Below are positions 1 through 64,000 of a stretch of DNA of 64,000 bases, one piece after another. The DNA is from Alphaproteobacteria bacterium (GTDB lineage Bacteria > Pseudomonadota > Alphaproteobacteria > Thalassobaculales > Thalassobaculaceae). The number at the start of each line of letters is the position of its first letter. Position 1 is the first letter of the stretch. Under the pieces are notes generated by a model that saw nothing but the letters and a program-made list of their open reading frames with translations, was not told the origin of the DNA and did no database searches. The position numbers and the translations under genes are program-made. Location: the NCBI GenBank assembly GCA_024742605.1, contig JANSYC010000007.1, positions 1 through 64,000 of the forward strand, in the 5' to 3' direction.

Positions 1-108
1 GGCGAGGACACGGTCACCGGCGGCGAGGGCGAGGACACGGTCACCGGCGGCGAGGGCGAGGACACGGTCACCGGCGGCGAGGGCGAGGACACGGTCACCG
101 GCGGCGAC
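1..108 (+). repeat. 27-bp tandem repeat inside the RTX gene
   Basis: Four head-to-tail copies of a 27-bp unit beginning ggcgaggacacggtcaccgg. Copies 1-3 (1-27, 28-54, 55-81) are identical and copy 4 differs only in its last base. Looser copies continue to about 190. Each unit encodes one nine-residue RTX-like repeat. The array is cut by the window edge, so its total length is unknown. Near-perfect identity suggests recent expansion or slippage. Confidence 0.95.
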
Positions 109-2157
109 GGCGATGACACGGTCTCCTCCGGCGGCGACGGCGGGGACACGGTCTCCGGCGGTGACGGCGAGGACACGATTCCTGCGGCTGCTCCGATGGT
201 TCTCACCTCAATGGGCGTTGCCGATCTCGACGGTGACGGCGACAACGAGCATATCTGGCGCGTGCGGAACCCGAACGACGACGAGATCGCCTACGACGTC
301 GATCTTTACGGTGCGACGGACAGCCAGGAAGGCGGGTACACGGCTGCGTCCGGTGACAACTTCATCTGGACCGAAGCCGCCGGCGGCACCTTGAAGGTCA
401 CCTATGACCTGGACGGTGTCTCAAAGACCATCACGAAAGCTGCTGGCAGCCAGACGGCCGACCTGGCCTATCTTGAAAGCGCCGGTTTCGAGAATCCGTT
501 CGGTTCCGACACGGTGTCCGGTCCGACCGAGAACGCCGACACGCTGGTCGGAACGGTGGACGCGGATACCATCTCCGGTCTGGCAGGCGATGACCTGATG
601 TCCGGTGGTGCCGGAGCGGACGTTCTGTCCGGTGGTCTCGGCGCCGACACGTTGAGCGGTGGCGATGGCGCGGACAGCCTGTTCGGCGGCGCGCAGGATG
701 ATGTCCTGTTCGGGATGAACGGTGCGGACCTGCTGCAAGGCGGTGAGGGTAACGACGTTCTCTCCGGCGGTGCCGGCAATGACGTGCTTTCCGGTGGTGC
801 CGGGGCCGACCGCCTCGATGGTGGCGCCGGTGAGGATCGTCTGTTCGGCGGTCTCGGTAACGATACCCTTGTCGCGACCGCAGGCGATGTTGTCGACGGA
901 GGCGCCGGTACCGATGTGCTGGAAGTCGGCAACTATGCGGAACTGTTCAACATCTCCTATAAGGGGGTCGAGAGTTTCTCGGAATCCGCCGGTATCTCCG
1001 GCGCGTCCGGGCCGATGGAATTCCTCCGCTCCACCGACGGCACCGTGTCCATCTGGCAGATGAACGGAGCCGATACCGCTGATGTCGCGGCGCCGATCAA
1101 GCTCAACAACGCCTGGCAGGTGGAAACCGTTGCCGATTTCGACGGCGACGGTCTCGACGATATGCTGTGGCGGGACGTCAACACCAACAACATGGCGGTC
1201 TGGACCACGAACGGCGGCGGGGCACCCAGCTTCGGATCCAGCTTCAAGGGGCCGGATTCCAGTTGGAGCCTTCAGGCCACCGCCGACTTCAACGGCGACG
1301 GGACCGAGGACTTGTTGTGGAAGAACGGGACCACCAACAAGTTCGCGGTCTGGGAAATGGACGGGAACACGCCCGGCTTCGGAGGCTCTGTCGCCATACC
1401 GACAGGCTGGGATATCTATAAGACCGGCGATTTCGGCGGTGACGGCGCGACCGATCTGCTGTTGCGCAACGCCTCGGGAAGGCTTGCGGTCTGGGAGATG
1501 GATGGCAACGCGACACCGACCTACGGCTCGTCGGTGGCCGTCTCCAACGACTGGCAGGTCATTCATGTCGGCAGACTGAACACCGATGACTCGACCGATG
1601 ATCTGCTGCTCCGGAACACCGTCGATGGCCGTGTGGCGGTCTGGGAAATGCATGGCGGTTCGACCCCGGATTTCGGATCTTCTACCGCATTGGGTCAGAA
1701 CTGGTCCCTGCATACCGCTGCCGACTTCGATGGAGACGGCGACGATGATGCGCTCTGGATCGACAGCGCCGCGGGCAAGGTCGCGATCTGGGAGATGTCG
1801 GGCACCGAAACGCCCGCCTTCGGCTCGTCGATCAGTCTTCCCGGCGACTACACGATCGCAGGCACCGGTGATTTCGACGGTGACGGCGCGACCGATCTGC
1901 TGCTGCGCAGTGTGGCTTCGGGCCGGGTCGCGGTCTGGCAGATGGACGGCAACCAGGTGGAAGCCTTTGGTTCTTCCATCGCGCTCGATCCGTCCTGGGA
2001 AATCGTGAAGGTCCAGGAGATGTCTGGAGACGGTAAGGACGATGTGATGCTGGAACAGGCATCGACCGGCCGGATCGAGATCTGGGAGATGGACGGTGTC
2101 CAGATCGGAGAGTCCGGCACGGCGGCTACCATCGGAAACGAGTGGACCTTCATCTAA
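1..2157 (+). CDS. RTX-type calcium-binding protein with FG-GAP-like repeats (5' partial)
   Basis: The reading frame is open from base 1, so the true start lies upstream; an internal ATG at 196 is not the natural start. The first 60 codons are Gly/Asp-rich nonapeptide repeats (GEDTVTGGE type). After a spacer come about ten further GGxGxDxL-type units (roughly bases 560-900) typical of hemolysin-type calcium-binding parallel beta-rolls. The C-terminal part has eight units of about 50 residues, each with a DFDGDGxxD-like loop and a VWEMDG-like strand, which resemble FG-GAP/VCBS propeller blades. RTX proteins of this kind are normally exported by type I secretion and fold on calcium outside the cell. 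A polysaccharide operon follows. Secretion and an adhesive or matrix role are inferences. Confidence 0.85.
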   Translation, partial: GEDTVTGGEGEDTVTGGEGEDTVTGGEGEDTVTGGDGDDTVSSGGDGGDTVSGGDGEDTIPAAAPMVLTSMGVADLDGDGDNEHIWRVRNPNDDEIAYDVDLYGATDSQEGGYTAASGDNFIWTEAAGGTLKVTYDLDGVSKTITKAAGSQTADLAYLESAGFENPFGSDTVSGPTENADTLVGTVDADTISGLAGDDLMSGGAGADVLSGGLGADTLSGGDGADSLFGGAQDDVLFGMNGADLLQGGEGNDVLSGGAGNDVLSGGAGADRLDGGAGEDRLFGGLGNDTLVATAGDVVDGGAGTDVLEVGNYAELFNISYKGVESFSESAGISGASGPMEFLRSTDGTVSIWQMNGADTADVAAPIKLNNAWQVETVADFDGDGLDDMLWRDVNTNNMAVWTTNGGGAPSFGSSFKGPDSSWSLQATADFNGDGTEDLLWKNGTTNKFAVWEMDGNTPGFGGSVAIPTGWDIYKTGDFGGDGATDLLLRNASGRLAVWEMDGNATPTYGSSVAVSNDWQVIHVGRLNTDDSTDDLLLRNTVDGRVAVWEMHGGSTPDFGSSTALGQNWSLHTAADFDGDGDDDALWIDSAAGKVAIWEMSGTETPAFGSSISLPGDYTIAGTGDFDGDGATDLLLRSVASGRVAVWQMDGNQVEAFGSSIALDPSWEIVKVQEMSGDGKDDVMLEQASTGRIEIWEMDGVQIGESGTAATIGNEWTFI

Positions 2158-2229
2158 GCATGTGGTCCGGCGGCGGGATCGCGTTATGATCTCGGCACCG
2201 GACCCGCATGCAGCGTCTTTTGAGACGCT
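2158..2229 (+). terminator. Inverted repeats after the RTX gene, possible terminator
   Basis: Directly after the TAA there is an imperfect long hairpin (GCATG-T-GGTCCGG at 2158-2170 against CCGGACC-C-GCATGC at 2198-2211). It is followed by a compact 7-bp hairpin, AGCGTCT-TTTG-AGACGCT, at 2212-2229. No clear T-run follows, so intrinsic termination is uncertain. Confidence 0.4.
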
Positions 2230-2313
2230 CTAGACACCGGCACCGGTGGGCGTGTTGGCGGTGACGGGCGAGCGGATGCGGCCTCGGCGAGACGCGGCAA
2301 GGGCCAGATCTTT

Positions 2314-3477
2314 ATGAAAATCCGCATGCTGACCCATGAGTTTCTCCCCTACCAAGGCGGAGTTGCCACCTATACCCACGGATTGGCGAGAGCCGCTGCG
2401 GCGGCCGGTCATGACGTGGTGGTTCGGGCGCCGGCCTATGATTTGGGGGCGAGTGCCGATCGAGACCTGCCCTATCGCGTCGAACGCTTTTCGGGGGGCG
2501 TCTACACCCATCGGGTTTTCCCGAGCCTGATGCTGCGCGGCCTGGTCTGGCTCATGTCCGAGCCGGACGCGGTTTTCCATGCCGTGGACTGGCCCTGGGC
2601 CGAGGTCCTGTTCGCGCTGCGAAAAATGAAGCGGTTCCGATATTGGGCGACCCTGCACGGCACCGACGTGCTCTCCATGGGTTCGAATGCCTTCGCCCGC
2701 TATTTGGGGGTCAAGAACCCTTATCTGACCGCCGATCATGTGCTGGCCAACAGTGCCGCAACGATGGCGCTCTACGAGGAGCGTGCGGTTATCTTTCCGA
2801 AGGATCAGCAACGCCGTGTCACGCTGTTGGGGGTCGAACCGGTCTGGTTCAAGACCGCCGATCCGCGATTGCTCGCACCGGTTCTTCCCGAGCTTGCGGA
2901 GCACGATCTTCTTCTGGTCTCGGTCGGCCGTCTGGAACCCCGCAAAGGCCACCGTCTGGTTCTTCAGGCCCTTGACCGGCTGCCTGACGCGTTGGCCGAG
3001 CGCGTCGTCTTCGCCATCGCCGGCCGCGACATTGAGGACGCGTATGTGGCCGAACTCAGGAAACTCGGAGATGCGAGCCGGGCCCGGGTTCGGTTTGTCG
3101 GCACGCCTGATCAAGAGACCCTCCGCGCGCTCTATCATCGGGCGGATCTGTTCACCCTGCCCGGTGAGCCGCATCCCAGCCGGGTCGAGGGTTTCGGTCT
3201 GGTCTTTCTGGAGGCCGCGGCCCAGGGCACGCCGTCGCTTGCCACGGATCTCGGCGGAATTCCCGAAGCGATCGCCCATGAAAGCACCGGCATCGTCGTG
3301 CCACCGGCCGATCTCGACTGTTATGCCGAAGCGCTCGAAACGCTTCTCTCGTCCCCGGAAATGCGGCAGGTTTACGGGACGGCTGCGCGCCGACGGGCGG
3401 TGTCCTTCACCTGGGAGCGTTGCGCGGCGGAAAGCTATGGCGCGGCGGGGAGTGATCGCAAACATGTCTCTGGTTGA
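2314..3477 (+). CDS. Glycosyltransferase family 4
   Basis: A 387-residue GT-B glycosyltransferase. The N-terminus MKIRMLTHEFLPYQGGVATY is a classic GT4 opening: an EFLPYQGGVA acceptor-domain loop after the first strand. The C-terminal half has the donor-domain strand VSVGRLEPRKGH (near residue 208) and the E-x7-E region PSRVEGFGLVFLEAAAQG (near 290), which binds the nucleotide-sugar phosphate. It probably transfers a sugar from an NDP-sugar during exopolysaccharide or O-antigen assembly at the inner membrane. It is the first gene of a tight operon: its 3' end overlaps the methyltransferase by 14 bases. The sugar specificity cannot be read from sequence. Confidence 0.9.
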   Translation: MKIRMLTHEFLPYQGGVATYTHGLARAAAAAGHDVVVRAPAYDLGASADRDLPYRVERFSGGVYTHRVFPSLMLRGLVWLMSEPDAVFHAVDWPWAEVLFALRKMKRFRYWATLHGTDVLSMGSNAFARYLGVKNPYLTADHVLANSAATMALYEERAVIFPKDQQRRVTLLGVEPVWFKTADPRLLAPVLPELAEHDLLLVSVGRLEPRKGHRLVLQALDRLPDALAERVVFAIAGRDIEDAYVAELRKLGDASRARVRFVGTPDQETLRALYHRADLFTLPGEPHPSRVEGFGLVFLEAAAQGTPSLATDLGGIPEAIAHESTGIVVPPADLDCYAEALETLLSSPEMRQVYGTAARRRAVSFTWERCAAESYGAAGSDRKHVSG

Positions 3478-4183
3478 CCGCGCCTATCAATCCTACGAAC
3501 TCTGGAAAGGCGACGCCGGGATCGCCGATGAGGCACCCGCGCGCGATATGTTTGCCCGTGAGCTGCGTCGCGCGATGGGGGCCCGAACCGGAAAGGTGCT
3601 GGAGATTGGCTTCGGTGAGGGCCGTTTCCTGGATGTGGCGAAGGAGGCGGGCAACGAAGTCTGGGGCCTTGAGATCGTTGAGGCTTATGTCGAGCGCGCC
3701 ACCGAGCGCGGGCATAAGGCCTTGGTCGGTACCGTTGAGACCGCAGCTGATGGCTTGCCGTGTGACTTCGATGCGGTGTTTCTGTTCGATGTTCTTGAGC
3801 ATATGGATGTCGACGAGATCGATGCGCTGTTCAGCCGGCTCGCCGGAATGACCTCTGCGGACGGGATGATCGTCGGGCGCTTTCCGAACGGGGCCAGCCC
3901 GTTCTTCGGACGCAATCAGTATGGTGATCTGACCCACAAGTCGATTCTCTCGGCCCTGAAGATCCGACAGCTCGCCGTCCTGTCCGGGTGGCGATTGGCT
4001 GGCGCCTATGACGAGGTCCGCTCCCATGTGGGCGCGCGATACTGGGGAATTCCGTCGCGGCTCAGATTGGCCCTGGCGAAGCTGATCGGTCTGGTGGTGT
4101 CGAACGCGTTTCTCGGACGCAGCCATCCGATGGCGCCCAATCTGGTGGTCCATCTGAAACGCGCGCCCGATCCGGCGCCATGA
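3464..4183 (+). CDS. Class I SAM-dependent methyltransferase (polysaccharide operon)
   Basis: 239 residues. The ATG at 3464 follows a GGGGAG ribosome-binding site and lies inside the end of the upstream glycosyltransferase. The SAM-binding motif I is VLEIGFGEGRFLDVA (near residue 45), followed by an acidic strand end (LEIVEAY), and the post-motif FDAVFLFDVLEHMD is typical of Methyltransf_11/23 proteins. Residues NGASPFFGRNQYGDLTH near 145 resemble those of methyltransferases that cap or decorate surface glycans. Its stop overlaps the flippase start (ATGA at 4180). A role in methylating the glycan or its lipid-linked intermediate is inferred from context. Confidence 0.82.
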   Translation: MSLVDRAYQSYELWKGDAGIADEAPARDMFARELRRAMGARTGKVLEIGFGEGRFLDVAKEAGNEVWGLEIVEAYVERATERGHKALVGTVETAADGLPCDFDAVFLFDVLEHMDVDEIDALFSRLAGMTSADGMIVGRFPNGASPFFGRNQYGDLTHKSILSALKIRQLAVLSGWRLAGAYDEVRSHVGARYWGIPSRLRLALAKLIGLVVSNAFLGRSHPMAPNLVVHLKRAPDPAP

Positions 4184-5679
4184 CCGCAGCGGAGTCGCTG
4201 GCGCGGACCGCCGGCCGCAGCACGCGCTGGAGTGCGGTTGCCCAGATTGTCCGGAATTTCAGCCAGATCGGATTTCAGCTCCTGCTGGTGTTCTTCATGG
4301 TGCCCGAACAGTACGGCGTTGTGGCCCTTCTGTCGGCCTTCACCATGTTCATGGCGGTCTTTCGGGGATTGGGCTTCAACACCCTCGTCATCATTCAGAA
4401 CGAGGTCGAAGCAGGCGGTGGTCCGGCAGAGGAGAAGGCGCGGTGGTCGGCGCTGTTCTGGGTCAATCTGACAGCCTGCGGACTGGTTGGATTGGCCGTG
4501 GCCGGCGCCTCGACCTGGATCGCGGATTTCTTTACCCTGCCGGATCTCCGCTGGGCGGCGATTGTTCTGGGTGGGATCTTTTGGGTGCAGTGCTCGGGAT
4601 TGGTTCACATGGCCATTCTCGAGCGGCGGTTTCAGTTTCGCACCATTGCCGTTTTGGAAACCGGTGCCTGCGTTCTGGCCGCTGTCGTCGGCGTCGGACT
4701 GCTGTTTCACGTCGACGGGGTGACCGCCTTCCTGGCCTTCCAGGCCGTGCTCGGATGCGGCGCCAGTCTGGCGGGAATCCTGGCGGCCCGCTGGTGGCCT
4801 CTGGCGCCCGATCCGGGGTCGCTAAAGCGGATCGATCGCGGATTCTCCGGCGATCTTCTGATCTTCAACCTTTTGAATTTTCTGTCTCGGAACGTCGATA
4901 AGCTGATGATCGGACGGCTCCAGGGTGCTGCCGATCTGGGGATCTACGGACTCGCCTACCGGCTCATGACCCTCCCCTCGCAGCTGATTTCGACGGCGAT
5001 CGACCGGGTTGCCCTGCCGATGTACGCGCGGCAGATTGGCCGTCCGGCCGAATTCGCGCGCAGCATTCTCCTGGCGCACCAGAACGTCACCTTTCTTTCC
5101 ATTCCGATGATGGGCCTTGTCTTTGTCGGCATCGGCGACGGGATTCTGGTCCTGGGCCTCGACGCCTGGGTCGGGCTCGAACCGCTGGTGCGGATTTTCG
5201 CACCGATCGGGGTGCTGCAAGCCATCGGAACCCTGACGGGATCAGTGATGATGGTAACCCGCCGGACCCGGCTGATGCGGGGGTTGGGACTCTACAACAC
5301 GGTGATCTATGTCGGCTCCATTCTTGCGGGATTGCCGTGGGGGCTGACGGGGGTGACGATCAGCTATTCGGTCGCGTTCACGGTCCTGATTCTGGCTCCG
5401 ACCTTGTGGCTGTGCCTGCGTCCGTTGGGGGTGTCGATGCTGCAGTATCTCCGCGCCATGGCGCCGCTCTGGAGCGCCGGCGTCCTGGCGGTCGCCGCGG
5501 CGGAACTGGCGGTGTCCGCCAGTGGGCTCGAGGCCGGATGGGCACGGCTTGCCGCGTCCGGCGCGGCCGTCCTGATCGGGTATCTGATCGTGGTTTGGAT
5601 CGTCGCCGGCCCCGTGGTTCGGCGGATCGTCGCATTGGATTTTTTCGACGCGAACCAAACCGCTGGGGAGCGCCCATGA
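4180..5679 (+). CDS. Polysaccharide flippase of the MOP/Wzx superfamily
   Basis: 499 residues with about 12-14 hydrophobic segments, as in oligosaccharide flippases. The central stretch NVDKLMIGRLQGAADLGIYG (near residues 236-258), followed by AYRLMTLPSQLIS and then YARQI, matches the WzxC/lipopolysaccharide biosynthesis branch. These proteins move undecaprenyl-linked repeat units across the inner membrane. Translation is probably coupled on both sides through ATGA overlaps with the methyltransferase and the next glycosyltransferase. The absence of a Wzy polymerase or Wza/Wzc export genes here suggests the rest of the pathway is elsewhere. Confidence 0.9.
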   Translation: MTAAESLARTAGRSTRWSAVAQIVRNFSQIGFQLLLVFFMVPEQYGVVALLSAFTMFMAVFRGLGFNTLVIIQNEVEAGGGPAEEKARWSALFWVNLTACGLVGLAVAGASTWIADFFTLPDLRWAAIVLGGIFWVQCSGLVHMAILERRFQFRTIAVLETGACVLAAVVGVGLLFHVDGVTAFLAFQAVLGCGASLAGILAARWWPLAPDPGSLKRIDRGFSGDLLIFNLLNFLSRNVDKLMIGRLQGAADLGIYGLAYRLMTLPSQLISTAIDRVALPMYARQIGRPAEFARSILLAHQNVTFLSIPMMGLVFVGIGDGILVLGLDAWVGLEPLVRIFAPIGVLQAIGTLTGSVMMVTRRTRLMRGLGLYNTVIYVGSILAGLPWGLTGVTISYSVAFTVLILAPTLWLCLRPLGVSMLQYLRAMAPLWSAGVLAVAAAELAVSASGLEAGWARLAASGAAVLIGYLIVVWIVAGPVVRRIVALDFFDANQTAGERP

Positions 5680-6959
5680 CATCGGCCGGCGAACCTGGTG
5701 GAACTCAGCCGCCGCTTCGGATTCTGATGGTGAACTCGACCTATGACGCGCCGATGGTCGGCGGCGCGCAGCGGTCGGTGCGCTTGCTGGCGGAGGCGCT
5801 GGCGTCGCGGGGGCATCGGGTGGTGGTGCTCTGCCTGACATCCGAACCGCGTCCCACCCTGCGGCGGGTGGGCGGCTTGCGGGTGTTGGGCCTGCCGATC
5901 CGAAATCTCTATTGGCCGTTCGGGTCGGATCATCAGGGGGCTGCGCGGAAGCTGCTCTGGCATGCCGTGGACAGCCACAATCCGATCATGTCGAGGCTGA
6001 TCGCACGGGTCGTGCGGGCCACCCGGAGCAACATCGTTCACAGCAACGCCATGAGCGGTCTGTCGACCGCGATCTGGACCGGCGCACGCTCCGCCGGCGC
6101 GACCGTCGTGCATACCCTGCGCGACTATCATACGCTCTGTCCGAGAACGAGCGTGTTCCGGAACGGCCGGAGTTGCCGGTCCCGGTGCGCCGACTGCCGG
6201 GCCCTGTCCTGGCCCCGGGTGGCGGACAGCGGCTCGGTCAATGCCGTGGTCGGAAACAGCCGTCACATCCTGGACCGGCATCTCGGTGCGGGCGCATTCA
6301 AGACGGCATCCGTCCAGCGGGTGATCAGCGGGCCGATCGATCTCCATGCCGGATCCGGAGACCGGGGGGGGCTGGGACCCGGACCCGTCCGGAAGCCGGG
6401 CGACCCGCCCCTTCGGCTCGGTTTCCTCGGCAAGCTTTCGGCCGAGAAAGGGATTGAGGAGCTGTGCCGCGCGGTCTCGGACAGCGGTTCGGAGCGCTGC
6501 GGTCTGATCATCGCAGGCGATGGCGACGGGGCGTATGTCGACCGGCTGCGGGCCAGCTACGAAGGCTCGGCGGTCCGGTTTCTGGGGCGGATCGACGACC
6601 CGACCGATGTGTTGCGCCGGATCGACGCCCTAGTGGTGCCGTCGGTCTGGGAAGAGCCGCTCAGCCGGACGATTTTCGAGGCCTACGGTGCCGGGGTCCC
6701 GGTGATCGTTTCCAACCGTGGCGGCAATCCCGAGGCGGTCGATCCGGGCGTCACCGGGTTCGTGGTGGACCCGGAGCAGCCGCAGGCGTTCAGCGGTCTT
6801 TTGTGTGAACTGGCGGCCGCTCCGGAACGGCTCGCGGCGATGCGCCCGGCCGCCTTCGCGAAAGCCGATTGCTTCAGCCAGGCCAAAGTCGCGAAAGCCT
6901 ACGAGGCCGTCTATTACGATACCCGTACGCCCCGGGGCGTGCCCGGGTTGAAATCTTGA
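5676..6959 (+). CDS. Glycosyltransferase family 4
   Basis: 427 residues from the ATG at 5676, which has a GGGGAG site and overlaps the flippase stop (ATGA). The N-terminus has RILMVNSTYDAPMVGGAQRS, the GT4 acceptor-side loop. The donor-side strand is LRLGFLGKLSAEKGIEEL (near residue 250), and the E-x7-E region is VPSVWEEPLSRTIFEAYGAG (near 325). A central CRSRCADC cluster (near residues 167-174) may bind metal; similar Cys clusters occur in some GT4 enzymes. It probably adds a residue to the same glycan as its operon neighbours. An in-frame extension upstream to 5337 exists but would lie over the flippase gene. Confidence 0.88.
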   Translation: MTSAGEPGGTQPPLRILMVNSTYDAPMVGGAQRSVRLLAEALASRGHRVVVLCLTSEPRPTLRRVGGLRVLGLPIRNLYWPFGSDHQGAARKLLWHAVDSHNPIMSRLIARVVRATRSNIVHSNAMSGLSTAIWTGARSAGATVVHTLRDYHTLCPRTSVFRNGRSCRSRCADCRALSWPRVADSGSVNAVVGNSRHILDRHLGAGAFKTASVQRVISGPIDLHAGSGDRGGLGPGPVRKPGDPPLRLGFLGKLSAEKGIEELCRAVSDSGSERCGLIIAGDGDGAYVDRLRASYEGSAVRFLGRIDDPTDVLRRIDALVVPSVWEEPLSRTIFEAYGAGVPVIVSNRGGNPEAVDPGVTGFVVDPEQPQAFSGLLCELAAAPERLAAMRPAAFAKADCFSQAKVAKAYEAVYYDTRTPRGVPGLKS

Positions 6960-7280
6960 TCGAGAACCAGCGTCATTCCGAAATTAGAAGGATGCGGCGA
7001 GATCATGGCGGCACTCGCTCCGGTGCAATCCGCCTGCAGTCTAGGGAGCGGGCCGGTTTCCGACCGGACAGGGTCGGGTTGGTGGCAGATCGCCGGGCCC
7101 ACCGGTTTGGTGTTTGATGTGTTCGGATGATCGATGATCTCTCGACACGCTCTTGTCCCGGCGGATTGTCCGCATATGTCAGGACACTATCGGTGGGATG
7201 ATGGTGTTCTGCTTGCTTATAGGTAGGCGGGGCGTCATTGTTCGCCCTTTCTGTAGAAGACCCCGCGAGAGGGAGGATCC
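6960..7280 (+). other. Intergenic region upstream of the transhydrogenase operon
   Basis: 321 bases without a convincing gene. It separates the polysaccharide operon from pntAA and must hold the pnt promoter. TTGTCC...TATGTC at about 7153-7180 is only a weak candidate. A strong ribosome-binding site (GAGGGAGGA) lies just before the pntAA start. No intrinsic terminator with a T-run is visible after the glycosyltransferase. Confidence 0.6.
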
Positions 7281-8609
7281 ATGAAGATCGGAATCGCCAA
7301 GGAAACGCGCCCGGGCGAAAAGCGCGTCGCGGCGTCGGTGGAAACCGTCAAGAAGTTCATTCAGTTGGGCTTCGAGGTGCAGATCGAGTCCGGCGCTGGA
7401 GTTTCGGCCTCCATCACCGACAAGATGCTTGAGGGCGCGGGCGCGAAAATCGTCAAGACAGCCAAGGACGCGCTGGGCGATGTCGACATCGCGTTGAAGG
7501 TGCGCAAGCCGACCGAGGACGAGATCAAGCTCATCAAGAAGGGCACGGTTCTCGTGTGCCTCATGGAGCCGTTCAAGGATCGGGCGTTGATCGATGGGAT
7601 CGCGGCGCAGGGTCTGACGACCTTCGCCCTGGAATTCGTCCCCCGCATCACGCGCGCGCAGTCGATGGACGTGCTGTCCTCCCAATCCAATCTCTCGGGT
7701 TACCGCGCAGTTCTCGATGCGGCCTATGAGTTCGGCCGGGCGTTTCCGATGATGATGACGGCCGCCGGGACTATCCCGCCGGCGCGGGCGCTGGTCATGG
7801 GGGCCGGCGTGGCCGGTCTGCAGGCGATCGCCACCGCCCGCCGGTTGGGTGCGATCGTCAGTGCGACCGATGTGCGTCCGGCCGCCAAGGAGCAGGTCGA
7901 GAGCCTGGGCGCCACGTTCGTTGCCGTGGAAGACGATGAGTTCAAGGCCGCAGAGACTTCCGGCGGCTACGCCAAGGAAATGAGCGACGAGTACAAGAAG
8001 AAGCAGGCCGACCTGATCGCCGAGACCATCAAGAAGCAGGATATGGTGATCACCACGGCCCTGATTCCCGGTCGCCCGGCACCGGTGCTGGTGACGGAGG
8101 ACATGGTCAAGACCATGAAGCCTGGGTCGGTGATCGTGGATCTGGCGGTCGAGCAGGGCGGGAACTGTCCCCTGTCCGAGCCGGGCAAGGTCGTCGTCAA
8201 GCATGGCGTGACGATCATCGGCCACCTGGATGTGGCCAGCCGGATCGCCGATGACGCGAGTCTGCTCTACGCAAAGAACCTGCTGAACTTCGTCACCCCG
8301 ATGGTCGACAAGGAAAGCAAGTCGCTCAAGATCAACGAGGAAGACGAGATCATCGCGGCGTCGATGATCACCAAGGACGGCAAGATCACCGATGAGCGGG
8401 TCGAAGCCCTGAAGGCGGAAGGTGCGGGCAAGACTGCCAGTGCCGAGGAAAAGAAGCCCGCTGCCAAGAAGGCCGCTCCGAGAAAACCGGCTGCGAAGAA
8501 GCCCGCGGCTAAGGCGGCCGCCGACAAGACCCCGGCTTCTAAAGCGCCGGCTTCGAAAGCGGATGATTCCGCTTCGGCCGCTCCGGCATCCGACAAGACG
8601 AGCTCCTGA
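7281..8609 (+). CDS. pntAA: NAD(P) transhydrogenase subunit alpha part 1 (dI, NAD(H)-binding)
   Basis: 442 residues. The start [19 protein letters not shown] is the family signature (alanine dehydrogenase/PNT N-terminal domain). The NAD(H) Rossmann motif is [20 protein letters not shown] (near residues 173-192), followed by the mobile-loop region. It binds NAD(H) in the cytoplasm and exchanges hydride with the NADP(H) domain of PntB while protons cross the membrane. Family members with this split architecture are about 380-390 residues; this one has an extra C-terminal tail of about 50 residues made of Lys/Ala/Pro repeats ([17 protein letters not shown]). First gene of pntAA-pntAB-pntB. Confidence 0.97.
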
Positions 8610-8620
8610 GGGGAAAGCAG

Positions 8621-9046
8621 ATGTCAGACTCAAACCTTTCAGAAAAGCTGCGCGAAATCGCCGAGGACGCGCGGGAACTGGCGCATGAGGCCTCGGAGGC
8701 CGCCCGTCAGGCGGTTGATGGCGTGGCCGCTGCGGCACCCGGCGTTCCGGTGGAGCAGGTCGGGATCAACCCGTTCGTGACGGGCCTGACCGTTTTCGCA
8801 CTGGCCTGTTTCGTCGGGTATTACGTGGTCTGGCGGGTCACGCCGGCCCTGCACTCGCCGTTGATGGCCGTGACCAATGCGATCTCCTCCGTGATCATCG
8901 TGGGGGCCCTGATCGCCGCAGGTCCGGCGGATATCAGTTTCGCCTCGGTCATGGGCTTCTTTGCCGTGATCCTGGCCAGCGTGAACATCTTCGGAGGGTT
9001 CCTGGTGACCCAGCGGATGCTGTCCATGTTCAAGAAAAAATCATAA
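8621..9046 (+). CDS. pntAB: NAD(P) transhydrogenase subunit alpha part 2 (dII, membrane)
   Basis: 141 residues. A hydrophilic N-terminal region rich in Glu/Ala is followed by at least three hydrophobic segments (around residues 50-68, 78-100 and 105-125), ending in [13 protein letters not shown]. This matches the short membrane subunit of three-gene transhydrogenases, which supplies part of the proton channel together with PntB. The N-terminal extension before the first membrane helix (about 45 residues) looks longer than the minimal subunit. It lies 11 bases after pntAA and 18 before pntB. Confidence 0.93.
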
Positions 9047-9064
9047 GGCGAGGGAGACACAGAC

Positions 9065-10468
9065 ATGAGCGTATCACTCGCCGCATTCCTGTACCTGATT
9101 TCCGGCATCTGCTTCATCATGGCACTGCGGGGCCTGTCGCATCCGTCGACGGCGCGTCAGGGGAACACGTTCGGCATGGTCGGCATGGCGATCGCCATTC
9201 TGACCACCCTGGCCCTTCCGGGGGTTCTGTCCTACGAGATGATCATCCTCGGAATCCTGATCGGCGGTGCCATCGGCGCGATCATCGCCAAGAAGATCGA
9301 GATGACGGCTCTGCCTCAGCTCGTCGCCGGGTTTCATTCGCTGGTCGGTCTGGCTGCCTGTTTCGTGGCCGTGTCCGCCTATTACGAGCCGGCCGCCTAC
9401 GGAATCGGCACCAAGGGAGCGATTCAGGTTGCCTCGCTGATCGAGATGGCCTTGGGGCTCGCCATCGGTGCGGTGACCTTCACCGGCTCTATCGTCGCCT
9501 TCGCGAAGCTGCAGGGGCTCGTCTCGGGCCGTCCGCTGGTGTTCACCGGCCAGCATATGCTGAATCTGGCCCTGGGCGTTCTGCTGATCGTTCTGGTCAT
9601 CGCCCTGTGCACCACCCAGTCTGATACGACCTTCTGGCTGATCTTCGTGGTGGCGCTGGCCCTCGGGTTCCTGCTGATCCTGCCGATCGGCGGCGCCGAC
9701 ATGCCGGTGGTGGTCTCGATGCTGAACTCGTATTCGGGTTGGGCCGCGGCGGGTATCGGGTTCACGCTCGAGAACAACCTGTTGATCGTGACCGGCGCTC
9801 TGGTCGGGTCTTCGGGTGCGATCCTGAGCTACATCATGTGCAAGGGCATGAACCGCTCGTTCTTCAACGTGATCCTGGGCGGCTTCGGCGGGGACGATTC
9901 CGCGGCGGCGGCTGCCGGTGGCTACGACGGCGACCGCACGGTCAAGTCGGGTTCGGCGGACGATGCGGCGTTCATCCTCGACAATGCGGGCTCCGTGATC
10001 ATCGTGCCGGGCTACGGCATGGCGGTCGCTCAAGCGCAGCACGCGCTGCGCGAGATGGGCGACCAGCTCAAGGCGAAGGGCGTCAAGGTCCGGTATGCGA
10101 TCCACCCGGTCGCCGGACGTATGCCGGGTCATATGAACGTGCTGCTGGCCGAGGCCAACGTGCCTTATGACGAGGTCCTGGAGTTGGACGAAATCAACCG
10201 TGATTTCTCCAGCACCGATGTCGCCTTTGTGATCGGTGCGAACGACGTCACCAATCCGGCAGCCAAGACCGACCCGTCGAGCCCCATCTACGGCATGCCG
10301 ATCCTGGACGTTGAGAATGCCGGGACCGTGCTGTTCATCAAGCGCTCCATGGGCTCCGGCTATGCCGGCGTCGAGAACGAGGTGTTCTTCCGCGACAACA
10401 CGATGATGCTGTTCGGCGACGCCAAGAAAATGTGCGAGGAAATCGTGCACGCGATGGACCAGCTCTAG
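9065..10468 (+). CDS. pntB: NAD(P) transhydrogenase subunit beta (dII-dIII, NADP(H)-binding)
   Basis: 467 residues. The N-terminal two thirds is a membrane domain with about eight or nine helices. The C-terminal domain III contains the NADP(H) fingerprint GYGMAVAQAQ (near residue 316) and downstream stretches IHPVAGRMPGHMNVLLAEA and VIGANDVTNPAA that are nearly invariant in the family. It uses the proton gradient to drive hydride transfer from NADH to NADP+. It is followed 22 bases downstream by an intrinsic terminator, which marks the end of the operon. Confidence 0.98.
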   Translation: MSVSLAAFLYLISGICFIMALRGLSHPSTARQGNTFGMVGMAIAILTTLALPGVLSYEMIILGILIGGAIGAIIAKKIEMTALPQLVAGFHSLVGLAACFVAVSAYYEPAAYGIGTKGAIQVASLIEMALGLAIGAVTFTGSIVAFAKLQGLVSGRPLVFTGQHMLNLALGVLLIVLVIALCTTQSDTTFWLIFVVALALGFLLILPIGGADMPVVVSMLNSYSGWAAAGIGFTLENNLLIVTGALVGSSGAILSYIMCKGMNRSFFNVILGGFGGDDSAAAAAGGYDGDRTVKSGSADDAAFILDNAGSVIIVPGYGMAVAQAQHALREMGDQLKAKGVKVRYAIHPVAGRMPGHMNVLLAEANVPYDEVLELDEINRDFSSTDVAFVIGANDVTNPAAKTDPSSPIYGMPILDVENAGTVLFIKRSMGSGYAGVENEVFFRDNTMMLFGDAKKMCEEIVHAMDQL

Positions 10469-10490
10469 GAAGCGGGTCCTTCACGAAGGG

Positions 10491-10525
10491 AAAAGGCCGG
10501 GGATGGCGACATCTCCGGCCTTTTT
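10491..10525 (+). terminator. Rho-independent terminator of the pnt operon
   Basis: The arms AAGGCCGG and CCGGCCTT form a hairpin extended by GA/TC pairs. It is preceded by an A-run and followed by TTTTT at 10521-10525. It lies 22 bases after the pntB stop. Confidence 0.93.
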
Positions 10526-10677
10526 CCTGCGTCGCGTGCCTGCCGAAGCACCGCCACCAGAAACCGAGGCCGCCGCGGGACCGGCACGGAATTCGAGGCC
10601 GCAGTGACGTGTTCGTGAGGCGGGTTGCGCTCCGTCCGTCGGCACCCCACATGGTCCGGTCAGGGAGGCGAGGGGCG

Positions 10678-11520
10678 ATGATCGATGTTCCGTGGAATGA
10701 CCGGGCCGGGCGTTTCAGTGTGCTGCGCTTGGCGGCCCTGTCGCTTGCGGTGGCACCCGCGCTCTGGATCGCCTTCGACTCCGCCACCGGGGGGCTCGGC
10801 GCCAAGCCGCTGGATGAGGCGACGCACCGGACCGGAGAGTGGGCGGTGCGCCTGCTGCTGATCACGCTCGCCGTCACGCCGCTGCGCCGGATCACCGGGT
10901 GGACCCGCTGGATCATCGTCCGGCGCATGCTGGGGCTCGCGGCTTTCGCCTATGGGCTGGCCCATCTGCTGCTCTATCTCGCGGACCAGAATTGGCATCT
11001 GGACCGTGCCGTGATCGAGATCGCGGTCCGCCCCTACCTGACGATCGGATTCGTCGCGCTTGCCGGTCTCGCCGTGCTGGCGGCGACCTCGACGGATGCC
11101 GCGATCCGACGCCTGGGCCGCCGCTGGAACCAGCTTCATCGGTTCATCTATGGCCTTGCCGCGCTGGCCGTCCTGCACTTCTTCCTGCAATCGAAGATCA
11201 ACGCCACCGAGGCCACCCTGATGATGGGCTTCCTGCTGCTGTTGATGGGATTGCGCCTGGCCCATCGGGCCGGATGGCCGCCCGGCGCGCCGCGCACGCC
11301 TGTGGTCGTGGCACTGGCGGCCACACTTGGGACCGCCGCGCTGGAGGTGCTCTGGTACGGGGCGGCGACGGGCGTGCCGTGGCGAGCCGTGCTCGAGTCC
11401 AATCTCGTGCTCACCCCCTGGCCCCGGCCCGCCTGGTGGGTCCTGGCGGTGGGACTGACCCTGGCGGTCGTTCCGCTGGTGACACCGCGGGTTGCCGACC
11501 GGACACGCACGGCGGCCTGA
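10678..11520 (+). CDS. msrQ: MsrQ-like heme-binding ferric-reductase-type membrane protein
   Basis: 280 residues from the ATG at 10678, chosen for its AGGCGAGGGG site; an in-frame ATG at 10651 would add nine residues. Several hydrophobic helices carry the ferric-reductase-like core: LRRITGWTRWIIVRRMLGLA near residue 62, FAYGLAHLLLYL, and HRFIYGLAALAVLHFFLQSK near 150. The helix histidines are the heme ligands expected in this family. MsrQ passes electrons from the respiratory chain or NAD(P)H to the periplasmic methionine sulfoxide reductase MsrP. No msrP gene is adjacent, which is unusual. A long hydrophobic C-terminus after about residue 200 adds one or two helices. Confidence 0.87.
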   Translation: MIDVPWNDRAGRFSVLRLAALSLAVAPALWIAFDSATGGLGAKPLDEATHRTGEWAVRLLLITLAVTPLRRITGWTRWIIVRRMLGLAAFAYGLAHLLLYLADQNWHLDRAVIEIAVRPYLTIGFVALAGLAVLAATSTDAAIRRLGRRWNQLHRFIYGLAALAVLHFFLQSKINATEATLMMGFLLLLMGLRLAHRAGWPPGAPRTPVVVALAATLGTAALEVLWYGAATGVPWRAVLESNLVLTPWPRPAWWVLAVGLTLAVVPLVTPRVADRTRTAA

Positions 11521-11529
11521 GTCGTCCGC

Positions 11530-11994
11530 TCACTCCGGCGCCATGCCCTTTTCCGTGAGCTCCTGGATCGCGCTGTCGGATTTGCGGAGATCTTCCATCC
11601 CCATGCCTTTCAGAACGTGGGGCGCTTTGGTGAACTGAATGTTTTCGTAGCCGACGATCTCGATCCGGTTGCCCCAGGGGTCCATGAAATCGAGGAACCG
11701 GCCGGGAAGAATTTCCACGCCCTCCGCCTCCAGAATGGCGCGAACGGCCTCCTTGTCGTCAACCACCAGACCGAAGTGGCGGCCGTCATCCCTGGGTTGT
11801 GTGCGCCCGGACTGCAGGGCCAGGAATTGATCCCCCAGATCGATGAAGGCATCGGTGTCGCTCCGGCTCCGAAGTTTGATGTTGAACAGCTTGCCGTAGA
11901 ACTCCAGGGCCTCATCGATGCTTCCGACTTCGAGGGCGACGTGATTGAAGCCGACGGCGCGGGGTTTGCTCGGGGTTGCAGGGGAATGGGTCAT
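11530..11994 (-). CDS. VOC family (glyoxalase/dioxygenase fold) protein
   Basis: 154 residues. The N-terminal metal-site motif is GFNHVALEVGSIDEALEFY (His near residue 18), and the second half contains DDGRHFGLVVDD and DPWGNRIEIVGYENI, where the Glu is the usual metal ligand. The paired beta-alpha-beta-beta-beta modules fit glyoxalase I, fosfomycin resistance or extradiol dioxygenase folds. The reaction cannot be assigned. The gene has a strong promoter with a palindrome across the -10 region (12008-12057), so it is probably controlled by a repressor encoded elsewhere. Confidence 0.85.
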   Translation of the reverse strand: MTHSPATPSKPRAVGFNHVALEVGSIDEALEFYGKLFNIKLRSRSDTDAFIDLGDQFLALQSGRTQPRDDGRHFGLVVDDKEAVRAILEAEGVEILPGRFLDFMDPWGNRIEIVGYENIQFTKAPHVLKGMGMEDLRKSDSAIQELTEKGMAPE

Positions 11995-12007
11995 GAGCAG
12001 AGTCCTT

Positions 12008-12057
12008 ATAAAACAAGCAGAAACTTGTTATATTGGACGGCGGGCCGGTTCTGTCAA
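12008..12057 (-). promoter_or_regulatory. Strong promoter with overlapping palindromic operator for the VOC gene
   Basis: Reading leftward, a perfect -35 hexamer TTGACA (12057-12052) is followed by AATATAAC around 12034-12027 (a -10 with 17-19 base spacing). Over the -10 and predicted start lies an inverted repeat, arms ATAAAACAAG (12008-12017) and CTTGTTATAT (12024-12033), 9 of 10 bases matching with a 6-base spacer. This layout is typical of TetR- or MarR-type repression. The cognate regulator is not adjacent. Confidence 0.65.
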
Positions 12058-12147
12058 TTGGGCCGGACGAGACCGCATGAGGTTTTCCGATCCGAGACCC
12101 AGAATTCCTCGCTTGAGGTGGCGCACGTCGCGCTCTAACACAGGCCG

Positions 12148-12852
12148 ATGAGTGTTGCCTTTACCCGATCCGGTTTTTGGCGTGGTGCCCGAATGGCGGT
12201 GCCGCTGGGCGTGGCGTCGATCGCCTTCGGGCTCGGCTTCGGCGTGCTGGCGCGGGAGACCGGCCTCGAGCTGGCCGAAGCGCTGGCGATGAGCGCCACG
12301 GTGTTTGCCGGTGCGTCCCAGATGGTGGCGATGGGGGCCTGGACCGATCCGCCGGCGATCCTGGCGCTGACCATTCTCGCCGTGACCATCAACATCCGCC
12401 ATGTGGTGATGGGAGCGGCGCTGCGGCCCTGGATGCAGAGCCTGCCGTTCCTGAAGTCCCATGCCACACTGGCCGTGATGACAGATGTGAACTGGGCCAT
12501 GGGCATGGCCGAGCGTCGGAAGGGCGAGGCGGACGCGGCCATCATCCTGGGCAGCGGCTGCGCGCTTTGGGTCGGCTGGGTGTCGGGAACCGCTCTCGGC
12601 CACACCCTGGGCGCGGCGATGGGCGATCCGAAAGCCTACGGTATCGACGTCATCGTGCCTGCGTTCTTCGCCCTGATGCTGAGCCCGCTGTGGCCGGGCT
12701 GGCGTAAGACTCTGCCGTGGATTCTGGCCGCCTGCGTCGCTCTGCTGGTGCAGCGATTCGTGCCGGGGACCTGGTACGTGGTGGCCGGCGGGCTCGCGGG
12801 AGCGGCCCTCGGTGGCTGGCTGGACGGGCGGGCGGAGCGGCGCCATGGGTGA
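12148..12852 (+). CDS. azlC: AzlC-type branched-chain amino acid exporter, large subunit
   Basis: 234 residues with several hydrophobic segments. The N-terminal part GARMAVPLGVASIAFGLGFG and the conserved core VFAGASQMVAMG (near residue 52) followed by NIRHVVMGAALRPW (near 87) are AzlC family hallmarks. With the small AzlD partner it exports branched-chain amino acids or analogues across the inner membrane. Its stop overlaps the azlD start by 8 bases, so the two are translationally coupled. It is divergent from the VOC gene. Confidence 0.93.
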   Translation: MSVAFTRSGFWRGARMAVPLGVASIAFGLGFGVLARETGLELAEALAMSATVFAGASQMVAMGAWTDPPAILALTILAVTINIRHVVMGAALRPWMQSLPFLKSHATLAVMTDVNWAMGMAERRKGEADAAIILGSGCALWVGWVSGTALGHTLGAAMGDPKAYGIDVIVPAFFALMLSPLWPGWRKTLPWILAACVALLVQRFVPGTWYVVAGGLAGAALGGWLDGRAERRHG

Positions 12853-13147
12853 GGATCTTCAGGTCTGGTTGACGATCGCCGGGATGGCGGTCGGCACCTT
12901 GATGACCCGGATCGGCGGATTCTGGCTGATGCGGCTCGTGCCCGAGGGCGGGTTCATCTCCCGCGCGCTCAACCATCTGCCGGGCGCCCTGGTGATCTCG
13001 ATCCTGGCGCCCTATGCGCTGGACGGCGGGTGGAGCGCGCCGGTGGCGATCCTGGTGGCCTTGGTTGTCGGTCGGCTGGGCCTGTCGGCGATCTACGCGG
13101 TTTTCGGGGCCTGCGCGCTGGTCGCGATCTTGCGCCTGGCGGTGTAA
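12845..13147 (+). CDS. azlD: AzlD-type branched-chain amino acid exporter, small subunit
   Basis: 100 residues with three to four hydrophobic helices and the family core GTLMTRIGGFWLM (near residue 17) and HLPGALVISILAPYAL (near 44). The ATG at 12845 lies inside the end of azlC (ATGGGTGA), giving a coupled pair. The size matches the family's usual 100-110 residues. Confidence 0.9.
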   Translation: MGEDLQVWLTIAGMAVGTLMTRIGGFWLMRLVPEGGFISRALNHLPGALVISILAPYALDGGWSAPVAILVALVVGRLGLSAIYAVFGACALVAILRLAV

Positions 13148-13188
13148 CCGGCGACTGTCGGTCCGAGTTCCGAACCTGGAGGCCTGCC

Positions 13189-13899
13189 ATGTCTGCGGAT
13201 GTCATTGATCACGTGATCGAGGGCGACTTCTCGCCGATGCTGACCATCACCCTGGACCCGGGCGAGGCCGTACAGGCCGAGGCCGGGACCATGGTGCTGA
13301 TGGACCCGGATATCGAGATGACGACCGAGATGCCCGGCGGATTCTTCGGCGCGATCATGCGCAAGGTCAGCGGCGAAAGCCTGTTCCTGACGTTCTTCAC
13401 CAACACCGGGTCGAAACGGCAGACCGTCTCCTTCGCGTCGCCCATGCCCGGACAGATCAGGGCGGTCGATCTGAAGGCCGAGGGCGGCGAGTTCTTCTGC
13501 CAGCGCCGCGCCTATCTCGCCAGTGCCCGGGGCGTGAACGTGACCGTCGCGCTGACCAAACGGCTGACCTCGGGCCTGTTCGGCGGCGAGGGCCTGATCC
13601 TGCAGAAGCTGGAAGGCGACGGGATGTGCTTCGTCGCGGCCGGTGGGACGCTGGTGGAACGGGTGCTGAGCGCTCGAGAGAAGGTCACGGTGGCGACCGG
13701 CTCGCTGGTCGGGTTCTCGGCCAGCTGCGACTACGACATCTCGTTCCAGCGCGGCATCCGCAACATGGTGTTCGGCGGCGAGGGGCTGTTCGTCACCCAT
13801 GTCACCGGCCCCGGCCGGATCCTGGTCCAGACCCAGCCGATCGCCGAGCTGGCGCTGGCGCTGCACGCTCTGGTCCCGAAGGAAAGCCGGGATGAGTGA
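13189..13899 (+). CDS. AIM24 / TIGR00266 family protein
   Basis: 236 residues. Start chosen at 13189 after AACCTGGAGG. The sequence has the beta-rich AIM24 pattern: ITLDPGEAVQAEAGTMVLMD near residue 20, GGFFGAIMRKVSGESLFLTFF near 50, GLFGGEGLILQKLEGDG near 128, and a C-terminal MVFGGEGLFVTHVTGPGRI. The biochemical role of this conserved family in bacteria is unknown; the mitochondrial relative is linked to inner-membrane organisation. The gene converges on the acetyltransferase gene with only 3 bases between stops. Confidence 0.88.
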   Translation: MSADVIDHVIEGDFSPMLTITLDPGEAVQAEAGTMVLMDPDIEMTTEMPGGFFGAIMRKVSGESLFLTFFTNTGSKRQTVSFASPMPGQIRAVDLKAEGGEFFCQRRAYLASARGVNVTVALTKRLTSGLFGGEGLILQKLEGDGMCFVAAGGTLVERVLSAREKVTVATGSLVGFSASCDYDISFQRGIRNMVFGGEGLFVTHVTGPGRILVQTQPIAELALALHALVPKESRDE

Positions 13900-13902
13900 G
13901 GC

Positions 13903-14394
13903 TCACAGCACCCGCTGCCACCAGCCGACATCGTGCCAGCGGCCGAATTTGAAGCCGACCTCCCGATAGATGCCGACCTTGGTGAAGCCGACCGATTCAT
14001 GCAGGGCGACGCTGGCCGCATTGGGCTGGGTGATGGCGGCGAAGGCCGCGTGGTAGCCGCGTGTGGCCAGATCGGGGAGCAGCGCCTGGTAGAGCCGTTT
14101 GCCGAGGCCCTGGCCGCGCGCGCTGGCTGCGACATAGGCGGTGACGTCGACGGACAGCCGGTAGGCTGACCGGTCCCGGTGTTTCGAGCCATAGGCATAG
14201 CCCAGGATTTCGCCGTCGCGTTCCGCCACCAGATAGGGGTGGGTTTGAGAGTAGGTTTCGATCCGGCGCGCCATTTCTTCGACGCTTGGCACGTCCTCCT
14301 CGAAGGAGATCGCGGTGGTCTCCACGATCGGCGCGTAGATCGCCTGGATGGCGGCGGCGTCGGAGACCGTTGCCGCCCGCAGAATGGTCGTCAC
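13903..14394 (-). CDS. GNAT acetyltransferase, phosphinothricin/MnaT-like
   Basis: 163 residues from a GTG at 14394 that overlaps the stop of the preceding gene (GTGA), so it is read as the last gene of the nitrile hydratase operon. The opening LRAATVSDAAAIQAIY, the acetyl-CoA pyrophosphate loop ARGQGLGKRLYQALL (near residue 93) and the tail GFKFGRWHDVGWWQR match the phosphinothricin/methionine-sulfoximine N-acetyltransferase group. Such enzymes acetylate a free amino group of amino-acid-like substrates. The substrate here is unknown; coupling to nitrile hydratase hints at a product of nitrile metabolism or its detoxification. Confidence 0.87.
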   Translation of the reverse strand: MTTILRAATVSDAAAIQAIYAPIVETTAISFEEDVPSVEEMARRIETYSQTHPYLVAERDGEILGYAYGSKHRDRSAYRLSVDVTAYVAASARGQGLGKRLYQALLPDLATRGYHAAFAAITQPNAASVALHESVGFTKVGIYREVGFKFGRWHDVGWWQRVL

Positions 14395-14762
14395 GCGATC
14401 TCGTCCTCGGGCAAGAGGATCGGCTCGCCATGGGGGGCGCGTTCGGCGGCCCGCTCCCAGGCGGTCTTGCGGCTGAGGAGCTGCTCGACCGTCAGATCGG
14501 TCTTCCGGAGCACCAGGATCTCGAGCGCCGCCAGCCAGTGCTGGTAGTAGGTGTCGCCGAGATCCGGATCGCCGTCGGCCTGGGCCTCGGTGATCTTGCC
14601 GGACAGGGTTTCCGCCCATTCGGACCAGGCGAACAGCCCGGTCTCATGCAGCTTGACCGTCAGCGCGAAGGCGCTGGCCTCCCAGGGCTCCCGGAACACC
14701 GGCCCGTCCCGGTCTTTCAGACTGGCCGGAAGCACGTCCAGCGCCGGTTGCGGATTGCTCAT
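14391..14762 (-). CDS. Nitrile hydratase accessory (activator) protein
   Basis: 123 residues. The start at 14762 shares one base with the beta-subunit stop (TGATG). The sequence FREPWEASAFALTVKLHETG, then WSEWAETLSGKI and YYQHWLAALEILVL, mirrors the N-terminal domain of the beta subunit, as is typical of the small activator that helps insert and oxidise the metal centre of nitrile hydratase. Size and position directly after alpha and beta fit cobalt-type operons. It would act in the cytoplasm as a maturation factor. Confidence 0.85.
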   Translation of the reverse strand: MSNPQPALDVLPASLKDRDGPVFREPWEASAFALTVKLHETGLFAWSEWAETLSGKITEAQADGDPDLGDTYYQHWLAALEILVLRKTDLTVEQLLSRKTAWERAAERAPHGEPILLPEDEIA

Positions 14763-15412
14763 CACGCGGGCTCCAGATAGGGCTCCCAGAGGTCCAGGTG
14801 CACGGCACCGCCCTGGCCGTCGGCGCCCCACAACTCCTCGGCGGTGAAGGCCACATTGTAGATGTGATGGGCCACGCCGTGCTCGCCGCGGGCGCTGGCA
14901 TCGGCGAACACATGGGCGCCGTGGTGCATCACGATCTCGCCCACATGGCCGCGCACGTATTGCGGGGCGCGAGTGTGGCCCGGCGGGTTCATCGATTTAA
15001 CGCGAACCCTGTCACCCGGCTTAAAGGCCGGCGCGTGCGCAACCTCACGGGCATAGGGCGAGCCCTGCTGCAGCGCCTTGAAGACCCGGTCGGCGGGCAG
15101 GGCCGCCACGTTGGATTTTCCGTTGGCCTTCCCGGTCTTGAGCTCCTCCTCGGTCACCAGACCGGTCTCGACCAGCAGAACCTCGAGTCCGTGCAGCCAC
15201 TGTTCGTAGTAGCTGTTGTCGAGATACCGGCCGGGGGGCTGCTTCTCGCGGGCATGCCGGCTGATGTCGATGTTCCACTGGCCGAGCCCGCCGCAGGCCA
15301 GGGTGAGGGCGAAGGCCTTCTTCTCCCATTCGCCGTGAAACCAGGGCTCGTCCTTTTCCTGAACCACCGGGCCGAAGCCGTGCATCCCGCCCATATCGTG
15401 TGCGCCGTTCAT
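14762..15412 (-). CDS. nthB: Nitrile hydratase beta subunit
   Basis: 216 residues. It starts [16 protein letters not shown], the standard opening of beta subunits, followed by the [21 protein letters not shown] helix region and [15 protein letters not shown]. The C-terminal SH3-like barrel contains [19 protein letters not shown] and [18 protein letters not shown]. It forms the active heterodimer with the alpha subunit, converting nitriles to amides. Its start overlaps the alpha stop (ATGA). Confidence 0.96.
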
Positions 15413-16059
15413 TCCGCAGCCTCCGGCACCTTGGCGGGGAAGGTCACGACTTCGGTCCCGATCATGGAATTGCGGGTGATCAGGTCGACCAACTCATCCT
15501 CGCCCAGATGCTCCGTTCCGGCGGGGCGCATCGGCAGCACCAGATAGCGGAGCTCGGCGGTTGAATCCCACACCTTGATCTCGACATCGTCCGGCAGCTC
15601 GGTGCCGAAATCCCTGAGCACGCCGCGCGGATCGTTGACGGCGCGGGCCCGATAGGGCGCGGACTTGTACCAGACCGGCGGCAGGCCGAGCACCGGCCAC
15701 GGATAGCAGGAGCAGAGGGTACACACGACCATGTTGTGCACCCTGGGCGTGTTCTCCAGCACCACCATGTGCTCGCCCTGTCGGCCCTCGAAGCCGAAGG
15801 ACTTGATGGCGGCGGAGGCATCCTCCAGCAATTGGGCCTTGAAGGCGGGATCGGTCCACGCCTTCGCCACCACCTGCGCGCCGTTGCGCGGGCCGACCTT
15901 GGTCTCGTAGGTGTCGATGAAGATGTCGAGCGCCGCCGGGTCCACCAGACCCTTGTCGATCAACAGGGATTCCAGCGCTTTCACCCGAAGCTGCAGCTCG
16001 CTCAGCCGGGGATGCTCGTGGTCATGATCGTGATCGTGGTGATGATCGTGCGATGACAT
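15409..16059 (-). CDS. nthA: Nitrile hydratase alpha subunit, cobalt type, His-rich N-terminus
   Basis: 216 residues. The metal-binding loop is [10 protein letters not shown] (Cys113, Cys116, Ser117, Cys118); Thr at position 114 is the mark of cobalt-type enzymes, whereas iron-type enzymes have Ser. Cys116 and Cys118 are the residues expected to be oxidised to sulfinic and sulfenic acids. The first 17 residues contain eight histidines alternating with Asp/Glu (positions 4-16), an unusual extension that could bind cobalt or nickel. It hydrates nitriles to amides in the cytoplasm. First gene of nthA-nthB-activator-acetyltransferase, with a GAAAGAGGG ribosome-binding site. No amidase gene is adjacent. 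Confidence 0.95.
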
Positions 16060-16154
16060 GGGCAGCCCTCTTTCGCGGCGGGGAATGATAGTACCGGAAG
16101 TCTAGGCTTTTCGTCTGCCGCACGACAATACCCGCGTCGGGCACACTCTCGTGC

Positions 16155-16898
16155 CTAGAAGCGCATCGGCAGGGCCTCGGCAATGATCCTGGCCTCGATG
16201 GCATCCCGGGCCTTCTGGCCGGTCTGGCCGATGATGCCCAGCAGCCAGTCCTCGAACCCGTGGGCTTCGTCCCGCCGGTGCAGGCTGTGCAGATGGCGCA
16301 GCATTTCGATCTGGGACATGACGGGGAAACTGCGCCCCTCCGACGGGATCTCCGCCACCGCCACCGGCGAGCCGTCGCGTGTCAGCAGGCCGCAGCGGGC
16401 CGCATACAGCAGCATGGTCTCGGGCGCCGGGCGCGCGGGGTCGACGCTGGCCACCTCCAGGGGAAGCGAGACCCTGTCGTAGTGCACGCCCAAGCCCTCG
16501 GTCGCATCCATCCGGTCGAGGGCGGGGCCGTCCAGCCAGTTCACCCAGAGCTCGGTGACGGCGCCCGGAGACCTCGCCAGCGTGGCGGGCGCAGAGCCGT
16601 AACCCGCGAGATGGGCGGCGAATACCACATCCACACCCCGCGCCTTGATCCGGGTCACGGGAATGCGGACCGGCCCGCTCATGTAGCGCGGCGCGAACTT
16701 GCGCTCCAACTGGCGCGGGCTGCGGTTCGATCCCACCGCGATCACCGGAGTCAGCCCGGCGAAGGAGAAGTCCGCCGGCAGCGGCTCGGCCTGCGCCCCG
16801 GTGAACAGGTAATCCTCCGGATGGGTCGGGTAGGGATAGCCCAGGGCCCGGGTCAGAGGATCTTCATCGGTTTCCGGATAGGCGTCTGGTTTGGACAT
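16155..16898 (-). CDS. Conserved hypothetical protein, possible gamma-glutamylcyclotransferase-like fold
   Basis: 247 residues from the ATG at 16898. No family is recognised with certainty. The stretch PVIAVGSNRSPRQLERKF (near residue 51) resembles the YGSN loop of gamma-glutamylcyclotransferase-like folds, and LDRMDATEGLGVHYDRVSLP (near 129) resembles the later part of that fold, where an acidic residue is often catalytic. There is no signal peptide or membrane segment. It lies 95 bases upstream of nthA on the same strand and is divergent from the dehalogenase-like gene. The fold assignment is tentative. Confidence 0.65.
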   Translation of the reverse strand: MSKPDAYPETDEDPLTRALGYPYPTHPEDYLFTGAQAEPLPADFSFAGLTPVIAVGSNRSPRQLERKFAPRYMSGPVRIPVTRIKARGVDVVFAAHLAGYGSAPATLARSPGAVTELWVNWLDGPALDRMDATEGLGVHYDRVSLPLEVASVDPARPAPETMLLYAARCGLLTRDGSPVAVAEIPSEGRSFPVMSQIEMLRHLHSLHRRDEAHGFEDWLLGIIGQTGQKARDAIEARIIAEALPMRF

Positions 16899-16986
16899 GG
16901 CGCGCTCTGATGCGTTGGAGGTCGGGTGCAGAGTGCGGTAGCGTGCGCGGTCTTTCAACGGTCAGACACAGGAATTGGACCCGCCC

Positions 16987-17865
16987 ATGTTCGAAGGTTT
17001 CGAGACCCGCGCCGTCACGGTCGAGGATTGCACCTTTTACGTCCGGATCGGGGGGAGCGGCCCGCCGGTTCTGCTGCTGCACGGGTTCCCGCAGACCCAT
17101 CATGCCTGGGCCAGGGTGGCGGGCATTCTGGCCGGCCGGTATACCGTGGTCGTTCCCGACACACCCGGCTATGGCGATACGGTCGGCCCGGAACCGCTGC
17201 CCGAGAACTTCTCCAAGCGCCGTCTGGCGGCGCTGTGCCGCGGACTGATGGCGGCGCTCGGCCACCAACGCTTCCATATCGCCGGGCACGATCGGGGTGG
17301 GCGGATCGCCTATCGCATGGCCTTCGAGTTTCCCGAGACCGTCAGAAGCCTGGGCGCGATCGACATCATCCCGACCCTCGAGAACTGGGATGCGATGAAC
17401 TGGAAGTCCGCCCTGGGCGCCTATCACTGGTTGCTGCTGGCGCAACCCGCGCCGCTACCGGAGACTCTGGTGGGGGCGGACGGGCCCGGCTACTGCCGGC
17501 ACCTGATCGACCGCTGGGTCGGGCACCCGGAGCGTCTGGACCCCCAAGCGGTGGCCGCATACTGTGGATCCTACGCCAAGCCCTCGGTGGTGGCGGCCTG
17601 CTGCGCCGACTATCGGGCCGGCGCCACCTTCGACAGGGATGATGATCTTGCCGACCGGGATGCCGGTCGCAAACTTCCCATGCCGGTTCGCCTGATCTGG
17701 GGAGAGCGCTATCTCAAGGGCAAGGGCGCGGAGCCGATCGATGTGTGGCGTCGGTGGGCCGAAACGGTGGACGAAGTGCCCTTGGATGTCGGACACTTCG
17801 TTGCGGAAGAAGCGCCGGATGAGACAGCTCGGGCATTGGACGAACTGTTCTCCCGCGCGGAGTGA
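16987..17865 (+). CDS. Alpha/beta hydrolase, haloacetate (fluoroacetate) dehalogenase-like
   Basis: 292 residues. The ATG at 16987 is preferred; a TTG at 16975 would sit directly on the AGGAA site. The oxyanion loop is HGFPQTHHAW (residues 32-41), and the nucleophile elbow is AGHDRGGR with Asp102. Other positions follow the fluoroacetate dehalogenase pattern: Arg103 and Arg106 (carboxylate binding), Asp126 (acid, in AIDIIPT), the His147-Trp148 pair in YHWLLLAQPAPLPE (halide pocket), and a terminal catalytic His in GHFVAEEAP. Epoxide hydrolases share the fold but not the full set. It would hydrolyse 2-haloacids to hydroxyacids. Substrate preference is inference. Confidence 0.85.
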   Translation: MFEGFETRAVTVEDCTFYVRIGGSGPPVLLLHGFPQTHHAWARVAGILAGRYTVVVPDTPGYGDTVGPEPLPENFSKRRLAALCRGLMAALGHQRFHIAGHDRGGRIAYRMAFEFPETVRSLGAIDIIPTLENWDAMNWKSALGAYHWLLLAQPAPLPETLVGADGPGYCRHLIDRWVGHPERLDPQAVAAYCGSYAKPSVVAACCADYRAGATFDRDDDLADRDAGRKLPMPVRLIWGERYLKGKGAEPIDVWRRWAETVDEVPLDVGHFVAEEAPDETARALDELFSRAE

Positions 17866-17900
17866 TTGGGTCGGAGTGGATTGAGACGGATGACCTGGCG

Positions 17901-18548
17901 ATGAGTAATCCTCGTTCCTTTGATCGCAAGCGGCGGCTTGCCCGCATGGATCCCAAGGTCCCGCGCGAGCCCGGACGTACTCTCGGGCCGGAGCGACGCT
18001 TGCGGGGCTTGGTCGACCAGGAACCGGACGATCTGTCTCCGGAGCGCGGGGTTCTGGGAGACCTTGGGAATCGGCTCGGACCTAAGGGGCGGTTCCTGGT
18101 GGCGGCGGCGGTCATCGGGGCGGCGATCACCGGCGGCTCCTTGGCCTATGAGCGCTACACCACCACCGCAGTCACCGGCGTAAGCCACACGAACCCGGCC
18201 TTGGTCGGATTGGGACACAGCCTCTACGACCAGAACTGTGGGTATTGCCATGGCATCGATCTGGCGGGACAGCCGGGCTGGGACGGAAGTTTCCCGGACG
18301 GCAACCGCCCGGCGGTGCCCCTGGACGGACGCGGACCGATTGCACGGCTGTCGGATCGGGATCTGTTTGACCTGATCAAGTACGGCGGACAGCCGTTTTC
18401 ACCGCCATCCTATAAAAACAATATGCCGGGATACGATTCCAGCCTGGCCGACGCTGATATCTGGGCGATCCTCTCCTATGTTAAGTCGAAATGGTCCGAG
18501 GAAACCTTGGCCCGCCAAAGGGAATTGGCGGAACAGTCCGGGAGCTGA
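17901..18548 (+). CDS. Membrane-anchored c-type cytochrome
   Basis: 215 residues from the ATG at 17901; a GTG at 17862 overlapping the previous stop (GTGA) would add 13 residues. A basic N-terminal region of about 65 residues precedes one hydrophobic helix (FLVAAAVIGAAITGGSLAY, about residues 67-86), which probably anchors it with the C-terminus in the periplasm. The heme site is CGYCH (near residue 113), with a later Met in NNMPGYD as the likely axial ligand, matching class I cytochrome c. The electron donor and acceptor are not identifiable. Confidence 0.85.
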   Translation: MSNPRSFDRKRRLARMDPKVPREPGRTLGPERRLRGLVDQEPDDLSPERGVLGDLGNRLGPKGRFLVAAAVIGAAITGGSLAYERYTTTAVTGVSHTNPALVGLGHSLYDQNCGYCHGIDLAGQPGWDGSFPDGNRPAVPLDGRGPIARLSDRDLFDLIKYGGQPFSPPSYKNNMPGYDSSLADADIWAILSYVKSKWSEETLARQRELAEQSGS

Positions 18549-18612
18549 CCCCCGGCCCGGCCTTCTTCAAGCGTCCACCAGATCGATACCGGCTTTGGAA
18601 AGGCCACGCGTC

Positions 18613-19674
18613 ATGCGAACCTTCAACTGTGCCTGTGGCCAGATTCTGTTCTTCGAGAACACCAGATGCGAGGCCTGCGGCCGCGATGTCGGATGGTGTC
18701 CGGCCTGTCGCTCGATCTCGGCTTTGGAGCCGGCGGGCGAGGGGCGGTATACCTGCGCCAACGCCCATTGCGGTGCCGATCTGGTCAAATGCAGCAATTT
18801 TGCGGTCGAGGGGGTCTGTAACCGGTGTGTGGTCACAGCGGACGGCCAGCCCGAATCCGAATCCCCGCTTTGCGACAGCTGCCGCTACACCGAGACCATC
18901 CCGGATCTGTCGGTCGAGGGAAACCGGGAGCGCTGGGCCACGCTGGAGGCCGCCAAGCGACGTCTGTTCTACGCCCTCGATCTCCTGGGATTGCCTTACG
19001 GGCGCAAGGAGGACGGGTTCGAGCCGCCGCTGGCCTTCGCGTTCAAGGGCGATGTTGTGCCGCCGGAAGGTCTGTGGCGGGCGATGGGCGAGGCCGAGCG
19101 TGTCTATACCGGGCACGCAGACGGCCAGATCACCATCAATATCCGCGAGGCCGATGACGCGGCGCGCGAACAGTTGCGGGTCGATCTGGAGGAGGCACAC
19201 CGGACCCTTATCGGCCATTTCCGGCATGAGATCGGCCACTACTACTGGGATCTCCTGGTCCGGGGGCAGTGTGACGACGCGTTTCGCGAGCTGTTCGGCG
19301 ATATCGACGCCCCGAGCTACGCCGACGCTCTGGCTCGCCACTATGAGCAGGGTCCGCCCGCAGGTTGGCGCCAGAACTTCGTCAGCGCCTACGCCACCAT
19401 GCATCCCTGGGAGGATTGGGCGGAGACGTTCGCGCTGTATCTCGATCTGACCAGCGTGCTTGATACCGCCAACCAACTGGGCATCATGAAACCGATACCG
19501 TTCGACGATCTGGCGGGCATGGTCGACCGATACCGACGGCTCGGTCTGGTGCTGAACGAGTTGAACCGGGAAATGGGGCTGATCGATGTGGTGCCCGAAG
19601 TGATCACGCCCGCCATTCAGACCAAGCTCGGCTTCGTGCACGATCTGGTGCGGCGCGCGGCGGGGCGCGCCTGA
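18613..19674 (+). CDS. Zinc-ribbon protein with putative zinc metallopeptidase domain
   Basis: 353 residues from the ATG at 18613. The N-terminus contains several Cys pairs (CACGQ, CEACGRD, CPAC, then C...CNRC, CDSCR) forming zinc ribbons. The C-terminal domain has the HExxH motif in FRHEIGHYYWDLL (near residue 208) and a downstream acidic residue in WEDWAETFALYLDL that may be the third zinc ligand. This arrangement matches a conserved bacterial family described as zinc-ribbon plus putative zinc-binding metallopeptidase. No signal peptide is seen, so it is probably cytoplasmic. Its substrate is unknown. Confidence 0.88.
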   Translation: MRTFNCACGQILFFENTRCEACGRDVGWCPACRSISALEPAGEGRYTCANAHCGADLVKCSNFAVEGVCNRCVVTADGQPESESPLCDSCRYTETIPDLSVEGNRERWATLEAAKRRLFYALDLLGLPYGRKEDGFEPPLAFAFKGDVVPPEGLWRAMGEAERVYTGHADGQITINIREADDAAREQLRVDLEEAHRTLIGHFRHEIGHYYWDLLVRGQCDDAFRELFGDIDAPSYADALARHYEQGPPAGWRQNFVSAYATMHPWEDWAETFALYLDLTSVLDTANQLGIMKPIPFDDLAGMVDRYRRLGLVLNELNREMGLIDVVPEVITPAIQTKLGFVHDLVRRAAGRA

Positions 19675-19681
19675 GCGGCGG

Positions 19682-20560
19682 TCAGGCGGAGCGGAATGCC
19701 GTGGTCGCCCCCAGAATCCAGGCCCTGAAGGCTTTCAGCGCCTTGCGGCGTCCGATATCCGCCCGGTAGACGAGGTAGTAGCTTCCGATGGTCAAGCCGA
19801 CCGGATAGAGCTTCTTCAATCGGCCGGCTGCCACATCGGTATGCGCCAGCTCCTCCGAGAGCAGCACCACGCCCTGACCGGCAAGGGCGCCCTCGATCGC
19901 CAGCAGCCAGGCGTAGAACTCGGGCTTCTCCGGGAGCCTGGGGTCGGGGATACCGGCCCGCTCGAACCAGCGCCGCCACAGCAGACCGGCATCCTCGTTC
20001 AGCAGAGGCTGCTTGAGCATATCGTTCGGCTGTTGGACTTCCGGGAAGTCCGGTGCGGCGAACGGAAACATCGGCGAGTCGGACAGCAGATCCGTTTCCA
20101 CGCCGGATGGCAGTTCCCGGCAGTAGCGTACGGCAATGTCGAACTCGAAATTGCGGATGTCCGCGAGCGATGCCGAGGAGGAGATTCGGATCTCGATGTC
20201 GGGATGGGCGCGTTTGAAATGGCCCAGATTGGGCATCAGCCATTTTGCCGCGAAGGTCGGCTCGCTCGTCACCGAAATCGTCGTTTCATCGCGCTCGCGG
20301 ATGCTCTCCGAGGCCGTGGAAATTTCATCCAGCGCGGGGCCGATCCTGGCGAGGTAGGCCTGCCCGGCCGGGGTCAGTTCGACCCCCCGCTGGACGACCT
20401 TGAAGAGCTGCACACCCAGATCGGCTTCAAGCCCGCGCACATGGCGGCTGATCGCGGCATGGGAGACGTTCAGTTCCTGAGCGGCCCGCGAAAAACTGCC
20501 ATGTCGGCCGGCGGCGTCGAAGGCGCGAACGGCATTCAGTCTTGGAAGAAAGCGGGCCAT
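19682..20560 (-). CDS. LysR-type transcriptional regulator, GcvA-like branch
   Basis: 292 residues. The start MARFLPRLNAVRAFDAAGRH is typical of the GcvA/AmpR branch. The winged helix-turn-helix is GSFSRAAQELNVSHAAISRH (residues 21-40), and the rest is a periplasmic-binding-like effector domain. It is divergently transcribed from a small-protein gene and the GFA gene, with a 103-base shared intergenic region that probably carries its operator. The gcv operon lies close by, but GcvA-like is a family name and the gcv genes have their own riboswitch, so regulation of gcv is not implied. Confidence 0.9.
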   Translation of the reverse strand: MARFLPRLNAVRAFDAAGRHGSFSRAAQELNVSHAAISRHVRGLEADLGVQLFKVVQRGVELTPAGQAYLARIGPALDEISTASESIRERDETTISVTSEPTFAAKWLMPNLGHFKRAHPDIEIRISSSASLADIRNFEFDIAVRYCRELPSGVETDLLSDSPMFPFAAPDFPEVQQPNDMLKQPLLNEDAGLLWRRWFERAGIPDPRLPEKPEFYAWLLAIEGALAGQGVVLLSEELAHTDVAAGRLKKLYPVGLTIGSYYLVYRADIGRRKALKAFRAWILGATTAFRSA

Positions 20561-20663
20561 GAGTATCCGTGACTTTTCCTGACACCTACTGTGAGACAAT
20601 GGCGTTTGCAGGTCCAGGCCCGGCTGTCGATATTCCTCCGCAGACCGTCAGAGGAGAATCATA

Positions 20664-20924
20664 ATGTCCACGACCTGCGACGCTTTCGATACCTGTGCCC
20701 TGCCGCTCGGGGTGACGGACAAGAGGTTCCGGATGGATCCGCGATCCTTCGTCCGCGCGCTGGCCGGTTGGCTGAATGCGCCCCGGGCGCGGACGCCGAA
20801 AGCCCCGCATTTCGAGGCGGACGCGCGCTTGCGGCTCGACATGCGCGCCGATGCTCTGATCGGCGAGATCCGGGACCACGGCCCTGGTACGCTGCTTGAG
20901 AACGAGATCCGCAGGCTGAGATAG
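20664..20924 (+). CDS. Small protein of unknown function
   Basis: 86 residues. The start is supported by a strong GAGGAG ribosome-binding site eight bases upstream. The sequence is charged, rich in Arg and Asp (RMDPRSFVRALAGWLNAPRA in the middle, ending in LLENEIRRLR), with no signal peptide or membrane segment. No family is recognised. It lies 11 bases upstream of the GFA gene and is divergent from the LysR gene, so it is probably co-transcribed with GFA and controlled by that regulator. Confidence 0.65.
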   Translation: MSTTCDAFDTCALPLGVTDKRFRMDPRSFVRALAGWLNAPRARTPKAPHFEADARLRLDMRADALIGEIRDHGPGTLLENEIRRLR

Positions 20925-20935
20925 AGAGGATCCGC

Positions 20936-21370
20936 ATGTCGGAGAACCGGAACGACGACCAACCGGGGGACGGGGGATGTCAGTGCGGAGCCGTGCGCTA
21001 TGCGCTCTCCGCACCGCCCGCGACCGTCTATGTCTGCCATTGCCGGGATTGCCGCAAGCAGTCGGCCTCCGCTTTCGGGATCTCCGCGATCGTCGACCCC
21101 GAGGCCCTGACGCTGCTGCGGGGACGTCCGGAGAAATGGTCGCGTCCGACTGCGGGGGGCAGCGTGATGGACTGCTATTTCTGCGGGACCTGCGGCACCC
21201 GGCTTTGGCATATCGCACGCGATGATCCCGAGGCCGTCAGCATCAAGGGCGGCAGCCTGGACACCCCGCCAGACCTTGCCGCCGCCGACCATATCTGGAC
21301 CTCACGCAAGCTGTCCGGCGTCCTGATACCGCCCGGCTGCCGCCAGTATCCCGAGGAGCCGGACGGTTGA
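20936..21370 (+). CDS. GFA (glutathione-dependent formaldehyde-activating-like) family protein
   Basis: 144 residues with the full cysteine pattern of the GFA/CENP-V fold: GGCQCGAVRY (near residue 13), CHCRDCRKQSAS (near 34) and CGTCGTRLW (near 83), which bind two zinc ions. The prototype was proposed to condense formaldehyde with glutathione, but most homologues have no demonstrated activity and the spontaneous reaction makes that role uncertain. The neighbouring formate and glycine pathways make a one-carbon link attractive but unproven. Confidence 0.92.
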   Translation: MSENRNDDQPGDGGCQCGAVRYALSAPPATVYVCHCRDCRKQSASAFGISAIVDPEALTLLRGRPEKWSRPTAGGSVMDCYFCGTCGTRLWHIARDDPEAVSIKGGSLDTPPDLAAADHIWTSRKLSGVLIPPGCRQYPEEPDG

Positions 21371-21410
21371 GCCGCGAGCATCTCGCCGCCCCGTCCTCCC
21401 TGCGGGCAGT

Positions 21411-24323
21411 CTACTCCGCCGCCTCCTGGTAGGCTTCGATCGGCGGGCAGGTGCAGACCACGTGCCGGTCGCCGTGCACGTTGTCGACCCGGCCGACCGG
21501 CGGCCAGTACTTGGCGGAGGCGTCCATGCCGGCCATCGGAAAGGCTGCCTGGCGTCGCGTGTAGGATCGGTCCCACGCATCCGCCATCAGGTCCTGCGCG
21601 GTATGCGGGGCGTGGCGCAGGGCCGAGGCCTCGGCCGTCATCTCGCCGCGCTCGATCGCCCGGATCTCGTCCCGGATCGCGATCATGGCGTCGGCGAACC
21701 GGTCCAGCTCCTCCTTGCTCTCGCTTTCCGTCGGCTCGATCATCAGGGTGCCCGCGACCGGCCAGCTCATGGTCGGCGCGTGGAAGCCGAAATCCATCAG
21801 CCGTTTGGCGATGTCGTCGACGCTGACGTCGGTGGCGTCCTTCATCGGCCGGGTGTCGATGATGCATTCGTGCGCCACCAGACCGTTCGGCCCGGTGTAC
21901 AGAACCGGGTAATGGTCCCGCAGCCGATAGGCGAGATAGTTGGCGTTCAGGATCGAGGTCTGGCTGGCCTTCTTGAGACCGCTTGCGCCCATCATACGGA
22001 TGTAGGCCCAGCTGATCGGCAGGATTCCGGCGCTTCCGAAAGGGGCGGCCGAGACCGCACCGATCGCGGTCGCGGGCCGGTCGACCCCGTCTTCGTCCAG
22101 ATCGTCGCCGTGACGCGGCAGGAAGGGCAGCAGATGGGCGGCCACGCCGATCGGGCCGACGCCCGGACCGCCGCCGCCATGGGGAATGCAGAAGGTCTTG
22201 TGCAGGTTCATATGGCTCACGTCCGAGCCGAAGGCGCAGGGGCTGCACAGCCCGACCAGTGCGTTGAGATTTGCCCCGTCGGTATAGACCTGGCCGCCAT
22301 GGTCATGGACGATCTGACAGATCTCCCGTACGCGGCGCTCGAAGACGCCGTGGGTCGAGGGGTAGGTGATCATCAGGGCGGCGAGCTTGTCGGAATGCTG
22401 CTCGGCCTTCGCCTTCAGATCGTCCACATCCACATTGCCGTGCGCGTCGCAGGCGACCACCACCACCCGCATGCCGGCCATGGCGGCGGAGGCCGGATTG
22501 GTGCCGTGGGCGGAGGAGGGAATCAGGCAGACGTCCCGATGGGACTCGCCGCGCGACTGATGGTAGGCGCGGATCACCAGCAGCCCCGCGTATTCGCCCT
22601 GTGCCCCGGAATTCGGCTGCAGAGAGACGCCGGCATAACCGGTGGCGGCGGCCAGCATCCGTTCCAGATCGGTGATCATCCGATGGTATCCGGCGGTCTG
22701 ATCCTCCGGAGCGAAGGGATGGATGTTCGCGAACTCCGGCCAGGTGACCGCCATCATCTCCGCCGTCGCGTTCAGCTTCATGGTGCAGGAGCCGAGCGGG
22801 ATCATCGAGCGGTCCAGCGCGATGTCCTTGTCCGACAACCGCCGCAGGTACCGCAGCATCTCGGTTTCGGACCGGTATTTCTCGAAGGTCGGATGGGTCA
22901 GGAACGGGCTGGTCCGGGTTAGAGCCCCCGGAAAGCCGTCGTCGACCGAGGCCTCGATCTCGTCGAAGGTGAATTCGGCGTCCGACCCCTGCCTGAGGCA
23001 GCTCCACAGGGTTTCCACCGTCGCGCGCGTGCTGGTCTCGTCGAACGAAACGCTGACCGCATCCTCGTCCAGCCAGCGCAGATTGATGCCTTCGACCCGG
23101 GCTGCTTCCCAGATCGAACCCGCCCAATGATCCGAAAGGACCGTCACCGTGTCGAAGATATGGGCGCCGTCGACCCGGTAGTTGAAGCGCTTCACCCCTT
23201 CGGCGAACACGGCGGCCAGACGGTGGGTCCGGCGTGCGATCCGCGTCAGTCCCTCGGCTCCGTGATACACGGCGTACATCGAGGCCATCACCGCCAGCAG
23301 GACCTGGGCGGTACAGATATTGGAGGTCGCCTTCTCCCGACGAATGTGCTGCTCACGGGTCTGCAGGGTCAGCCGGTAGGCGGCACGGCCGGTGGCGTCG
23401 ACGGAGACCCCCGCCAGACGGCCGGGCAGGTTGCGCCTGTGCGCATCCAGGGTCGCGAAATAGGCGGCATGCGGACCGCCGAATCCCATCGGCACGCCGA
23501 AGCGCTGGGTGGTTCCCACGGCCACGTCGGCACCCCACTCGCCCGGCGGTGTCAGGAGTGTCAGGGCCAGGAGATCGGCGGCAACGATCACCATCGTATT
23601 GTTGGCCTTCGCCGCCTCGGCGACCTCACGGTAGTCGAGCACCGCCCCCCGTTCTGCCGGGTACTGCAGCAGCATCCCGAAGGCGCTGTCCGGAACCCCA
23701 TTGCGCTCGTCGCCGACCACGATCTCGACGCCGATCGGGGCCGAGCGGGTCCGCAGAACCTCCAGGGTCTGCGGGAACACCTTGTCGGACACGAAGAAGA
23801 CATTGCCCTTGTTCTTCGAGAGCTTGCGGGCGAAGGCCATGGCCTCGGCCGCCGCGGTCGCCTCGTCCAACAGGGAGGCGTTGGCGATCTCGAGTCCGGT
23901 CAGGTCGCAGACCATGGTCTGGAAATTCACCAGGGCTTCCAGCCGCCCCTGGCTGATCTCGGCCTGGTAGGGGGTGTAGGCCGTGTACCAGGCCGGATTT
24001 TCCAGCACGTTCCGCTGAATCACCGGGGGGGTCACGGTCCCGTAGTATCCCTGCCCGATCATCGACGTGGCGACCTTGTTCTCGGATGCCATGACCCGCA
24101 GCTCCGCGAGAACCTGCGCTTCGTCCACCGGCGCATCCAGGGCGAGCGCCCCGCTGAGGCGGATGTCGGAAGGCACGGCCGCGTCCGTCAGCGCATCAAG
24201 GCTCCTCTGTCCGAGGGCGCCGAGCATGTCGGATTCTTCCTGAGCGCTCGGTCCGATATGCCGGCCGACAAAGGAGTCCGTGGCGGTCAACTCGGCTAGG
24301 GTGGGGCGGGTGGATGCGCTCAT
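21411..24323 (-). CDS. gcvP: Glycine dehydrogenase (decarboxylating), P protein
   Basis: 970 residues, the full-length homodimeric type. The N-terminal FVGRHIGPS is family-typical. The pyridoxal-phosphate lysine is in [19 protein letters not shown] (near residue 710), and a Gly-rich stretch [19 protein letters not shown] near residue 95 is conserved. It decarboxylates glycine and passes the aminomethyl group to the lipoyl arm of GcvH. Last gene of the riboswitch-controlled gcvT-gcvH-gcvP operon; the 63-base gap after gcvH has no clear terminator. Confidence 0.98.
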
Positions 24324-24386
24324 GAAAATCTCCGGAATGCGAAAGCCGATTGGAACGGTAAGGTTGGGACTTGGGCAGATACGGGA

Positions 24387-24758
24387 TCAGGCGCCGGCAT
24401 GCGCCTTGTAGGCGTCCTCGTCCATCAGATCGTCGAGTTGTGAGGGGTCCGACAGCTTGATCTTGTAGAGCCAGCCGGCGCCGGTCGCGTCCTCGTTCAC
24501 GGTCTGGGGCGTGTCTGCCAGTGCCGCATTGGCCTCGGTCACCTCGCCGGAGACCGGTGCGTAGACCTCGCTCGCCGCCTTGACGCTCTCGACCACCGCC
24601 GCGTCGTCCCCCTTGCTCAGGGTGCGGCCCACATCGGGCACCTCGACGAACACGATGTCGCCCAACTGCTCCTGGGCGTGGTTGGTGATGCCGACCGTGC
24701 CGACACCGTCCTCGACGCGGATCCACTCGTGATCTTCGGTGTATTTCGTGGTGCTCAT
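24387..24758 (-). CDS. gcvH: Glycine cleavage system H protein
   Basis: 123 residues. The lipoyl-lysine site is in [18 protein letters not shown] (Lys near residue 61), and the opening [20 protein letters not shown] is the standard H-protein N-terminus. It carries the aminomethyl group between GcvP and GcvT and is reoxidised by a lipoamide dehydrogenase encoded elsewhere. It lies 48 bases after gcvT and 63 before gcvP. Confidence 0.98.
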
Positions 24759-24806
24759 GACAGTTGCTCCATCAATCTGTGGGCGGTGTTTGGAGAGGGT
24801 TCGGTT

Positions 24807-25907
24807 TCAGCGTTTGTAGCTCTGGGTGACGAAGGGCAGGGCAACCACCTTGGCCGGATTGGGCTTGCCCCGGATCATCAGGTTGATCTCGGTGCCCTCC
24901 CCAGCATGGTCGATCGTCACATAGCCCATGGCGATCGGTCCCTCGACGGTCGGCCCGAAGCCGCCGGAGGTCACGTGCCCGATGAGTGTTCCGTTGGCAT
25001 CCGCGATGTCGGTGCCTTCCCGGGCGGGCGCACGGCCTTCGGGTCGAAGGCCGACGCGCCGGCGCGCAGCACCGTTGGTCAACTGGTCCAGGATGATGTC
25101 GGCGCCGGGAAAACCGCCCTCCGCCTTGCGGCGTTTGGAGATCGCCCATTCCAGCGCACCCTCGACCGGGGTCGTGCCGGTGTCGATGTCGTGGCCATAG
25201 AGGCAAAGCCCCGCTTCCAGCCGCAGGGAATCGCGCGCGCCCAGGCCGATCACCTCCACATCCGGGTGGGACACCAGCTTGCGGGCGAAGGCTTCCGCCG
25301 CCTCTGCCGGAACCGATATCTCGTAGCCGTCCTCACCGGTATAGCCCGAGCGGGTGACGAAGCACTCGGCGCCGTCGATGGTCATGGCGGCACTGCGCAT
25401 GAAGGTCAGCTCCGCCGCCTCCGGCGCAAGCGCCGACAGTACGGCCTCTGCCGAAGGTCCCTGCAGTGCCAACAGGGCCCGATCGGACAGTTCGGTCATC
25501 TGCCCGCCCAGGACGGCTTCCATGTGAGCCAAGTCGGCGCTCTTGCAGGCCGCGTTCACCACCACGAACAGATGATCGCCCGCATTGGTGACCATCAGAT
25601 CGTCCAGAATGCCGCCGGTCTCGTTGGTGAACAGGGTGTAGCGCATGCGCCCCGGGGTCAGGACCTGAAGATCGCCGGTGGTCAGCGTTTCAAGTTTCTC
25701 GGCGGCGTCGGTCCCGTCGATGCGCAGCTGACCCATATGGGAAACGTCGAACAGACCGGCCTTGGCGCGGGTGTGTTTGTGTTCGCCCAGGACACCCAGA
25801 GGGTACTGCACCGGCATGCTGTAGCCGGCGAATTCCACCATCTTGCCGCCGAGTTCCACATGGAGCGCGTGCAGAGGTGTCTTGAGCAGCTGGGTCGTAT
25901 CGGACAT
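24807..25907 (-). CDS. gcvT: Glycine cleavage system aminomethyltransferase, T protein
   Basis: 366 residues from the ATG at 25907, preceded by GGGGGA four bases away. An in-frame open stretch upstream to 27065 is the riboswitch leader and a neighbouring gene, not coding. Motifs include GLFDVSHMGQLRIDG (near residue 50), the folate/substrate site MRYTLFTNETGGILDDLMV (near 85) and RSGYTGEDGYEISVP (near 183). It releases ammonia and transfers the one-carbon unit to tetrahydrofolate, giving 5,10-methylene-THF. First gene of the operon and the direct target of the tandem glycine riboswitch. Confidence 0.98.
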   Translation of the reverse strand: MSDTTQLLKTPLHALHVELGGKMVEFAGYSMPVQYPLGVLGEHKHTRAKAGLFDVSHMGQLRIDGTDAAEKLETLTTGDLQVLTPGRMRYTLFTNETGGILDDLMVTNAGDHLFVVVNAACKSADLAHMEAVLGGQMTELSDRALLALQGPSAEAVLSALAPEAAELTFMRSAAMTIDGAECFVTRSGYTGEDGYEISVPAEAAEAFARKLVSHPDVEVIGLGARDSLRLEAGLCLYGHDIDTGTTPVEGALEWAISKRRKAEGGFPGADIILDQLTNGAARRRVGLRPEGRAPAREGTDIADANGTLIGHVTSGGFGPTVEGPIAMGYVTIDHAGEGTEINLMIRGKPNPAKVVALPFVTQSYKR

Positions 25908-25975
25908 GTATCCCCCAAGGATCGGGCAGAGAGGTCGTGGTTGCACCGCCAAACCCGAATCGGGTCGACGCGCCC

Positions 25976-26195
25976 CCTCTGTACCGGAACCTGAGAGATT
26001 AGCCGTGATCTCCCTGTCTCGGGTATCACGACGTTCCCCGTCGGTGAGGTAGATCGCGTATCCACGATCCACCTGCTCTCCAGAGGTTACCTCGCCTTGG
26101 GGTTCGGGCGCCTGAGAGTTTCCGGGGCGGTTGCTCCTTCGGCGTCGACCGCGGCGCATCGGTTGCCCGATCCGCCCGTCGCTCTCTCCCCCAAG
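25976..26195 (-). promoter_or_regulatory. Tandem glycine riboswitch (two aptamers)
   Basis: Leader of gcvT. Aptamer 1 spans about 26195-26096: its P1 pairs CTTGGGG (26195-26189) with CCCCAAG (26102-26096), and it contains GGAGAG, CGCCGAAGGAGCAA and ACTCTCAGGC. Aptamer 2 spans about 26086-25976: its P1 pairs CCTCTG (26086-26081) with CAGAGG (25981-25976), and it contains GGAGAG, CACCGACGGGGAA and ATCTCTCAGGT. These are the conserved cores of the glycine class, and the double arrangement before gcvT is classical. The 68 bases from aptamer 2 to the ATG hold no T-run terminator, which suggests control of translation. Confidence 0.96.
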
Positions 26196-26215
26196 AGTCT
26201 TGGGTGATGTGGGTC

Positions 26216-26245
26216 CTAGGATAGTCCTAGCTGCCGGATGTGCAA
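26216..26245 (-). promoter_or_regulatory. Probable gcv operon promoter with overlapping inverted repeat
   Basis: Reading leftward, TTGCAC (26245-26240) and TATCCT (26223-26218) are separated by 16 bases, placing the start about 15 bases before aptamer 1. A perfect inverted repeat CTAGGA-CTA-TCCTAG (26230-26216) covers the -10 and may be an operator. No experimental support. Confidence 0.55.
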
Positions 26246-26293
26246 GAGGGGCACCGCCCGGCCGCGGAATGGCATAGGGAAGGCGGCGGGTTT

Positions 26294-26905
26294 CTAGACC
26301 GTCGGGCCGGTCCATTCGCTGACCACGGTCCCCAAATCCGGCCGAGTCCGCTCTTTCGGGGCCTCGCCGGCGGTCCCGATATAGATGAAACCGATGATCT
26401 TGGTCTCCGGGCCGTGGCCCAGGGCAGCCTTCACCTCCGGATCGAAGGACGGCCATTCGGTCAGCCATTGGGCGACGAATCCGGCCGCATGCGCCGCGAC
26501 CAGGATGTTCTGGCAGACGGCGCCGCCGGACAGCACCTGTTCGATCTCGGGGATCTTCGGATGGTGCGGATCGATCCGGTCGGTGACGGCCAGCAGGACC
26601 GGCGCGCGCTGCGGGCGGGCGCGCTCGATCTCGACCAGGCGCTCCTCGGCCTCCGGATTGCGGCGGCGGAAGATCTCCGCGAACACGTCGCCGAGGGCCT
26701 TCTGGCCCGCCTTGTGGAGCACCTGGATCCGCCAGGGTCCCAGCTTGCCGTGGTCCGGAACCCGGATTCCGGCAGTCAGGATATCGTCCAGAACCGCCGC
26801 GTCCGGCCCCGGCTCGATCATGTTCTTCGCCACCACCGACCGCCGGGTCAGCAACAGCTCCATCATCGATCCGGTGGCATTCAGGGCGGGGGTCGGCATG
26901 TCCAT
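26294..26905 (-). CDS. Nitroreductase family protein, YdjA-like
   Basis: 203 residues from the ATG at 26905, with GGAGAG seven bases upstream; a second in-frame ATG is at 26899. The N-terminal LLLTRRSVVAKNM is the FMN-phosphate-binding start of the family, IRVPDHGKLGPWRIQVL (near residue 49) is characteristic of the YdjA subgroup, and GGAVCQNILVAAHAAGF with WLTEWPSFD (near residues 128-155) follows. These enzymes bind FMN and use NAD(P)H to reduce nitro or enone compounds. The physiological substrate is unknown. It is divergent from the isochorismatase-like gene. Confidence 0.9.
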   Translation of the reverse strand: MDMPTPALNATGSMMELLLTRRSVVAKNMIEPGPDAAVLDDILTAGIRVPDHGKLGPWRIQVLHKAGQKALGDVFAEIFRRRNPEAEERLVEIERARPQRAPVLLAVTDRIDPHHPKIPEIEQVLSGGAVCQNILVAAHAAGFVAQWLTEWPSFDPEVKAALGHGPETKIIGFIYIGTAGEAPKERTRPDLGTVVSEWTGPTV

Positions 26906-27027
26906 AACGGTCTCTCCAGATCGGATACGGGCACTTCTTGCGAAACGGTCGCAATAAAGCATTGCTTGCGCAGATAGGCAATCCCGTCGTTGGATCAAGG
27001 GGGAGATCGTCGGACAGGGAGTGGAGC

Positions 27028-27636
27028 ATGTCGGGCCCGGGAGCCAGAATCGCCATCGTCGCCAACCACTACCAGAACGAAAACTGCCATCCGGACGGCA
27101 AGGTGAAGGTGGGGATCGGCGCGGACAGCACCACCCGGGCCGAGCGGCTGGGCAACGCGCGGCGGCTGTTCGCCGGCGCGCGTGCGGTGGGCGTGCCGAT
27201 CGTGCACGTGCGGCTGGCGGTCGATCCGGACTATCGCGGGGTGGTGGTGAACACGCCGCTGATTCGGGAATGGATCGAGCTTGGCGCCTGGCAGGAGGGG
27301 AGCTGGGGGGTCGCGTTCGTGGACGGGCTGGGCCCCGAAGACGGTGAGATCGTGGTGACCCATACCCGCAACAGCGGGTTTCACAACTCCACGCTCGCCG
27401 ATGTCCTGGCGGGGTTCGGGGCACGGCATCTGATCTGCTGTGGGGTGTCGACCGCCTACACGGTCGAGAGCACCGTGCGCCAGGCCGTCGATATCGGGTT
27501 CCGGGTGACGGTCGCCTCCGATGCCTGCTCGACCGGCACGGAACGTCGGCACCTGGCGGCGCTGGAGGCGATGCGGCCGTTGGCCGATATCAAGACCGTC
27601 GACGAAGTTCTGGCGGATGATCTCGTTTCCGGGTAA
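27028..27636 (+). CDS. Isochorismatase-fold protein lacking the catalytic triad
   Basis: 202 residues from the ATG at 27028 (GGGAGTGGAGC just upstream). The overall pattern is that of cysteine hydrolases: first strand IAIVANHYQNENC, VVTHTRNSGFHNSTL in the middle, CCGVSTAYTVESTVRQAVD near residue 138, and SDACSTG near 167. Aligning these motifs with the usual family signatures, the catalytic Asp position is His, the Lys position is His and the nucleophilic Cys position is Thr. Classical amidohydrolase chemistry is therefore unlikely; the isochorismatases EntB and PhzD also lack the Cys but keep Asp and Lys. The function is unknown. Confidence 0.82.
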   Translation: MSGPGARIAIVANHYQNENCHPDGKVKVGIGADSTTRAERLGNARRLFAGARAVGVPIVHVRLAVDPDYRGVVVNTPLIREWIELGAWQEGSWGVAFVDGLGPEDGEIVVTHTRNSGFHNSTLADVLAGFGARHLICCGVSTAYTVESTVRQAVDIGFRVTVASDACSTGTERRHLAALEAMRPLADIKTVDEVLADDLVSG

Positions 27637-27693
27637 TATATCGACGCTCACCAAAATGGTGACCGCACCCCGAAAGAACTTCGGAGACGAAAG

Positions 27694-27915
27694 ATGCTGA
27701 TTTCCCTTCTGAAACGCTGCGCCTGCGTGGCTTTGTCGCTCGTCGCCCTGTCGGGCTGCACGATCGCCAACCCGTATTGGACCGTCGGCACCGCCGCGCT
27801 CCTGGGCCCGCAGGTCGCCACCGGAAAGAACACGTTCGCCTATATGAGCGACTGGTTCGGGCCGAGCTGCGACAGCTACAGCGTCTACGACACCCCGCCG
27901 CGCTGCGTCCGTTAG
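27694..27915 (+). CDS. Small secreted lipoprotein
   Basis: 73 residues. The N-terminus is a lipoprotein signal: basic MLISLLKR, a hydrophobic core, then the lipobox LSGC with the lipidated Cys at residue 22. The mature part, about 50 residues, has two further Cys (CDSYSVYDTPPRC) that could form a disulfide. A GGAGACGAAAG site precedes the start. No family is recognised. It sits between the isochorismatase-like gene and fdsR, on the same strand as both. Confidence 0.75.
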   Translation: MLISLLKRCACVALSLVALSGCTIANPYWTVGTAALLGPQVATGKNTFAYMSDWFGPSCDSYSVYDTPPRCVR

Positions 27916-27978
27916 CGTCGCCCCCTTGCCATCCGGCGCGAAACCGCTTCGAATCCGACGGGTTCGGGAGGAGCGCGC

Positions 27979-28899
27979 GTGGACATTCGTCAGTTGCAGT
28001 ATCTGGTGGCCTTGGCGCGGGAGAAGCATTTCACCCGGGCGGCCGAGGCCTGCAACGTCACCCAGCCGACCCTGTCCGGCCGGCTGCGCCAGCTCGAGGA
28101 GGAACTCGGCGTCCCGATCGTGGTGCGGGGCCAGCGCTATCACAGCCTGACCGCCGAGGGCGAGCGGGTGCTCCGCTGGGCCCAGACCATCCTGGAGGAT
28201 CTGGACGGGCTGCGCGAGGAACTGGCGAGCCGCACGGATTCCCCCGAGGGCCGCATGACCCTGGGGGTGATCCCCTCGGCCCTGCCGACCGTGCCGCCGC
28301 TGATCCAGGCGATGCAGGAACGGTTCCCGAAGGTGCGGTTCACCGTGCTGTCCCGAAGCTCCCGCGAGATCGAGCGGGGGCTGGAGGATTTCACCCTGGA
28401 TGCCGGGGTCACGTATCTGGACAACGAGCCCATCGATCTCGCGCTCTCGCAGACCCTGTACCGGGAACGGTACCGGTTGTTCGTCCGCTCGGATCATCCG
28501 CTGGCCGACCGGGACAGCGTGACCTGGGCCGAGGCCTCGACCCATTCGCTGACGGCTCTGACCGAGGACATGCAGAACCGCCGGATCATCGATGCCGCCT
28601 TCAAGGCCGCCACCGGCCGCAGCCTGGTGCCGGTGATCGAGACCACCTCGGTGATCCATCTCTGCGCCCAGGTGATGATGAGCGGACATGCCAGCGTGCT
28701 GCCGGAATTCGTCATCGGTATGATGGGGGATGCGGGCCATCTGCGGGCGATTCCGCTGATCGAGCCCGAAATCACCCATGAGGTCGGCCTGGTGGCCCTG
28801 GACCGGGACCCGATCCCGCCCCTGGTCCAGGCCCTGATCGCGGCCGCGAAACGCTACGATCTGCCGGAACTGCTCCAGAACCGACTACATTTAGCGTGA
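27979..28899 (+). CDS. fdsR: LysR-type regulator of the formate dehydrogenase operon
   Basis: 306 residues. The N-terminal winged helix-turn-helix (MDIRQLQYLVALAREKHFTR, then AAEACNVTQPTLSGRLRQLE) is followed by an OxyR/CysB-like effector domain. Its position directly upstream of fdsGBA in the same orientation matches FdsR-type regulators, which respond to formate. A palindrome in the following intergenic region (28917-28939) has LysR-site symmetry. The FdsR name rests on synteny; the family assignment is certain. Confidence 0.85.
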   Translation: MDIRQLQYLVALAREKHFTRAAEACNVTQPTLSGRLRQLEEELGVPIVVRGQRYHSLTAEGERVLRWAQTILEDLDGLREELASRTDSPEGRMTLGVIPSALPTVPPLIQAMQERFPKVRFTVLSRSSREIERGLEDFTLDAGVTYLDNEPIDLALSQTLYRERYRLFVRSDHPLADRDSVTWAEASTHSLTALTEDMQNRRIIDAAFKAATGRSLVPVIETTSVIHLCAQVMMSGHASVLPEFVIGMMGDAGHLRAIPLIEPEITHEVGLVALDRDPIPPLVQALIAAAKRYDLPELLQNRLHLA

Positions 28900-28916
28900 C
28901 AGGTAACATGTTGGTC

Positions 28917-28939
28917 CATCATCGATTTCGTCGATGATG
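28917..28939. promoter_or_regulatory. Palindrome between fdsR and fdsG, candidate FdsR operator
   Basis: Perfect 9-base arms CATCATCGA and TCGATGATG around a 5-base centre (TTTCG). The inner ATC-N9-GAT has the dyad expected for LysR-type binding sites. No T-run follows, so it is less likely to be a terminator. It lies about 120 bases before the fdsG start. Confidence 0.55.
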
Positions 28940-29059
28940 CTATCGCAAATTACGATTGGCGCGGCTTGCGAATGAGGCGTTCACTTCCCTTCAAGGAACA
29001 ATAGCACCGCTGCGTCGACAGGTCTCGACGTGTGCGTTTGGCATAGGGACGGATGCTGG

Positions 29060-29575
29060 ATGGCCATGACCCGACAGAACGCGGCTCCGATTTCCGGTGG
29101 CGATCCCGATCCGGTGACAGAGGCGGTCGACCTGATCTGCGGTCGGTACGGGGACCGGCCGGACGCCCTGATCGAGATGTTCCACGACCTGCAGGACGGA
29201 CTCGGCCATGTGCCTGAAACCGCCTTGAAGCCGATCGCCAAACGGCTGAATCTGAGCCGCGCCGAGGTTCATGGGGTGCTGAGCTTCTATCACGATTTCC
29301 ACACCAAACCGGTGGGCCGGGTGGTGGTGAAAGTCTGCCGGGCCGAGGCCTGCCAGTCGATGGGCGCGCTGCCGCTGATCGCGCAGATCTGCGACCGGCT
29401 GGGCGTCGGGCTCGGGAGCACGTCGGCCGGCGGCTCGGTGACGGTCGAGCCGGTGTATTGCCTGGGCAACTGCGCGCTGGCGCCGGCCGCGACCGTCGGC
29501 GGTGTCCTGCACGGCCGGGTCGATGCGGAGCGGGTTGCGGCGCTTGTGACCGAGATGACCGGGGAGGCCGGCTGA
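29060..29575 (+). CDS. fdsG: NAD-dependent formate dehydrogenase gamma subunit (NuoE-like)
   Basis: 171 residues from the ATG at 29060 (another at 29066; a GTG at 29030 would extend it). It is a thioredoxin-like [2Fe-2S] protein of the NuoE family: helical N-terminus with HDLQDGLGHVPETALKPIA (near residue 42), then ligands Cys93, Cys98, Cys134 and Cys138 in VCRAEACQ and YCLGNCALAP. It carries electrons within the soluble FdsABG complex from formate to NAD+. Its stop overlaps the fdsB start (TGATG). Confidence 0.94.
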   Translation: MAMTRQNAAPISGGDPDPVTEAVDLICGRYGDRPDALIEMFHDLQDGLGHVPETALKPIAKRLNLSRAEVHGVLSFYHDFHTKPVGRVVVKVCRAEACQSMGALPLIAQICDRLGVGLGSTSAGGSVTVEPVYCLGNCALAPAATVGGVLHGRVDAERVAALVTEMTGEAG

Positions 29576-31128
29576 TGGGCGTCGTGGTCTATGTCCCGAA
29601 GGATTCGGCATCCCTGTCCGTCGGCGCCGACGGCGTCGCCGCCGCCATTCAGCTCGAGGCGGTGGCCCGTGGTGTCGAGGTGACGCTGAAGCGCAACGGC
29701 TCCCGGGGGCTGTTCTGGCTGGAGCCGCTGGTCGAGGTGGAAACCACCGAGGGCCGGGTCGCGTACGGTCCGGTTTCTGCCGCCGACGTGCCGGGCCTGT
29801 TCGAGGCGGGATTCCTCTCCGGCGGTGATCACGCGCTGGCCCATGGGCCGACCGACAGCATCCCCTATCTGAAAAATCAGGAGCGGCTGACCTTCGCCCG
29901 CATGGGCGTGATCGAACCGCTGGACCTCAGGGCCTATCAGGCCACGGGCGGGCTGACCGGTCTCATGAAGGCGGCCGGGATGGCGCCGGAGGCGATCGTC
30001 GCCGAGGTCACCGAGTCCGGTCTGCGCGGCCGTGGCGGGGCCGGTTTCCCGACCGGGATCAAATGGAAGACCGTGGGCGAGCAGCCGGAGCCCCAGAAGT
30101 ATATCTGCTGTAACGCCGACGAGGGCGACAGCGGCACCTTTGCCGATCGGATGATCATGGAGGGCGATCCGTTCGCACTGATCGAGGGCATGGCGATCGC
30201 CGGTCTGGCCGTCGGTGCCACCGAGGGCTATGTCTACATCCGGTCCGAATACCCTCATGCGATCGCGACCATGAAGGCAGCGATCGGCCTGATGCGGGCG
30301 GCGGGTTATCTGGGCGCGGATGTCGCGGGGTCGGGCAAGGCGTTCGAACTGCACGTCCGGCGCGGCGCCGGTGCCTATATCTGCGGCGAAGAGAGCTCCA
30401 TGCTGGAAAGCCTGGAGGGCAAGCGCGGCATGGTGCGGGCGAAACCGCCGATCCCGGCGATCGCCGGCCTGTTCGGCAAGCCGACCGTGGTCAACAACGT
30501 CCTGTCGCTGGCGGCGGTGCCGACGATCCTGGCCAAGGGCGCGGCCTTCTACCAGGATTTCGGGGTCGGACGGTCCCGCGGCACCCAGGCGTTCCAGTTG
30601 GCGGGCAACATCAAGCACGGCGGGTTGGTCGAGAAGGCTTTCGGTCTCACCCTGCGGGAGCTGGTCGAGGGTTTCGGCGGCGGCACCGCCACCGGGCGGC
30701 CCTTCCGGACCGCCCAGCTCGGCGGACCGCTCGGTGCCTATGTCGACGATGACATGCTGGACATCGAGATGGACTACGAAAGCCTAGCGGCGGCCAAGGC
30801 GATGCTGGGCCATGGCGGGATCGTGGTGTTCGACGACAGTGTGGACATGGCCCAGATGGCCCGGTTCGCCTTCGAGTTCTGCGAGATCGAGAGTTGCGGG
30901 AAATGCACCCCGTGCCGGGTCGGCGCGGTGCGCGGCAAGGAAACCGTCGAGAAGATCCTGGCCGGCCGCGAGGTCGCCAAGAACATCGCCCTGGTCGAGG
31001 ATCTCTGCGAGGTCATGACCGATGGCTCGCTCTGCGCCATGGGTGGACTGACGCCGATGCCGGTGCTGAGCGCGATGCGCCTGTTCCCCGAGGATTTCGA
31101 CCGGGCGCCCGCCCAAGCCGCTGAATAG
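29575..31128 (+). CDS. fdsB: NAD-dependent formate dehydrogenase beta subunit (NuoF-like diaphorase)
   Basis: 517 residues. The FMN/NADH site is GLRGRGGAGFPTGIKWK (near residue 150) with NADEGDSGTFADR and GAGAYICGEESSMLESLEG further on, as in NuoF. The C-terminal [4Fe-4S] motif is CGKCTPCRVG (near residue 441), with a distal Cys in SLCAMGG. The first 100 or so residues form the extra N-terminal domain typical of FdsB. It transfers electrons from the FeS chain to NAD+. Confidence 0.96.
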   Translation: MGVVVYVPKDSASLSVGADGVAAAIQLEAVARGVEVTLKRNGSRGLFWLEPLVEVETTEGRVAYGPVSAADVPGLFEAGFLSGGDHALAHGPTDSIPYLKNQERLTFARMGVIEPLDLRAYQATGGLTGLMKAAGMAPEAIVAEVTESGLRGRGGAGFPTGIKWKTVGEQPEPQKYICCNADEGDSGTFADRMIMEGDPFALIEGMAIAGLAVGATEGYVYIRSEYPHAIATMKAAIGLMRAAGYLGADVAGSGKAFELHVRRGAGAYICGEESSMLESLEGKRGMVRAKPPIPAIAGLFGKPTVVNNVLSLAAVPTILAKGAAFYQDFGVGRSRGTQAFQLAGNIKHGGLVEKAFGLTLRELVEGFGGGTATGRPFRTAQLGGPLGAYVDDDMLDIEMDYESLAAAKAMLGHGGIVVFDDSVDMAQMARFAFEFCEIESCGKCTPCRVGAVRGKETVEKILAGREVAKNIALVEDLCEVMTDGSLCAMGGLTPMPVLSAMRLFPEDFDRAPAQAAE

Positions 31129-31145
31129 AGTCTGGAGAAAGACCG

Positions 31146-33998
31146 ATGGCCCTGATCGACGATGTGGATTTCGGAACCCCCGCCCGCCCCAGCGCGGCCA
31201 CGGTCACGCTGCTGATCGACGGAGCCCCGGTGACGGTGCCCGAGGGCACCTCGATCATGCGGGCGGCCCAGGAGGTCAGCCGTCCGATCCCCAAACTCTG
31301 CGCCACCGACAAGCTGGAGCCTTTCGGGTCCTGCCGGATGTGCCTGGTGGAGATCGAGGGTGTGCGCGGGACCCCCGCCTCCTGCACCACGCCGGTGCGC
31401 GAGGGCATGAACGTCACCACCCAGAACGCCCGGCTGGAGCGGATCCGGAAGGGCGTGATGGAGCTCTACATCTCCGACCACCCGCTGGACTGCCTGACCT
31501 GTGCCGCCAACGGAGACTGCGAGCTGCAGGACACCGCCGGCGAGGTGGGCCTGCGCGAGGTCCGGTACGGTATGGACGGCGCCAACCATTTCGACGCGCA
31601 GGTGAAGGACCCGATCGACGTCTCCAATCCGTATTTCCAGTTCGAGCCGTCCAAGTGCATCGCCTGTTCCCGCTGCGTCCGGGCCTGCGACGAGGTGCAG
31701 GGCACTCTGGCGCTGACGCTCGAGGGTCGGGGCTTCGCCTCGAAGATTTCGGCGGGCCTGGAGATGGACGATTTCTTCAGCTCCGAATGCGTCTCCTGTG
31801 GCGCCTGCGTGCAGGCCTGCCCGACCGCGACCCTGATGGAGAAATCGGTGGTCGATCACGGGGTGCCGACCCGCAGCGTCGAGACCACCTGCGCCTATTG
31901 CGGCGTCGGCTGTTCGTTCAAGGCCGAGCTGAAGGGCAGCGAAGTGGTCCGCATGGTGCCGAGCAAGTCGGGCGGCGCGAACGAAGGCCATTCCTGTGTG
32001 AAAGGCAGGTTCGCCTGGGGCTATGCCAGCCACAAGGACCGGATCACCACCCCGATGGTGCGGGAGAGTGCGACCGACCCCTGGCGCAAGGCGAGCTGGG
32101 ACGAGGCGATCGACTTCATCGCGACCCGGTTCAAGGACATCCAGGCCCGCCACGGCAAGGGCGCGATCGGCGGCATCACCTCGTCCCGCTGCACCAACGA
32201 GGAGGTCTACGTCGTCCAGAAGATGATCCGGGCGGCGTTCGGGAACAACAATGTCGACACCTGCGCCCGGGTCTGTCATTCGCCGACCGGGTACGGCCTG
32301 AAGACCACGTTTGGCACCTCCGCCGGGACCCAGAACTTCAAATCGGTCGAACAGGCCGACGTGATTCTGCTGATCGGCGCCAATCCGACCGACGGCCATC
32401 CGGTGTTCGCCTCGCGCATGAAGCGCCGGTTGCGTCGGGGGGCGAAGATCATCGTGGTCGACCCGCGCCGGATCGATCTGGTCCGGACCCCGCATATCGA
32501 GGCGGCCCATCACGTTCCGCTGCGACCCGGCACGAACGTGGCGGTGATGAACGCCTTCGCCCACACCATCGTGACCGAGGGTCTGGTGGACGAGGCCTTC
32601 GTGGCCCAACGCTGCGATATGGTCGAGTTCGAGCGCTGGCGCAGTTTCGTCTCCGAGCCGGAGAACGCGCCGGAAGCCCTGGCCGAAAAGGTCGGCGTCG
32701 ATGCCGAGACCCTGCGGGCCGCCGCCCGCACCTTCGCCGCCGCGCCGAACGGGGCGATCTATTACGGGCTGGGCGTGACCGAGCACAGCCAGGGCTCCAC
32801 CATGGTCATGTGCATGGCCAATCTGGCGATGGCGACCGGCAATATCGGCCGCGAAGGCGTCGGCGTGAATCCGCTGCGCGGCCAGAACAACGTGCAGGGC
32901 TCCTGCGACATGGGCTCGTTCCCGCACGAGCTGCCGGGCTACCGCCACATCTCCGATGCCGACACCCGCGCGCTGTTCGAGGGGGATTGGGGGGTGCATC
33001 TGCACGACCAGCCGGGCCTGCGGATCCCGAACATGCTCGACGCCGCGATGGACGGCAGCTTCAGGGGGATCTTCGTGCAGGGCGAGGACATCGCCCAGTC
33101 CGATCCCAACACCAAGCACGTCCAGGCGGCCCTGGCGGCAATGGACTGCGTGGTGGTGCAGGATCTGTTCCTGAACGAGACCGCCGCCCATGCCCACGTG
33201 TTCCTGCCGGGCACCTCCTTCCTGGAGAAGGACGGCACCTTCACCAATGCGGAGCGGCGGATCAACCGGGTGCGCCCGGTGATGGCCGAGAAGTCCGGCC
33301 TGTCGGAATGGGAGACGGTGTGCCGGGTCGCCCGTGCCATGGGCTATCCCATGCACTACGATCACCCGTCCCAGATCATGGACGAGATCGCACGCCTGAC
33401 CCCCAGTTTCGCCGGTGTCAGCTTCGCGCGGCTGGACCGGGACGGCTCGCTGCAATGGCCGGTGAACGACGCCCATCCGGACGGTGCGCCGATCATGCAT
33501 GTGGACGGGTTCGTGCGCGGCAAGGGCCGGTTCATGATCACCCGCTATGTGCCGACCGAGGAGCGCTCGAACCGCCATTTCCCGCTGATCCTGACCACCG
33601 GGCGTATCCTGTCCCAGTACAATGTCGGCCAGCAGACCCGCCGGACCGCCAACTCCCTCTGGCATCCGGAGGATGTGCTGGAGATCCACCCCCACGACGC
33701 CGAGGAGCGGGGCATCGTCGACGGCGATCCGGTGTCGATCAACAGCCGGGTCGGGGCGACCACCCTGCACGCCAGGATCTCCGACCGGATGGCGCCGGGC
33801 GTGGTCTACACCACGTTCCACCATCCCCTCTCCGGCGCCAATGTGATCACCACTGAGTTCTCGGACTGGGCGACCAACTGTCCCGAATACAAGGTGACGG
33901 CGGTGCAGGTGAACAAATCCAACCTGCCGTCGGACTGGCAGGCGCATCGGGAGGAGTTCGTCGCCGAGCACTATCGCGTGACGGAGCCGGCGGAATGA
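31146..33998 (+). CDS. fdsA: NAD-dependent formate dehydrogenase alpha subunit (Mo-bisPGD)
   Basis: 950 residues. FeS ligands in order: [2Fe-2S] Cys52, 63, 66, 80; [4Fe-4S] His112, Cys116, 119, 125; two ferredoxin-type clusters at 171-181 and 215-225; and the proximal cluster at Cys249, 252, 256, 284. The active-site motif ARVCHSPTG has Cys377 as metal ligand followed by His378, so this is the cysteine, not selenocysteine, form. It oxidises formate to CO2 at a molybdenum or tungsten bis-pyranopterin centre in the cytoplasm. The stop overlaps the next start (ATGA). Confidence 0.98.
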   Translation: MALIDDVDFGTPARPSAATVTLLIDGAPVTVPEGTSIMRAAQEVSRPIPKLCATDKLEPFGSCRMCLVEIEGVRGTPASCTTPVREGMNVTTQNARLERIRKGVMELYISDHPLDCLTCAANGDCELQDTAGEVGLREVRYGMDGANHFDAQVKDPIDVSNPYFQFEPSKCIACSRCVRACDEVQGTLALTLEGRGFASKISAGLEMDDFFSSECVSCGACVQACPTATLMEKSVVDHGVPTRSVETTCAYCGVGCSFKAELKGSEVVRMVPSKSGGANEGHSCVKGRFAWGYASHKDRITTPMVRESATDPWRKASWDEAIDFIATRFKDIQARHGKGAIGGITSSRCTNEEVYVVQKMIRAAFGNNNVDTCARVCHSPTGYGLKTTFGTSAGTQNFKSVEQADVILLIGANPTDGHPVFASRMKRRLRRGAKIIVVDPRRIDLVRTPHIEAAHHVPLRPGTNVAVMNAFAHTIVTEGLVDEAFVAQRCDMVEFERWRSFVSEPENAPEALAEKVGVDAETLRAAARTFAAAPNGAIYYGLGVTEHSQGSTMVMCMANLAMATGNIGREGVGVNPLRGQNNVQGSCDMGSFPHELPGYRHISDADTRALFEGDWGVHLHDQPGLRIPNMLDAAMDGSFRGIFVQGEDIAQSDPNTKHVQAALAAMDCVVVQDLFLNETAAHAHVFLPGTSFLEKDGTFTNAERRINRVRPVMAEKSGLSEWETVCRVARAMGYPMHYDHPSQIMDEIARLTPSFAGVSFARLDRDGSLQWPVNDAHPDGAPIMHVDGFVRGKGRFMITRYVPTEERSNRHFPLILTTGRILSQYNVGQQTRRTANSLWHPEDVLEIHPHDAEERGIVDGDPVSINSRVGATTLHARISDRMAPGVVYTTFHHPLSGANVITTEFSDWATNCPEYKVTAVQVNKSNLPSDWQAHREEFVAEHYRVTEPAE

Positions 33999-34852
33999 AC
34001 GCGATCAAGAACGGCCCCGCCATCGTGCGGCTCGACCACGCCCCGAAGGGGGTCTCGGTGCCGGTTGCCGGACAGTTATCGGACGGTGCCAGCACCCGGT
34101 CCGTTGTCTGGGCCCTGGCGGAGGAGTGTCCGGTCTCGGTGCTCTACAACGGTGAGCCGTTCGCTGTGATGATGCTGAGCCCGGCGGATCTGGAGGATTT
34201 CGCGGTCGGGTTCTCGGTCACCGAGGGTTTGTTCGACCGGGTGTCCGAGATCCAGTCGATCCGGATCGCCGAGGCCCGGGACGGCTATCTGGTCAACATC
34301 AAGGTTCCGGAGGCCGCCGCCGCGCGGGCGCGCGACAAGAGCCGGACCCTGCCGGGCCGGGCGGGCTGCGGGATCTGCGGGTCCCGGACGCTGGAGACCG
34401 CGCTGCCGGCCCCCAAGCGGGTTGCCGGACAGTTTCCGGACACCGAGGCGGTGCTGCGCGCTTTCGCGGCCTTCGAGGGCAACCAGCCGATGAAGGCGGA
34501 GAATCGGTCGACCCACGCCGCCGCCTTCTGCGACCTCATCGGCAACATTCTCTCGGTGCGCGAGGATATCGGCCGCCACAACGCCCTGGACAAGCTGATC
34601 GGCGGCCTGCTGCGGGATGGCAAGGATGCGGCGTCCGGTTTCGTGCTGCTGTCGAGCCGGTTCTCGGTGGAGATGGCCCAGAAGGCGGCGGCGATCGGCG
34701 CCCCTTTCGTGGCCTCGGTTTCGGCCCCGAGCGCGCTCGCGCTGCGGACCGCGGAGAAGGCGGGCATGGGGGTGGCGGCCCTGTGCGGCGATCAGGTGAT
34801 GATTTTCGATCGGGCAACCGGACGGTCGGGCAAGCGGGAGCGGGTGGCATGA
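33995..34852 (+). CDS. fdhD: Formate dehydrogenase accessory sulfurtransferase FdhD
   Basis: 285 residues, also called FdsC in this operon type. The Cys motif GRAGCGICGSRTLE (near residue 123) holds the persulfide-carrying cysteines, and EDIGRHNALDKLIG (near 189) and LSSRFSVEMAQKAA (near 215) are family signatures. FdhD moves sulfur from a cysteine desulfurase to the molybdenum cofactor and is required for active formate dehydrogenase. It overlaps fdsA and fdsD by ATGA junctions. Confidence 0.96.
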   Translation: MNAIKNGPAIVRLDHAPKGVSVPVAGQLSDGASTRSVVWALAEECPVSVLYNGEPFAVMMLSPADLEDFAVGFSVTEGLFDRVSEIQSIRIAEARDGYLVNIKVPEAAAARARDKSRTLPGRAGCGICGSRTLETALPAPKRVAGQFPDTEAVLRAFAAFEGNQPMKAENRSTHAAAFCDLIGNILSVREDIGRHNALDKLIGGLLRDGKDAASGFVLLSSRFSVEMAQKAAAIGAPFVASVSAPSALALRTAEKAGMGVAALCGDQVMIFDRATGRSGKRERVA

Positions 34853-35079
34853 GCACCAACGACATCGTGCGGATGGCGAACCAGATCGCCGAGTTCTTCT
34901 CGGCCTATCCGGAGGACGAGGCGCTGGCCGGCGCGTCTCAGCACATCGTCGATTTCTGGGACCCCAGGATGCGGGCTGAACTTGAGGCCCATCTGGCGCA
35001 GGGCGGCGCCGGTCTGTCGCCGCTCGCCTTGGCGGTGGCCAAGCGGATCACCGTCCACACCCAGCCCGAATTGGCCTGA
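34849..35079 (+). CDS. fdsD: Formate dehydrogenase delta subunit
   Basis: 76 residues. The ATG at 34849 overlaps the fdhD stop. The sequence MSTNDIVRMANQIAEFFSAY and then HIVDFWDPRMRAELEAHL matches the small FdsD family, which supports assembly or stability of the FdsABG complex. Last gene of the fds operon; the methyltransferase gene begins 10 bases later. Confidence 0.93.
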   Translation: MSTNDIVRMANQIAEFFSAYPEDEALAGASQHIVDFWDPRMRAELEAHLAQGGAGLSPLALAVAKRITVHTQPELA

Positions 35080-35088
35080 CATCCGCCC

Positions 35089-36270
35089 GTGACCGACACC
35101 ATCGAGATCGAGATCGAAGTCTTGCGCGCCGAGGCGCGGGTCGAGGAGGCTCTTGTCCGGCTCCGCGCCCATCGTGCCACGACCAACCCAACGGACCTGC
35201 TCGACCAGGAAGTTGCACTCCTGTTGGACGCAGGTGACGTCGACGCCGCCTTGGACTGCCTGGACGCGGCCATGGCACAAATCCGAGCCGATTCCTCGCT
35301 TCAGGTCACCATTACCTTGAAGCAGGTCGAGATATTGCTGCTCGCCGACCGCCGTGACGAGGCGCTCGATGTCCTCCGCGATCTGGCCAAGACGGGTAAG
35401 ATTCCGGTCGCCCAAACGCACCACGTGATCGCCTTCCTGCTCGACCTGGAGAAATTCGAGACCGCCGCCCGGTTGGGCGCAAACCCGAGGGTGACAGCTG
35501 GAGCCGGCCTCGAGCCGCGTCTGGGTATGGTTCTCGAGCATCGTCGGATTCTGGCCGAACTCGGTGGAGCGTTTCCCGACGAGGCCACCTTCGAGGCCAC
35601 GTTGGCGAGGTTCGGACAGATCGACGGCTTCTACCACAATTTCCGCCTCCGCTCCGGCCGTACCCTGTTCGATGTGGCCCCGATCAAGATGAATTCGCCG
35701 GTCGAGACTCACGACTTCACCTTCCGGGAATGGGATCTGATCTGTCAGCTGCCGATAGAATTCGCGGGCAAACGGGTGCTGGACGTGGGCGGGGCCGACG
35801 GTTTCTTCAGCATCGAGAGCGCGCGCGCCGGCGCCGCCGTCACATATCTTGCACCCGACCCGCTGTTCCTGCAGCGTGCCAAGCTGTTCGCGCATCATTT
35901 CGGGGTCGAGGACAAGATCGAGTTCAAGAGAGGCCTGCTTCAGCGCAGTTTCCTGCATCTCAACGGCCGCTACGACCTGGTGCTGGCCTTGGGCCTGATC
36001 TATCACCTGGACAATCTTGCGCTCGGACTTCGCACGCTCATGGAGTTGTCCGACACGCTGGTGATCGAGACCGCAACCGGCGATGTGTCTTGGACGGAGG
36101 ATCGGCAAGCGGTTCTGTTTCAGGACCATGACCCGCTCGATTTCGACTGGGTGGTGGGTTTCTTCAAGCGCCACGGGTATGGCTATGTCGAGAGCACGGA
36201 ATGGGCCGAATATGTGAACAGATATCCGAAGTCCGCCGGACGCAGACTCGCCTGTTTTTCCAGACGATAG
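35089..36270 (+). CDS. SAM-dependent methyltransferase with helical N-terminal domain
   Basis: 393 residues from a GTG at 35089. The first 150 or so residues are Leu/Ala/Asp-rich helices that look like degenerate TPR units. The C-terminal part has motif I RVLDVGGADGFFSIESARAG (near residue 229) and YDLVLALGLIYHLDN (near 299), which resemble CmoB/DUF1698-type methyltransferases. The final FFKRHGYGYVESTEWAEYVN is similar to methyltransferases from glycan clusters. The mannose-1-phosphate guanylyltransferase gene converges on it, so a polysaccharide role is possible but not shown. It may be co-transcribed with fds through the 9-base gap. Confidence 0.75.
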   Translation: MTDTIEIEIEVLRAEARVEEALVRLRAHRATTNPTDLLDQEVALLLDAGDVDAALDCLDAAMAQIRADSSLQVTITLKQVEILLLADRRDEALDVLRDLAKTGKIPVAQTHHVIAFLLDLEKFETAARLGANPRVTAGAGLEPRLGMVLEHRRILAELGGAFPDEATFEATLARFGQIDGFYHNFRLRSGRTLFDVAPIKMNSPVETHDFTFREWDLICQLPIEFAGKRVLDVGGADGFFSIESARAGAAVTYLAPDPLFLQRAKLFAHHFGVEDKIEFKRGLLQRSFLHLNGRYDLVLALGLIYHLDNLALGLRTLMELSDTLVIETATGDVSWTEDRQAVLFQDHDPLDFDWVVGFFKRHGYGYVESTEWAEYVNRYPKSAGRRLACFSRR

Positions 36271-36314
36271 AATCGCACGGGATTACGGTGCTGTGACGCC
36301 TGGCGTTACGGCGG

Positions 36315-37802
36315 TCACTCCCGCCCGTAGGCGTCCGAGAACCGCACGATATCGTCCTCGCCCAGATAGGCGCCGGATTGCACCTCGATCATCTCCAGCG
36401 GGACCCGGCCCGGATTCTCCAGCCGGTGGGTGGCGCCGAGGGGGATGTAGGTGCTCTCGTTCTCGCCCAGAAGCATCTCGGTGCCGTCGACCGTCACCTT
36501 TGCGGTGCCGCTGACCACCACCCAGTGTTCGGCCCGGTGGTGATGCATTTGCAGCGACAGGCTGGCCCCCGGCTCGACCCGGATCCGTTTGACCTGAAAG
36601 CGCGCGCCCAGATCGACCGTCTGGTACCAGCCCCAGGGCCGATGGACCCGCGACGCCTGGGAGACCTCCGGACGGTTGTCCCGCTTCAGGGCCGCGACCA
36701 GACGTTTCACGCCTTCGCCCTTGCCGCGCGGGGCGATCATCACCGCATCGTCGGTCTCGATCACCGTCAGGTCCGCCACGTCCACCAGGGCGATCAGCCG
36801 GCCGGATTCCGACCGGATGTGACAGCCCTTACTGTCGACGGTCACCACATTGCCGAGCGCCACATTGCCGTGCGCGTCCGGATCACCCAGCCCGTAGAGC
36901 GCGTCGAACCCGCCCACATCGGTCCAGTCCATGTCGACCGGTACCACGCCCACATGGTCCGACCGCTCCATCACCGCATTGTCGATCGAGATGTCCGTGG
37001 CCCCCGCGAAGCTGTCTTCGGCCAGGCGCAGGAAATCGATATCGGTGACGCCGCCGGACACCGCCGCCCGCACTGACGCCATGAGGGACGGCTCCAGACG
37101 GTCCAGCTCGGCCAGCAGATCCCGCGCCCGCATCAGGAAAATCCCGGCATTCCAGGCATGGGTTCCGGTGGCCAGAAACCGTTCCGCCGTCGCCAGGTCC
37201 GGCTTCTCGTGAAACCGGGCGACCCTGTGACAGCCGGGTGCACCGTCGATCCCGGTCCCGCTTTCGATCCAGCCGTAGCCGGTCTCGGGCCGGTCCGGCG
37301 TGACCCCGAAGGTCATCAGATATCCGGCTTCCGCCCCCGCCCGGGCCGCGCGAACCGCAGCCAGATAGGCGTCGGGCTTGCGGATCAGATGGTCGGAGGA
37401 TTGCACCAGGATCAGCGCGTCCGGTGCCCGGTCGAGGGCGACCAGGGCGGCGGCGGCGATCGCGGGCGCGGTGTTGCGCCCGACCGGCTCCAGCAGGATC
37501 GCCATCGGCTCGATCTCGGCCGCCCGGCAGGCCTCGGCGACCAGAAAGCGGTGATCGGCATTGGCGACGATGATCGGCGCGGACATGTCAGGGTGCGGAC
37601 GCCCGGCGGTCCCGGCCGTGCGCAGCAGGGTTGCCGCCAGCAGGGACAGCCCGCCGCTCGCCGCGCCCGCCAGGTCCAGGAACTGCTTCGGGCGCGCGCC
37701 CCGCGACAACGGCCAAAGCCGGCTGCCGGCCCCCCCGGAGATGACGACCGGAATTATCGGCGCGGCATCGGTCCCGGCAATGCTGTCCTGTCCATCGGCC
37801 AC
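36315..37802 (-). CDS. manC: Mannose-1-phosphate guanylyltransferase / mannose-6-phosphate isomerase
   Basis: 495 residues from a GTG at 37802, chosen because AAGGGGAGA lies six bases upstream; an ATG at 37820 would add six residues. The nucleotidyltransferase signature SGGAGSRLWPLSRGARPKQF is at about residues 22-41, and FHEKPDLATAERFL at about 180. The C-terminal cupin isomerase domain carries SLQMHHHRAEHWVVVSG (near 425) and YIPLGATHRLENPG. It makes GDP-mannose for exopolysaccharide or LPS. The second tier of the polysaccharide theme in this window. Confidence 0.95.
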   Translation of the reverse strand: MADGQDSIAGTDAAPIIPVVISGGAGSRLWPLSRGARPKQFLDLAGAASGGLSLLAATLLRTAGTAGRPHPDMSAPIIVANADHRFLVAEACRAAEIEPMAILLEPVGRNTAPAIAAAALVALDRAPDALILVQSSDHLIRKPDAYLAAVRAARAGAEAGYLMTFGVTPDRPETGYGWIESGTGIDGAPGCHRVARFHEKPDLATAERFLATGTHAWNAGIFLMRARDLLAELDRLEPSLMASVRAAVSGGVTDIDFLRLAEDSFAGATDISIDNAVMERSDHVGVVPVDMDWTDVGGFDALYGLGDPDAHGNVALGNVVTVDSKGCHIRSESGRLIALVDVADLTVIETDDAVMIAPRGKGEGVKRLVAALKRDNRPEVSQASRVHRPWGWYQTVDLGARFQVKRIRVEPGASLSLQMHHHRAEHWVVVSGTAKVTVDGTEMLLGENESTYIPLGATHRLENPGRVPLEMIEVQSGAYLGEDDIVRFSDAYGRE

Positions 37803-37944
37803 ACCGCATCTCCCCTTCATTTAGATCCGGATGCTCATACCATTCAGCCCGTCCGAGAGGTAGGGGCTCCGTCGGTTCCCGGGGCTGATCGCTGCCCGGA
37901 TTTGTCGGGCCATCCATTCGATTCGCGCAACAATATTTCGTTTT

Positions 37945-37965
37945 GCGCACGGCGTGCGCTTTTTT
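37945..37965 (+). terminator. Intrinsic terminator upstream of a small ORF
   Basis: Hairpin GCGCAC-GGC-GTGCGC (37945-37959) followed by TTTTTT (37960-37965). The polarity fits rightward transcription only. The gene to its left, manC, is transcribed leftward away from it, so this terminator has no obvious upstream gene. It could end a small RNA from 37830-37940 or attenuate the following ORF. Confidence 0.7.
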
Positions 37966-37990
37966 GCTTGAGCGATGTCATCAATCTGTC

Positions 37991-38266
37991 ATGATTCTTC
38001 AAATGTGGATGTTGGCAATGATCATAGCCTGCAGCGCAGGTAACGAGGTTTGCTCGTATTCGATGCCCGGCCAGGTGTTCGACACACGCGACCGATGCGA
38101 GATCGTCGGCAATCTGGTGGCGGGCGGCATGATGGCCACGCCTATCGGACGGTTCGAGCGGGGCAAGGTCGAGATCAGTTGCCGGTCCATGGCCCGGGCC
38201 AAGGGGTCGGATACGGACGCCGCGCCGACCGAAGTGGCCGACGAAACGCAGCTCAAGGCGGACTGA
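37991..38266 (+). CDS. Small cysteine-containing hypothetical protein
   Basis: 91 residues from the ATG at 37991. The N-terminus MILQMWMLAMIIACSAG is hydrophobic and could be a short signal or membrane segment. Three further Cys follow (CSYSM, CEIVGN, ISCRSM), suggesting an exported protein with disulfides. No family is recognised. The start is uncertain because no strong ribosome-binding site is seen. It lies about 100 bases upstream of the cyclase gene. Confidence 0.5.
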   Translation: MILQMWMLAMIIACSAGNEVCSYSMPGQVFDTRDRCEIVGNLVAGGMMATPIGRFERGKVEISCRSMARAKGSDTDAAPTEVADETQLKAD

Positions 38267-38366
38267 GGACCCCGGCCGATCGAAGCGGCCCGGTGGTCTC
38301 ATGGACAGGCCTGACGGTGGTCCCTATGTTTTGCGGGTTCGAATCCGTCGGGGCGTAAAAGAGTTC

Positions 38367-40139
38367 ATGGTCGAGGAACATCCCCAAAGACGGCTGGCGG
38401 CGGTTCTCGCTGCCGACGTGGTCGGCTATTCGAAACTGATGAGCGAAGACGAAGAGGGCACGCTTGCGTCCTTGGATGCGCATCTCGCCGACCACATTCT
38501 TCCTTGCATCGCCAAGCATCGGGGCCGGGTTGTGAAGACCATGGGAGACGGGCTGATCGCCGAGTTTGCCAGCGTCGTCGATTCGGTCCGGTGCGGGCTC
38601 GCGTTTCAGAGCGGAATGGACGTGCGAAACCGGGGTGCCGCCGACGGGCGCCTGATCGAGTTCCGGCTCGGCATCAATCTGGGGGATGTGATCGTTCAAG
38701 GGGACGATATCTTCGGCGAGGGCGTCAATATCGCGGCCCGTCTGGAGGCTCTGTGCGATCCGCGGTCGGTGTTCGTGTCCGGTACCGCCTACGACCAGGT
38801 CGTCGACAAGCTTCAGGCCGAATTCGATGATCTGGGAGAGCATGCGGTCAAGAATATCGCACGTCCGGTCCGGGTCTTTCGCGTGCGTGCCGGGGACGGC
38901 CCGCGCGACCTCCAGCGTCCGTCGCCATCGGACGGGGCGGCGCCGGCGGACGCCCTGCGGGCCCTGGCGGTCCTGCCATTCATCAATATGAGCGGGGATC
39001 CGGAGCAGGAGTATTTCGTCGACGGTCTGACCGGAGACCTGATCACCGCCCTGGCCCGGTGGCGCCATGTTCCGGTGATCTCCCGCAATTCCTGCTTCGT
39101 CTACAAGGGCAAAGCCATCGATCTCAGGCAGGTCTCGACCGAGCTGGGGGTGCGCTACGTCCTGGAAGGCAGCGTTCGAAAGAGCGGCGTCAGGGTCCGC
39201 ATCACCGCCGAGCTGATCGACGGTTCGCGCGACCATCATGTCTGGGCGGACAAGTTCGATCTGGATCTCGACGACATCTTCGAAGTCCAGGATGAGATCG
39301 TCCAGCGGATCTCGGCGATCGTGGTGCCGGAGCTGAGCAAGGCCGAGCTGGTGCGCCTGACGGCCGAGCCGAGGGGCGCGCTCGACGCCTGGGATCTGTG
39401 CCTTCAGGGCAAGCATCAGCTCCGCAAGAACATGGCCGACAGCAATGTCTCGGCCCGCGCCCTGTTTCAGAGCTGCATCGACCAGTATCCCGACTATGCC
39501 GACGCCCATTCCGGTCTCGCCCAGTCCCACAACCAGGACATCCTGCTCGGGGTGTCGGCGGACCGCAGCGCGACCGCGGCGCTGGCGGCGCTGGCGGCGG
39601 AGGCCGCGTCGACCGCGGTGCGACGCGATCCGACGTCGTCCTGGGCGCATCACGAACTGGCGACGGCGTATCAGTGGCTCAACCGTCTGGACGAAGCGCT
39701 CGAAGAGGCGCGCACGGCGGTCGACCTGAATCCGAACGACGCCTACGCGCTCCACGCCTTCGGCAACAAGTCGGATCTGGCGGGAGATCCGCTCGGCATC
39801 GAGCGGATGGAGAGCGCGCAGAAGCTCAATCCCGAGGATGCCTTTCGGCACACCCATTTGACCTATCTCGCGCGGGCCTATGTCGCGGCCGGCGATTATG
39901 CGCGCGCCCTGGACCGGTCCCGCCACGCCATCCGCCGCAGCCCGACCTATGCCCCGGCCCACTACATGAGCGGTATCGCGCTCGCACGTCTGGGGCGTGC
40001 GGAGGAGGCGCGGCTGGCGCTCGATGCCTGCGAAAACCTGCAGGCGGGGTTCGTGGCGTCGCGGAGAGGTTGGCGCCCCTATACCGACGACGCGCGCAAC
40101 AGTGCCCTGACGGACGGCCTCGCCGGCCTCTTTCCGTGA
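38367..40139 (+). CDS. Class III adenylate/guanylate cyclase with TolB-like and TPR regions
   Basis: 590 residues from the ATG at 38367, the usual start for this family (MVEEHPQRRLAAVLAADVVG). The cyclase domain has the metal Asp in AADVVGYSKLM (near residue 18) and the second in KTMGDGLIAEF (near 60), then LGINLGDVIVQGDDIFGEG. A TolB N-terminal-like segment follows (AVLPFINMSGDPEQEYFVDG, near 195), then TPR-like helices to the C-terminus. No membrane helix is seen, so it is a cytoplasmic cyclase making cAMP or possibly cGMP. Such fusions are numerous in alphaproteobacteria and mostly of unknown input. Confidence 0.88.
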   Translation: MVEEHPQRRLAAVLAADVVGYSKLMSEDEEGTLASLDAHLADHILPCIAKHRGRVVKTMGDGLIAEFASVVDSVRCGLAFQSGMDVRNRGAADGRLIEFRLGINLGDVIVQGDDIFGEGVNIAARLEALCDPRSVFVSGTAYDQVVDKLQAEFDDLGEHAVKNIARPVRVFRVRAGDGPRDLQRPSPSDGAAPADALRALAVLPFINMSGDPEQEYFVDGLTGDLITALARWRHVPVISRNSCFVYKGKAIDLRQVSTELGVRYVLEGSVRKSGVRVRITAELIDGSRDHHVWADKFDLDLDDIFEVQDEIVQRISAIVVPELSKAELVRLTAEPRGALDAWDLCLQGKHQLRKNMADSNVSARALFQSCIDQYPDYADAHSGLAQSHNQDILLGVSADRSATAALAALAAEAASTAVRRDPTSSWAHHELATAYQWLNRLDEALEEARTAVDLNPNDAYALHAFGNKSDLAGDPLGIERMESAQKLNPEDAFRHTHLTYLARAYVAAGDYARALDRSRHAIRRSPTYAPAHYMSGIALARLGRAEEARLALDACENLQAGFVASRRGWRPYTDDARNSALTDGLAGLFP

Positions 40140-40198
40140 GACGGGATCGCCCTGTCGGCGCCTTCAGCCGGTGAAACGGGTCTGGACGCCGGGCGGAC

Positions 40199-40957
40199 TC
40201 AGGTCTCGGCACCGCCATTGGCGGCGATCATCTGACCGTTGATGAACCCGCCCGCATCCGATGCCAGGAACCCGGTCAGGGCGGCGATGTCCTCCGGCGT
40301 GCCCAACCGGCCGACCGGGATGCGTCCCAGTTGGCTCTTGATGTGATGGGTCATGCTCTCGTCCTTGTGCTCGCTCAGGATCGGACCCGGAGAGATCGCG
40401 TTCGCGGTCACCCCTTTCGGGCCCAGTTCCTTGGCGAGCGACTTGGTGAGCCCCCAGAGCCCGTGCTTGGCGGCGGAGACCGGCGCGCGGCCGGCGTAGC
40501 CGTGGATCGCGTTCATGCCGGTCAGATTGACGATGCGCCCCCAGCCTGCCTCGACCATGCCGGGACCGAAGGCGCGGGCGGTGTAGAAGCTGGAATGGAG
40601 ATCGGTGTCGATCACCCGGTGCCAGTCGGCGTCGCTCATCTCCAGGAACGGCTTCTCCGGCCGGATGGCGGCGTTGTTCACCACGACATGGACGGTTCCG
40701 AACGCGGCCAGGGCCTGTTTCGCCATTTCGGTCACCTGCTCGGAGCGGCCCACGTCTCCCATGACCACCAGGACCTTCCGGCCCAGCGCCGTCACCTCCT
40801 TGGCCACCGCGTCGCAGACGGCCTGGTCCGCACGGCCGTTCAGCACGATGTCGGCACCGCGTGCCGCGAGCTCGAGGGCGATCGCCCGGCCGATATTCCG
40901 GCCCGCACCGGAGATGAAGGCGGCCTTCCCGCTGAGCGACTCTGTCGTGCCGGTCAT
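40199..40957 (-). CDS. Short-chain dehydrogenase/reductase homologue with altered active site
   Basis: 252 residues. The cofactor motif GAGRNIGRAIALELA (near residue 17), VNNAAIRPEKP (near 93) and the C-terminal NAISPGPILSE and GGFINGQMIAANGG place it among FabG-like SDRs. The usual catalytic Tyr-x3-Lys appears as APVSAAKHG: the Lys is kept but the Tyr position is Val. The Ser position is changed too (NLTGMNAIHG). Normal SDR catalysis is therefore doubtful. The start overlaps the stop of the upstream AhpD-like gene (ATGA), so the two are co-expressed. Confidence 0.85.
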   Translation of the reverse strand: MTGTTESLSGKAAFISGAGRNIGRAIALELAARGADIVLNGRADQAVCDAVAKEVTALGRKVLVVMGDVGRSEQVTEMAKQALAAFGTVHVVVNNAAIRPEKPFLEMSDADWHRVIDTDLHSSFYTARAFGPGMVEAGWGRIVNLTGMNAIHGYAGRAPVSAAKHGLWGLTKSLAKELGPKGVTANAISPGPILSEHKDESMTHHIKSQLGRIPVGRLGTPEDIAALTGFLASDAGGFINGQMIAANGGAET

Positions 40958-41556
40958 TCCGCGGCCTCCCCGGTCTTATGGGTGGGCAGGCTGGCCTGGG
41001 TGAATCCCCGTGCCAGCATGTCGTCCATCACGCCGTCTTCCATCTCGATCTGCAGCGCGTCGTTGAACCGGTTGAAGAAGCCGCACAGGGCGGTGCGCAG
41101 GGTCAGCTCGACGATCTGCTCCTCGGAGAAATGCGCCTTCAGCTGCTCGAACATGCCGTCGCGGATCATGTAGGGGGTGTTCGACACCTTGATCGCGTAG
41201 TCGCGCACCAGATGATCGACCGCATCGAAGCCGGGCACCTCCGGGTCGAGGATGTTCTCGACCGCCTCGACGCTGACGCCCTGCTCCTGCAGCCGGGGGG
41301 CGTGATGGGCGACGCAATAGGGGCATTCGGTCAGTTTGGAGACCACCACCAGGGCGATCTCCAGATAGCGCTTCGGCAGCACCGTCTCGTCGGCGAATTC
41401 CAGCAGCATCGCCATCAGATGGCGCAGCGCCGGCGGGCGGTGGGCGAAGACCTTCACCTGGTTGAGGAACGGGCCGTATTCGGTGGCGAACCGCTGGTAG
41501 ATCGGCCGGCAATCCTCGGGAACCTCGGCAATCTCGACATCGCGCACGCGGGCCAT
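40954..41556 (-). CDS. Carboxymuconolactone decarboxylase / AhpD-like family protein
   Basis: 200 residues from the ATG at 41556, with AGGAGG five bases upstream. The family core is LEIALVVVSKLTECPYCVAH (near residues 66-85), with the CPYC pair plus His that gives AhpD-type alkylhydroperoxidase chemistry in this fold. It is the first gene of a two-gene unit with the SDR homologue. The substrate is unknown. The gene is divergent from the ethylene-receptor-like kinase, with 181 bases between the starts. Confidence 0.85.
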   Translation of the reverse strand: MARVRDVEIAEVPEDCRPIYQRFATEYGPFLNQVKVFAHRPPALRHLMAMLLEFADETVLPKRYLEIALVVVSKLTECPYCVAHHAPRLQEQGVSVEAVENILDPEVPGFDAVDHLVRDYAIKVSNTPYMIRDGMFEQLKAHFSEEQIVELTLRTALCGFFNRFNDALQIEMEDGVMDDMLARGFTQASLPTHKTGEAAE

Positions 41557-41737
41557 TCCATCCTCCTGAACTCTTTTTGCGGAGAGCAGCTTAGCCCGGT
41601 GCTCGGCTCCATGGGAACACGGTCGTGGCGGGCGATTTGCAGGGTACCGGTGCCAAGACGACGCGAAACGAAACCGGTCGTTAACTAAGTCGAAATTTCT
41701 ATGAGGGATAACGAACGATAGAGATCGATCTTCACGG

Positions 41738-43060
41738 ATGGTGATAAGTCTTATGGGCTGGGGCGAGAAGTTCTTTTCGGTCGCGGATTTCACGCCACAT
41801 GGCTTTTGCCTGCTCTGGGACCCGGCGCTCGTCTGGACCTATTTCCTTTCCGATGCGACGATCGCCCTCGCGTATTTCTCGATTCCCGCGGCTCTGTGGG
41901 TGATCGCCAGCCGTCGGCCCGATCTGAACCCGCACGGAGTCCTGCTCGCCTTCGCGGCTTTCATCGCGATGTGCGGCCTGACCCATGTGATGGCCATGGT
42001 GACCCTGTGGCTGCCACTCTACGGGCTGTCGGGGGTCATCAAGGCGATCACCGCTCTGGTGTCCATCGTCACCGCGGCGTTGATCTGGAAGCTTCTGCAG
42101 GCGATCCTGCACACGCCCCGAGCCGTCGAACTGGCGGCCGCCAACGATGAACTGGTCCGTCTGAACGCCTCTCTGGAGACGCGGGTCGCGGAGCGCACGC
42201 AGGCCCTGCAGGAGTCCAACGCGCAGCTTCTGAGCACGGCGATCGAGGCCCGCGAGGGCGAGCGGGTGAAGCACGATTTCCTGGCCCGGGTCAGCCATGA
42301 GCTGCGGACCCCGCTGAACGCGATCCTCGGCTTCAACGATCTGATGCGGACCGGAATTTCCGGTACGCTCTCGGACAAGCACATGGAGTATTCGGAGAGT
42401 GTGAATGTCGCCGCCCAGCATCTCCTGCAGGAGATCAACGATGTGCTGGACCTGGAACGGCTGAGCGATCCGGCCAATCGGCTGAGCTTGGAGCAGGTCG
42501 ACCTGTCGGCGGAGATCGAGCAGATCGTCCGGCTGAACCAGTCCGCCTCCGGCGGACACCGGGCCAAGGTGCGGATCAATATCCTGGAGGGCTTTCAGAT
42601 TCGGGCCGACCGACATTCGATCGTGGTGATTATGGGAAATCTGGTCTCGAACGCCATCAAATACTCGCTCCCCGGCGGCGAGACCGACATCCGGGCCCGC
42701 GCCCTGCCGTCCTCCGGTCTGGTCGAAATCACGGTCGCGGACCGGGGGATCGGAATCCCCGCCAACCGGCTGTCGGATATCTTCACCCCTTTCGTCCGGG
42801 CGCACGAGACAGAACTGCCTGCCGTGGGCGGAACCGGGCTGGGGCTGTCCATCGTGAAGATGTTGGTTGAGATGCATGGCGGAGAGATCCGCGTCGCCAG
42901 CGCACCGGGTGAAGGCACGACCATGACCGTCCTGCTGCCGATCGATCCCGCCCCCTTATCGGCGGCCGGCTCGGAGCTTCAGGACCTCAAACGCATGGCG
43001 GTCGAGGGGTTCGGGATCGATCCTGCCGGCAGTCTGGCAAGCGCCCCGACCCCGTCCTGA
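41738..43060 (+). CDS. Histidine kinase with ethylene-receptor-like transmembrane sensor
   Basis: 440 residues. Three N-terminal helices carry the ethylene-binding signature: LSDATIALAYFSIP (Asp39, Tyr46, Ile49, Pro50) and MCGLTHVMAMVTLW (Cys79, His83). In plant ETR1 the equivalent Cys65/His69 bind the copper ion that holds ethylene. A coiled coil (about residues 130-175) leads to the H-box FLARVSHELRTPLNAIL (His187) and an ATPase domain with NLVSNAIKYS, DRGIGIP and GGTGLGLSIVKMLVEMHGG. No receiver domain or adjacent response regulator is present. Start: ATG 41738 or in-frame ATG 41753, neither with a strong ribosome-binding site. Confidence 0.9.
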   Translation: MVISLMGWGEKFFSVADFTPHGFCLLWDPALVWTYFLSDATIALAYFSIPAALWVIASRRPDLNPHGVLLAFAAFIAMCGLTHVMAMVTLWLPLYGLSGVIKAITALVSIVTAALIWKLLQAILHTPRAVELAAANDELVRLNASLETRVAERTQALQESNAQLLSTAIEAREGERVKHDFLARVSHELRTPLNAILGFNDLMRTGISGTLSDKHMEYSESVNVAAQHLLQEINDVLDLERLSDPANRLSLEQVDLSAEIEQIVRLNQSASGGHRAKVRINILEGFQIRADRHSIVVIMGNLVSNAIKYSLPGGETDIRARALPSSGLVEITVADRGIGIPANRLSDIFTPFVRAHETELPAVGGTGLGLSIVKMLVEMHGGEIRVASAPGEGTTMTVLLPIDPAPLSAAGSELQDLKRMAVEGFGIDPAGSLASAPTPS

Positions 43061-43066
43061 GCCCCC

Positions 43067-43849
43067 TTATCCGATGGCCTGGACGAACCGCATCTTGTCG
43101 TCGCGCATCTGGATCGCCGTCAGGACGTTCGAGAAGAACGCGCCGGTGTCCAAATTGATGCGATGGTTGGTGACGGTTGGGTCTTCGAAGGGTTCTTCCG
43201 GGGTATGGCCGTGCACCACCACCACCTCGAACGGCCAGCCGTCGGCCGGATCCAGGAAGGCATCCCGGATCCACAGCAGCGCCTCCTCCTCCTGGTTTTC
43301 GAGGGGCCGGCGCGGGTCGAGACCTGCGTGCACGAACATCCAGTCGCCGATCCGATGATGGGTCTTCAAGTGTCCCATCAGTTCCAGGACGATCTCGGGG
43401 GCGACCTCCCGAAGCCGGGCGGGGATAGCGTCGGGGGCGGGCAGAGTGGTCAGACCAAAGCTGGTCAGCGTCGCCTCCGCTCCGTTCACCAGCCAGGTCT
43501 CGATTTCCGAAACCTCCGGATCGCCCAGCAGGCTGTCGCGCAGCCACCGGTCGTGATTGCCCATGAGCACCACGTCCGCGACCGAGTCCGGAGCGCGCGA
43601 AAAGGCGGCCAGGCCGCCCGCCGCCAGTCCCAGAACATTCAGGGAATCCGAGCCGCGGTCGATCAGATCGCCCAGGAAGATGTTGGTCGCGTGATCGATT
43701 CCAGGCTTGCCCAGATCGTCCGCCAGAGCCTCCAGCAGCGGCTCCAGCAGATCGGCGCGGCCGTGCACGTCTCCGATCGCACTGATCAGGTGATCGGTGT
43801 GCACCGGTTTCGGGGTTGGCTGCCAGTCGCCGTGGGTGATGGTGATCAT
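43067..43849 (-). CDS. Metallophosphoesterase (serine/threonine phosphatase type)
   Basis: 260 residues from the ATG at 43849; a GTG at 43882 would add 11 residues. The full metal-site set is present: GDVHGR (near residue 26), GDLIDRG (near 59), GNHD (near 96), HAGLD (near 172) and HGHTPEEPF (near 212). This pattern is that of PPP-family phosphatases and diadenosine tetraphosphatases. The gene converges on the histidine kinase gene with 6 bases between stops. Its substrate is unknown. Confidence 0.9.
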   Translation of the reverse strand: MITITHGDWQPTPKPVHTDHLISAIGDVHGRADLLEPLLEALADDLGKPGIDHATNIFLGDLIDRGSDSLNVLGLAAGGLAAFSRAPDSVADVVLMGNHDRWLRDSLLGDPEVSEIETWLVNGAEATLTSFGLTTLPAPDAIPARLREVAPEIVLELMGHLKTHHRIGDWMFVHAGLDPRRPLENQEEEALLWIRDAFLDPADGWPFEVVVVHGHTPEEPFEDPTVTNHRINLDTGAFFSNVLTAIQMRDDKMRFVQAIG

Positions 43850-43904
43850 CCGACTATCGAACCTGCCGAACCGCGTCGGCACAAGCCCCGACCGTCGAGC
43901 GGCG

Positions 43905-44354
43905 TCAGAGACGGCGCCGGGATGTGGTCACGCCGACCGCCTGGGCATCGTTGAACACATCCAGCTTCTCGACCGTGACCTCCGCCCGACGCGCCCGGTC
44001 GTCCGACAGGGCCAGTTCGGCGATCCGGTCGGCCAGGGTTTCCACCAGCTTGATATGGCCGCCGGCCGCCAGATCCCGGATCGCGGCGCAGAGCCGCTCG
44101 TAGCAGTAGACCCGGCCGTAATCCTCGGCGAATCCCTCGTCGGGGCGGTCGCAGTCGACGGTCACGTCGACCCGGATGCGCTGGGGGGCCTGTTTCTCAT
44201 GGGCATGGATGCCGATGGAGAAATCGACCACCAGGCCGCGCACGCGCACGGTATAGCCGTCCTCGGCCACCGTGCGGGCGCGTCGGACCGCGTCCCGTGT
44301 GGTTTCCGGCGCTTCCACGAGCGCCGCCAGTTTCAGCCGTCCGTCGGGGGCCAT
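43905..44354 (-). CDS. Dihydroneopterin aldolase (FolB) family protein
   Basis: 149 residues from the ATG at 44354 (GGAGG five bases upstream). The FolB signature VDFSIGIHAHEKQAPQRIRV (near residue 46) includes the Glu-Lys pair, DYGRVYCYERLCAAIRDLAA (near 79) follows, and the end has VTVEKLDVFNDAQAVGV, with a Lys at the position expected for catalysis. FolB cleaves dihydroneopterin in folate synthesis. The N-terminal 35 residues are longer than usual. No other folate gene is adjacent, so a paralogous role is possible. Confidence 0.82.
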   Translation of the reverse strand: MAPDGRLKLAALVEAPETTRDAVRRARTVAEDGYTVRVRGLVVDFSIGIHAHEKQAPQRIRVDVTVDCDRPDEGFAEDYGRVYCYERLCAAIRDLAAGGHIKLVETLADRIAELALSDDRARRAEVTVEKLDVFNDAQAVGVTTSRRRL

Positions 44355-44555
44355 GAATCCTCCATCATCACGTCGGCGGCACCCTAAACGACAGAACAGG
44401 GCCTTGTCGTCCAAAACCCGCCGTTGGCGGTCGCCACGCTGACAGATATCGGATTGGCGCGAGACAATTGAAAGGAGGGCAGCTTTGCGGGCCGGGGTGA
44501 AGTGGTTAGGCTGCGCCGGGCTTGTATACAAAGAGACGCAGAGGAGACGACTGAA

Positions 44556-44939
44556 ATGGGCTCGGAACTGTTCGAAAAAGGCCTGAAGAACCGGCGCGAG
44601 GTTCTCGGCGCGGAATACGTCGACAAATCGATCTCGGCGGCCGACGATTTCAACATGCCGCTGCAGGAACTTGTGACGGAGTTCGCCTGGGGCGCCGTCT
44701 GGGGCCGGGAATCGGAACTGCCGCGCAAGCAGCGCTCCATCATCAATCTGGCCATGCTGACCGCACTGAACCGCCCGCACGAGCTGGAGCTGCACATCCG
44801 GGGGGCGGTCAACAACGGCGTGACCAAGGAGGAGATGCGCGAAATCTTCCTGCAATCGGCGGTCTATTGCGGATTTCCGGCGGCGATCGACGCGTTCCGG
44901 ACCGCGCGCAAGGTGCTGTCCGAGATGGGAGAGCTGTGA
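44556..44939 (+). CDS. Carboxymuconolactone decarboxylase family protein (PcaC-like)
   Basis: 127 residues, the size of classic 4-carboxymuconolactone decarboxylases. The start at 44556 follows GAGGAGACGA. Conserved positions: GAVWGRESELPRKQRSIINL (near residue 46), LNRPHELELHIRGAVNNGVT (near 71) and EEMREIFLQSAVYCGFPAAI (near 93). There is no CxxC pair, so this is decarboxylase/isomerase rather than AhpD type. It is the first gene of a four-gene catabolic operon and overlaps the next start (TGATG). Confidence 0.88.
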   Translation: MGSELFEKGLKNRREVLGAEYVDKSISAADDFNMPLQELVTEFAWGAVWGRESELPRKQRSIINLAMLTALNRPHELELHIRGAVNNGVTKEEMREIFLQSAVYCGFPAAIDAFRTARKVLSEMGEL

Positions 44940-45859
44940 TGTCCGGAACCCGGTTTGGCTGGATCGGTCTCGGCAACATGGGCTGGCCGATGGCCCGCAA
45001 CACCAAGACGGCCGGGCTTTCGCTCAACGTCTTCGACATCAACCAGGATGTTCTCGGCCGGTTCGCGAGCGAGTTCGACAGCGGCCGCTCCTCGAGCCTG
45101 CAGGGCCTGGGAGAGGCGTCCGACGTTGTGGTCACGATCGTGCCGGACGGCAAGGTGGTCCGCCGGATCTGTTTCGGCGAGGGCGATAACGTCTTGGGCG
45201 GCCTCAAGCCCGGCTCGATCCTGGTGGACATGAGCTCGTCCGAGCCGACCGGCACACGGGAACTCGGTGCCGAACTGAAGGCCAAGGGGATCACCCTGAT
45301 CGACGCCCCGGTGTCCGGCGGCGCCCACGGCGCGGATGCCGGGACCCTGTCGATCATGGTCGGCTGCGATGACGAGGAGGCGTTCAAGCGGGTCGAGCCG
45401 ATGTTCCAGGCGACCGGCAAGAACGTTTTCCGCTGCGGCGGGCTGGGCAACGGCCACGCGATGAAATGCCTGAACAACTACCTTTCGGCTGTCGGCCTGT
45501 CCGCCGCCAACGAGGCGTTGATCATCGGCAAGAAGTTCGGGCTGGATGCGGGCACCATGGTCGATATCTGGAATGTCTCAACCGGCCGAAACGCCTCGAC
45601 CGAGACCAAGTTCCGCCAGAAGGTCCTGCCGCGCACCTACGGCTCCGGCTTCGCCGCCGCCCTGATGGCGAAGGATGTCGGAATCGCCAACGGGCTCGCC
45701 AAGTCGCAGGATCTCCAGGCGCCGGTCCTGGAGGCTCTGTCCGGCGTGTGGAATGCCGCCTCCGAGATGCTTCCGGGCGTCGATCACGAGGTCACACTGG
45801 AATACTATGAGCGGATCAATGGTGTGGAGATTCCGCTCGACACCGGCAAGAAGGATTGA
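44939..45859 (+). CDS. 3-hydroxyisobutyrate dehydrogenase-like NAD(P)-dependent oxidoreductase
   Basis: 306 residues. The Rossmann motif GWIGLGNMGWPMARN is at the N-terminus, DAPVSGGAHGADAGTLSIMV (near residue 122) is the substrate-binding signature, and the catalytic Lys lies in GNGHAMKCLNNYLSA (near 173). The family oxidises beta-hydroxyacids such as 3-hydroxyisobutyrate, tartronate semialdehyde or related C3-C5 acids. The start overlaps the CMD-like gene and the stop is 3 bases from the CoA transferase. Confidence 0.9.
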   Translation: MSGTRFGWIGLGNMGWPMARNTKTAGLSLNVFDINQDVLGRFASEFDSGRSSSLQGLGEASDVVVTIVPDGKVVRRICFGEGDNVLGGLKPGSILVDMSSSEPTGTRELGAELKAKGITLIDAPVSGGAHGADAGTLSIMVGCDDEEAFKRVEPMFQATGKNVFRCGGLGNGHAMKCLNNYLSAVGLSAANEALIIGKKFGLDAGTMVDIWNVSTGRNASTETKFRQKVLPRTYGSGFAAALMAKDVGIANGLAKSQDLQAPVLEALSGVWNAASEMLPGVDHEVTLEYYERINGVEIPLDTGKKD

Positions 45860-45862
45860 TCC

Positions 45863-47086
45863 ATGCAGCCGTTGGCCGGGGTTCGCATTCTGACGGTCGA
45901 GCAGTACGGTGCCGGCCCGTTCGGCACTCTCTATCTCGCCAATCAGGGCGCGGAGGTCATCAAGATCGAAAACCCGGCCGACGGCGGCGATATGGCCCGG
46001 GGGGTCGGGCCCTATTTTTTCGGGGGGGACGAACCGGGGACGGGGGAAAGTCAGTTCTTCCATTCCTTCAATGCCAATAAGCGCAGCGTCTGCCTCAACC
46101 TCACCAAGGACGACGGCAAGCGTCTGTTCCGGGAGCTGGCGGCGACCTCGGACGCGGTGGTCAACAACCTGCGCGGCGACGTGCCGGAAAAGCTCGGTCT
46201 CGACTACGAGAGCCTGAAGGATGTGAAGACCGATCTGGTCTGCGCCCATCTGTCGGCCTACGGGCGGGACGGGCCGCGCAAGACCTGGCCGGGCTACGAC
46301 TATCTGATGCAGGCCGAAGCCGGCTGGTTCTCGGTGACCGGAGAGCCTGGGTCGCCGCCAAACCGGTGCGGGCTGAGCGTGGTCGATCTGATGACCGGCG
46401 TGACCATGGCCTTCGGTCTGGTGTCGGCCATCCTGAAGGCCCGGGCGACCGGTGTCGGCGGCGATGTGGATGTCAGCCTGTTCGATGTGGCGACCCACAC
46501 CACAAGCTATCTCTCGACCTGGTATCTGAACACCGGCCACGTTCAGGATCGGCTGCCGCGTTCGGCGCATCCGTCGCTGACGCCCTGCCAGTCCTACAAG
46601 ACCAAGGACGGCTGGATCTTTCTGATGTGCAACAAGGAAAAGTTCTGGCCGATCCTGTGCACGAAGCTCGGACGGCCCGAATGGGCGGAAGACGACCGGC
46701 TGCGGACCTTCAAGGCCCGGTTCGAGAACCGCCCGCTGGTGCAGGACCTGCTGGACGACGCCCTGTCGGCGCGGACCACGGCGGAATTGCTGCAAGACTT
46801 CGCGGGCGAGGTACCCGCATCCCCGATCCTGGATATCGGCCAGGCGCTGGAGAACCCCTTTCATGAGGCGCGGGAGGCGATCGACAGCTTTCCGAACCCG
46901 GTCCTGCCGGGCCAGGAGTTCCGCATGGTGCGGCATCCGATCCGAAACAGCGACGAGGACCGTCCCCTGAATGCCGCGCCCAGCCTGGGAGTGGATACAC
47001 GGGACGTCCTGTCCGAGCTCGGGTATGACGAGGCCGCCATTGCGCGCTTCGCGGATGATGGCGTCGCGGGAGAAGCCAGGTCGTGA
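45863..47086 (+). CDS. Class III CoA transferase (CaiB/BaiF family)
   Basis: 407 residues. The N-terminus GVRILTVEQYGAGPFGTLYL (near residue 5) and IKIENPADGGDMAR (near 33) are family-typical, and the predicted acyl-bearing Asp is in SVVDLMTGVTMAFGL (Asp near residue 174). These enzymes move CoA from one acyl-CoA to another carboxylate. In this operon it would activate or deactivate an acid handled by the two dehydrogenases. Its stop overlaps the next start (GTGA). Confidence 0.92.
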   Translation: MQPLAGVRILTVEQYGAGPFGTLYLANQGAEVIKIENPADGGDMARGVGPYFFGGDEPGTGESQFFHSFNANKRSVCLNLTKDDGKRLFRELAATSDAVVNNLRGDVPEKLGLDYESLKDVKTDLVCAHLSAYGRDGPRKTWPGYDYLMQAEAGWFSVTGEPGSPPNRCGLSVVDLMTGVTMAFGLVSAILKARATGVGGDVDVSLFDVATHTTSYLSTWYLNTGHVQDRLPRSAHPSLTPCQSYKTKDGWIFLMCNKEKFWPILCTKLGRPEWAEDDRLRTFKARFENRPLVQDLLDDALSARTTAELLQDFAGEVPASPILDIGQALENPFHEAREAIDSFPNPVLPGQEFRMVRHPIRNSDEDRPLNAAPSLGVDTRDVLSELGYDEAAIARFADDGVAGEARS

Positions 47087-47982
47087 GCATGAAGTTCGCC
47101 TTTATCGGGTTCGGCGAGGCCGGGCCCCTGGTCGCACGGGGCCTGATGAGTGCCGGCGCCGGATCGGTGACGGCCTACGATATCCTGGCGGCCGACCCTG
47201 AAACGCGGGGCGATTGGGTCGTCAAGGCCGCGTCGGTCGGGGCCCGTCCGGTCAATACGGCCGAAGCGGCGGTGGCGGACGCCGACATCGTGATCTCCAC
47301 CGTGACCTCCGAACGGGCGCTGGAGGCGGCCTCGGCGGCGGCCCCGCATCTGCGCCAGGGCCAGATTTATCTGGATTTCAATTCCTGCTCGCCCGGCAAA
47401 AAGGTGAAGGCGGCGGTCGCGGTCGAGAACCGGTCCGCGGCGCGCTATGTGGACGTGGCGGTGATGGACACGGTGCCGGGGCGTGGCCATCTGGTGCCGA
47501 TGCTGCTGGCGGGAGAGGCGGCGGAAGCGGCCGTCGAGGCCCTCGCACCCTTCGGGATGAATCTGGAGGTGGTCGGCACCTCCATCGGTCAGGCCTCGAC
47601 CATCAAGATGGCCCGCAGCGTGTTCATGAAAGGGATCGAGGCGATCCTGTGCGAGAGCCTGGTCGCGGCCCATCGCGCCGGCGTGCACGAGCGGGTGCTG
47701 AGCTCGATCCAGGGGACCTTTCCGGATCTGGACTGGCGGGCGCTCGCGACCTACCACATGGGCCGCATGGCCCTGCACGGGCGGCGGCGGGCGATCGAGA
47801 TGGATTCGGTGGCCGACACTCTGCGCGATCTCGACATGCAGCCGTTCACCGCCAAAGGCACCGGAGATCGGCAGATGTGGGTTGCGGATCTTGGGCTGCG
47901 GGAGATGTTCGGTACCGACGGACCCGAGACGCTGGAAGACTTTCTGGACGCGGTCGCGCGGGCCGATCAGCCGAAACGCTGA
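47083..47982 (+). CDS. 6-phosphogluconate dehydrogenase-like protein with DUF1932-type C-terminus
   Basis: 299 residues from the GTG at 47083 that overlaps the previous stop; an ATG at 47089 is an alternative. The Rossmann motif is FIGFGEAGPLVARGL, VAVMDTVPGRGHLVPMLLAG (near residue 125) replaces the usual substrate motif, and the Lys in QASTIKMARSVFMKGIEAI (near 174) is at the catalytic position. The C-terminal helical domain resembles DUF1932. It is related to but distinct from the other dehydrogenase in the operon (44939-45859), so the two probably act at different steps. Confidence 0.85.
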   Translation: MSMKFAFIGFGEAGPLVARGLMSAGAGSVTAYDILAADPETRGDWVVKAASVGARPVNTAEAAVADADIVISTVTSERALEAASAAAPHLRQGQIYLDFNSCSPGKKVKAAVAVENRSAARYVDVAVMDTVPGRGHLVPMLLAGEAAEAAVEALAPFGMNLEVVGTSIGQASTIKMARSVFMKGIEAILCESLVAAHRAGVHERVLSSIQGTFPDLDWRALATYHMGRMALHGRRRAIEMDSVADTLRDLDMQPFTAKGTGDRQMWVADLGLREMFGTDGPETLEDFLDAVARADQPKR

Positions 47983-48104
47983 GACGATCGTTCCGAGTTT
48001 GCTCTAGACAAGAACTTTCTTGGTCTTACATGTTGGCTAAGGATCGGCGGATCACATCCGGGTCCGTCCTGCTAAGAAACGAACCCACAGAGGAGAGCCA
48101 TATC

Positions 48105-48713
48105 ATGGCATTTGAACTTCCCCCGCTGCCCTACGACTACGAGGCCCTGGGGCCGTACATGTCGCGTGAGACCCTCGAGTTTCACCATGACAAGCATCAC
48201 AACGCCTATGTTGTGAACGGCAACAAACTGCTTGAGGGAAGCGGCCTGGAAGGCAAGTCCCTCGATGAGATCGTCAAGGCCTCCTACGACGGCGGCAAGG
48301 GCGGCGGTCTGTTCAACAATGCGGCCCAGCATTGGAACCATATCGAGTTCTGGAAATGGATGAAGCCGAACGGCGGCGGTGCCATTCCGGGCGAACTCGA
48401 GAAGAAGCTGGTGTCGGATTTCGGCAGCGTGGACGCGTTCAAGGACGAGTTCGTTCAGGCCGGCGTCGGCCAGTTCGGGTCGGGCTGGTGCTGGCTGGTG
48501 CTCGGCACCGACGGCAAGCTGAAGGTCAGCAAGACCGCGAACGGCGTGAACCCGCTGGCGACCGGTGAGGGCACGGCCCTGCTGGGCTGCGATGTCTGGG
48601 AGCACTCCTACTACATCGACTACCGCAACCGTCGCCCCGACTACGTCAAGGCGTTCGTCGACAGCATGGTGAACTGGGAGCGGGTCGCCGAAATCTACGG
48701 CGCGGCCAGTTAA
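48105..48713 (+). CDS. sodB: Superoxide dismutase, Fe type
   Basis: 202 residues; ATG at 48105 after AGGAGAG. Metal ligands: His27 (LEFHHDKHH), His79 (QHWNH), and the Asp and His of DVWEHSYYIDY. The second-shell Gln75 in NNAAQHWNH favours the iron type over manganese. It converts superoxide to peroxide and oxygen in the cytoplasm. The upstream region contains AAGAACTTTCTTGG-like dyad sequence around 48010 that could be regulatory. A large inverted repeat follows the gene. Confidence 0.97.
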   Translation: MAFELPPLPYDYEALGPYMSRETLEFHHDKHHNAYVVNGNKLLEGSGLEGKSLDEIVKASYDGGKGGGLFNNAAQHWNHIEFWKWMKPNGGGAIPGELEKKLVSDFGSVDAFKDEFVQAGVGQFGSGWCWLVLGTDGKLKVSKTANGVNPLATGEGTALLGCDVWEHSYYIDYRNRRPDYVKAFVDSMVNWERVAEIYGAAS

Positions 48714-48765
48714 GAACACATCCGCTCGACCTCGGCTGATCGTGCCGAGGACGAGACGAAACCTA

Positions 48766-48802
48766 CATACGGCGTGTCTTCAATAAGAGGGCACGCCGTA
48801 TG
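48766..48802. repeat. Long inverted repeat downstream of sodB
   Basis: Perfect 11-base arms CATACGGCGTG (48766-48776) and CACGCCGTATG (48792-48802). Inside the loop TCTT and AAGA can pair further around CAAT, leaving a 3-base bulge. No T-run follows on either strand. It may stabilise the sodB mRNA 3' end or act as a factor-dependent terminator. Confidence 0.7.
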
Positions 48803-48977
48803 CGTGTGAAAAACCGGTAAAGCAGCAACGGAAGCGTGGTAAATTACCTTTTGCGCATCTTTTGAAGGGTTCGTATTTTTACTTTGTTTGACTTACTTTT
48901 CGATTCGTTCTTGTTCGTCAAGCAAAAAGCATGCACCATCGTATTCGGAGAGTGTAATATACGTGGGCGTGCTGATC

Positions 48978-50453
48978 ATGGCGCAGGATTTCGATACGGC
49001 TTTGTGGATAAAGCCCGACGGGCTTGAACGGCGTCTGTCCGATGGCATTCCGTCACTTGCGTCGCTCGAGACGACCGCCTTGCACGTCATGGGCTGGATC
49101 GACGTGCAGCGGACCGGGATGCTGACCCGCGTCACCCTGGACCCCTATGCGGTGCGGTATGACGCCCTGATGCGCCTTCCCGAAGTTCTCGGGTCCCGTT
49201 TCCGCGGGCGCGCTGTGGATGTGGCCCTGGCCAATCGCGGGATGTCCCACTCCGCCCGTGTCAGCTTTTTCTCGACCACGGCCGCGATCGCTCACATCCA
49301 TGAACAGGTGATCATCGAGCGCGGCGATCTCGACGAGGAACCGCCGATCGACCAGCTGGCCAAGGGCATGGGCGAGAGCAAGGCGCAACCGGAACGGGTC
49401 GCAAAGGCGGTGCCGTTGCCGAGCGCGTCCGAGCAGTCCGGCAGCCGACCGCGCGCGACGGATCTGCTTCGCGCCAACCTGGAAGAGGACTCGAAGGCGC
49501 GCCCGATCGGGGAGCTGGAGGGCGCGCTTCAATCCGGCGTCACCGTGGCGCGGCGGCTGATCGGCGGCATGTGGCTGACGGACGAAAAAGGGATCGTGCC
49601 GGATCTGGCCAGCGTGCTGCGGCGTGATGAGCCCGACATGGTGCTGTTTGCGCTCCATACCCGCGGCTGGATCGGCGTGGAGATGGACTTTCCGTCGCGG
49701 GGCACGGATCTGCGCGCCGAATTGCCGGCGCGGATCGTCATGGATCCCCACGGGGTCTCGAAGGAAACCTTGCGGGGGCTCCTGTCGTTCTGTGACGACT
49801 GGGCCGAAGCGCCGGGTGTCATCACCTTGGTCTGGTGGGACGGGATCTCCTGGGTCATGGAATACGGCTCGGCCGATCAGCTTGCGGCCCGCGCGACGCA
49901 TCTGGTCGAGGCGAAACGCAACGCGTTCTTCCCGTCCACTCCGCAATCGATTGCCATGGATCCGGACAGTTTCGCGATCCAGGCGAAGGCCGGTCAGGAT
50001 GTGTTCGATCGCGCCCTGCGGATCTGGCGGGCGCATGGCGGGCGTCTCGAAAAGAACCAGGTGATGATGAACGCCTTCCATTCCTCCGATATTTTCAAGC
50101 AGCGGACCAAGTTGCTCGACGTCGACGAGAACAATGAGTTCCGGATCTCGCATTACGCTCCGGGCGACCGTGCGATTTGGACGAGCCAGGAGATTTCCTC
50201 GATGGTCGGGCGCCGGCTGATCGATGTTCCGGACAAGAAACTGGGCGCGTCTGTGCAGAACGACCTGCTCACGGTCCTTCGCTGGGATCGCCCGCTCGTC
50301 CACAGATGCGAGGGGGTGGTTGACCGGTCCGACGGGCCGACCCGGCTGTCCTGGTCGCGCCTGACCCTGCCACTTCGATCCGCCCAGTCGGCCACCTCGC
50401 TGCTGACGGTGGTCAATGTGGACGAGGTCGCGGACGGTCGCCCGCATTCCTGA
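48978..50453 (+). CDS. Uncharacterised protein, possible C-terminal PAS-like domain
   Basis: 491 residues from the ATG at 48978; the open frame extends to 48888, but the upstream stretch is AT-rich leader. No family is recognised. Two halves look alike: TALHVMGWIDVQRTGMLTRV followed by VTLDPYAVRYDALMRL, and LFALHTRGWIGVEMDFPSRG followed by IVMDPHGVSKETLRGL, suggesting an internal duplication. The C-terminal region near residues 395-490 (WTSQEISSMVGRRLIDVPDK, then RPLVHRCEGVVDR and LTLPLRSAQSATSLLTVVNV) has the shape of a PAS domain. No signal peptide is seen. It converges on the acetyltransferase-fold gene. Confidence 0.75.
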   Translation: MAQDFDTALWIKPDGLERRLSDGIPSLASLETTALHVMGWIDVQRTGMLTRVTLDPYAVRYDALMRLPEVLGSRFRGRAVDVALANRGMSHSARVSFFSTTAAIAHIHEQVIIERGDLDEEPPIDQLAKGMGESKAQPERVAKAVPLPSASEQSGSRPRATDLLRANLEEDSKARPIGELEGALQSGVTVARRLIGGMWLTDEKGIVPDLASVLRRDEPDMVLFALHTRGWIGVEMDFPSRGTDLRAELPARIVMDPHGVSKETLRGLLSFCDDWAEAPGVITLVWWDGISWVMEYGSADQLAARATHLVEAKRNAFFPSTPQSIAMDPDSFAIQAKAGQDVFDRALRIWRAHGGRLEKNQVMMNAFHSSDIFKQRTKLLDVDENNEFRISHYAPGDRAIWTSQEISSMVGRRLIDVPDKKLGASVQNDLLTVLRWDRPLVHRCEGVVDRSDGPTRLSWSRLTLPLRSAQSATSLLTVVNVDEVADGRPHS

Positions 50454-50528
50454 GCCGCCGGTGTCGGCAGTTTCGACTGTCCGGAAGGCTCCGGCCGCAG
50501 ACGTGGTCCGCGGCCGAAGCGGGAAGGT

Positions 50529-51338
50529 TCAGCCGACCGCGACGGCGGCCGCGGGCTCCGGGACCTGACGCAGCGGGACTTGGAAGCGGTTTCCGGGGCC
50601 GGCGTCGCAGAACCGCTCCACATCCTGGACGATCGCCGGGCGGGTGCGCGCGACCAGCCACATCTTGGTGCGTTCCGGCTTATGCGGCCGATGCCAGTAG
50701 ACGCCGGGACACGAGACATCGAAACGGTATTTTCCGCCGTTCTTGACCAGGACCTCGTCCTCGGCGATCGAGACCATCGGCGCGCTGTCCCATTTCGAGA
50801 CCGCGAGCGAGCTTGAGATCGTCAGGAGAGCTTCGGCGAAGTTGGTCTTTCCCCGGAACAGCGGATTGATCCAAAGGCCACCGAGATAGGTGAAGCTGCC
50901 GCGGATTGTCGAGGCATAGGCATCCGCCTCCTCGTGAAGATAGAAACGCTCCCCCTCCGGCATCGTGTTGATCGGGTCCGGATAGAACAGGGCCCCGGTC
51001 GCGAGCCAGTCTCCCAGGGTCTTGTGCGGGAGGTCGTAGCGTCGGATCGCCGAGGTGGCCATCAGGGTTCCCTCGAAATCGTAGGCGGCCAGCCAATAGG
51101 CGTCGCCGCGCTCGAACGGGACCATGTCGGTGCGGAAGGCGTTGGGAACGAACTTCCCCGCCTGCGCGCAGACATCGGCGAACGCACTCATGTCATCATA
51201 GACCGCCAGCGTGACACCGGCCTGTTTCAGATCGGCGTCGACGTTCAGAAAGTAATGGTCGAAAAGTACACGTTCCGGCACTACTATTTGACCGATTCTA
51301 GCCAGTAACAGGTCTGCATACGATATTGTTTTCATCAT
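50529..51338 (-). CDS. Uncharacterised protein with GNAT-like acyltransferase fold
   Basis: 269 residues; the start at 51338 has GGAGGGAGAG upstream. The N-terminal part SYADLLLARIGQIVVPERVL is not recognised. The middle, DAYWLAAYDFEGTLMATSAI (near residue 81) followed by TYLGGLWINPLFRGKTNFAE (near 150), has the beta4-alpha3 layout of GNAT proteins, with PLFRGK in place of the acyl-CoA loop. The C-terminus (PGVYWHRPHKPERTKMWLVA) may form the last strands. Acyl donor and acceptor are unknown. Confidence 0.7.
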   Translation of the reverse strand: MMKTISYADLLLARIGQIVVPERVLFDHYFLNVDADLKQAGVTLAVYDDMSAFADVCAQAGKFVPNAFRTDMVPFERGDAYWLAAYDFEGTLMATSAIRRYDLPHKTLGDWLATGALFYPDPINTMPEGERFYLHEEADAYASTIRGSFTYLGGLWINPLFRGKTNFAEALLTISSSLAVSKWDSAPMVSIAEDEVLVKNGGKYRFDVSCPGVYWHRPHKPERTKMWLVARTRPAIVQDVERFCDAGPGNRFQVPLRQVPEPAAAVAVG

Positions 51339-51491
51339 CGAACTCTCCCTCCGTCTTTCCCTCGGTGGACTACATCATAGGGTTGTAATATGGCATCCCC
51401 AGAGGATGAGCGCGACTCGTTGGGCTTGGGCGAGTCGGGGTTTCGGTCTATGAGGGTCTCGCGGTCGGAAATACCGAATCGGAGAGGCTCG

Positions 51492-52004
51492 ATGACGGAA
51501 CTGGAACTTCGCCCGGCGGCCTTTCTGGATCGGGACGGAGTATTGAATGTCGACGTGGGCTATGCCCATCGCCCGGACCAGATCGAATGGGTGGCCGGCG
51601 CGCCGGATGCGGTGCGCAGGCTCAACGACGCGGGATATCGTGTTTTCGTGGTCACCAATCAGTCCGGGATCGCGCGGGGGCTCTACGAGGAGACGGACGT
51701 TCGCGATCTCATGGCCTGGATGATCGACCGCATGGCGGAGATGGGGGGCCGGATCGATGACTGGCGGGCCAGTCCCTTTCACGCGGAGTTTCAGGCGGAC
51801 CGGTTCGCGCATTTGTCGCACTGGCGTAAACCGGAACCCGGCATGTTGCTCGACCTGATGTCGCACTGGCCGACGGCGCGTGACGGGTCCTTCATCATCG
51901 GCGATCGGGAGAGCGATCTGGAGGCCGGGCGGCGGGCCGGGATCGCGGGGTATCTGTTCACAGGCGGAGATCTGGACGCCTATGTCCGGGAGATTCTCAC
52001 ATGA
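51492..52004 (+). CDS. HAD-superfamily phosphatase, GmhB/histidinol-phosphatase-like
   Basis: 170 residues from the ATG at 51492 (GGAGAGG upstream). HAD motifs: FLDRDGVLNVDVGY (nucleophile Asp and acid Asp near residues 13-15), VVTNQSGIARGLYEE (near 52), KPEPGMLLDLM and IIGDRESDLEAGRRAGI (near 135). This is the pattern of D-glycero-D-manno-heptose-1,7-bisphosphate 7-phosphatase. The four zinc-binding Cys/His of the E. coli GmhB loop are not conserved (SPFHAEFQADRFAHLSHWRK, one His left). It could act in LPS heptose synthesis or on another sugar phosphate. Confidence 0.85.
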   Translation: MTELELRPAAFLDRDGVLNVDVGYAHRPDQIEWVAGAPDAVRRLNDAGYRVFVVTNQSGIARGLYEETDVRDLMAWMIDRMAEMGGRIDDWRASPFHAEFQADRFAHLSHWRKPEPGMLLDLMSHWPTARDGSFIIGDRESDLEAGRRAGIAGYLFTGGDLDAYVREILT

Positions 52005-52110
52005 AGGGTATTCGAAAGAGATTTTTCGTAAAATCAGAAGAAATTAACTTAAAATCCAATATTGAATCATTTATGATCTCCCTTGGGGTTTGATCTAGAG
52101 GCGACACAAA

Positions 52111-52470
52111 ATGTTGCGGTCTGCGCGTAAATCCAAGTTGCGGCCTAGCCTGGCCGCGCTCTGCTTTCTGTTGGCAATCGTCGGCACATCGATCGTCGGT
52201 TTCGGCGGGTCCGCCCGGGCCTCCGATGAGCGGGTCGATCACCCGGAAAGCTACTATCTGGCGGTCCTGGGCCTGTGTTACCGCGCCGGTGCCGGCATGT
52301 TCGGCGAGGCGGTGGTCGAGACAGCCGGCCTGTCCGTGCCGTCTCCGATCCGGCGGGAGGTCCTGACCGATTGGGAACGTGCCGCGCGGGCCGGCGCTGG
52401 GTCGGTGACGGCGTTCTGTGCCCATTCCTATTATGCAGCCATCGGTAAGGGCTATCTGCGCTCCCGTTAG
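52111..52470 (+). CDS. Exported small protein of unknown function
   Basis: 119 residues. The N-terminus is a signal peptide: basic MLRSARKSK, a hydrophobic core (AALCFLLAIVGTSIVGFGG) and a probable cleavage after ARA near residue 37. The mature part of about 80 residues is helical, with two Cys (GLCYRAG and AFCAHSYY), perhaps paired. No family is recognised. It is preceded by about 105 AT-rich bases that probably hold its promoter. Confidence 0.72.
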   Translation: MLRSARKSKLRPSLAALCFLLAIVGTSIVGFGGSARASDERVDHPESYYLAVLGLCYRAGAGMFGEAVVETAGLSVPSPIRREVLTDWERAARAGAGSVTAFCAHSYYAAIGKGYLRSR

Positions 52471-52554
52471 ACCGGTGCAGGCTTGGATCTGCATTTCGGC
52501 CGGGCGCGATCTGTGGCAGTGTCGTGCCGGCGGGCAACCGATGCGGAATGCAGC

Positions 52555-53043
52555 ATGGCGCTAGATTTTTCTCTCGGCGACGGATCCCAAGGTTCGCTTT
52601 GTGCGCGTCTGATGCTGGCCGGTCTTCTGGTGCTCGCCCCCGGCATGTGGGGGGCGGGCGCGGGATCTGCCGCGGCTCAGTCATTGCGGCGGACGGATCC
52701 GGGGCACTTGCAGGGCGCTCCGCGAGGGACCTATGAGACGCCTCGGTCCTATCCCACACCACGGTTCCACAAGCCTCACATAGACCCGTACGCGGCCGGC
52801 GTGATCTGGCTCGCGCAGGGGACCTTCTCCGAGCGCGCCAAATCCAATGCACCCTTGTCCCGGGCTTGCCGCGAAGGGCGGCTCAAAAGGGTCGCCGGTG
52901 GTTTTGCGGATTTTGACGATCTGCGGGTGCCGGCCGCGCCGCCGCGGGGCCTGGTCAACCGAACCGGGATCCCGCTCGACTTCCCGATCTATTTTTTCCG
53001 GTACGAGAGTTCGACCAATTGTCAGGTCTTTGTGCCGCAATAA
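52555..53043 (+). CDS. Exported protein of unknown function
   Basis: 162 residues from the ATG at 52555. An N-terminal signal peptide is likely: the hydrophobic core LMLAGLLVLAPGMWGAGAG (about residues 19-37) and cleavage after AAAQS. The mature protein is rich in Pro, Arg and Tyr (TYETPRSYPTPRFHKPHIDP), with two Cys (ACREGR, NCQVFVPQ) that may bond. No family is recognised. The start is uncertain because the ribosome-binding site is weak. It precedes the tRNA-Ile gene on the same strand. Confidence 0.65.
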   Translation: MALDFSLGDGSQGSLCARLMLAGLLVLAPGMWGAGAGSAAAQSLRRTDPGHLQGAPRGTYETPRSYPTPRFHKPHIDPYAAGVIWLAQGTFSERAKSNAPLSRACREGRLKRVAGGFADFDDLRVPAAPPRGLVNRTGIPLDFPIYFFRYESSTNCQVFVPQ

Positions 53044-53152
53044 TCAGGTGGCGTCGCGGATTGGTGGCGGCACGAAAACGGGGGGATGGTGCGGACTTGC
53101 AAAGGCCTGCTTGACACCGCCCGATGGCCCGTCTATCAACCCGCCCTCCGAG

Positions 53153-53229
53153 GGGCCTGTAGCTCAGTTGGTTAGAGCGCTCGCCTGATAAGCGGGAGGT
53201 CGGTAGTTCAAGTCTACCCAGGCCCACCA
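53153..53229 (+). tRNA. tRNA-Ile (GAT)
   Basis: 77 bases with an encoded CCA end. The acceptor GGGCCTG (53153-53159) pairs with CAGGCCC (53219-53225). The anticodon stem CTCGC/GCGGG holds the loop CTGATAA, anticodon GAT. The T-arm is GGTAG-TTCAAGT-CTACC. It stands alone; in most bacteria this tRNA lies in the rRNA spacer, and no rRNA is present here. Confidence 0.97.
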
Positions 53230-53445
53230 TCCCCTCTCAGAAATTTTAAACGCGTTGTTCCCGATCTGCGGATCGGATGACGTATTTTTTATCGCGCGCC
53301 GTTTTCGTCGGCAGCGCCGTCCTGGCCAGCGGAGGATTGACCCCGGTCACCGCGTTCCTGGGCGCACAGAATCGCGATTCAGGACCCAGGGTCCGGTGCT
53401 TGCGCAATGGCCGAAATTCAAATTCTATTAATGATTTCAGGGTGG

Positions 53446-53522
53446 TGGCGCGCCCGGGAAGATTCGAACTCCCAACCTCCTGATCCGTAGTCAGGTGCTC
53501 TATCCAGTTGAGCTACGGGCGC
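53446..53522 (-). tRNA. tRNA-Arg (ACG)
   Basis: 77 bases on the minus strand, CCA encoded. The acceptor GCGCCCG pairs with CGGGCGC, and the anticodon stem CCTGA/TCAGG holds the loop CTACGGA, anticodon ACG (read as ICG after deamination). A candidate promoter TTGCCA-N17-TAGGTT lies upstream at about 53581-53552. Its 3' end faces that of the tRNA-Ile gene, 216 bases away. Confidence 0.97.
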
Positions 53523-53829
53523 AAGGAACGGTCAACCGCTCCGAAGGCCGCGCAACCTACTCAAAGGCCGTACCGTTGGCAAGAGGGCTTGCCAGGAAAT
53601 CGGTTCGGCAAAAGAACTTGTTCTGAATCCAGGGTTTAAGTAGTATCCAGACGGCGATTCGTACTGTGATTCGGCAAAGGCACGGGATTGATCCCGACAG
53701 GGTCGAAACGGTATCGGGTGATGAGCCGGACATGCGGTGAGCTGCATGTCCGGTGTTGCTATCGGGGGGTTGCGGACCGGTGTCCGACAATCGACGGCTC
53801 GGAATAGGAAGAGAGCGAGGGAATTCGCG
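53523..53829. other. Intergenic region between tRNA-Arg and the OmpA-like lipoprotein gene
   Basis: 307 bases with no convincing gene. It holds the leftward tRNA-Arg promoter and the rightward promoter of the lipoprotein gene. Inside it is a perfect 10-bp hairpin (53726-53753), listed separately. A GAGAGCGAGGG ribosome-binding site precedes the GTG at 53830. Confidence 0.6.
53726..53753. repeat. Perfect 10-bp hairpin upstream of the lipoprotein gene
   Basis: Arms CCGGACATGC (53726-53735) and GCATGTCCGG (53744-53753) around GGTGAGCT. It lies 77 bases before the GTG start and has no T-run. It may be an operator or a 5'-UTR stem. Confidence 0.75.
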
Positions 53830-54984
53830 GTGATCGAATCTGTTCATGCACTCCGCCGCTTTGCCCTCGTTGGGGCGAGCATCCTAGCTTTCGGGGGCGC
53901 GCTCGGCGGTTGTTCGTTCAGCTCCGACGCCCTCTGGCCCTCATTGTCCGGCGAGGATCCGTCCGCGGCTCCGACAAGCGTGCCGATCGGCGGCTCGACC
54001 CCGCCGCAGCTCGGACGCACGAATTTTCAGATTACCCCGCCGGAGCCCGGCCAGCCGACCGGAACATTCGTCGGCCAGAAGGTTCAGCAGCTGCGTCAGG
54101 ATCTGGTGCGCCTGCAGGATTCGCTCCGCACCCATAACAGTTCCCTGCAGCAGGTCCGGCGCCAGACCATCGAGAACGCGCAGACCTACCATGGCTCCGT
54201 CGGTTTCATCGAATCGCGCCTGCAGGTCGGCACCACGCCCGGCAACCCCACGCTGATCGATGCGTGGAACCGGGCGCAGAGCGAGCTTGAGGCCGTCAAC
54301 AGCGACATCAGCCAGATGAACGATCTGGCCAATCGGGTGTCCTCGGACGCCGCCCTGTCCACCTATCTGCTCGAATCCGTGCGGGCCGCCTACGGTCTGT
54401 CCGGTGCGGTCGAGGAGGATCACATCCAGCTCGCGGTGCTGGAGGACGACACCAACCAGACCGTCGTGCTGATCGACCGGCTGCTGACCGAGCTGAGCGA
54501 CGACATCCGGCGCCAGAGCGCCTATGTCTCGGCCGAGCGGTCGGATCTCGGCACGCTGGCCATCGCAATCAAGAACGGTGAGCTGTTCGGCTCCTCCCTC
54601 GCCAGTCGGGCGATCCCGAGCGCGCCGTTGGGCGTGACCGGCGGCTTCACTGCGCCGCGTCCCACCCAGCAAGGTGTGGTGGGCCGTCGTGCGCTGGTGA
54701 CGATCCGGTTCGACCGTCCGAATGTCGAGTACGAGCAGCCCCTGTTCAATGCGATCAAGCAGGCTCTGGAGCGGCGCCCGGACGCGATGTTCGACGTGGT
54801 GGCCGTCAGCCCGCAATCCGGTGGCGCAGGCCGCGCCGCTCTGGACGGCAATGCCGCCCGCCGGAACGCCCAGCAGGTGGTTCGCTCCCTGAACGATATG
54901 GGCCTGCCGTCCGACCGGGTCTCCCTGTCCTCGACCAGCGCTCCGGATGCCCGGACCAACGAGGTTCGGATTTTCGTCCGATAA
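53830..54984 (+). CDS. Lipoprotein with coiled-coil region and OmpA-like C-terminal domain
   Basis: 384 residues from the GTG at 53830. The signal peptide ends in the lipobox LGGC (Cys near residue 28). The middle (residues 80-200) is helical and probably coiled coil (FVGQKVQQLRQDLVRLQDSL). The C-terminal 100 residues have the OmpA-like beta-alpha-beta layout: ALVTIRFDRPNVEYEQPLFN, RRNAQQVVRSLNDMGLPSDR and NEVRIFV. The peptidoglycan-binding Asp/Arg of true OmpA_C domains are not clearly kept. It is probably an outer-membrane lipoprotein involved in envelope structure. Confidence 0.8.
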   Translation: MIESVHALRRFALVGASILAFGGALGGCSFSSDALWPSLSGEDPSAAPTSVPIGGSTPPQLGRTNFQITPPEPGQPTGTFVGQKVQQLRQDLVRLQDSLRTHNSSLQQVRRQTIENAQTYHGSVGFIESRLQVGTTPGNPTLIDAWNRAQSELEAVNSDISQMNDLANRVSSDAALSTYLLESVRAAYGLSGAVEEDHIQLAVLEDDTNQTVVLIDRLLTELSDDIRRQSAYVSAERSDLGTLAIAIKNGELFGSSLASRAIPSAPLGVTGGFTAPRPTQQGVVGRRALVTIRFDRPNVEYEQPLFNAIKQALERRPDAMFDVVAVSPQSGGAGRAALDGNAARRNAQQVVRSLNDMGLPSDRVSLSSTSAPDARTNEVRIFVR

Positions 54985-55007
54985 ACGGATCCGCTGATCT
55001 CTTTTCC

Positions 55008-55036
55008 CACCTCCACCGTATGAAACGGTGGAGGTG
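55008..55036 (+). promoter_or_regulatory. 12-bp hairpin enclosing the ribosome-binding site of the next gene
   Basis: Arms CACCTCCACCGT (55008-55019) and ACGGTGGAGGTG (55025-55036) around ATGAA. The right arm contains GGAGG, the Shine-Dalgarno sequence of the gene starting at 55041. Folded, the RNA would hide it. Only three T follow, so it is a weak intrinsic terminator for the lipoprotein gene. Confidence 0.85.
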
Positions 55037-55040
55037 TTTC

Positions 55041-55505
55041 ATGACGGTTCGCACTATTCTGCTCACCCTTTGCCTGACGGGCGCCCTTCTGGCCCCGCCG
55101 GCGGCCGCGCAGTCCAACGCTCCGGTACAGACCCCCGGTTCACCGGCGATCGACCGGACCCAGGCGGCGGCGTTCCAGTCGGTGATCGGGGCGCAGGTCG
55201 AGGCCTTCCGCCGCGACGATTGGGAGGCGGCGTTCTCCTACGCCGCCCCGTCGATTCAAAAGATCTTCGGCACTGTGTCGGGGTTTCGCTCCATGGTCCT
55301 GAGCGGGTATCGGGCGGTGGCCCAGCCCAGCGTTTTCGAGTTTCAGGATGCGGCCGTTCTCGGCGGGCGCCCGGCCCAGGTGGCCTATGTCGTCGGGCCG
55401 AACGGCAAGGCCTATCGGGCGGTCTATTTCATGCAGCAGCAGCCCGACGGCTCGTGGAAAATCTCCGGGGTGACCCTGTTGCCGCTGGAAGGCACGACGA
55501 CCTGA
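55041..55505 (+). CDS. Exported DUF4864-like protein
   Basis: 154 residues from the ATG at 55041, preceded by GGAGG; an in-frame ATG at 55020 lies in the hairpin loop. A signal peptide is clear (core ILLTLCLTGALLAPPAAAQS). The mature part has the NTF2-like DUF4864 pattern: IGAQVEAFRRDDWEAAFSYA, IQKIFGTVSGFRSMVLSGY and the end GSWKISGVTLLPLEG. The family's function is unknown and it is probably periplasmic. Its translation start is covered by the upstream 12-bp hairpin. Confidence 0.82.
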   Translation: MTVRTILLTLCLTGALLAPPAAAQSNAPVQTPGSPAIDRTQAAAFQSVIGAQVEAFRRDDWEAAFSYAAPSIQKIFGTVSGFRSMVLSGYRAVAQPSVFEFQDAAVLGGRPAQVAYVVGPNGKAYRAVYFMQQQPDGSWKISGVTLLPLEGTTT

Positions 55506-55627
55506 GCGGGGCCACCGCAATAATCCCAATCGCCCGATCCTGGACCGTTGCGCGATCTCCGTCCGCCGACTAAGACGGATCGAGCAGTCTTTTCCTCCAT
55601 CCGGCGGGATATGGCGGCAGGTGTGCC

Positions 55628-56173
55628 ATGGACTCCGCCGTCCTCGCGACAACCAGGGATGACACGGTGACCGATTCCAATCTCGATTTTCCCGTCTCGT
55701 GGGAGGAACTGCACCGGACCGCCAAGGTCCTGGCCCATCGGCTCTACGATCTGCCGCCGTTCGACGGCGTGGTCGCCATCACGCGCGGAGGGCTGGTTCC
55801 GGCGGCGATCGTGGCCCGCGAACTCGGCATCCGGGTGATCGACACGGTCTGCGTGATCTCCTATGGGGCCGCCGAGGCGAGCGAGGCCAGCGAGGCGGTT
55901 CAGGGCGACCTGCAGATCGTGAAGTCGCCGAATGTCCCCGGCGACGGTGCCGGCTGGCTGATCGTGGACGATCTGGTGGACACCGGGGTGACCGCGAAGG
56001 CGGTCCGGAAGCTGCTTCCGAAGGCGCATTTCGCCACGGTCTACGCCAAGCCCTCGGGGCGCCCCATGGTGGACACGTTCGTGACGGAGGTCAGCCAGGA
56101 CACCTGGATCCATTTTCCCTGGGATCTGGCGCCGCAGCCGATCGCACCGATTTCCCGGTCCCGGGTGCTGTAG
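55628..56173 (+). CDS. gpt: Xanthine-guanine phosphoribosyltransferase
   Basis: 181 residues. The PRPP-binding motif is [15 protein letters not shown] (near residue 112); [20 protein letters not shown] (near 48) and [15 protein letters not shown] (near 137) followed by [10 protein letters not shown] match E. coli Gpt almost step for step. The protein has about 20 extra N-terminal residues. It salvages guanine and xanthine to nucleotides. A GGCGGGATATGGCGGCAGGTG stretch precedes the ATG; the true start could be slightly downstream. It converges on panC. Confidence 0.93.
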
Positions 56174-56205
56174 CGCGCGATCTGCCCCCGTGGCGGCGGC
56201 GGATG

Positions 56206-57117
56206 TCAGCCGACCGGCAGGTTGTCGATCAACCGGGTCTCGCCCAGTTTCACCGCCGCCAGGATCCGGGCCGGCCTGCCGGTGCTCTCGACCGGCATCA
56301 GGGTCCACGGGTCGCGGACATCCAGATAGGCGACCTGTTCGAAGCCGAGCGACAGGAGACGGTCGGTCCCCCAGGCGATCTCGGCCTGCGGCTGGCTGAT
56401 CCCGTCCGACAGCCGGCGGGCCATCTTCAGCATCGTCGCCCGCAGTTCCGGTGCCAGCGCGCGGTGCGCGTCGGACAGGTAGACGTTGCGTGAGGACAAC
56501 GCGAGGCCATCCGGCTCGCGTACGGTCTCCACCGGAACCACCTCCAGCGGCAGATCCAGATCGGCGGCCATGCGGGTGACGACCAGAAGCTGCTGGTAAT
56601 CCTTTTCGCCGAACATGGCGTAATCCGGGGCGACCTGGGTGAACAGCTTGCCGACCACCGTCGCGACCCCGTCGAAGAAGCCGGGGCGTGACGCGCCCTC
56701 CATCGGCTGCGCCAGCGCGCCGACCCGGATCGTGGTGTCGAACCCGGCCGGGTAGACCACATCGACCGAAGGAATCCAGGCCAGATCCACGCCCGCTTCG
56801 GTCAGAACCTTGAGGTCTTCCAGTTCGCGACGCGGATAGACCGAGAAATCCTCGCGGGGACCGAACTGCTTCGGATTGACGAAGATCGAGACGACGACGC
56901 GGTCGGCGCGCGCCCGGCCCTGCCGAATCAGCTCCACGTGCCCGGCATGCAGGGCCCCCATGGTCGGGACCAGCGCGATGGTCTCGCCTGCCTTGCGCCA
57001 GGCCCTGGTGCGGGCGCGCAGCGCATCCACGGTCCGCGCGACCTCGACGGCCACGCCGGTAAATCCTGTCCCGATGCTCATCGGAGTTCCTTCAACCTTG
57101 GTCTCGGGCCCGCTCAT
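56206..57117 (-). CDS. panC: Pantothenate synthetase
   Basis: 303 residues from the ATG at 57117 (GGAGG five bases upstream); an in-frame ATG at 57081 is also possible. Motifs: PTMGALHAGHVELIRQGRAR (HxGH near residue 50), VSIFVNPKQFGPREDF, FGEKDYQQLLVV (near 165) and SSRNVYLS (near 202, KMSKS-like). It joins pantoate and beta-alanine using ATP. On the mRNA, CCTCCG (57145-57140) could pair with the CGGAGG (57128-57123) site. panB is not adjacent. Confidence 0.97.
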   Translation of the reverse strand: MSGPETKVEGTPMSIGTGFTGVAVEVARTVDALRARTRAWRKAGETIALVPTMGALHAGHVELIRQGRARADRVVVSIFVNPKQFGPREDFSVYPRRELEDLKVLTEAGVDLAWIPSVDVVYPAGFDTTIRVGALAQPMEGASRPGFFDGVATVVGKLFTQVAPDYAMFGEKDYQQLLVVTRMAADLDLPLEVVPVETVREPDGLALSSRNVYLSDAHRALAPELRATMLKMARRLSDGISQPQAEIAWGTDRLLSLGFEQVAYLDVRDPWTLMPVESTGRPARILAAVKLGETRLIDNLPVG

Positions 57118-57209
57118 CGGAACCTCCGCGCTACCTGATCGGAGGAGTCACTTAGCGCCGAGACGGACCGGGCGCAACATGGTCCGGAAATGGGGGCGCG
57201 TTCGGCCGG

Positions 57210-57941
57210 TCATGCGCCGGCCGCCAGATCCTCCAACGCATCCCGATCGGTCAGCACGACCTTTCCGCCCGCCTCCAGCCGGATCAGGCCTTTGACCTTC
57301 AACTGGGTGAAGGTTCGACTGACGGTCTCGGTGGTGAGTCCGAGATAGTCCGCGATGTCGGATCGTGTCATCGGCACCAGAACGGGATCGGCCGGGACGG
57401 CACGTGCGATCTGCCGATCAGACAGTGCGATCAGGAAGGACGCGATTTTTTCGCCTGCGGATTTGCGACCCAGCAGAACCATCTGGTCCTGCGCCGCCGC
57501 CAGATCGTTCGACGCCATGCCCAGCAGCCGCTTCTCCAGCTTCGGAATGTCGGTGAACAGGGCCTCGAGCTTGGTGCGGGAAAAACGGCAAAGCCTGACG
57601 TCCCCCAAGGCTTCGGCGGAACTCACATAGGTTTCGCGGTTGGTGAGACCCAGAAAATCGCCCGGAAACAGAAACCCGGTCACCGTCCGGCGTCCGTCCG
57701 CCAGCAACTTGAACAGGCGCACCACGCCGCTGGTCACGTTGAAGACATGCTCGGCCGATTCCCCTTCGTCGATGATGGCGTCGCCGTCGGCGAACTCGAT
57801 CCGCTGCAGCAGCCCGCAGAGCTTGTGCATCTCCTGTCCGTCGAGCGGTGCGCACAGGGTCATCTCCCGTACGCCGCAATCCGCGCAGACTGCCGGGAGG
57901 TCGAGGTTGATCGTGTTATCCGTCGCTAGCCGGGGCTTCAT
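57210..57941 (-). CDS. FNR-type oxygen-sensing transcriptional regulator
   Basis: 243 residues; the start at 57941 has GGAGAGG upstream. N-terminal Cys19, Cys22 and Cys30 (CADCGVREMTLC) plus Cys118 (VRLCRFSR) form the four ligands of an FNR-type [4Fe-4S] cluster. A cyclic-nucleotide-like domain follows, with the helix-turn-helix MTRSDIADYLGLTTETVSRT (residues about 190-209) whose E-x2-S-R fits the FNR recognition helix (TTGAT-N4-ATCAA). It would switch genes on low oxygen, possibly including the redox enzymes here. Confidence 0.92.
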   Translation of the reverse strand: MKPRLATDNTINLDLPAVCADCGVREMTLCAPLDGQEMHKLCGLLQRIEFADGDAIIDEGESAEHVFNVTSGVVRLFKLLADGRRTVTGFLFPGDFLGLTNRETYVSSAEALGDVRLCRFSRTKLEALFTDIPKLEKRLLGMASNDLAAAQDQMVLLGRKSAGEKIASFLIALSDRQIARAVPADPVLVPMTRSDIADYLGLTTETVSRTFTQLKVKGLIRLEAGGKVVLTDRDALEDLAAGA

Positions 57942-58098
57942 ATGGGCCTCTCCTATCCGGGACCGAAGGTTCCTGCCGCTTTCGGCAAGCTACTCTTATC
58001 GGCAACCGTGGCCAAGAGCCCCGGCTCGAAAACAGCGAGGGCGCGTCATTTGTTTCGATCTTGCTCGAGAAATAGTCGGTCCGACCGACCGGGACGGG

Positions 58099-58323
58099 AT
58101 GCTGGCGCATCTGCGCCGCTTCGGTCTGGACCGGTTCGTGGCGGACAGCCCGGACGGTTATGTGAGCAAGGCCTTGGCTGCAGTAGACGATCCGGCGGGA
58201 CCGGCCTCGGTGCGCGCGAGGCTCCGCCCGCGCATGCAGGCCGATATCGCGACCGATCCGGTGCGCGCTGCCCGGGCCCTGGAGGATCTGGTTCTGGATC
58301 TCTGGCGTCAAAAACAGGGTTAG
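58099..58323 (+). pseudogene. C-terminal remnant of an O-GlcNAc-transferase-like (SPINDLY) gene
   Basis: 74 residues from an ATG at 58099 with GGGACGGG upstream. The text GLDRFVADSPDGYVSKALAA, then VRARLRPRMQADIATDP and LEDLVLDLWRQK, looks like the last 70 residues of TPR/O-GlcNAc-transferase-like proteins, where the chain ends in a DLE-LW helix. The catalytic domain is absent. It could be a small stand-alone protein or a fragment left by deletion. Its stop overlaps the end of the convergent kinase gene. Confidence 0.5.
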
Positions 58324-59705
58324 GCGTCCGTCTTCGCCGCCGGGATCGTCAGCGTGAAGCGGGTGCCGCCCGGCCCGGTCTGGGACAGGGTCAGGGTCCC
58401 GCCATGGGCCTGCACGATGTCCCGCGCGATGGCGAGGCCAAGGCCGGAGCCGTCCTGTTTGGTGCTGATTCCGAAAGGCTGGAACAGTTTGGACCGCGCC
58501 GTCTCGGGAATGCCGGGACCATTGTCGGAGACGTCGATCCGCACCATGCCGTCGCGCGGCCAGGCATCGACCGAGATTCGGCCCGCGCCCGCATGGGCGG
58601 CATTCCGGGCCAGATTGGCGAACACCCGGAAGATCTGATCCCGGTCCGCCAGCACCGCCAGATGGGCGCCGTATCCGGTCTCGATCCGAACCGTCTGGCC
58701 GTTCTCGCCAGTGGAGAGGTCGCAGCCGCCGACCTCCCGCATCACGTCGGCGAGGATCACCGGGGAGCGTTTCAGGGCCGGTGTGTCGCGGGTGAAGTTC
58801 AGCGTGGTCGAGCACAGGGCGGCGGCCCGGTCGATCGACTGGATCAGGGTCGGGGCGACCCGGCGCACCTTGGGGTCGTCGCTCTGCGACAGGGTGTCGG
58901 AGATCAGGGTTGCGGTGGACAGCATGTTCCGCAGATCGTGGCTGATCTTGTTGACCGCGGTGCCGAGTGCGGCCAGCCGGGTCTGCTGGCGCAGGGCGGC
59001 GCGCAGCGCCTCCTTCATGGCGGCCAGTTCCCGCAGGGCCACGCCGATCTCGTCCCGCCGTCCCTCATCGTCCAGGTCGGTCGACCGGTCCTCGGGGGCC
59101 GCCTGGAAGGCGATCATCGACCGGGTGATCCGTTCCAGCGGGCGCACCATCAGCCAGCGCAGGCTGAGAAAGACCAAGCCGGCGGTGACCAGCGAGATGA
59201 AGATCGACAGGTTCAGGATGCGGAAGGAATAGTTCAGCATCTCGTCCCGCATCGGCGCCTCGTCGATCTCGACGATCATCAGGGTGTCGCCGCCGTCCGG
59301 TGAGTCGCCGGTCACCCGCATCACCCGGTTCTCGATCTGGGACAGGCTGCCGAACGCATCCCAGATCAAGCCGAAAAAAGTTTCCTCGCGCAGGTCGATC
59401 TCAACATCGGCCATCGGCCGCGCGGCGCGCTCCAGCATCTCCCGGGCGGTGCCGTCCCGGAACACGATCACCGCGTGGGCGCCGACCTGATTCAGCAATT
59501 CCTTTGACATCATTTCGGACAGCATGCCGTCGGGCGCGGCCCGAACGGCCTGGGCGGCCAGATAGGCCGTCTCCAGCTTCTCCTGCAGGTAGACCAGCCG
59601 GTAACGGGCCACCGAGGGGGTGTAGATCAGCACCTCCGACAGCATCACGAAAAAGCCGGTCAGCAGCAACAACCGGAAGGAGAGGGATCTGAACGAAAAC
59701 CGCAT
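58320..59705 (-). CDS. Membrane sensor histidine kinase
   Basis: 461 residues. Two N-terminal membrane helices (about residues 11-30 and 163-185) enclose a periplasmic sensor of about 130 residues. A HAMP segment follows, then the H-box region AALGTAVNKISHDLRNMLS (His near residue 258) and an ATPase domain with NLARNAAHAG, DNGPGIPETARS and GSGLGLAIARDIVQAHGG. No response regulator is adjacent. It is the third gene of the TVP38-flavoprotein-kinase run, 12 bases after the flavoprotein gene, so its signal may relate to those genes. Confidence 0.92.
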   Translation of the reverse strand: MRFSFRSLSFRLLLLTGFFVMLSEVLIYTPSVARYRLVYLQEKLETAYLAAQAVRAAPDGMLSEMMSKELLNQVGAHAVIVFRDGTAREMLERAARPMADVEIDLREETFFGLIWDAFGSLSQIENRVMRVTGDSPDGGDTLMIVEIDEAPMRDEMLNYSFRILNLSIFISLVTAGLVFLSLRWLMVRPLERITRSMIAFQAAPEDRSTDLDDEGRRDEIGVALRELAAMKEALRAALRQQTRLAALGTAVNKISHDLRNMLSTATLISDTLSQSDDPKVRRVAPTLIQSIDRAAALCSTTLNFTRDTPALKRSPVILADVMREVGGCDLSTGENGQTVRIETGYGAHLAVLADRDQIFRVFANLARNAAHAGAGRISVDAWPRDGMVRIDVSDNGPGIPETARSKLFQPFGISTKQDGSGLGLAIARDIVQAHGGTLTLSQTGPGGTRFTLTIPAAKTDA

Positions 59706-59717
59706 TGCACCGTGCTG

Positions 59718-61154
59718 TCACGAAAACCGCATGAGGAAGCGGACGATGCATTTCGTCCGATCACTGAACAGTTTTGGAACATACCAGCTTCCGGCGGCGC
59801 GTTTTACAATTTCGGCACGGGTTGGATACGGCACCACCAAAGGGGCGATGTCCCCGACCTTCATCTTCTTCGAGATCGCCAGGATCAGAACCGACAGGGT
59901 TTCACCGACGCCGGTTCCGACCAGGGTGGCGCCCAGAATGCGGCCGTTCGGTGCGATCAGCAGTTTCACGAACCCGTCCCGGTCCGCCTCGGCGGTCGCC
60001 CGGTCGTTGTCCGCGAGGCCCCAGCGCAGAACTTCGAACCGTACCCGCTTCTCCCGCAGCACCGTCTCGGTCGGCCCGATCTGGGCGAGCTCCGGATCGG
60101 TGTAGGTCACGCGCGGGATCTGATCGGGGGCGATCGCGCGGGCGGGAAGTTTGAACAGCAGCCGCTTGATCAGGGTCGAGGCATGGCTGCCGGCCACATG
60201 GGTGAACTGCATCCCTCCCGCGGCGTCCCCGACCGCGAACACGCGGCTGTTGGTGTTGCTCCGAAGACCGGCATCCAGGCGCAGGGCGCCGCGGTCGCCC
60301 ACACCCACATGACCGGCCTCCAGATCCAGCCCGTCGAACGACACCTTCCGCCCGACCGCGACCAGCAGATGGCTGCCGGAGACGGTGCCGGGCCCGTCCA
60401 GTCCCTCGACTGTCACCGTGATCCCGCCGGTCTGCGCGGCGGCGACGGCGGTGGCCTTGCTGCCCTCGCGCAGTTCCGCCCCTTCGGAGATCAGGGTGCG
60501 GCGGACCAGTTCCGCGGCTTCCGGGTCGTCGTTCCCCAGCAGGCTCTGCGCCTCGATCACGGTGACCTTGGCGCCGAGCCGCAGATGGGCCTGGGCAAGC
60601 TCGCAGCCGATCGGCCCGCCGCCCAGCACGATCAGATGCTCCGGGCAGGAAGGCAGATCGAAAATACCCTCATTGGTCAGGTAAGGGACGTCGCTCAACC
60701 CCGGAATCGGCGGCACCGCCGGACGGGACCCGGTGGCCAGAACGATGTATTTGGCGGCCACCGCCACCCCGCCGCCGGAGATCTCGCGCGGTCCGGTGAA
60801 GCGCGCCTCGGCCTGGATCACCGTGACCCCGAGCCCCTCATAGCGTTCGACGCTGTCGAGCGGCGCGATGGTCGCGATCGCGTCTTTGACATGGGCGGAG
60901 ACCCGGTGCCAGTCGATCGCGCCGACCGAGGCATCGACCCCATAGCGGGCCGCCCGCCGGGCGTTCTGTGCCGCGTGCCCCGCCGCCAGCAACGCCTTCG
61001 ACGGCACGCAGCCCACATTCAGGCAGTCGCCACCCATCACGCCTTTCTCGAACAGGACGACGCGCGCGCCCATCTGCGAGGCGCCGGCGGCGACCGACAG
61101 CCCGGCGGCTCCGGCGCCGATCACGGCGATATCGGCCTCTATCCGCTCGGTCAT
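59718..61154 (-). CDS. Mercuric-reductase/lipoamide-dehydrogenase-like FAD disulfide oxidoreductase
   Basis: 478 residues from the ATG at 61154 (GGGAG seven bases upstream). The FAD motif is DIAVIGAGAAGLSVAAGA, the redox-active disulfide is GGDCLNVGCVPSKALL (near residue 40), and the NAD motif is LIVLGGGPIGCELAQAHL (near 172). The C-terminal His-Pro of lipoamide dehydrogenase is replaced by VPYPTRAEIVKRAAG, as in uncharacterised mercuric-reductase-like proteins that lack the vicinal C-terminal Cys pair. A genuine mercury role is therefore unlikely. It follows the TVP38 gene by 46 bases, a pairing seen in many bacteria. Confidence 0.9.
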   Translation of the reverse strand: MTERIEADIAVIGAGAAGLSVAAGASQMGARVVLFEKGVMGGDCLNVGCVPSKALLAAGHAAQNARRAARYGVDASVGAIDWHRVSAHVKDAIATIAPLDSVERYEGLGVTVIQAEARFTGPREISGGGVAVAAKYIVLATGSRPAVPPIPGLSDVPYLTNEGIFDLPSCPEHLIVLGGGPIGCELAQAHLRLGAKVTVIEAQSLLGNDDPEAAELVRRTLISEGAELREGSKATAVAAAQTGGITVTVEGLDGPGTVSGSHLLVAVGRKVSFDGLDLEAGHVGVGDRGALRLDAGLRSNTNSRVFAVGDAAGGMQFTHVAGSHASTLIKRLLFKLPARAIAPDQIPRVTYTDPELAQIGPTETVLREKRVRFEVLRWGLADNDRATAEADRDGFVKLLIAPNGRILGATLVGTGVGETLSVLILAISKKMKVGDIAPLVVPYPTRAEIVKRAAGSWYVPKLFSDRTKCIVRFLMRFS

Positions 61155-61200
61155 CGAAGGGCTCCCAGGCACGGCGGTTGAAGGGGTAGGGGGCGGAGGC

Positions 61201-61980
61201 TCAGGTCGGGTCGGCTGTGTCGGCACGCAGCCGCTTGTAGACCACCGGGAGCAGGGACAACAGGATCAGACCGGCGATCGGGATCAGCACGCTGGGCTCC
61301 AGGAAAACCCCCAGCCCCGGCGCGCTGCCCTGGTCGACCAGGGCGTCGAGCCCGTTGCCGATCGACACGAACACCAGGGTCCCCGGCACGATTCCGAACA
61401 GGGTGCCGATCGTGAACACCCGCAGGGGGACGCCCAGCATCGCCGGGACGATGTTCACCAGCCAGAACGGGAACAGGGGCACCAGCCGCAGCACGAACAG
61501 ATAGCTCAGCGCATTTTCCTGGAACCCGGCGCGCAGTTTCGCGAGAAACGGCCCGGCCCGGGCGCGCAGACTGTCGCCCAGGGCCGTGCGCGCGGCCAGG
61601 AACACCATCACGGCGCCCAGCGTCGCCGCCAGCACCGTGATCAGCGTGCCTTCGATCAGGCCGAACAGGAAGCCGCCGGCCAGGGTCAGGATCAGCCCGA
61701 TCGGCAGCGAGAAGGCGATGCAGAGGGTATAGAGCAGGGCGTATCCGGCACGGGTCAGCACCGGATAGTCGGCGACCCAGCCGCGCAGGAGGTCCCGGTG
61801 GTCGTGCAGGGCCGCGAAGGAAATATGGTCGTCCAGGCCGAACGCGAAGAAGGCGGCCATGCCGACCGCCAAGACCACAACCGGCAGCAGACGCTTCCAG
61901 CCGCGCAGGCCTCCCTGCGGATCGGCGGCATGTGAGGCACCCGGGACGTTGTCCCGGACCGTTTCCCGCTGCTCCCCCAT
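61201..61980 (-). CDS. TVP38/TMEM64 family membrane protein (DedA-like fold)
   Basis: 259 residues from the ATG at 61980. Hydrophobic segments alternate from about residue 30. The family core is GYALLYTLCIAFSLPIGLIL, GGFLFGLIEGTLITVLAATL and FVLRLVPLFPFWLVNIVPAM (near residue 160), then FGIVPGTLVFVSIGNGL. These SNARE-associated/DedA-like proteins are thought to move lipids or support membrane homeostasis. It is the first gene of a three-gene run and is divergent from the Mo oxidoreductase gene. Confidence 0.9.
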   Translation of the reverse strand: MGEQRETVRDNVPGASHAADPQGGLRGWKRLLPVVVLAVGMAAFFAFGLDDHISFAALHDHRDLLRGWVADYPVLTRAGYALLYTLCIAFSLPIGLILTLAGGFLFGLIEGTLITVLAATLGAVMVFLAARTALGDSLRARAGPFLAKLRAGFQENALSYLFVLRLVPLFPFWLVNIVPAMLGVPLRVFTIGTLFGIVPGTLVFVSIGNGLDALVDQGSAPGLGVFLEPSVLIPIAGLILLSLLPVVYKRLRADTADPT

Positions 61981-62227
61981 AGCGTTGGCCTTTCGGTCTG
62001 TCCCGCGAACCGTACATGTTCGCTCACCTACAAAATATGGATTACCGGCCCCCATGCCAGTCAAGTTGCCGTGAGGGGCGGGAAGAACGGATAGGGATGA
62101 CGAAAGAGGGATTTTGGACTGCCACATCCGAGTCAATTGGCTCTACGGGCCGGGCCAAGGCTCAAGCTATGATCATCTCAATATGGGGCGATGACGGATT
62201 CGCCCGCGCCGTTTTCAGGAGAGTCGA

Positions 62228-64000
62228 ATGCCCGACGGTCAGTCATCGCGTCACCAGGCGGCCAGTGTTTGTCCGCTGGATTGCCCCGACACCTGTTCGC
62301 TGACGGTCACCGTCGAGGACGACCGGGTGGTCGAGGTGCGCGGCTCGGATGCCAATCCGATCACCGAGGGCGTGGTCTGCAACAAGGTGGCCCGCTACTA
62401 CCCGGCCTTCGTGCACGGTGAGACCCGGCTGCGCCACCCGCTAAGGCTGGTCGGCCCGAAAGGTCCGGGAGCCAGGTTTGAACGGATCGGTTGGGACGAG
62501 GCCCTGGATCTGGTGCACGCGGGGTTGAGCCGGGTGATCGAACAGCACGGCCCCGAGGCGGTGTCTCCGCTGGCCTATGCCGGGCCGCACGGGATGCTGG
62601 CCATGGGCTCGATGGATATGCGGTTCTTCCACCAGATGGGGGCCACCCGGATCGAGCGCGGCCCCATGTGCGGCGGCGTGAAGAGCGAGGCGCACATGAC
62701 CCTGTTCGGCGGCATGCCGGGTACCCCACCCGAGCAGGCGGCGGATGCCGAGCTGATCGTGGTCTGGGGCAACAATGTCACCGTCTCCAACCTGCACTTC
62801 ACCCGTGCGATCAACCGGGCCAAGGCCAAGGGCGCCCGGGTGGTGGTGATCGACCCCAAGCGCATCAAGGTTGCCGAGCAGGCGGACATGCATCTTGCGC
62901 TCAAGCCCGGGAGCGATGTGGTCCTGGCCTTCGCGCTGGCGGCGGAGCTTGAGCGGCTGGGCGGCATCGATGAGGCGTTCTGCGCGCGGTGGACGGTCGG
63001 ATGGCGGGAGTTCCTGGACGCGGCCCGGCCCTGGACGGTCGAGCGGGCGGCTGAAATCTGCGGGATCTTGCCGGACACTCTCCGGACACTGGCGCGCTGG
63101 TATCACGATGCCGCGCCCGCTTTGCTGGCGGTCGGCAACGGGCTGGAGCGGAACCAGAACGGCGGCAACGGGATCCGCGCCCTGCTGTCGCTTCCCTGTC
63201 TGGCCGGCAAATGGGGGGTGCGCGGCGGCGGCGCCATCAGCAAGGTGGGGGCGGCGGTACCAAAGACTCTGGACAAGCTGCAGCGCCCGGATCTGGCGCC
63301 GGAGGGCACGCGCAGCGTCAACATGCTGGACGTGCCGGGCCTGATCGACGGCACGGTGGCGGGGGCGCCGGTGCGCGGGTTGTTCATCTACAACCACAAC
63401 CCGGTCGCCATGTTCCCCGACCAGCAGGCGATGCTGCGGGCCCTGTCGCATCCGGAGCTGTTCACAGTCGGCTGCGAGGTGCAGATGACGGACAGCATGG
63501 CGTACTGTGACGTGATCCTGCCGGCGTGCTCGCATTTCGAGCATGACGACCTGTTTCCGGCCTACGGCACCACCTATGTGCAGCGGGCCGAGGCGGCGAT
63601 CCCGCCGGTCGGCGAGGCCTTGCCGAACACCGAGATCTTCCGGCGTCTGGCGGCGCGCTTCGGCTACGACGCGCCGTGTTTCCGGGCCACCGATTCCGAG
63701 CTGATGGACGAGGCCCTCGATCTGGACAGCCCGAAGCTGGCCGGCCGGCGGCCAAGCGCCTTCCCGGTGGACGGGGCCGTCAACATGACCGCCGACGGCA
63801 GCGCCGAGATCGTCCCCTTCGCCACCGTGTTTCCGAGCACGCCGTCCGGCAAGGCCGAGCTGTCCTCGGACTCCGCCGGGACCCGTCGCGGCTTCACCCT
63901 GCCGGCGTTCCGGCCATTCACCTCGGCCTATCCGCTGGGCCTGCTGACCCCGTCCTCTGACAAGCGGACCAACAGCCTGTTCGGCAACGATCCGGCATCC
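62228..64000 (+). CDS. Molybdopterin (bis-MGD) oxidoreductase, 3' truncated by the window
   Basis: 591 codons are open from the ATG at 62228 (AGGAGAG seven bases upstream) to the window end. The N-terminal [4Fe-4S] site is Cys15, Cys19, Cys23 and Cys51 (VCPLDCPDTC...VVCNK). Later come a possible metal-ligand Cys in RGPMCGGVKSEAH (near residue 152), LIVVWGNNVTVSNLH (near 178), VVVIDPKRIKVAEQADMHLA (near 206) and DVILPACSHFEHDDLF (near 430). There is no twin-arginine signal, so the enzyme should be cytoplasmic. It belongs to the DMSO-reductase superfamily, but the substrate is not assignable; it is not a second FdsA, as the N-terminal FeS arm is missing. Confidence 0.92.
   Translation, partial: MPDGQSSRHQAASVCPLDCPDTCSLTVTVEDDRVVEVRGSDANPITEGVVCNKVARYYPAFVHGETRLRHPLRLVGPKGPGARFERIGWDEALDLVHAGLSRVIEQHGPEAVSPLAYAGPHGMLAMGSMDMRFFHQMGATRIERGPMCGGVKSEAHMTLFGGMPGTPPEQAADAELIVVWGNNVTVSNLHFTRAINRAKAKGARVVVIDPKRIKVAEQADMHLALKPGSDVVLAFALAAELERLGGIDEAFCARWTVGWREFLDAARPWTVERAAEICGILPDTLRTLARWYHDAAPALLAVGNGLERNQNGGNGIRALLSLPCLAGKWGVRGGGAISKVGAAVPKTLDKLQRPDLAPEGTRSVNMLDVPGLIDGTVAGAPVRGLFIYNHNPVAMFPDQQAMLRALSHPELFTVGCEVQMTDSMAYCDVILPACSHFEHDDLFPAYGTTYVQRAEAAIPPVGEALPNTEIFRRLAARFGYDAPCFRATDSELMDEALDLDSPKLAGRRPSAFPVDGAVNMTADGSAEIVPFATVFPSTPSGKAELSSDSAGTRRGFTLPAFRPFTSAYPLGLLTPSSDKRTNSLFGNDPAS

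Follow-up and report, generated by a model that had tools for sequence, protein, structure and literature searches.

Which strand of a tandem glycine riboswitch covers the start site of the gene that it controls? The question is raised by the leader of the gcvT gene in an alphaproteobacterial genome of the Thalassobaculaceae family (assembly GCA_024742605.1), located in a 64,000-nt stretch of contig JANSYC010000007.1 (hereafter the window, to which all coordinates refer). An earlier note on this DNA proposed that, without glycine, the 3' strand of the aptamer-1 P1 helix (26102-26095) covers the Shine-Dalgarno segment of gcvT (25920-25913) while an upstream CCCAAG holds the P1 5' strand, and that glycine restores P1. 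Here we report an analysis of this leader and of its relatives, which points to another lid, the 3' strand of aptamer 2.

Leader layout and the kink-turn motif

The tandem aptamers span positions 26201-25969 of the minus strand and are followed by gcvT-gcvH-gcvP (Table 1). Both exceed the Rfam RF00504 gathering score of 32 bits, and the genome has no further RF00504 matches. Their sequence identifies the region as a tandem glycine riboswitch ahead of glycine-cleavage genes. The transcript probably starts near 26210, as read off a promoter-like sequence; a similar TTGCAA...TAT(C/T)CT lies upstream of the leader in three relatives (L019, L020, and L027), and a strict sigma-70 scan detected no promoter.

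A terminator scan found no terminator-like sites, and the mode of control is therefore probably translational. Translational ON control of gcvT is likely, and the earlier description of a gcvT glycine riboswitch that has no visible terminator, acts on translation and probably switches on fits the evidence. Transcription attenuation through a platform terminator could use a short hairpin, ACCCG-ATT-CGGGT followed by TT, at about 25965-25950, but the empty scan and the mostly translational platforms of Pseudomonadota (PMC12452182) make it very unlikely.

The CCCAAG that had been taken for a capture strand is present at 26204-26199 of the minus strand, at the position of a kink-turn leader. The kink-turn layout consists of a C-stem, a three-base loop, and tandem G-A pairs, followed by P1. 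Close relatives carry CC-CAC-GA-C, CC-GAC-GA-C or CC-GAU-GA-C ahead of P1, and the linkers of the 27 listed family sequences read GG(C/T)GAGG (22/27), GGTTAGG (4) or GGTGAGA (1). The window, with A-CC-CAA-GA-C and C-GA-GG-U, has the layout that is common to most of the family as a sequence motif, and by this motif CCCAAG belongs to the leader-linker kink-turn. RNAfold, which is blind to the kink-turn, favours a CCCAAG/CTTGGG hairpin that none of 33 others equals in strength (-9.3 vs a mean of -3.5 kcal/mol). As the strong hairpin is found in one genome only, at the kink-turn leader position, capture of the P1 5' strand by CCCAAG was rejected. In genus g12 (L009, L010, L011, and L014), the leader has AA (CCGUUAACC or CCGAUAACC) and the linker has UA (GGUUAGG) at the G-A positions of the kink-turn, and A-U-like pairing seems to take the place of the canonical tandem G-A pairs.

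Table 1. Features of the gcvT leader and operon in the window
Feature	Position	Strand	Basis or remark
gcvT, aminomethyltransferase, 366 aa	24807..25907	-	NF010093, 558.7 bits (cut-off 459)
gcvH	24387..24758	-	TIGR00527, 148.9 bits (cut-off 115.85)
gcvP	21411..24323	-	TIGR00461, 1451.3 bits (cut-off 859.2)
gcvT Shine-Dalgarno GGGGGA	25911..25916	-	directly upstream of ATG 25907
Probable promoter: -35 TTGCAC 26245-26240, -10 TATCCT 26223-26218, spacer 16 nt	26218..26245	-	read by eye
Glycine aptamer 1, P1 = 26195-26189 with 26102-26096	26090..26201	-	RF00504, 52.1 bits
Glycine aptamer 2, P1 = 26086-26082 with 25980-25976	25969..26089	-	RF00504, 39.9 bits (46 in single-genome search)
Aptamer-2 3' strand (AUCUCUCAGG core, J3/1, P1 3' strand), predicted OFF-state partner of start region	25974..25999	-	duplex energy, shuffle z
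Start-region strand of predicted OFF helix: CCUCUCUG 25934-25927 with aptamer-2 P1 3' strand, CCUUGGGGGAU with aptamer-2 core	25910..25934	-	predicted pair probabilities
CCTTGGGG, complement of 26102-26095	25913..25920	-	present, not conserved
Kink-turn leader strand: C-stem A26205-C26204-C26203, loop CAA 26202-26200, G26199 A26198, C26197, U26196, then P1; includes CCCAAG	26195..26205	-	layout of relatives
Kink-turn linker strand: G26095 C26094 G26093 A26092 G26091 G26090 U26089	26089..26095	-	linker motif in family

The aptamer-1 match and its relatives

The words on which strand exchange with aptamer 1 was built are all present on the minus strand: the aptamer-1 P1 3' strand, CCCCAAGG (26102-26095), is a perfect 8-bp complement of CCTTGGGG (25920-25913), and CTTGGGG stands at 26195-26189. 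The chance level of this match depends on the question asked. With both segments fixed, 300 shuffled start regions yielded no run of 8 (mean 3.95). When the whole leader is open to pairing, 6.8% of the shuffled 20-nt start segments reach at least 8 bp, and complementary 8-mer pairs within the 330-nt leader number 6 vs 1.6 expected. The match exists because a 9-nt direct repeat, CTTGGGGGA, is common to the P1 5' strand (26195-26187) and the Shine-Dalgarno sequence (25919-25911), a feature of this genome only among those compared. A longer perfect match, of 9 bp, links GGATCGGGC in aptamer-1 P2 (26173-26165) with GCCCGATCC just before the Shine-Dalgarno sequence (25927-25919); its predicted probability is near zero.

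Relatives were collected by a family search, with the riboswitch found in 28 of 36 genomes, and by a GcvT-based search that gave 80 further loci; an order-level search added no genomes outside the family. Leaders with both aptamers numbered 52, those with doubtful start codons were excluded, and statistics were computed on 38-39 leaders with distinct aptamer-2/start-site sequences. In the congener G001, gcvT is cut by a contig edge and yields no leader, and the comparison set is thus without a congener leader.

The aptamer-1 P1 3' strand of each leader was compared with the 24 nt upstream of its start codon to find the longest run of perfect pairing. Covariation of these two segments, named as a check in the earlier note, does not appear, and the 8-bp match of the window recurs in 0 of 45 relatives, whose longest runs are 3 bp (17 leaders), 4 bp (20), 5 bp (4) or 6 bp (4), roughly what shuffled sequence gives. 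The P1 helix is conserved with altered bases, as CTTGGGG/CCCCAAG in the window, CTCGGGG/CCCCGAG in L019-L021, L024, L027, and L028, and CCTCAAGG/CCTTGAGG in L003, and the start site does not follow these changes. Composition-controlled z scores for the aptamer-1 P1 3' strand with the start region were -0.35 for all leaders and +0.5 for those outside the family; the excess inside the family was weak (z -1.18, and -0.67 in another computation without the window), and a swap test in the family without the window was not significant (advantage -0.65, p 0.079).

Folding gave a similar picture. Left unconstrained, the ensemble pairs the aptamer-1 strand with the Shine-Dalgarno sequence at a probability of about 0.03. 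To impose this pairing on the free ensemble takes only about 2.2 kcal/mol, and its probability reaches 0.36-0.44 when aptamer 2 is forced closed and aptamer 1 open. Against the perfect match and this modest cost stand the absence of the match in relatives, the low unconstrained probability, the place of CCCAAG in the kink-turn, and the need for the aptamer-1 strand to span all of aptamer 2 and to beat a stronger aptamer-2 helix. For want of conservation, we rejected the aptamer-1 P1 pairing with the Shine-Dalgarno sequence as the switch, and consider a strand exchange with aptamer 1 highly improbable.

Predicted pairing of aptamer 2 with the start region

The Shine-Dalgarno sequence has a stronger predicted partner in aptamer 2. 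The duplex of 25999-25974 with 25934-25910 reaches -30.2 kcal/mol (z -4.7 vs shuffled start regions), and that of the aptamer-1 P1 3' strand with the start region -22.2 kcal/mol (z -3.35). The predicted OFF helix has ten contiguous pairs (A25999-U25910 to G25990-C25919), three more, and then eight between CAGAGGGG (25981-25974) and CCUCUCUG (25934-25927). Its six Shine-Dalgarno pairs (25998-25911 to 25993-25916) have probabilities of 0.90-0.99 over the six transcript ends tested, and in transcripts from the predicted start to 25870 or 25840 the Shine-Dalgarno core is paired 96% with 25999-25972 and 2% with the aptamer-1 strand. Positions 25980-25976 form the 3' side of aptamer-2 P1 and also take part in the OFF helix, so the two pairings are mutually exclusive and closing aptamer 2 excludes the OFF helix.

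The folding outcome is sensitive to the transcript ends, since other pairings compete when the 3' end is set at 25900 (only 22% aptamer-2 pairing of the Shine-Dalgarno core) or the 5' end at 26260 (aptamer-2 P1-strand pairing down to 0.15). With a shorter aptamer-2 strand, the window taken by itself falls short of significance (z -1.03). When the bound state is simulated, the Shine-Dalgarno sequence remains largely paired with the platform (unpaired 0.02-0.37). The folds were computed with RNAfold, which takes no account of glycine, the kink-turn or tertiary contacts. The window also holds CCC at 26023-26021, in the P3b loop of aptamer 2, and GGG at 25975-25973, right after aptamer-2 P1. In ON-type glycine switches, a C tract of the P3b loop forms the P5 pseudoknot with a G tract after aptamer 2, and the two tracts could pair in this way here.

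The sensitivity to ends and a bound-like state in which the Shine-Dalgarno sequence pairs locally or with 25971-25921 would suit a reading with no strand exchange, where aptamer-2 folding alters access to the start site only by way of local structure, a platform hairpin (25973-25948) and a start-site hairpin (25913-25902). This reading leaves unexplained, however, that in relatives the start flank tracks J3/1 of aptamer 2, and we regard it as unlikely. The J3/1 words vary among relatives and the start flank varies along with them, as in CCUCCGACA/UGUCGGAGG (L015), UCUUUCGG/CCGGAGGA (L025), GUCUCCG/CGGAGAC (L052), and CCAAGACAG/CUGUCUUGG (L104), with 7-9 contiguous pairs over or beside the Shine-Dalgarno sequence in each. 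The composition-controlled z for the aptamer-2 strand with the start region averaged -1.78 (n 39; t -6.9, where the rows are related species and t values are guides only), and was -2.1 within the family as well as among other non-Rhodobacterales. In the swap test, native pairs of the family beat swapped ones by -2.13 kcal/mol (p 0.0002; -2.43 without the window); outside the family the aptamer-2 advantage was not significant (p 0.084). In whole-leader folds, the start flank is paired to more than 25% with aptamer 2 in 23 of the 38 leaders, and with aptamer-1 P1 in one.

The z scores and swap results come from shuffle controls and a double-centred swap, which replaced a first swap test confounded by base composition; in the latter, a few leaders had produced p 0.018 for aptamer 1 as well. 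Sliding profiles along the leader showed much noise (z about -0.8) and favoured aptamer 2 only slightly. The equivalent aptamer-1 segment (CUCUCAGG core) is on a par with aptamer 2 inside the family (z -1.92 vs -1.82) because both carry the same anti-Shine-Dalgarno-like core, and outside the family aptamer 2 leads (-2.10 vs -0.73). Rhodobacterales and several other leaders gave no aptamer-2 signal. The Rhodobacterales-like L041, L070, L073, and L102 have a compact aptamer 2 (e.g., CGAAAGGACAG) with no sign of start-site pairing, and probably use another platform.

Proposed mechanism and known glycine switches

Sequence, folding models and the comparison with relatives together make it likely that this leader is a tandem switch that turns on gcvT-gcvH-gcvP translation when glycine is plentiful, with aptamer 2 as the lid of the start site; glycine binding, the ON direction, and the switching itself are the parts that we infer. 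When glycine is scarce, the aptamer-2 3' strand would pair with the start region and bury GGGGGA. With glycine, aptamer 2 would close its P1 and fold its pocket, and the start region would be released because both use the strand of the OFF helix. Aptamer 1, linked through the kink-turn and aptamer contacts, would support the folding of aptamer 2 without covering the start site itself.

We give little credence to a helper role of the aptamer-1 pairing in this genome. Just as doubtful are two lids in this genome alone, with the start covered by an empty aptamer 2, or by the aptamer-1 P1 strand if aptamer 2 is closed and aptamer 1 open, which would amount to an AND gate by base pairing; if true, this would speak to the long-standing debate about the purpose of paired aptamers in glycine riboswitches. 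More generally, eight complementary bases in a single genome may hint at a switch that is not conserved in relatives.

Neisseria gonorrhoeae switches gcvT on through a tandem glycine riboswitch that acts on translation, a design shown by mutation, and without glycine its aptamer 2 helps to form a structure that sequesters the ribosome-binding site (PMC13104608). The window shares with it the two aptamers before gcvT, the translational mode, and, as predicted here, the pairing of an aptamer-2 pocket segment with the start region without glycine. Unlike the putative switch of the window, which has a kink-turn motif, the N. gonorrhoeae switch apparently does without a kink-turn; its aptamer-2 P3a is shortened, and it carries a sibling-sRNA site. 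The Bacillus subtilis switch (PMC5666159) is similar in its two aptamers, leader-linker kink-turn, single expression platform, gcvT target, and expected ON logic, but it has a rho-independent terminator. Both window aptamers match the Rfam RF00504 model, aptamer 2 with a long P3 and the weaker score. The leader is a further case of a known type of tandem switch, which fits both N. gonorrhoeae and the pattern of Pseudomonadota, where translational platforms are favoured and gcvT and gcvH are typical tandem glycine targets (PMC12452182), and covariation extends the aptamer-2 sequestration design, known by mutation from N. gonorrhoeae, to the family of this genome.

Follow-up and report, generated by a model that had tools for sequence, protein, structure and literature searches.

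An ethylene receptor of Azospirillum brasilense, AzoEtr1, has been proven by experiment in a study published in 2025: according to that report, the fragment AzoEtr1(1-130) binds 14C-ethylene in yeast, disruption of the gene nearly abolishes ethylene binding by the cells and reduces biofilm formation, the D35A and C75A forms give no rescue, and ethylene leads to lower cyclic-di-GMP (PMC11819568). Proteobacterial ethylene receptors are therefore already known, and what is added here is the orphan branch. The original prediction had called ethylene-binding kinases outside cyanobacteria and plants little studied, which stands in part but has to make room for the ethylene binding and biofilm effect shown for AzoEtr1 (PMC11819568). 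The literature search returned no publication on an ethylene receptor of the alphaproteobacterium BAL199, and for Thalassobaculum in combination with ethylene the only match, as far as its available text goes, concerns Amoebophrya-associated bacteria. Judging from sequence and a structural model, the sensor histidine kinase encoded in the window (the whole stretch of 64,000 nucleotides that was analysed) is probably a bacterial ethylene receptor that depends on Cu(I), of the same kind as ETR1, SynEtr1 and AzoEtr1.

The kinase gene (41738..43060, + strand) encodes 440 aa and, by ORF translation, Pfam and alignment, joins an ethylene-binding-type membrane domain to HisKA and HATPase_c domains. 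The Pfam domain ETR1_N (PF25487) covers residues 31-124 (41828..42109, +), with three predicted membrane helices (29-59, 65-89 and 95-125). The match to the N-terminus scores 106 bits against a cut-off of 27 (E=1.1e-30), and a profile search found the family in 0/14 control genomes; a chance resemblance is ruled out by the Pfam E-value and the orthologues. The kinase core (42269..42946, +; Pfam and alignment) consists of HisKA at residues 178-243, with phospho-acceptor His187, and HATPase_c at residues 291-403, and together with the N, D and G boxes this makes the protein a two-component sensor kinase. In the 30 receptor proteins aligned for the kinase motifs, which were picked for their short architecture, H187, N305, D335, G337, G339, G365, G367 and G369 are invariant (30/30), so that the kinase core predicted to be complete (His187, N and G boxes) is indeed so. 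Pfam detected neither PAS nor GAF between the membrane domain and the kinase. Compared with the closest relative (locus L045, 71% aa identity), the sensor domain has a dN of 0.072 and a dS of 0.44 (dN/dS about 0.16), the kinase part a dN of 0.207 and a dS of 0.95 (dN/dS about 0.22); the lowest dN marks the sensor as the most constrained part of the protein. Translation may in reality start at Met6 (ATG, 41753..41755, +), which would make the protein five residues shorter, because the upstream sequence is conserved and the codon is aligned with the starts of relatives: a Shine-Dalgarno-like GGTGA, read by eye, lies 5' of it, and L045 has GTG where the window kinase has its first ATG.

The window kinase has all seven residues on which ethylene binding depends (D, Y, I, P, I, C, H), in register with AzoEtr1, whose sequence was taken from the Sp7 plasmid record NZ_CP012915.1 (L127 5004-6581). 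The six that had been singled out beforehand (D39, Y46, I49, P50, C79 and H83) are found where they were predicted, and I76 and K102 are kept as well, which completes the receptor residue set: D39, Y46, I49, P50, I76, C79, H83 and K102 lie opposite D35, Y42, I45, P46, I72, C75, H79 and K98 of AzoEtr1. When the AzoEtr1-ETR1 correspondence described in PMC11819568 is added to our alignment, Asp39 (41852..41854, +) equals ETR1 D25, the copper ligand positions Cys79 (41972..41974, +) and His83 (41984..41986, +) equal C65 and H69, and the helix 3 output position Lys102 (42041..42043, +) equals K91.

The conservation of these positions was assessed in 85 aligned membrane domains, i.e. those of the window kinase, AzoEtr1, the window genome's own paralogue, 80 named loci and two further family members (L036-L041 and L043 were left out as duplicates of named loci). 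The 80 loci had been found by two search patterns that bias columns P20-W27 and Y46-P50, and leave D39, I76, C79, H83 and K102 free of bias. C79 and H83 are present in 85/85 domains, D39 in 82/85, K102 in 80/85 and I76 in 79/85; Y46 (84/85), I49 (85/85) and P50 (84/85) occupy columns that were partly forced by the search pattern. Eleven of the 85 domains lack the full set of eight site residues. The Y, I, P and I of the site presumably have matching positions in ETR1. Directly before helix 1, residues 20-27 (41795-41818) form a PHGxCLxW motif that contains His21 and Cys24 and also occurs in AzoEtr1; its P, H, G, C and W are each found in 85/85 domains, partly forced by the search pattern, and it might serve as an additional element for metal handling or topology.

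The AlphaFold2 model of the window kinase (30 sequences; mean pLDDT 84.9, pTM 0.61) has helices at 29-59, 65-89 and 95-125, with block pLDDT values of 64-92 over residues 31-130, followed by one helix (129-205) that runs into and through the phospho-acceptor region (DHp). With the 100-degree spacing of an ideal helix, as opposed to model coordinates, D39, Y46 and P50 point in a similar direction from helix 1, with I49 60-100 degrees off the D39 face, and I76, C79 and H83 share one face of the antiparallel helix 2. In such an arrangement D39 and C79/H83 could sit at one membrane depth, because about 10 residues separate D39 from the start of helix 1 and 6-10 residues separate C79/H83 from the end of helix 2. 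A sequence search for a solved structure of an ethylene-binding membrane domain gave light-harvesting peptides only, at chance level (E=0.2).

The mechanism we propose is that the kinase would be a dimeric inner-membrane protein, with Cu(I) held by Cys79 and His83, both positioned by Asp39, and with ethylene binding at that Cu(I). The signal would then travel along the helix that connects membrane helix 3 to the kinase and alter the autophosphorylation of His187, ethylene presumably turning the kinase down by analogy with the known receptors, and the phosphate of His187 would be passed to a response regulator encoded elsewhere in the genome. Two Cu P-type ATPases score above the family cut-off in the window genome, which is permissive only for a copper-dependent receptor because the family is present in 14/14 controls.

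The ligand of the kinase could be something other than ethylene. If it were a copper sensor, the same site would bind Cu(I) and its occupancy, not ethylene, would set kinase activity: the ETR1 site is a Cu(I) site, Cu(I) loading alone is reported to stiffen full-length ETR1 (PMC12643061), and nothing in the present data separates copper from ethylene. However, the Kd of ETR1 for Cu(I) is given as about 1e-15 M (PMC12643061), which would seem too tight for a graded sensor, the conserved positions are the ones that match AzoEtr1's ethylene site, and the adjoining genes carry CMD, SDR and metallophosphatase domains and not copper-efflux functions, so that we consider a copper sensor improbable. 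The neighbours also bear on a second alternative, in which the protein senses redox state, light or some other small molecule and has retained the membrane fold and metal site of the ethylene receptors. The divergent gene (40954..41793, - strand) encodes by Pfam a carboxymuconolactone decarboxylase/AhpD-like protein (CMD), a family with peroxidase-related members; its listed ORF overlaps the kinase start, and translation probably begins near 41557 instead. The convergent gene (43067..43882, -; Pfam) encodes a calcineurin-like metallophosphatase. SynEtr1 is moreover described as sensing light as well as ethylene (PMC11819568). Against this, the lack of PAS or GAF domains (Pfam) leaves no evident place for a chromophore, and no AhpD/CMD-like neighbour was recognised by eye in the ORF translations beside those relatives whose upstream side was readable, and we therefore give this alternative little credence. 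Copper or redox sensing is thus less likely than ethylene reception.

No ORF of at least 80 aa with a REC domain occurs in the 64 kb window, in line with the original prediction that the kinase has no neighbouring regulator. A second histidine-kinase-like ORF (58320-59705, -; 461 aa) likewise lacks a receiver-domain ORF within the window. A search for the partner regulator by similarity singled out no candidate: the window genome holds 43 REC matches, and its other kinases, among the matches listed, are only about 34-38% identical to the window kinase. The genome also contains a second ETR1_N gene (L003 7869-9851; G000:C57:15868-17850), encoding a 660-aa hybrid (EBD-HisKA-HATPase-REC-Hpt) with a membrane domain 54% identical to that of the window kinase and followed 3' by genes for a TylF-like methyltransferase and a pirin. 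This hybrid was rejected as an obligatory partner: six of the eight genomes that carry the domain have one ETR1_N gene only, in all six of the orphan type, which rules the hybrid out as a general partner.

In the tree of the 85 domains the window kinase stands apart from AzoEtr1, in a supported set of eight (96/90) made up entirely of short kinases without an adjoining regulator; the wider set around it (15 members, 96/75, drawn open) includes 13 orphans of that kind. Within 3 kb of these receptors no response-regulator gene was seen for any of the eight branch members in the available sequence (which for L045 amounts to 252 bases upstream), and the missing regulator is a trait common to this Thalassobaculaceae-type alphaproteobacterial branch. 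The 85 tree rows divide into 26 hybrids, 32 kinases with a regulator at most 600 bases away, 18 orphan kinases and nine others, the last label including truncated genes and HWE-type kinases missed by the kinase profile. That the gene is a decayed or non-signalling receptor, a partnerless remnant as the lack of any response regulator across the 64 kb might suggest, is very improbable in view of the invariance of all kinase motifs, the dN/dS of about 0.16 (sensor) and 0.22 (kinase) and the same orphan state in 8/8 branch members.

The relatives of the window kinase, taken here as a candidate ethylene receptor, include proteins of an uncultured Rhodospirillaceae MAG (71%), Thalassobaculum litoreum, T. 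fulvum, alphaproteobacterium BAL199 and others. The survey for ETR1_N covered 25 of the 36 genomes of the same genus and family (G000-G035; 11 lay outside it) and recovered the domain in 8/25 (the window genome included), representing 3/12 genera. Identity to the window kinase in the DHp is 51-60% in five Thalassobaculaceae relatives and 79% in L045. A protein of 724-725 aa, which looks like malate synthase G, is encoded near the receptor in five of the six Thalassobaculaceae relatives outside the window's genus (L047, L048, L050, L051 and L042). Another Thalassobaculaceae genome (L044, genome G034) encodes an 823-aa hybrid EBD kinase (6663-9134) with an OmpR-type regulator gene (9188-9958) 54 bases away.

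A lead to the output comes from three Thalassobaculum-group genomes, in which a small PilZ-like gene (L050 9286-9657, L051 9235-9603 and L042 8662-9033) lies directly downstream of the receptor on the same strand, at 49-103 bases from its 3' end. The encoded proteins of 122-123 aa display RxxxR and NxSxxG, which we take to be the PilZ motif; the Pfam PilZ profile matched one of the three at E=0.054 and the other two not at all. A homologue of this gene (44%) is found elsewhere in the window genome (C57:70350). The PilZ-like neighbour points to a cyclic-di-GMP output, as a weak lead and not as evidence for the window gene. Two fusions elsewhere in the family appear from their domains to be direct cyclic-di-GMP outputs: ETR1_N joined to PAS-GGDEF in a Verrucomicrobiaceae MAG (L070 8007-9959; site kept, Ala at the helix-3 Lys) and to PAS-GGDEF-EAL in Methylovulum miyakonense (L104 7956-10595; site Asp replaced by His, helix-3 Lys by Leu).

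From organism names and general knowledge we assume that several relatives of the window kinase are marine. It is conceivable, if rather unlikely as a whole, that a largely marine branch reads ethylene, for example made by sunlight, via a minimal receptor devoid of PAS and an unlinked, shared regulator that leads to cyclic-di-GMP and PilZ, with no plant involved. Sunlight acting on dissolved organics is described as yielding ethylene in water (PMC6682694, citing seawater studies). If this were true, ethylene would be a signal of open-water heterotrophic bacteria, beyond plants, plant associates and cyanobacteria. If ethylene is bound at all, proven proteobacterial reception would reach beyond a single plant-associated species into a separate alphaproteobacterial lineage with several members that are marine by name and with a minimal architecture of sensor and kinase only. 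This small build and the availability of cultured relatives (Thalassobaculum litoreum, T. fulvum) make for a convenient system to study the coupling between ethylene binding and the activity of the kinase.

Compared with the known systems, the window kinase resembles plant ETR1 in the Pfam ETR1_N domain and in the copper-site residues (a correspondence drawn via PMC11819568 and not by direct alignment), yet it lacks the GAF and receiver domains of the ETR1 layout given in PMC12643061; we expect that it would signal by phosphotransfer and not through a CTR1-type kinase. With SynEtr1 (slr1212) of Synechocystis, as described in PMC11819568 and PMC7700396, it shares the combination of a histidine kinase with a membrane domain of the ethylene-binding type, whereas SynEtr1 senses light too and signals to the response regulator slr1213, and no such gene adjoins the window kinase. 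AzoEtr1 is likewise alphaproteobacterial, has a histidine kinase output and is 40% identical in the membrane domain over 135 positions; unlike the window kinase it comprises 525 aa with a PAS domain, its kinase core is by eye visibly different, and a response-regulator gene overlaps its end. The Sphingomonadales EBD-kinases (e.g. L055, L058, L062 and L080) have membrane domains about 47-55% identical to that of the window kinase, in contrast to a DHp that is 10-16% identical, and a regulator gene adjoins theirs; for receptors such as the four named, the figures are 51-53% in the sensor and about 12-16% in the DHp. Because these receptors match the window kinase in the sensor and not in the DHp, one sensor has been joined to different kinases.
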